Below are positions 1-14,839 of a DNA stretch of 14,839 nucleotides, piece by piece (the first letter of the stretch is position 1; every line of letters begins with the position of its first letter). The translations under genes and the position numbers were made by a program. The notes beneath the pieces were generated by a model. The model saw only the letters and a list, made by a program, of their open reading frames with translations, searched no databases and was not told the origin of the DNA. This DNA is from Pseudonocardia sp. (GTDB taxonomy: Bacteria > Actinomycetota > Actinomycetes > Mycobacteriales > Pseudonocardiaceae). The stretch is taken from NCBI GenBank assembly GCA_030453005.1, contig JAKDLE010000012.1, positions 1-14,839 of the forward strand, written 5' to 3'.

Positions 1-468
1 GCGGAGGACCAGCTCGTCCGCGAGGGCGACATCGCCGGGGACTACCTGGAGCGACTGCTCGATGTGCTCGATTTCGACGGCGACATCGACCTCGACGTCG
101 AGGCGGGCCGGGCGATCGTCAGCATCGACGGCGGGGAGGACCTCAACAAGCTCGTCGGTGACCGGGGGGCCGTCCTCGAGGCGCTCCAGGAGCTGACGAG
201 GCTCGCGGTGCAACAGGAGTCGGGCAACCGGAGCCGGCTGATGCTCGACATCGCGGGCTGGCGTCAGTCGCGGCGCGACGAGCTCACCGAGCTCGGCGGC
301 CGCACCGCCAAGGACGTACTCGACTCCGGGGAGTCGGTCCGGATGCGCCCGATGACCCCGTTCGAGCGCAAGGTCGTGCACGACGCCGTCGCGCGGGTGA
401 AGGGTGTGTCCAGCGAGAGCGAGGGCGAGGAGCCGCGTCGGCAGGTCGTCGTCTTCCGCAATGGGTAA
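1..468 (+). CDS. jag: Jag/KhpB-family KH-R3H RNA-binding protein (5' partial)
   Basis: The reading frame is open from base 1 to a TAA at 466-468, so the gene starts before the window; 155 residues are visible. A KH-like domain covers about residues 15-95, with a GDRG loop at 53-56 in the GxxG position. The C-terminal R3H domain carries the Arg-x3-His signature (R123, H127) inside MTPFERKVVHDAV. The family (Jag, KhpB, EloR, SpoIIIJ-associated) binds RNA in the cytoplasm and is usually encoded between yidC and rsmG. Here rsmG follows after 44 bases, as expected for the rpmH-rnpA-yidC-jag-rsmG group next to the origin. The acidic tail (SESEGEEP) is typical of actinobacterial versions. The N-terminal Jag_N part is out of view. 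The family call is secure; the RNA targets are unknown. Confidence 0.93.
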   Translation, partial: AEDQLVREGDIAGDYLERLLDVLDFDGDIDLDVEAGRAIVSIDGGEDLNKLVGDRGAVLEALQELTRLAVQQESGNRSRLMLDIAGWRQSRRDELTELGGRTAKDVLDSGESVRMRPMTPFERKVVHDAVARVKGVSSESEGEEPRRQVVVFRNG

Positions 469-512
469 GAGCGCCGCGCACCCCGTGCTCGCGGCAGTGG
501 CCGGGCTCCGGC

Positions 513-1178
513 GTGCCTGACGACTCCCCCGACGTCGAGGCGGTCGCGGAGCGCCTCTTCGGGGAGCGGCTCCCGCTCGCCCGTCGCTACGCCGAGCACC
601 TCGTCACCAGCGGCGTCGAACGCGGGCTGATCGGCCCGCGCGAGGCGCCGCGGGTGTGGGACCGGCACGTGCTCAACTGCGCGGTCGTCGCCGACCTGAT
701 GCCGGACGGCGCCCGTGTGGTGGACGTGGGTTCGGGGGCAGGTCTTCCCGGGATACCGTTGGCACTGGTCCGCCCGGATCTGCAGATCGCGCTCGTCGAG
801 CCGCTCGCCCGACGGGTGGACTGGTTGGACGAGGTGGTGGTCGATCTCGGGATCGACGTCCGGGTCGACCGGGGCCGGGCCGAGGAGGCCGCCGTGCGGC
901 GGCGATGGGAGGGAGCCGACGTGGTCACTGCCCGCGCCGTCGCACCGCTCGCCCGCCTCGCCGGGTGGGCACTCCCCCTGCTGCGCAACGGCGGCAGGCT
1001 CCTTGCGATGAAGGGGGCCTCGGCCCCCGACGAGATCACGCGGGACGCCACGGCCGTCCGCAGGCTCGGTGGTGGTACGCCCACGCTCGAACGGTGCGGC
1101 GAGGGGGCCGTGCTCGCCACGGTCGTCGCGGTGGAGCGGATACGGAGCACCGGTTCGGCTCGGCGCAACAGGCGATGA
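513..1178 (+). CDS. rsmG: 16S rRNA (guanine-527-N7)-methyltransferase RsmG (GidB)
   Basis: This 221-residue class I methyltransferase uses S-adenosylmethionine to methylate N7 of G527 in 16S rRNA of the small subunit. Motif I, VVDVGSGAGLPG (69-80), is the SAM loop. It is followed by the acidic strand end ALVEP (93-97), the family's RAVAPL (141-146) and a late MKG (166-168). Length and motif order match RsmG of M. tuberculosis (Rv3919c). The start is GTG 513; no other start is possible nearby in frame, although no strong ribosome site precedes it. It lies between jag and parA, the standard order. In the family, loss of the gene gives low-level streptomycin resistance, so an intact copy suggests a normally modified ribosome. 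No damage is visible. Confidence 0.95.
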   Translation: MPDDSPDVEAVAERLFGERLPLARRYAEHLVTSGVERGLIGPREAPRVWDRHVLNCAVVADLMPDGARVVDVGSGAGLPGIPLALVRPDLQIALVEPLARRVDWLDEVVVDLGIDVRVDRGRAEEAAVRRRWEGADVVTARAVAPLARLAGWALPLLRNGGRLLAMKGASAPDEITRDATAVRRLGGGTPTLERCGEGAVLATVVAVERIRSTGSARRNRR

Positions 1179-1312
1179 CAATGGCGAAGCCGGGCACGTC
1201 GGGGCCGCCCAGGCCCGCGGCCGGTGGCGGCGAGGAGGGTTCGTGACACGTGGTCGAGCTGATGAGGCCGTCGGACGCGGCGCCGCCGGGTACGACGACG
1301 GCGAACGCGGGC

Positions 1313-1319
1313 GAGGGGG
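1313..1319 (+). promoter_or_regulatory. Ribosome binding site supporting the parA GTG 1324 start
   Basis: GAGGGGG lies 4 bases before GTG 1324. A rival GAGGAGGG at 1232-1239 precedes an in-frame GTG at 1243. The first codons after 1243 often end in A or T, unlike the rest of the gene, so 1324 is preferred. Confidence 0.5.
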
Positions 1320-1323
1320 CGTC

Positions 1324-2241
1324 GTGACGGATCAGCATGTTTCACGTGAAACACCCGGGTGGACGCCGATCGCGGAGGAGGCGGAGCGGGCGGCTCGGGT
1401 GCTGCACCCGGACCGGCACGGCATGCCGCGCCCGGTGCACCGCAGGCTGCTCACCGTCGCCAACCAGAAGGGCGGCGTCGGCAAGACCACCAGCACGGTG
1501 AACCTCGCCGCGGCGTTGGCGATGCACGGCGTGCGCGTACTCGTCATCGACCTCGACCCGCAGGGCAACGCGTCCACCGCGCTCGGCGTGGAGCACCGGC
1601 TCGGCACCCCCTCGGTCTATGAGGCCCTGCTCGGCGAGATCGACATCGCCGAGGCCGCCGTCGCGAGTACGGCGTCGCCGAACCTGCTGTGCGTGCCGGC
1701 CACCATCGACCTGGCCGGTGCGGAGATCGAGCTCGTGAGCATGGTGGCCAGGGAGGGACGCCTCAAGCAGGCGCTGTCCCCCGAGGCACTCGACCGGATC
1801 GACGTCGACTACGTCTTCATCGACTGCCCGCCCTCGCTCGGCCTGCTCACCGTCAACGCCCTCGTGGCGGCGGACGAGGTGCTGATCCCGATCCAGTGCG
1901 AGTACTACGCGCTCGAAGGGCTCGGGCAGCTGCTCAGCAACATCGACCTCGTGCGGTCGCACCTCAACATCGACCTGCACGTCTCGACGATCCTGCTCAC
2001 GATGTACGACGGGCGTACGAAGCTGGCCGACCAGGTCACCACGGAGGTGCGCAGCCACTTCGGCGCCACCGCGCTGCGTACCGTGATCCCCCGCAGCGTG
2101 AAGGTCTCCGAGGCACCGGGCTACAGCCAGACGGTGCTCGCCTACGACCCGGGTTCGCGCGGCGCGATGAGCTACGTGGACGCGGCCCGTGAGATCGCCG
2201 AGCGCGGTGCCGACGGCCGCATCCGGACCGACGGGCGGTAG
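1324..2241 (+). CDS. parA: Chromosome-partitioning ATPase ParA (Soj)
   Basis: A 305-residue deviant-Walker P-loop ATPase that moves ParB-parS complexes during origin segregation. The Walker A loop KGGVGKTT is at 49-56, the A' motif DLDPQGN at 76-82 and Walker B IDCPP at 166-170. The central and C-terminal parts closely resemble M. tuberculosis ParA, including the run [16 protein letters not shown]. Start GTG 1324 follows GAGGGGG. An in-frame GTG at 1243 behind GAGGAGGG would add 27 residues, and mycobacterial ParA also has a long N-terminus, so this remains open. The first codons contain a complete parS site that is read as HVSRET. The gene is followed after 4 bases by parB, clearly one operon. 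The TAG stop is at 2239-2241. Confidence 0.95.
1338..1353. other. parS centromere site 1, inside the parA coding region
   Basis: An exact 16-bp palindrome TGTTTCACGTGAAACA, the bacterial parS consensus bound by ParB. It lies in codons 5-10 of parA and is translated within HVSRET. M. tuberculosis ParA carries a similar VSRET near its N-terminus, suggesting the site is shared. Confidence 0.95.
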
Positions 2242-2245
2242 GGCG

Positions 2246-3253
2246 GTGACCGCACCCAGGACCCCTGACCAGAAGAGTCCCGAGCGTCGGACCCCGGAGC
2301 GCAAGGGTGGGCTCGGCCGCGGGTTGGCGGCGCTGATCCCGACCGGACCGTCCATCCCGGTCACGACGGGGTCCACCACGTCCGAGGTGAACCCCCGCCC
2401 GCGGCAGACCACCGACGAGCGCGCGGACATCCGTCTATCCGGTGCGGTGGCCGGGGCCGAGTACCGCGAGATCGACGTCGCGGCCGTCCACCCGAACCCA
2501 CAGCAGCCGCGCACGAGCTTCGACGAGGAGGCGCTCGCCGAGCTGGAGCACTCGATCCGCGAGTTCGGGCTGCTGCAGCCGGTCGTCGTCCGCGAGGTCT
2601 CCCCCGGCTCCTACGAGCTGGTGATGGGCGAGCGTCGTTGGCGCGCGACGCAACGCGCCGGGCTCGTACGCATCCCCGCCATCGTCCGCAGCGCAGGCGA
2701 CGACGTGATGCTGCGCGACGCGCTGCTGGAGAACATCCACCGCGTCCAGCTCAACCCGCTGGAGGAGGCGGCCGCCTACGAGCAGTTGCTGGCGGAGTTC
2801 GGCGTGACGCACACCGAACTCGCCGACCGGCTCGGTCGCAGCCGCCCGGTCGTCACCAACATGATCCGGCTGCTGCGGCTGCCGGTCTCGGTGCAGCGTC
2901 GCGTCGCCGCCGGTGTGCTGTCGGCCGGTCACGCTCGCGCCCTTCTGGGTCTGGAGGACGCAGGCGCGCAGGAGGACCTCGCCACCCGGATCGTCGCGGA
3001 GGGCATGTCGGTGCGGGCCACCGAGGAGGCCGTCGTCCTCGCCCGGCGGGACACGCCGACCGCGAAGCCGGTACGTCGTAAGCCGCTGCACGCGCCGGGA
3101 CTCCAGGACCTCGCCGAGCGGCTGTCGGACACCTTCGACACGCGTGTCAAGGTGGAGCTGGGCCAGCGCAAGGGGCGGATCGTCGTGGAGTTCGGTTCGG
3201 TCGAGGACCTCGAGCGGATCGCGAAACTGATGAACCCCCCGCCGCAGGGCTGA
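2246..3253 (+). CDS. parB: Chromosome-partitioning protein ParB (Spo0J)
   Basis: A 335-residue DNA-binding CTPase that loads on parS and spreads as a clamp. The N-terminal [12 protein letters not shown] (21-32) is the conserved ParA-contacting segment. The ParB/Srx nucleotide domain covers about 72-165, with HPNPQQPR (82-89) and the CTP-binding GERRWRA (129-135). A helix-turn-helix follows (about 185-212, [20 protein letters not shown]), and the C-terminal dimer domain is about 280-332. The start is GTG 2246, 4 bases after the parA stop; an in-frame start at 2189 would overlap parA and is less likely. Its targets, three parS sites, all lie within 3.7 kb of the parAB pair. A long hairpin begins 2 bases after the stop codon. 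Confidence 0.95.
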
Positions 3254-3254
3254 A

Positions 3255-3307
3255 CGAGCGAACGGCACTCTCGCCCAGCCGTGTGGGGCGGAAGTGCCGT
3301 TCGCTCG
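3255..3307. terminator. Long perfect hairpin after parB
   Basis: Bases 3255-3269 are an exact reverse complement of 3293-3307, giving a 15-bp stem. Inside the 23-base gap, CGCCC (3272-3276) can pair with GGGCG (3286-3290), lengthening the hairpin. It begins 2 bases after the parB stop. No T-rich run follows on the + strand, so it would be a GC-type terminator or a folding barrier that protects the transcript 3' end. It also separates parB from decayed DNA. Confidence 0.7.
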
Positions 3308-3324
3308 GTGCGCTGTGCTGCACC

Positions 3325-3561
3325 GGCATCGACGACGTCGCGAACCTGGTGCCCGCGCGGGTGACCGCGGCGCTGGTCGTCGTGCTCACCCCCGCGGTCG
3401 GCGGCTCCTCGCGCGCGGCGCTCCGGGCCTGGCGGCGCGACGCGCACCGGCGCCCCTCGCCGAACGCCGGGCCGTGGAGGCGTCCGCGGTGGGGTTCGGG
3501 CCCGTCGCCCAGCGCGGTCGACCTGCGCGATGGGCAGGACTGTGCGCTGAGGGCCCCGCGC
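3325..3561 (+). pseudogene. cobD: Relic of cobD/cbiB (adenosylcobinamide-phosphate synthase)
   Basis: In the frame starting at 3325 the translation includes GIDDVANLVPARVTAALVVV and then AWRRDAHRRPSPNAGP. These are two conserved CbiB/CobD blocks (DDxxNxxPARxTA and the DAxxHPSPNAG region) with the right spacing. At about 3473-3476 the frame breaks: the expected VEAS continues only in another frame, consistent with one lost G. The next expected block (roughly AGALGVxLGG to the end) is missing, although GSGPSPSAVDLRDG in the first frame resembles the later family segment GDGPxPxxxDL. The 5' half and C-terminal part are absent. CobD is a membrane enzyme of late cobalamin synthesis and this piece cannot encode one. 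The outer limits are approximate. Confidence 0.7.
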
Positions 3562-3930
3562 GCGACCTTGAGCGCACACTCTCGACGATCATCGCGGGCG
3601 GCTCCCGGAACGCGCTGCCTGCTCCCGTGGACCGCAGCCGGCGACCGGTTCTCTCATCGTCGAAGCAGTCGCGCGGCTCGTTCGGCGGCCCGCGGCCGAT
3701 GACGACACGACCCCGCGCACCCACCTTGTCGGTCGGGCCGGGCGCGACACCGCCACCTCCGCTCGGCGCGGCCCCTCCGCAGGCCCCATCGGCATCTCGC
3801 CGGTCGGACGTGGCCACAGAAGGATGTGCGACGACTCGTCGACCACTGTCATGGGTTCGTCCCGGTGTGGCGCCCCGTCGCCGTCGATCGACGGTCGCCG
3901 GCCGCGGCGCCGCGGGTTGCCGGCCGCGAC
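3562..3930. other. Non-coding or decayed stretch between the cobD relic and parS site 2
   Basis: Frames on both strands are open by chance at this G+C, but none shows a recognised domain, a convincing ribosome site or a natural start. It may contain further worn remains of the same inserted segment. I see no repeat array, RNA gene or promoter with confidence. Confidence 0.5.
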
Positions 3931-3932
3931 GG

Positions 3933-3948
3933 TGTTTCACGTGAAACA
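3933..3948. other. parS centromere site 2 (within a 26-bp palindrome)
   Basis: An exact TGTTTCACGTGAAACA core. The symmetry extends to a perfect 26-bp palindrome, 3928-3953. Its right edge includes two bases of the TGA stop (3952-3954) of the full-length frame of the ligase-like gene, so the gene ends exactly on the site. Confidence 0.95.
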
Positions 3949-3951
3949 CCG

Positions 3952-4902
3952 TCAGCGGTGGCGCTCCACCGCCCGCTCGACGAGTGCGGCGTACAGGTCA
4001 CCGAGCTCGATGCCCGCCGCAGCGGCGGCGGTCGGCAGCAACGACGTGTCCGTCAGCCCCGGGGAGACGTTGACCTCCAGGATCTGCACGCGGCCCTCGG
4101 CGTCCACGACGGCGTCGGTGCGCGAGACGTCGCGCAGACCGAGCAGGTGATGGGCGGCGAGCGCCGCCTCCTCCCGCGCGGTGAGTGTGGCGGCCTAGAG
4201 CCGTGCCGGGCAGTGGAACGCGGTCGCCCCCGGTGTGTAGCGGGCGGTGTAGGCGTAGAAGCCGCCGGTCGCCTCGATCTCCACCGGCGGCAGGGCCCGC
4301 GGTTGGGGACCGTCGTGCACCACGGACACGGCGACCTCCGTGCCGGTGACGAACCGTTCCGCCAGCACGGTGTCGGCGTACGCGAGGCAGCTCACCATCG
4401 CGGCGGGCAGGTCGACGGCGGACGCGACCACCTGCGCGCCGAGTGCGGAACCGCCCTGGTCGGGCTTCACCATCAAAGGGAGACCGAGCCGCTCCACCAT
4501 CGCGTCGAGGACCGCCTGGGCGCCGAACTCGCGGAATGTGGTGTGCGGGAGGGCGACCCAGTCCGGAGTCGTCAGACCGGCGCGGACGAACTCGGCCTTC
4601 GCCGTCGGCTTGTCCCACGCCCGCCGACAGGCCGACGACGGGGTGCCGACGAAGGGAACGCCGAGCAGGTCAAGTACCGCCTGCACCGAACCGTTCTCCC
4701 CCTCGCCGCCGTGCAACGCGATGACGACGGCGTCGGGGCGGTCGGTGCGCAGGCGGCGCAGCAGGGCGGCGTCGGCGTCCCACTCGACGACGGACAGGCC
4801 GGTCGTGCGGAGGGCCGACGCCAGGCGCCGGCCCGAGCGCAGCGACACCTCACGTTCATGGGACAGACCTCCCGCGAGTACGGCCACGGTTCTCACCGTC
4901 AC
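3952..4902 (-). pseudogene. D-alanine-D-alanine-ligase-like ATP-grasp gene interrupted by an in-frame TAG
   Basis: The frame resembles D-Ala-D-Ala ligases: VAVLAGGLSHEREVSLRSG (6-24), ALHGGEGENGS (62-72), WDKPTAK (96-102), PLMVKPDQGGSALG (142-155) and AERFVTGTEVAVSVV (181-195). Codon 236 is TAG (bases 4195-4197). The same frame then continues without further damage for 80 residues to a TGA at 3952-3954, through SRTDAVVD and ILEVNVSPGLTDTSLLP. Those 80 residues hold all three expected Mg2+ ligands (D263, E276, N278; compare D257, E270, N272 of E. coli DdlB), so the 235-residue product should be inactive. A single GAG-to-TAG change would explain it; sequencing error or readthrough are alternatives. 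The start is taken as GTG 4902 to fit the family; in-frame GTGs at 4923 and 5004 are possible. Ligation of D-Ala is the family activity; the true substrate is unknown. Confidence 0.85.
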
Positions 4903-5010
4903 CGCCCGCGAGCCGGTCGCCACCGTGGAGAGCTCCGTCGAGCCTGAGAGGGTCACCGCGGCATTCTGCGCCACGAGCCCGGTCACACCCCGCACCGGGC
5001 ACACCGATGT

Positions 5011-5026
5011 TGTTTCACGTGAAACA
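5011..5026. other. parS centromere site 3
   Basis: An exact TGTTTCACGTGAAACA between the aminotransferase stop (5032) and the upstream end of the ligase-like gene. With site 2 it brackets the ligase-like gene. Confidence 0.95.
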
Positions 5027-5031
5027 CCGCG

Positions 5032-6363
5032 CTACGGCGTGTGCGGCGACGGCGCCTGTGGCCCGTCGCGGACGGCGGGCGGAGTGGCCGGAAGGCGCGC
5101 GGGGGTACCGAAGGTGCGCATGACGTCGAGCTCCGCCTCCAGGACCGCCGCGAGACGGCGGACCCCCTCGGTGATCCGCTCGGGGGTCGGGTAGCAGTAG
5201 GACAGCCGCAGCTGCCGACTACCGAACCCGTCGGCGTAGAAGCCGGTGCCCGACGCGTACGCCACCCGGGCGGTGACGGCACGCGGCAGCATCGCCTTGG
5301 TGTCCACCCCCTCGGGCACGGTGAGCCACACGTAGAACCCGCCGTCCGGGACGTTCCAGGAGCAGCCCTCCGGAAGGTAGGTCTCCAGCGCACGGAGCAT
5401 GGCGTCGCGGCGGTCGCGGTAGGCCTCGGTGTAGGTCTTGATCTGGCTGCGCCAGTCGTGCCCGGCGAGATAGCGCGAGACGAGCATCTGGTTGAACGAC
5501 GGCGGGCACAGGGTGGCCGACTCGGCCGCGAGGACGAGCCGGTCGCGCACCGCGGGCGGCACCAGCGCCCAGCCCACCCGCAGACCCGACGCGAAGGTCT
5601 TGGAGAACGAGCCGAGGTAGATGACGTCGCGGTCCATCGAGCGCAGCGCCGGGTACGCGGAGCCGCTGAAACCCAGCAGCCCGTAGGGGTTGTCCTCCAC
5701 CACCGCGACACCGAACCGCGCGCAGATCTCCAGCACCTCCGCGCGGCGTTCGACGGCGAGCGTGACGCCGGCCGGGTTGTGGAAGTTGGGGATCGTGTAG
5801 AGGAACTTCGGGACGATCCCCTGGTGCGCCAAGGTGTGCAGAGCGGTGCGGAGCAACTCGGGAACGAGGCCGTGGGAGTCCATCGCCACGTGCACCACGC
5901 GCGCCTGGTAGGCGGCGAAACTGCCGAGCGCGCCGACGTAGGACGGGCCCTCGGCGAGCACGACGTCGCCGGGATCGCAGTAGATGCGGGTGACCAGGTC
6001 GAGGGCCATCTGTGACCCGACGGTGACGACGACGTCGTCGGGGACGGCGCGGATGCCTTCGAGCGCCATCACCTCGCAGATCTGCTCGCGGAGGGCAGGG
6101 ACGCCCTGCGCGGAGCCGTACTGCAGCGCCACCTGTCCCTCGCGGGCGACGAGATCGGCGACCTCCACCGACAACGCGTCCAGCGGCAGCGCGGCGATGT
6201 TCGGCATCCCGCCGGCCAGGGAGACGACCTCGGGCCTGCTCGCGACCGCGAACAACGCCCGGATCTCCGACGCCGTCATCCCTGCGGTGCGCGCCGCGAA
6301 CCGCTCCGCGGGCGCGACGGCCGGCGTGGAGGGGACTTCTCGGCGGAGCGGCGCGTCGGCCAC
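5032..6363 (-). CDS. Fold-type I PLP-dependent aminotransferase (2-aminoadipate-transaminase/LysN-like)
   Basis: A 443-residue class I/II aminotransferase using pyridoxal phosphate. The substrate-side block SLAGGMPN is at 48-55, QYGSAQG at 81-87, IPNFHNPAG (191-199) gives the cofactor-contacting Asn, and DNPYG (224-228) gives Asp and Tyr. The Schiff-base lysine is K255 in GSFSKTFASGLRVGW. The carboxylate-binding arginine is R386 in QLRLSY. No GntR-type DNA-binding domain is present, so it is the free-standing enzyme relative of MocR regulators. GTG 6363 follows GGGAGGA with 4 bases between, which fixes the start. It runs towards the ligase-like gene with 129 bases and a parS site between them, so cotranscription is possible. 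The substrate cannot be read from sequence; aromatic amino acids, 2-aminoadipate or branched amino acids are candidates. Confidence 0.9.
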   Translation of the reverse strand: MADAPLRREVPSTPAVAPAERFAARTAGMTASEIRALFAVASRPEVVSLAGGMPNIAALPLDALSVEVADLVAREGQVALQYGSAQGVPALREQICEVMALEGIRAVPDDVVVTVGSQMALDLVTRIYCDPGDVVLAEGPSYVGALGSFAAYQARVVHVAMDSHGLVPELLRTALHTLAHQGIVPKFLYTIPNFHNPAGVTLAVERRAEVLEICARFGVAVVEDNPYGLLGFSGSAYPALRSMDRDVIYLGSFSKTFASGLRVGWALVPPAVRDRLVLAAESATLCPPSFNQMLVSRYLAGHDWRSQIKTYTEAYRDRRDAMLRALETYLPEGCSWNVPDGGFYVWLTVPEGVDTKAMLPRAVTARVAYASGTGFYADGFGSRQLRLSYCYPTPERITEGVRRLAAVLEAELDVMRTFGTPARLPATPPAVRDGPQAPSPHTP

Positions 6364-6563
6364 GGAATCCTCCCGGGTTGTCGAATCGACCGAGTGTAAC
6401 CGGGGCTACCTGCCCCCGGATCGGGTTGTGACCGGCCCTTCGTCGCCACAGAGTCGCCGGTCGCAGCAGGTGGGGTATCGTGAGCGGTTGGATCGATCTA
6501 TGGTCGGGAGGCCGTTCGCGTCGGGCGACGGCATCAGGGGTAGCTCGCCGCCGGAGGTTTGAC
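6364..6563. promoter_or_regulatory. Divergent promoter region between the aminotransferase and GNAT genes
   Basis: A 200-bp gap between head-to-head genes. For the - strand, TACACT (6393-6398) is a fair -10 box placed 30 bases before the start, with GGGAGGA (6368-6374) as ribosome site; no good -35 is visible. An inverted repeat CCGGGG/CCCCGG (6400-6405, 6414-6419) lies in the spacer and could be an operator. For the + strand, TATCGT at 6476-6481 is only a possible -10. Confidence 0.4.
6553..6557 (+). promoter_or_regulatory. Ribosome binding site fixing the TTG start of the GNAT gene
   Basis: GGAGG with a 6-base spacer to TTG 6564. The only earlier in-frame start, at 6480, lacks such a site and would add an unusual Arg-rich leader. 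Confidence 0.75.
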
Positions 6564-7211
6564 TTGTCCTGGCACGTTGCTCCCATCACTCTGGACAATC
6601 TGGACGAACTGCCCAAACGGTGTCGTCGCTGTGTCTTCTGGGAGCTGTCCGAGACCCTGCGCCGCCAAGCGGTCGACTTCGGCTCGGTGGAGCTGGAGAA
6701 GGAGGCGTGGGTCTCCGAGGTGCTGCTGGAGTGGGGGTCGTGCGGGCGCATCGTGCACATGGACGGCTCCCCCGCGGGCTACGTGATCTACGCGCCGCCC
6801 TCGGCGGTGCCGCGCGCCGCCGAGATGCCCACCGGCCCGGTCAGCGCCGACGCGGTACTGCTCACGACGATGCAGGTCCTGCCGGAGTTCGCGAGCGAGG
6901 GTCTCGGCCGGATGTTGGCGCAGGCGGTGGTGCGCGACCTCACGCGTCGTGGGGTGAAGGCCATCGAGGCCTTCGGTGACGCCCGGCCCGGCACCGAGCC
7001 CGACTGCGTCATCCCGGCCGACTTCCTGCGCAGCGTCGGGTTCAAGACGGTCCGCCCGCACCCGCGCTGGCCGCGGTTGCGGATGGAGCTGCGCTCGGCG
7101 ATGACGTGGAAGGAGGACGTCGAGGCCGCGTTGGAGCAACTGCTCGGTTCGATCACGGTCCCGATGCAGGCACCGGCACCGGTGGAAAGCGGGATGCCCG
7201 CCCGTTCCTGA
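6564..7211 (+). CDS. GNAT-family acetyltransferase, Rv3916c-like
   Basis: A 215-residue protein with a GNAT fold: a beta strand pair around 62-76, the acetyl-CoA segment SEGLGRMLAQAVVRDL (111-126), a following strand VKAIEAFG (131-138) and the late FLRSVGF (154-160). The N-terminus has an unusual RCRRCVFWELSE (19-30) with a CxxC pair. The same position next to cwlM and parB is held in M. tuberculosis by Rv3916c, also a GNAT-like protein. The start is TTG 6564, chosen for its GGAGG. The acceptor (small molecule, peptide or protein) is unknown. It is convergent with cwlM, with 108 bases between the stops and no clear terminator seen. The family call is good; the function is open. Confidence 0.85.
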   Translation: MSWHVAPITLDNLDELPKRCRRCVFWELSETLRRQAVDFGSVELEKEAWVSEVLLEWGSCGRIVHMDGSPAGYVIYAPPSAVPRAAEMPTGPVSADAVLLTTMQVLPEFASEGLGRMLAQAVVRDLTRRGVKAIEAFGDARPGTEPDCVIPADFLRSVGFKTVRPHPRWPRLRMELRSAMTWKEDVEAALEQLLGSITVPMQAPAPVESGMPARS

Positions 7212-7319
7212 TCACGCCCTAGCGAGGATCTGGCCCCAGCGACGATCTGAGGGCGCCGTGAGATCAACGCTGCGGGCCGATGACGAGTCCCCGAGGGGGA
7301 GAGGCCCGGGGAGGCGGTC

Positions 7320-8477
7320 TCAGATCGCCTGCGCCCCGCCCCGTTCCAGTTCGCGGGCCAGGACGTCGGAGAACGTGAAGGTGCCGGTCGGCTGGTCGTT
7401 CTGGCCCAGCAGATACAGGCGTTTGACGCCGACGAGGATGCCCTCGGCCACGACGTCGCGGAACTCGGGTGACAACAGCATGCGTCGGTCGCCCATGTTG
7501 GTGAGATACCCGATCTCGATGCGGACCGCGGGCATCCGGGTCAGCCGCAGCAGCTCCCACGTGCGGGCCTGCGACCAGCAGTCGAGCATCGCGGTGCGGG
7601 TGAGCAGCTCGCGCTGGATGAGCCCGGCGAGCGCCTCGCCGACGGTGGAGGTGGCGCCGGAGCCGTTGCCGAAGTGGAACGTGGCGAGACCCTGGGCGTG
7701 CATGCTGCGGCCGGCGTCGGTGTGCAGGGACAACACGAGGTCCGCACCGGCGTTGTTGGCGAACTCGGCCCGCTCGGCTTCGGCGGGGCAGGTGTCCTCG
7801 CGTCGGGAGAGCATCGCCTCCATGCCGGTGGCCGTCATCCGGCCCACCAGCCGACGGCCGAGGTCCCACATCAGGGCGGCCTCGGTGACGTCGCCGGACG
7901 CGACGCCGCGGTCCATTCCGCCGTGTCCGGGGTCGACGACGATGCGCTTGCCGCGCATCCGGGGCCCGGCCTCGCGCAGCAGCTCCTGCTCACGCAGCAG
8001 ATGCGGGCGGCCACCGGTGACCTTGCGGCCGAGCTGCTTGAGCGAGCGCAACGTGGCCGGGCCGCACAGCCCGTCGGGGACGAGGCCGTACTCCCGCTGG
8101 AACGCACGCAGGGCGGCCTCGGTGCGTTCGTCGAACACCCCGCCCGGGCGGCCCGGGTCGAACCCGAGTTCGAGCAGGCGTTCCTGCAGCATCGTGACGT
8201 CGTCGCCGGTCATCGGCGCGGAGATCATGAGCGCCAGCATGCGGTCACCGAGCGTGAAGCTCGCCTCGTGCATGGCCCGGTAGGTGGCGGCGCCGACGAT
8301 ACCGTCCGTGATCAGGCCACGGCGTTGCTGGAACGCGCGGACGGCCTGCTCGACCCCCGCGTCGAAGTGGTCCTCGACCACGTTCGGATGCGGTGCGGGC
8401 AGCAGACCGAACCGCCGCAACGTCGTGCGGACCTCGCCCACGGCGCGACCGCTGTCCCCTCGGCGCAGCAGCTGCAT
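7320..8477 (-). CDS. cwlM: CwlM-type N-acetylmuramoyl-L-alanine amidase / MurA regulator
   Basis: A 385-residue protein with two peptidoglycan-binding domains (about 5-70 and 85-147) and an Amidase_3 domain (178-355). The zinc ligands expected for an active amidase are all present: H185 in VVDPGHGG, E199 in VTEAAL, H252 in LVLSLHTDAG, plus catalytic E321 in RIEIGYLTN. M. tuberculosis CwlM has lost several of these and works as a cytoplasmic activator of MurA after phosphorylation by PknB. The C-terminal segment containing that phosphosite, PTGTFTF (363-369, T364), is conserved here. No signal peptide is seen, fitting a cytoplasmic protein. The start is ATG 8477 behind GAGGAG; a longer frame to 8618 runs across the terminator and is rejected. 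It follows the trxBA terminator, so it needs its own promoter, which I could not identify. Confidence 0.93.
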   Translation of the reverse strand: MQLLRRGDSGRAVGEVRTTLRRFGLLPAPHPNVVEDHFDAGVEQAVRAFQQRRGLITDGIVGAATYRAMHEASFTLGDRMLALMISAPMTGDDVTMLQERLLELGFDPGRPGGVFDERTEAALRAFQREYGLVPDGLCGPATLRSLKQLGRKVTGGRPHLLREQELLREAGPRMRGKRIVVDPGHGGMDRGVASGDVTEAALMWDLGRRLVGRMTATGMEAMLSRREDTCPAEAERAEFANNAGADLVLSLHTDAGRSMHAQGLATFHFGNGSGATSTVGEALAGLIQRELLTRTAMLDCWSQARTWELLRLTRMPAVRIEIGYLTNMGDRRMLLSPEFRDVVAEGILVGVKRLYLLGQNDQPTGTFTFSDVLARELERGGAQAI

Positions 8478-8596
8478 GCACTCCTCGCTCGATGTCGGCG
8501 GCACCACCCACGCGGGCGGATGGGAGCCCATTGTGCCCTGCCGACCCCCGACGGGGGGACAGCGGCCCGTAGCCCGGCGTGTCCGGGTCGTGATAA

Positions 8597-8633
8597 ACGG
8601 GTGCCCCGCTCGGTTCACGAGCGGGGCACCCGT
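8597..8633 (-). terminator. Rho-independent terminator of trxBA
   Basis: A perfect 16-bp stem (8597-8612 with 8618-8633) and a 5-base loop. On the - strand it is followed by TTTATCA, a short T stretch, and it starts 14 bases after the trxA stop. The symmetry could also stop transcripts from the other side. Confidence 0.9.
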
Positions 8634-8646
8634 CGGTGTCTGCGGA

Positions 8647-8976
8647 TCAGGCCAGGTAGTCGGCCAGGTCCGAGAGCAGCGCGGCCTTCGGCTTGGCGCC
8701 GACGATCTGCTTCACGGGCTTGCCGTCCTGGAACACGATCATCGTGGGGATCGACATGACCTGGAAGTTGCGGGCGGTCTCGGGGTTGGCGTCGATGTCG
8801 AGCTTCGCGACGGTGAGCTTCTCGGCGTTCTCGCCCGCGATCTCGTCGAGTACGGGGGCGACCATCTTGCACGGACCGCACCAGCTGGCCCAGAAGTCGA
8901 CCACGACGGTCTTGCTGCTCTTCAGGACGTCGGCATCGAAGGTGGCGTCGGTGACGTCGACGGTGTTGTTGCCCAT
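8647..8976 (-). CDS. trxA: Thioredoxin
   Basis: A 109-residue thioredoxin, the normal size. The redox-active WCGPC is at 32-36 after VVVDFWAS, and the cis-proline loop SIPTMIVF is at about 76-83. It reduces disulfides of cytoplasmic proteins and is itself reduced by the thioredoxin reductase encoded just upstream (35 bases between). GGAG 6 bases before ATG 8976 supports this start; an ATG four codons earlier has no ribosome site. It corresponds in position to trxC (Rv3914) of M. tuberculosis. Transcription probably begins at the SigR-type promoter before trxB and ends at the hairpin just after this gene. Confidence 0.96.
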   Translation of the reverse strand: MGNNTVDVTDATFDADVLKSSKTVVVDFWASWCGPCKMVAPVLDEIAGENAEKLTVAKLDIDANPETARNFQVMSIPTMIVFQDGKPVKQIVGAKPKAALLSDLADYLA

Positions 8977-9011
8977 GTCGTGCTCCATTTCGTCGTGTGG
9001 GGGGTCGATGG

Positions 9012-10010
9012 TCAGCCGGTGACGGCGGCGACCTGTTCGGACGCGTGGCCGTAGCCGCCGCCCGCCATCTCGGTGGTGACGGCGCCCTCGGCGAGCCAGC
9101 GCTCGGCGTCGATCGCCGCGGAGCATCCCGAACCGGCCGCCGTGACGGCCTGCCGGTACGTGTGGTCGACGAGGTCGCCGCAGGCGAAGACGCCCGGGAT
9201 CTCGGTGTAGGTGCTGGGCGAGGCGACCGAGACGTAGCCGGCGTCGTCGAGGGCCAGCTGACCCTGCACGAGCTCGCTGCGGGGGTCGTGCCCGATCGCC
9301 ACGAACATGGCGGCCGCGTCGAGGGTGCGCTCCTCGCCGGTGACGGTGTCGCGCAGCGACAGCCCGGAGACGCTTCCCTCGCCGAGTACGCCGATGACCT
9401 CGGCGTTGAGCGCCCACCGCATCTTCGGGTCGTTCTGCGCCCGTTCGAGCATGATGCGCGAGGCGCGGAACTCCTCGCGGCGGTGCACGATCGTGACCGA
9501 CTTCGCGAAGCGGGTGAGGAACGTGGCCTCCTCCATCGCGGAGTCGCCGCCGCCGACGACGGTGATGTCGTGGTCGCGGAAGAAGAACCCGTCGCAGGTG
9601 GCGCACGAACTCACGCCGCGGCCCAGCAGCTCCTGCTCGCCGGGGATGCCCAGGTAGCGCGCCGCCGCTCCCATCGCGAGGATGACGGCGCGGGCGGAGT
9701 AGGTGACGCCGTTGGCCACGACGGTCTTGACCGGACCCGCCAGCGAGACCTGCTCGACGTCCTCGGACCGCAGCTCGGCGCCGAAGCGGGTGGCCTGGCC
9801 GCGCATCTGCTCCATGAGCTCGGGGCCCATGATCCCGTCGGTGAAGCCGGGGTAGTTCTCCACCTCGGTGGTGGTCATCAGGGCGCCGCCGAACTGGCTG
9901 CCCTCGAAGACCAGCGGGGCGAGCTGGGCCCGGGCGGCGTAGACCGCGGCGGTGTAGCCCGCGGGCCCGGAACCGATGATGATCAGCTCGTGCACCTTGT
10001 CGGTGGCCAC
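9012..10010 (-). CDS. trxB: Thioredoxin reductase (NADPH, FAD)
   Basis: A 332-residue low-molecular-weight thioredoxin reductase. The FAD loop GSGPAG is at 13-18, the redox-active CATCD at 136-140 and the NADPH loop GGGDSAME at 153-160. The C-terminal FAD segment is [10 protein letters not shown]. It moves electrons from NADPH to the thioredoxin encoded next in the operon. GTG 10010 is chosen because it gives the usual family N-terminus ([14 protein letters not shown]). The next in-frame start, at 10070, lies inside the -35 element of the promoter. A perfect SigR/SigH-type promoter lies upstream, so thiol-oxidative induction is expected. Confidence 0.96.
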
Positions 10011-10047
10011 GTCAACCCCGTCCTCTCGAATTCGGTACGTCGGATAC

Positions 10048-10073
10048 AACCCGGCCCCAGGATCACGCATTCC
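10048..10073 (-). promoter_or_regulatory. SigR/SigH-type promoter of trxBA
   Basis: On the - strand GGAAT (10069-10073), an 18-base spacer and GTT (10048-10050) match exactly the GGAAT-N18-GTT consensus known for Streptomyces SigR and close to that of mycobacterial SigH. A start site about 7 bases on would leave a leader of roughly 30 bases before GTG 10010. Confidence 0.85.
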
Positions 10074-10097
10074 GGCACCCGGCGCACACCGGGTGCC
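10074..10097 (-). terminator. Hairpin between the anti-sigma gene and trxB
   Basis: A 9-bp perfect stem, GGCACCCGG (10074-10082) with CCGGGTGCC (10089-10097), and a 6-base loop. It sits 15 bases after the anti-sigma stop and directly against the trxBA -35 box. It has no T run, so its termination strength is uncertain. Confidence 0.6.
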
Positions 10098-10112
10098 ACC
10101 GCTCGGGATCCG

Positions 10113-10796
10113 TCACCGACCTGCGCCGATCACCTGCTCGGCGAGGACCGTGCCGCCGTCCGCGCCGCAGGCCGGGTCCACGACCAGCACCCGGAACCGC
10201 CCCAGCGTCCCGGTGCTCAGTACGAGCAGCAGCGCCTGCTCACCGTCCAGGCGTACCCGGCGCCCACCGAGCACCTCGTCGTCCACCCGCCCGACCGCGG
10301 TGAGGCACCCGGCGCGGGTGGCCGGGTCGGCGAGCCCGCCCAGGTCGTCGACGCCGATCGTGGAGCGGGCGACGGCCGCCAGCTCGACCCGGCTGATGAC
10401 TAGCCGGTCGTCGGGACGGGCGAGGAGCACACCCGCGACCACCGCGGCGACCGCCAGGACCGCCCCGGCCACCCGACGACGTGGGCGGGACCCGAGCACC
10501 CGCGGACGCGCCCGAGCGGGCTCCGGGCAGGCCGTCTCCCGGCGGGGGGCCGCGTCGAGTGCCGCGGCCCAGCGCGCGGCGACGTCGGGGGGCACCGGCG
10601 GGGCGGGCAGACCGGCGAGCTCGGCGCGAGTGGCGGTGAGTGCGGCGAGCGCCGCCGCGGCCTGCGGGTCCGCGAGCGCGGCGGCGCGCACCCGCTCGGC
10701 CCGCTCTGGCTCCAGCAGACCCGCGTCGAGGTCGGCGAGCAGCTCGAGATCGGGACGGCCGTCTGCGCCCGACGGCGGCCCCGCAGGCACGGTCAC
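10113..10796 (-). CDS. rsmA: Anti-sigma factor of SigM (RsmA-like, single-pass membrane protein)
   Basis: A 227-residue protein with an acidic N-terminal region (DLELLADLDAGLLEPERAER, 16-35) and a linker rich in Ala and Pro. One membrane segment follows at about 109-126 after a basic stop (RPRRR), and then an outer domain of about 100 residues. The start GTG 10796 overlaps the sigM stop in GTGA, so translation is coupled. The position matches Rv3912, the SigM anti-sigma factor of M. tuberculosis. The HxxxCxxC zinc motif of many anti-sigma factors is absent. The symbol is the anti-sigma RsmA, not the rRNA methyltransferase of that name. A much longer open frame runs upstream through sigM and the pseudokinase, but it is an antiframe shadow. 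The role rests mainly on gene order and topology. Confidence 0.8.
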   Translation of the reverse strand: MTVPAGPPSGADGRPDLELLADLDAGLLEPERAERVRAAALADPQAAAALAALTATRAELAGLPAPPVPPDVAARWAAALDAAPRRETACPEPARARPRVLGSRPRRRVAGAVLAVAAVVAGVLLARPDDRLVISRVELAAVARSTIGVDDLGGLADPATRAGCLTAVGRVDDEVLGGRRVRLDGEQALLLVLSTGTLGRFRVLVVDPACGADGGTVLAEQVIGAGR

Positions 10797-11362
10797 CACT
10801 GCTCCCCCCGCAGATGTCCGAGCAACACGGCGAGCCGGGTGCGGCCGCGTGCACAGCGACTCTTCACGGTGCCGACCGGCACGTCCAGGATCCGCGCGAC
10901 CTCGGCGACCCCGAACCCCTGTACGTCGACGAGCACGATCGCGACGCGCTGGAAGTCGGGCAGGGTGGCGAGGGCGTCGGACACGGCCATCCGGGTGGCC
11001 AGCTCGGCGACCGCGTCGGGCCGAACGGCCGGCATCTCGTGGTCCGGCCACGGCACCGTCGGCCGTCGGCGCGCGTCGCGCAGACGGTCCATGCAGGTGT
11101 TGACGAGGATGCGGTGCAGCCAGGTGCGCACCGAGGCGTCGCCGCGGAAGCGGTCGGCGGCCCGGTGCGCGGCGAGCAGCGTCTCCTGCACGGCGTCGGC
11201 CGCCTCGTCCTGGTCGTGCAGCGTCCGCACGGCGACGCCCCACATCCGGTCGGCGTGCCTGCCCGCGAGTTCGGCGAAGGCACCGTCGTCTCCCGCCCGG
11301 TGGGCCGCGAGCAGCTCCTCGTCGGTCCGGGTGGGGATCACGGCCGGAGCGTAGGTCGGCAC
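10793..11362 (-). CDS. sigM: ECF RNA polymerase sigma factor SigM
   Basis: A 189-residue ECF sigma factor. Region 2 spans about 15-98, with the -10-binding helix DEAADAVQETLLAAH (52-66) and FRGDASVRTWLHRILVN (72-88). Region 4 spans about 126-182, with LPDFQRVAIVLVDVQGF (134-150) and the helix-turn-helix VAEVARILDVPVGTVKSR (152-169). It lies just upstream of its anti-sigma gene, as Rv3911-Rv3912 do. The start GTG 11362 has no well-spaced ribosome site; GTG 11341, seven codons later, is possible. The gap of 42 bases to the pseudokinase gene suggests transcription from that operon. I did not find a clear ECF promoter in that gap. Confidence 0.92.
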   Translation of the reverse strand: MPTYAPAVIPTRTDEELLAAHRAGDDGAFAELAGRHADRMWGVAVRTLHDQDEAADAVQETLLAAHRAADRFRGDASVRTWLHRILVNTCMDRLRDARRRPTVPWPDHEMPAVRPDAVAELATRMAVSDALATLPDFQRVAIVLVDVQGFGVAEVARILDVPVGTVKSRCARGRTRLAVLLGHLRGEQW

Positions 11363-11404
11363 CCCTGCCGCCCGTGGGCGTTCGGGAGAACCGGTGGTGT
11401 CGGA

Positions 11405-13057
11405 TCAGCCGCCCGCTCGGCTGAACTCGATCTCGCCGATCTCCGACGAGTACGCGCCGTCGCCGCCGCCGAGCTCGGTGACCCAGAGCAGGACGTGCTG
11501 GACCGGCTGGCTGCCGTCGAGCTCGATCGCCGTCTCGCCGACGTCGAGCACGGCCGCGGTGATCAGTTGGGTCTGGTCGACGCCGGAGCCCGCCGTCGGC
11601 GCCGCCCGCACCTGGACACGGGTGCCGGGACTCGGTGAGGTGATGGTGATCTCGGAGAGCTGCACCGCCGAGGCGAACGAGGCCATGATCCCGACGCCGG
11701 GCTTGAGCGCGGGGAACTGCTGCTCGTAGGTGAACGTGCCCCAGGCGGTGGCCGGGTCGCCGTCGATGACGCGCGTGACCTGGTCGGCGTTGTCCTGGTC
11801 GCCGACGTCGTCGACCACCTCGACGGAGGCGACCTGGGCCCGCCCGCCCGTCTGCTCGGTCTCGGGAGGGGGAGGCGGAGGTGCGGGTTCGTCGGCGGGC
11901 GGCGCTCCGGCGTCGGTGTTCTCGACGACGATGGTGGGTTCGGCCGGGTTGGACAACAGCGAGGTGAGCTGTACGGCCAGGTAGCCGAGTACCACGAGCA
12001 CGGCCACCGCGAGTGCGGCGAGCCCGATGAGCAGTTTGCGCCTGCGGGTCGGATCGGGTGCGGGGGTGTTGCGCCCACGGTCCTGCCACACGTCGCCGGG
12101 CGAGGACGGGACGCCGTCGTGCTCGGGCGGGAACAGGGCGATGCGGTCGTCCTCGGCCACGGCGGTGCCGAGCAGGCGGCCCACCGCCGCGGCGGTGTGG
12201 ATGTGGCCGGGCGCCGTGTCGGGTCCCAGCGTGCCGGTGGCGACGGCGTCGAGCTCCACCGGTACCCCCGGACGCACCGTGGAGGGGGCCTCCAGCGCAC
12301 CGCCTGCGGTGCGGTCGGCCGACGGCAGCCCGGCGCGGGCGGCGTCGGCCCCCGACAGCGGCCAGCGGGAGGTCAGCAGCGTGAACAGCACGGCGCCGAG
12401 GCCGCGCACGTCGTCGGCCGGGCTCAGCTCGGGCCGCGGCAGGGCGAAGCAGAACCGGGCTCGTCCCTCCGGCGTGATGCGGATGCGCTGGGGGTGGTCG
12501 CAGCCGAGGACGAAGCCGTGCCGGTGGGCCGCCTCGGCGGCGGCGGCCAGCGGCACGACCGCGCGCGCGGCGGCGAGCGGCTTGAGTAGACCCTCGGCGA
12601 CGACCTCGGCGAGACTGCGCCCGCTGACCCACTCGGTGACGGCCGCGCCGAGCACGTCGTCGGGCAACCCGGACGCGCCGGGCGAGAGGACGTCGAGCAG
12701 CCGGGCACACCCCGGATGCTCGAACGACCCGGACCGCAGCGCGCGCACGATCATCTCGCTCGCGCGGGATGCGCCGGTGGGGTCGGCGTCACCGCCGACG
12801 GCGCCCCGCTCGGGGGCGAGCATGCGCAGCAGGGTGATCGCGACGTCCCGACGCAGCACGGTGTCCTCGGCGCGCCAGAACTCCGCGCCTACGGCGAGGT
12901 CGGCGCCGACCCGGGCACGGAGCCGGTACCGGCCGGTGAGCACGAGACCGGGACCGACCCGGGGCGAGGTGTCTCGCTCAGTGGCTCTGGCCTGCTCGGG
13001 GACCAGGGCGGGAACGTCGGACACGGGCGCCGGCGGGCGGCTCGCAAGCTCGCTCAA
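11405..13057 (-). CDS. MurJ-linked membrane pseudokinase with outer discoidin-like domain
   Basis: A 550-residue protein. Residues 35-265 follow the serine/threonine kinase fold but lack catalysis: the VAIK lysine is T75 in VAIT, no HRD loop exists (LGCDHPQRIRI instead) and no DFG is present. DDVRGLGAVLFTLLTSRWPL keeps the later structural helix. A membrane segment lies at about 342-366 after RRRK, followed by a Pro-rich linker and a domain at 405-547 with IDGDPATAWGT, like discoidin (F5/8 C) sugar-binding domains. In M. tuberculosis a similar pseudokinase is fused to MurJ (MviN, Rv3910), where PknB phosphorylation recruits FhaA. Here it is a separate gene 51 bases after murJ. TTG 13057 is chosen as start; GTG 13066 would overlap the ribosome site. 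Confidence 0.85.
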   Translation of the reverse strand: MSELASRPPAPVSDVPALVPEQARATERDTSPRVGPGLVLTGRYRLRARVGADLAVGAEFWRAEDTVLRRDVAITLLRMLAPERGAVGGDADPTGASRASEMIVRALRSGSFEHPGCARLLDVLSPGASGLPDDVLGAAVTEWVSGRSLAEVVAEGLLKPLAAARAVVPLAAAAEAAHRHGFVLGCDHPQRIRITPEGRARFCFALPRPELSPADDVRGLGAVLFTLLTSRWPLSGADAARAGLPSADRTAGGALEAPSTVRPGVPVELDAVATGTLGPDTAPGHIHTAAAVGRLLGTAVAEDDRIALFPPEHDGVPSSPGDVWQDRGRNTPAPDPTRRRKLLIGLAALAVAVLVVLGYLAVQLTSLLSNPAEPTIVVENTDAGAPPADEPAPPPPPPETEQTGGRAQVASVEVVDDVGDQDNADQVTRVIDGDPATAWGTFTYEQQFPALKPGVGIMASFASAVQLSEITITSPSPGTRVQVRAAPTAGSGVDQTQLITAAVLDVGETAIELDGSQPVQHVLLWVTELGGGDGAYSSEIGEIEFSRAGG

Positions 13058-13065
13058 CGCACACA

Positions 13066-13073
13066 CCTCCCCC
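13066..13073 (-). promoter_or_regulatory. Ribosome binding site fixing the pseudokinase start
   Basis: GGGGGAGG on the - strand, 8 bases before TTG 13057. The in-frame GTG 13066-13064 shares a base with this site and so is unlikely to be used. Confidence 0.65.
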
Positions 13074-13108
13074 GGGACGAACCACCGTGACCCCCACAGC
13101 AGCCTACG

Positions 13109-14839
13109 TCAGTGTCCGGCCCCACGCCGGGGTTTGAGCCGTTCGGCGAGCCGGGTGATCCGGTTCACGACGGCGTCCACCTCGCGGACCCGGAGCAGCC
13201 GCATCGCCGCCAGGACCGCCGGTACCGACACGATCATGGCGACGACCAGCGCCACCCACGCGCGTCCCGGCGCGGGCCACGTGTCGGGGATGGGTAGCAG
13301 CGTGACCACGCCGAAGGCCACCAGTGTGCCGAGCAGCGACGCGACCGTCGTCGAGGCCATCGCGGCGAGGACGTCGGAGGTCGGCAGTCGTCCCAGCCGC
13401 CTGCGCAGCACCACCTGTCCGAGCACCGCGGCGAACACGAACGACAGCCCGTTGCCCGCGGCGAGACCGAGCACGACCTGCTCGGGCGGCAGCAGGGCGC
13501 CGCAGAGCAGGAACAGCGGGATCTGGAAGCCGATGGTGGCGGCCTGGAGCACCGTGGGTGTGCGGCTGTCGGCCATCGCGTAGAACACCCGCAGCTGCAG
13601 CATGGTGATGGCGTAGGGCAGGAGTCCGAACGCGGACACGGCCAGTGCCGACCCGATCAGCCGCGCGCCATCGAGGTTCTCGGCCCGCAGGCCGAACAGC
13701 GCCACCGCGATCGGGGTGCCGAACACGGTGATCAGCGCGGAGATGGGAAGCAGGAAGACCGCGGAGAGCCGGGCGCCCAGCGACAGGTCGGAGACGACGT
13801 CGGAGGTGCGGTCCTCCGCCGCGGCGCGGCTCATCCGTGGCATCAGGGCGGTGAGCAGTGATACCCCGAGGATCCCGTAGGGCACCTGGAGCAGCAGCCA
13901 GGCGTTCGAGTACGCGGTCAGGCTACCGCTGGACGCCGACGTCGTCACGCGGGTCATCACGAGGTAGCCGAGCTGCCCGATCAGCACGTAGAGCAGCACC
14001 CAGACGGCGAGCCCGACGGTCTCCTTCAGCCGGGCGTCGAGTCCCCACACGGGGCGGTAGCGGAACCCGAGCCTGCGCAGCGCCGGGATGAGCACGAGCG
14101 CCTGTACGACGATCCCGAACGTGACGCCCAGCCCGAGCACGAGCAGCTTCGGCTCGCCCATCCGCACCGGGTCGACGCTGATCTCGCCCGGCATCAGCGC
14201 GAACACGCCCAGCACCACGAGTACGACCACGTTGTTGAGCACCGGGGCCCACGCGAACGGCCCGAAGATCCCGCGGCTGTTGAGGATCGCCCCGAACAGG
14301 GCGCCGAGGCCGAAGAAGAAGATCTGCGGCAGCAGCAGGTAGAGGAACGCGGTGGTCAGCTCCGTCGTGGCCCCGGGGCCCGCGGAGCCGGTGTAGAGGC
14401 GAGCGAGGAGCGGCGCGGCCAGCACGGCCAGCACCGTGGCCACCAGCAGGATGACGCCGGCGAGGGTGAGCAGGCGTCGGGTGTAGGCGTCGCCGCCGTC
14501 GTCGTCCTCCACCTGCGCGCGTACCAGCACCGGCACCAGCACGCTGCTGAGCACCCCGCCGATGAGCAGTTGGTAGACGATCACCGGCAGGGTGTTGGCG
14601 ACCGTGTAGGAGTCGGTGAGGGCGCCGATGGTCAGGACGGTGAGCAGGGCGACCTGGCGTAGGAAGCCGGTGATGCGGCTGACGAGGCTGGCCAGCGCGA
14701 TCCGGCTGCTGGACCGCCCCAACGACGGCGTCGGCTCGGAGTCGACGACGGGCGCGAAGATCTGGGTGGCCTCGTCCGCCCCGGGCGGGGGGTCGTAACC
14801 GCGGCGCTGCGGCGACGGGTGGTCTCGGGGTCCGGTCGC
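13109..14839 (-). CDS. murJ: Lipid II flippase MurJ/MviN (5' partial)
   Basis: The frame is open from the right edge to the TGA at 13109-13111, giving 576 visible residues with no start needed inside the window. A hydrophilic, Pro-rich N-terminal part of about 45 residues (with DEATQIFAPVVDSEP) precedes the membrane core. The core starts SRIALASLVSRITGFLRQ and continues with DSYTVANTLPVIVYQLLIGG, both MurJ hallmarks, and many hydrophobic segments consistent with about 14 helices. MurJ moves lipid II across the membrane for peptidoglycan synthesis. It ends in RLKPRRGAGH without the pseudokinase fusion of mycobacteria. A TTG at 14722 could be taken as the start, but the frame continues upstream with coding character. 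Confidence 0.94.
   Translation of the reverse strand, partial: ATGPRDHPSPQRRGYDPPPGADEATQIFAPVVDSEPTPSLGRSSSRIALASLVSRITGFLRQVALLTVLTIGALTDSYTVANTLPVIVYQLLIGGVLSSVLVPVLVRAQVEDDDGGDAYTRRLLTLAGVILLVATVLAVLAAPLLARLYTGSAGPGATTELTTAFLYLLLPQIFFFGLGALFGAILNSRGIFGPFAWAPVLNNVVVLVVLGVFALMPGEISVDPVRMGEPKLLVLGLGVTFGIVVQALVLIPALRRLGFRYRPVWGLDARLKETVGLAVWVLLYVLIGQLGYLVMTRVTTSASSGSLTAYSNAWLLLQVPYGILGVSLLTALMPRMSRAAAEDRTSDVVSDLSLGARLSAVFLLPISALITVFGTPIAVALFGLRAENLDGARLIGSALAVSAFGLLPYAITMLQLRVFYAMADSRTPTVLQAATIGFQIPLFLLCGALLPPEQVVLGLAAGNGLSFVFAAVLGQVVLRRRLGRLPTSDVLAAMASTTVASLLGTLVAFGVVTLLPIPDTWPAPGRAWVALVVAMIVSVPAVLAAMRLLRVREVDAVVNRITRLAERLKPRRGAGH

Follow-up and report, generated by a model that had tools for sequence, protein, structure and literature searches.

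The closest described relatives of the gene analysed here are the Ddl ligases, represented by the DdlB-like profile NF002378, the E. coli Ddl structures 1iov and 1iow and P. aeruginosa DdlB (8evy). The Van-type D-Ala-D-Lac and D-Ala-D-Ser ligases have a fold family in common with them. In E. coli Ddl, residues 257, 270 and 272 of 1iov are the Mg2+ ligands. A literature search at the level of listings returned no relevant description of a Ddl paralogue in the genomic setting reported here or of a broken one, which hints that a Ddl paralogue near parAB, and a broken copy of it, may be undescribed. Here, we characterize such a gene in the window, by which we mean the whole 14,839-nucleotide stretch of DNA that was analysed. 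It is the entire contig C161 of an environmental assembly of 4.45 Mb in 1058 contigs that is 72% complete. The genus, shared with the nearest genomes, is probably Pseudonocardia.

Results

An in-frame TAG interrupts the Ddl-like gene on the minus strand, and the same frame then remains open for 80 codons until it is closed by a TGA. The following features define the gene:

4198..4902, minus strand, upstream part of the Ddl-like gene (frame, profile matches and relatives)
4195..4197, minus strand, in-frame TAG
3955..4194, minus strand, downstream part, 80 codons with predicted Mg2+ ligands (frame, profile match and 1iov alignment)
3952..3954, minus strand, TGA closing the downstream part
4252..4254, minus strand, codon 235, Ala compared with Asp in 200/200 orthologues
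4174..4176, minus strand, codon 261, Arg compared with Leu, Val, Ala or Ile in 199/199 orthologues with a residue there

An earlier note on this DNA had placed the TAG at codon 236, followed by a clean run of 80 residues to the TGA at 3952-3954. This was reproduced with GTG 4902 as the first codon, which is also where the relatives P0007 and P0010 favour a start. GTG codons at 4956 and 5004 are also in frame; the TAG is codon 254 when counted from GTG 4956, and residue numbers 235, 254 and 261 used below refer to that start.

Profile searches were carried out with the two pieces of the gene kept apart, and both the N- and the C-terminal Ddl domain scored above cut-off. The upstream piece alone matched PF01820 and PF07478 (positions 4-130) and the downstream piece alone matched PF07478 (positions 139-204, E 1.1e-14). 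When the downstream piece was aligned with the E. coli Ddl chain 1iov, query residues 11-74 corresponded to chain residues 241-304 at equal lengths, with D27, E40 and N42 falling on 257, 270 and 272. These are the residues D263, E276 and N278 that had been proposed as Mg2+ ligands from the sequence alone, and the alignment with the E. coli ligands bears this out. The metal-binding D, E and N of the window gene thus lie past the TAG. A product truncated at the stop lacks the final 80 residues, these three among them, and would, judging from sequence, be inactive.

A continuous frame joining both Ddl domains is absent from the window due to the TAG and present in the database protein P0003, which is intact. 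Its identity to the window gene is 97% before the stop and 99% after it, with one difference over the downstream 80 residues. P0003 carries Asp at the stop site and ordinary residues at all three odd sites described below. It passed the DdlB-like profile NF002378 (281.2 bits, cut-off 243) and missed the older Ddl model TIGR01205 (224.1, cut-off 245.65). Its predicted model (mean pLDDT 83.9) matches P. aeruginosa DdlB 8evy_A with an E value of 3.3e-32 and TM scores of 0.80/0.87. By one curated profile and this predicted fold, P0003 is a putative Ddl-type ligase. In the model, the stop site lies directly before the helix leading into the metal-binding strands, so a product ending there should lack catalysis if the predicted structure is correct.

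The upstream part of the gene was matched at E < 1e-60 in 34 of 35 congeners; of 24 further genomes from the same order, 17 gave such a match. The lone congener without a match, G020, is 88% complete and its missing match may be due to incompleteness. The named genome loci, the best 80 of 383, also cover other actinobacteria (Lentzea, Amycolatopsis and one titled Rhodococcus). In a first-pass reading, 78 of these 80 continue to a later stop. L117 passes the site once it is read from beyond an upstream stop and L068 ends with its contig before the site, so that all 79 named loci reaching the site have a sense codon at the TAG column. The earlier note had considered that homologues might naturally end at this position, and none of these 79 does. 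The codons found were GAC (45), TCG (6), CCC (6), GAT (5), CCG (4), GAG (2) and others (11). GAG and TCG are one base from TAG, and the remaining named codons are more than one base away. It had further been claimed that a single base change, from GAG to TAG, separates the window from an intact gene. With GAG in only 2 of the 79 loci and Asp codons, two bases away, in 50 of them, this single-base path is an assumption.

No near-identical truncated copy was found, all of the best 120 of 6229 protein matches being at least 284 residues long, and the part beyond the stop carries residues that are invariant in a 38-sequence alignment. The TAG is not native to the gene. C-terminal fragments of the gene do occur among database proteins: there are 38, of which 8 (P0123, P0128, P0130, P0136, P0137, P0147, P0153 and P0156) stem from contigs > 40 kb, ranging from 44 kb to 1.25 Mb. 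For these eight, the cause is either a frameshift introduced during assembly or a gene that has been broken more than once. One of the 38, P0152 (45 residues, 93% identity, on a 1709-base contig), starts where the window has a GTG that could likewise open a reading frame. It may represent another broken copy, or else a database entry connected with the window.

To score individual residues, 317 positions were compared with 200 orthologues, made up of the 80 loci and 120 database proteins, which partly come from the same genomes. Three states of the window were unseen in all 200, namely A235, the TAG at codon 254 and R261, all within 27 codons. Site 235 is Asp in 200/200 orthologues and site 261, in the 199 orthologues with a residue there, is Leu (148), Val (46), Ala (4) or Ile (1). 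Outside those 27 codons, the rest of the gene contains zero unseen residues. The chance of three uniformly placed positions falling so close together is about 0.018, for a cluster statistic that was devised after the data had been seen and counts the stop itself among the three. Exactly three unseen states are also found in 19 of the orthologues, and one of these (P0059) has a tighter cluster. At least one unseen state was present in 112 of the 200 orthologues, so unseen states are not rare in themselves. Third-position GC is 0.901 in the upstream and 0.925 in the downstream part.

At the DNA level, a scan limited to columns with conservation of 95% or more among congener loci detected one departure in the patch around the stop and no excess compared with congeners; this strict scan thus lends no support to a patch of errors. 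Comparison with the three nearest relatives over 3900-10400 showed differences at ordinary density in the patch and at higher density in other stretches. The transition to transversion ratio was also tried as a mark of error and discarded, since the background of 221:516 makes transversions uninformative on sequencing error. Counting departures from invariant residues in ten genes gave 1 for the Ddl-like gene, 2 for rsmG and 2 for the amidase. As 16 of 35 congener loci show at least one departure in the Ddl-like gene, the single departure in the window copy is, as a count on its own, unexceptional. No in-frame stops were found in 11 other window frames, each being the one with the highest identity to locus L119 at its position (murJ lies outside L119), nor within the matched stretches of 83 other domain matches of the genome (50 ABC and 33 short-chain dehydrogenase), nor in its other 8 ATP-grasp matches.

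Based on profile matches, the neighbours of the Ddl-like gene are jag, rsmG, parA, parB, an aminotransferase, a GNAT-like protein (barely above cut-off), an amidase, a TrxB-like protein and murJ, a gene order that forms the usual surroundings of the actinobacterial replication origin. The features next to the gene are:

5032..6405, minus strand, aminotransferase, upstream of the Ddl-like gene (part aligned to L119 plus stop; TAG at 5032-5034)
2282..3253, plus strand, parB (part aligned to L119 plus rest to stop)
3933..3948, plus strand, exact parS-like palindrome, just beyond the end of the Ddl-like gene
5011..5026, plus strand, exact parS-like palindrome, upstream of the Ddl-like gene
1338-1353, exact parS-like palindrome, close to where the parA frame starts

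The gene is bracketed by two of these exact parS-like palindromes. Across 36 congener loci, including both L046 and L080, the 14-base core, with one mismatch allowed, was present within 400 bases of the gene match upstream in 17, downstream in 29 and on both sides in 13. Two congener loci (L060 and L070) carry an exact parS-like core within the Ddl-like coding match. When 35 congener loci were scanned for neighbours, with L080 excluded as a likely duplicate of L046, 26 contained the parB stretch and 33 the aminotransferase; contig ends cut some of the loci short. L046 (titled Pseudonocardia halophobica) and L080 (P. autotrophica) encode an identical Ddl-like protein over the matched part.

The genome contains a second, canonical ddl with an intact frame on another contig (G000:C932, E 7.2e-62), which answers the suggestion of the earlier note to look for one. 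No second copy of the locus itself was found in the genome bin, the other two bin matches being a brief piece of C161 in inverted orientation and, on C900, a short match at 77%. A search of a plasmid collection gave 5 distant matches.

Discussion

We consider a local sequence or assembly error the most likely cause of the TAG, with a little better than an even chance. A small patch of wrong bases spanning codons 235 to 261 (window 4174-4254) and including the TAG would have come from low-depth reads or from the assembly of so fragmented a genome. If so, the product in the living organism would be a normal, full-length ATP-grasp enzyme of the Ddl-like type, as predicted for the near-identical P0003. 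The position of A235 and R261 close to the stop, as the sole other unseen residues, favours such an error. Three unseen states within 27 codons, an intact near-twin, an assembly of 1058 contigs at 72% completeness and the two base changes that separate TAG from the codons of 50/79 loci all point the same way. However, contig and genome are otherwise free of in-frame stops (11 frames, 83 matches), the DNA-level tests gave no patch signal, and departures from invariant residues are seen in rsmG and the amidase as well. The main rival is a real and recent null allele of a spare Ddl-like gene, to which we give somewhat less than an even chance. According to this rival, the strain tolerates the null allele owing to its intact canonical ddl, which lies on a different contig (G000:C932). 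The two odd replacements beside the stop are what relaxed selection could give, and the frames and matches compared elsewhere in the contig and genome contain no stops. One of 35 congeners (G020, 88% complete, which may explain it) lacks a match and 38 C-terminal fragments exist elsewhere, 8 of them on contigs > 40 kb, although these may be assembly frameshifts. A null allele fits less well with the zero unseen residues outside the 27 codons, a third-position GC that stays high, the intact frame of the nearest relative P0003, the sense codon in 79/79 loci and the lack of any protein < 284 residues among the best 120 of 6229 matches. A milder form, in which the second ligase is dispensable and occasionally lost in place, is counted within this rival.

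Two further explanations were weighed. Read-through of the TAG by a suppressor tRNA or through recoding, yielding a full-length enzyme, would account for the intact downstream frame and its preserved metal ligands. It has hardly any chance of being correct, given that TAG serves as an ordinary stop in this genome, ending parA and the aminotransferase where their L119 counterparts end. In addition, 0/83 other domain matches hold an in-frame stop, a TAG-reading tRNA was absent among the 22 found (although the genome is just 72% complete), none of the 79 loci has a stop at the site and two residues near the stop are abnormal too. TAG-terminated genes, stop-free matches and tRNA set together mean that read-through is without support. 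Recent loss and sequencing error, also proposed in the earlier note, both still stand as candidates. A naturally shorter protein ending at the TAG is the least probable of the readings considered. No points in its favour were found, 79 of 80 named loci pass the site with the remaining one cut by a contig end, and the lost part holds residues invariant in the 38-sequence alignment. It is also very unlikely that the stop is real and its truncated or partly read-through product kept, with the parAB-proximal ligase being switched off or made sparingly in one Pseudonocardia lineage.

Returning to local error as the preferred explanation, our analysis calls for caution: a lone in-frame stop in a fragmented assembly, with near-identical relatives intact, is weak evidence for loss or recoding. 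If the null allele were true, a second Ddl-like ligase found in 34 of the 35 congeners searched could be spared.

Compared with known systems, the window gene resembles E. coli Ddl (1iov) in its metal-ligand positions, and its intact relative P0003 resembles NF002378 members in profile score and DdlB (8evy) in predicted fold. The window gene differs from Ddl in being a second copy near parAB with a broken frame, in sharing 38% identity over residues 74-253 with the genome's canonical ddl, and in having Arg at the Lys position of the KY pair, Lys being the residue in the two top solved Ddl sequences among those shown. Van-type ligases gave weak profile matches only. Within the 25 of 35 families shown for P0003, this protein stays far below the cut-off of every Van profile (for example VanG 143.6 with cut-off 495, VanA 88.3 with cut-off 775) and is, by the profile cut-offs shown, classed as not being a Van ligase. 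The surroundings likewise set the gene apart from Van ligases, its neighbours being jag, rsmG, parA, parB, the aminotransferase, the GNAT-like protein, the amidase, the TrxB-like protein and murJ.
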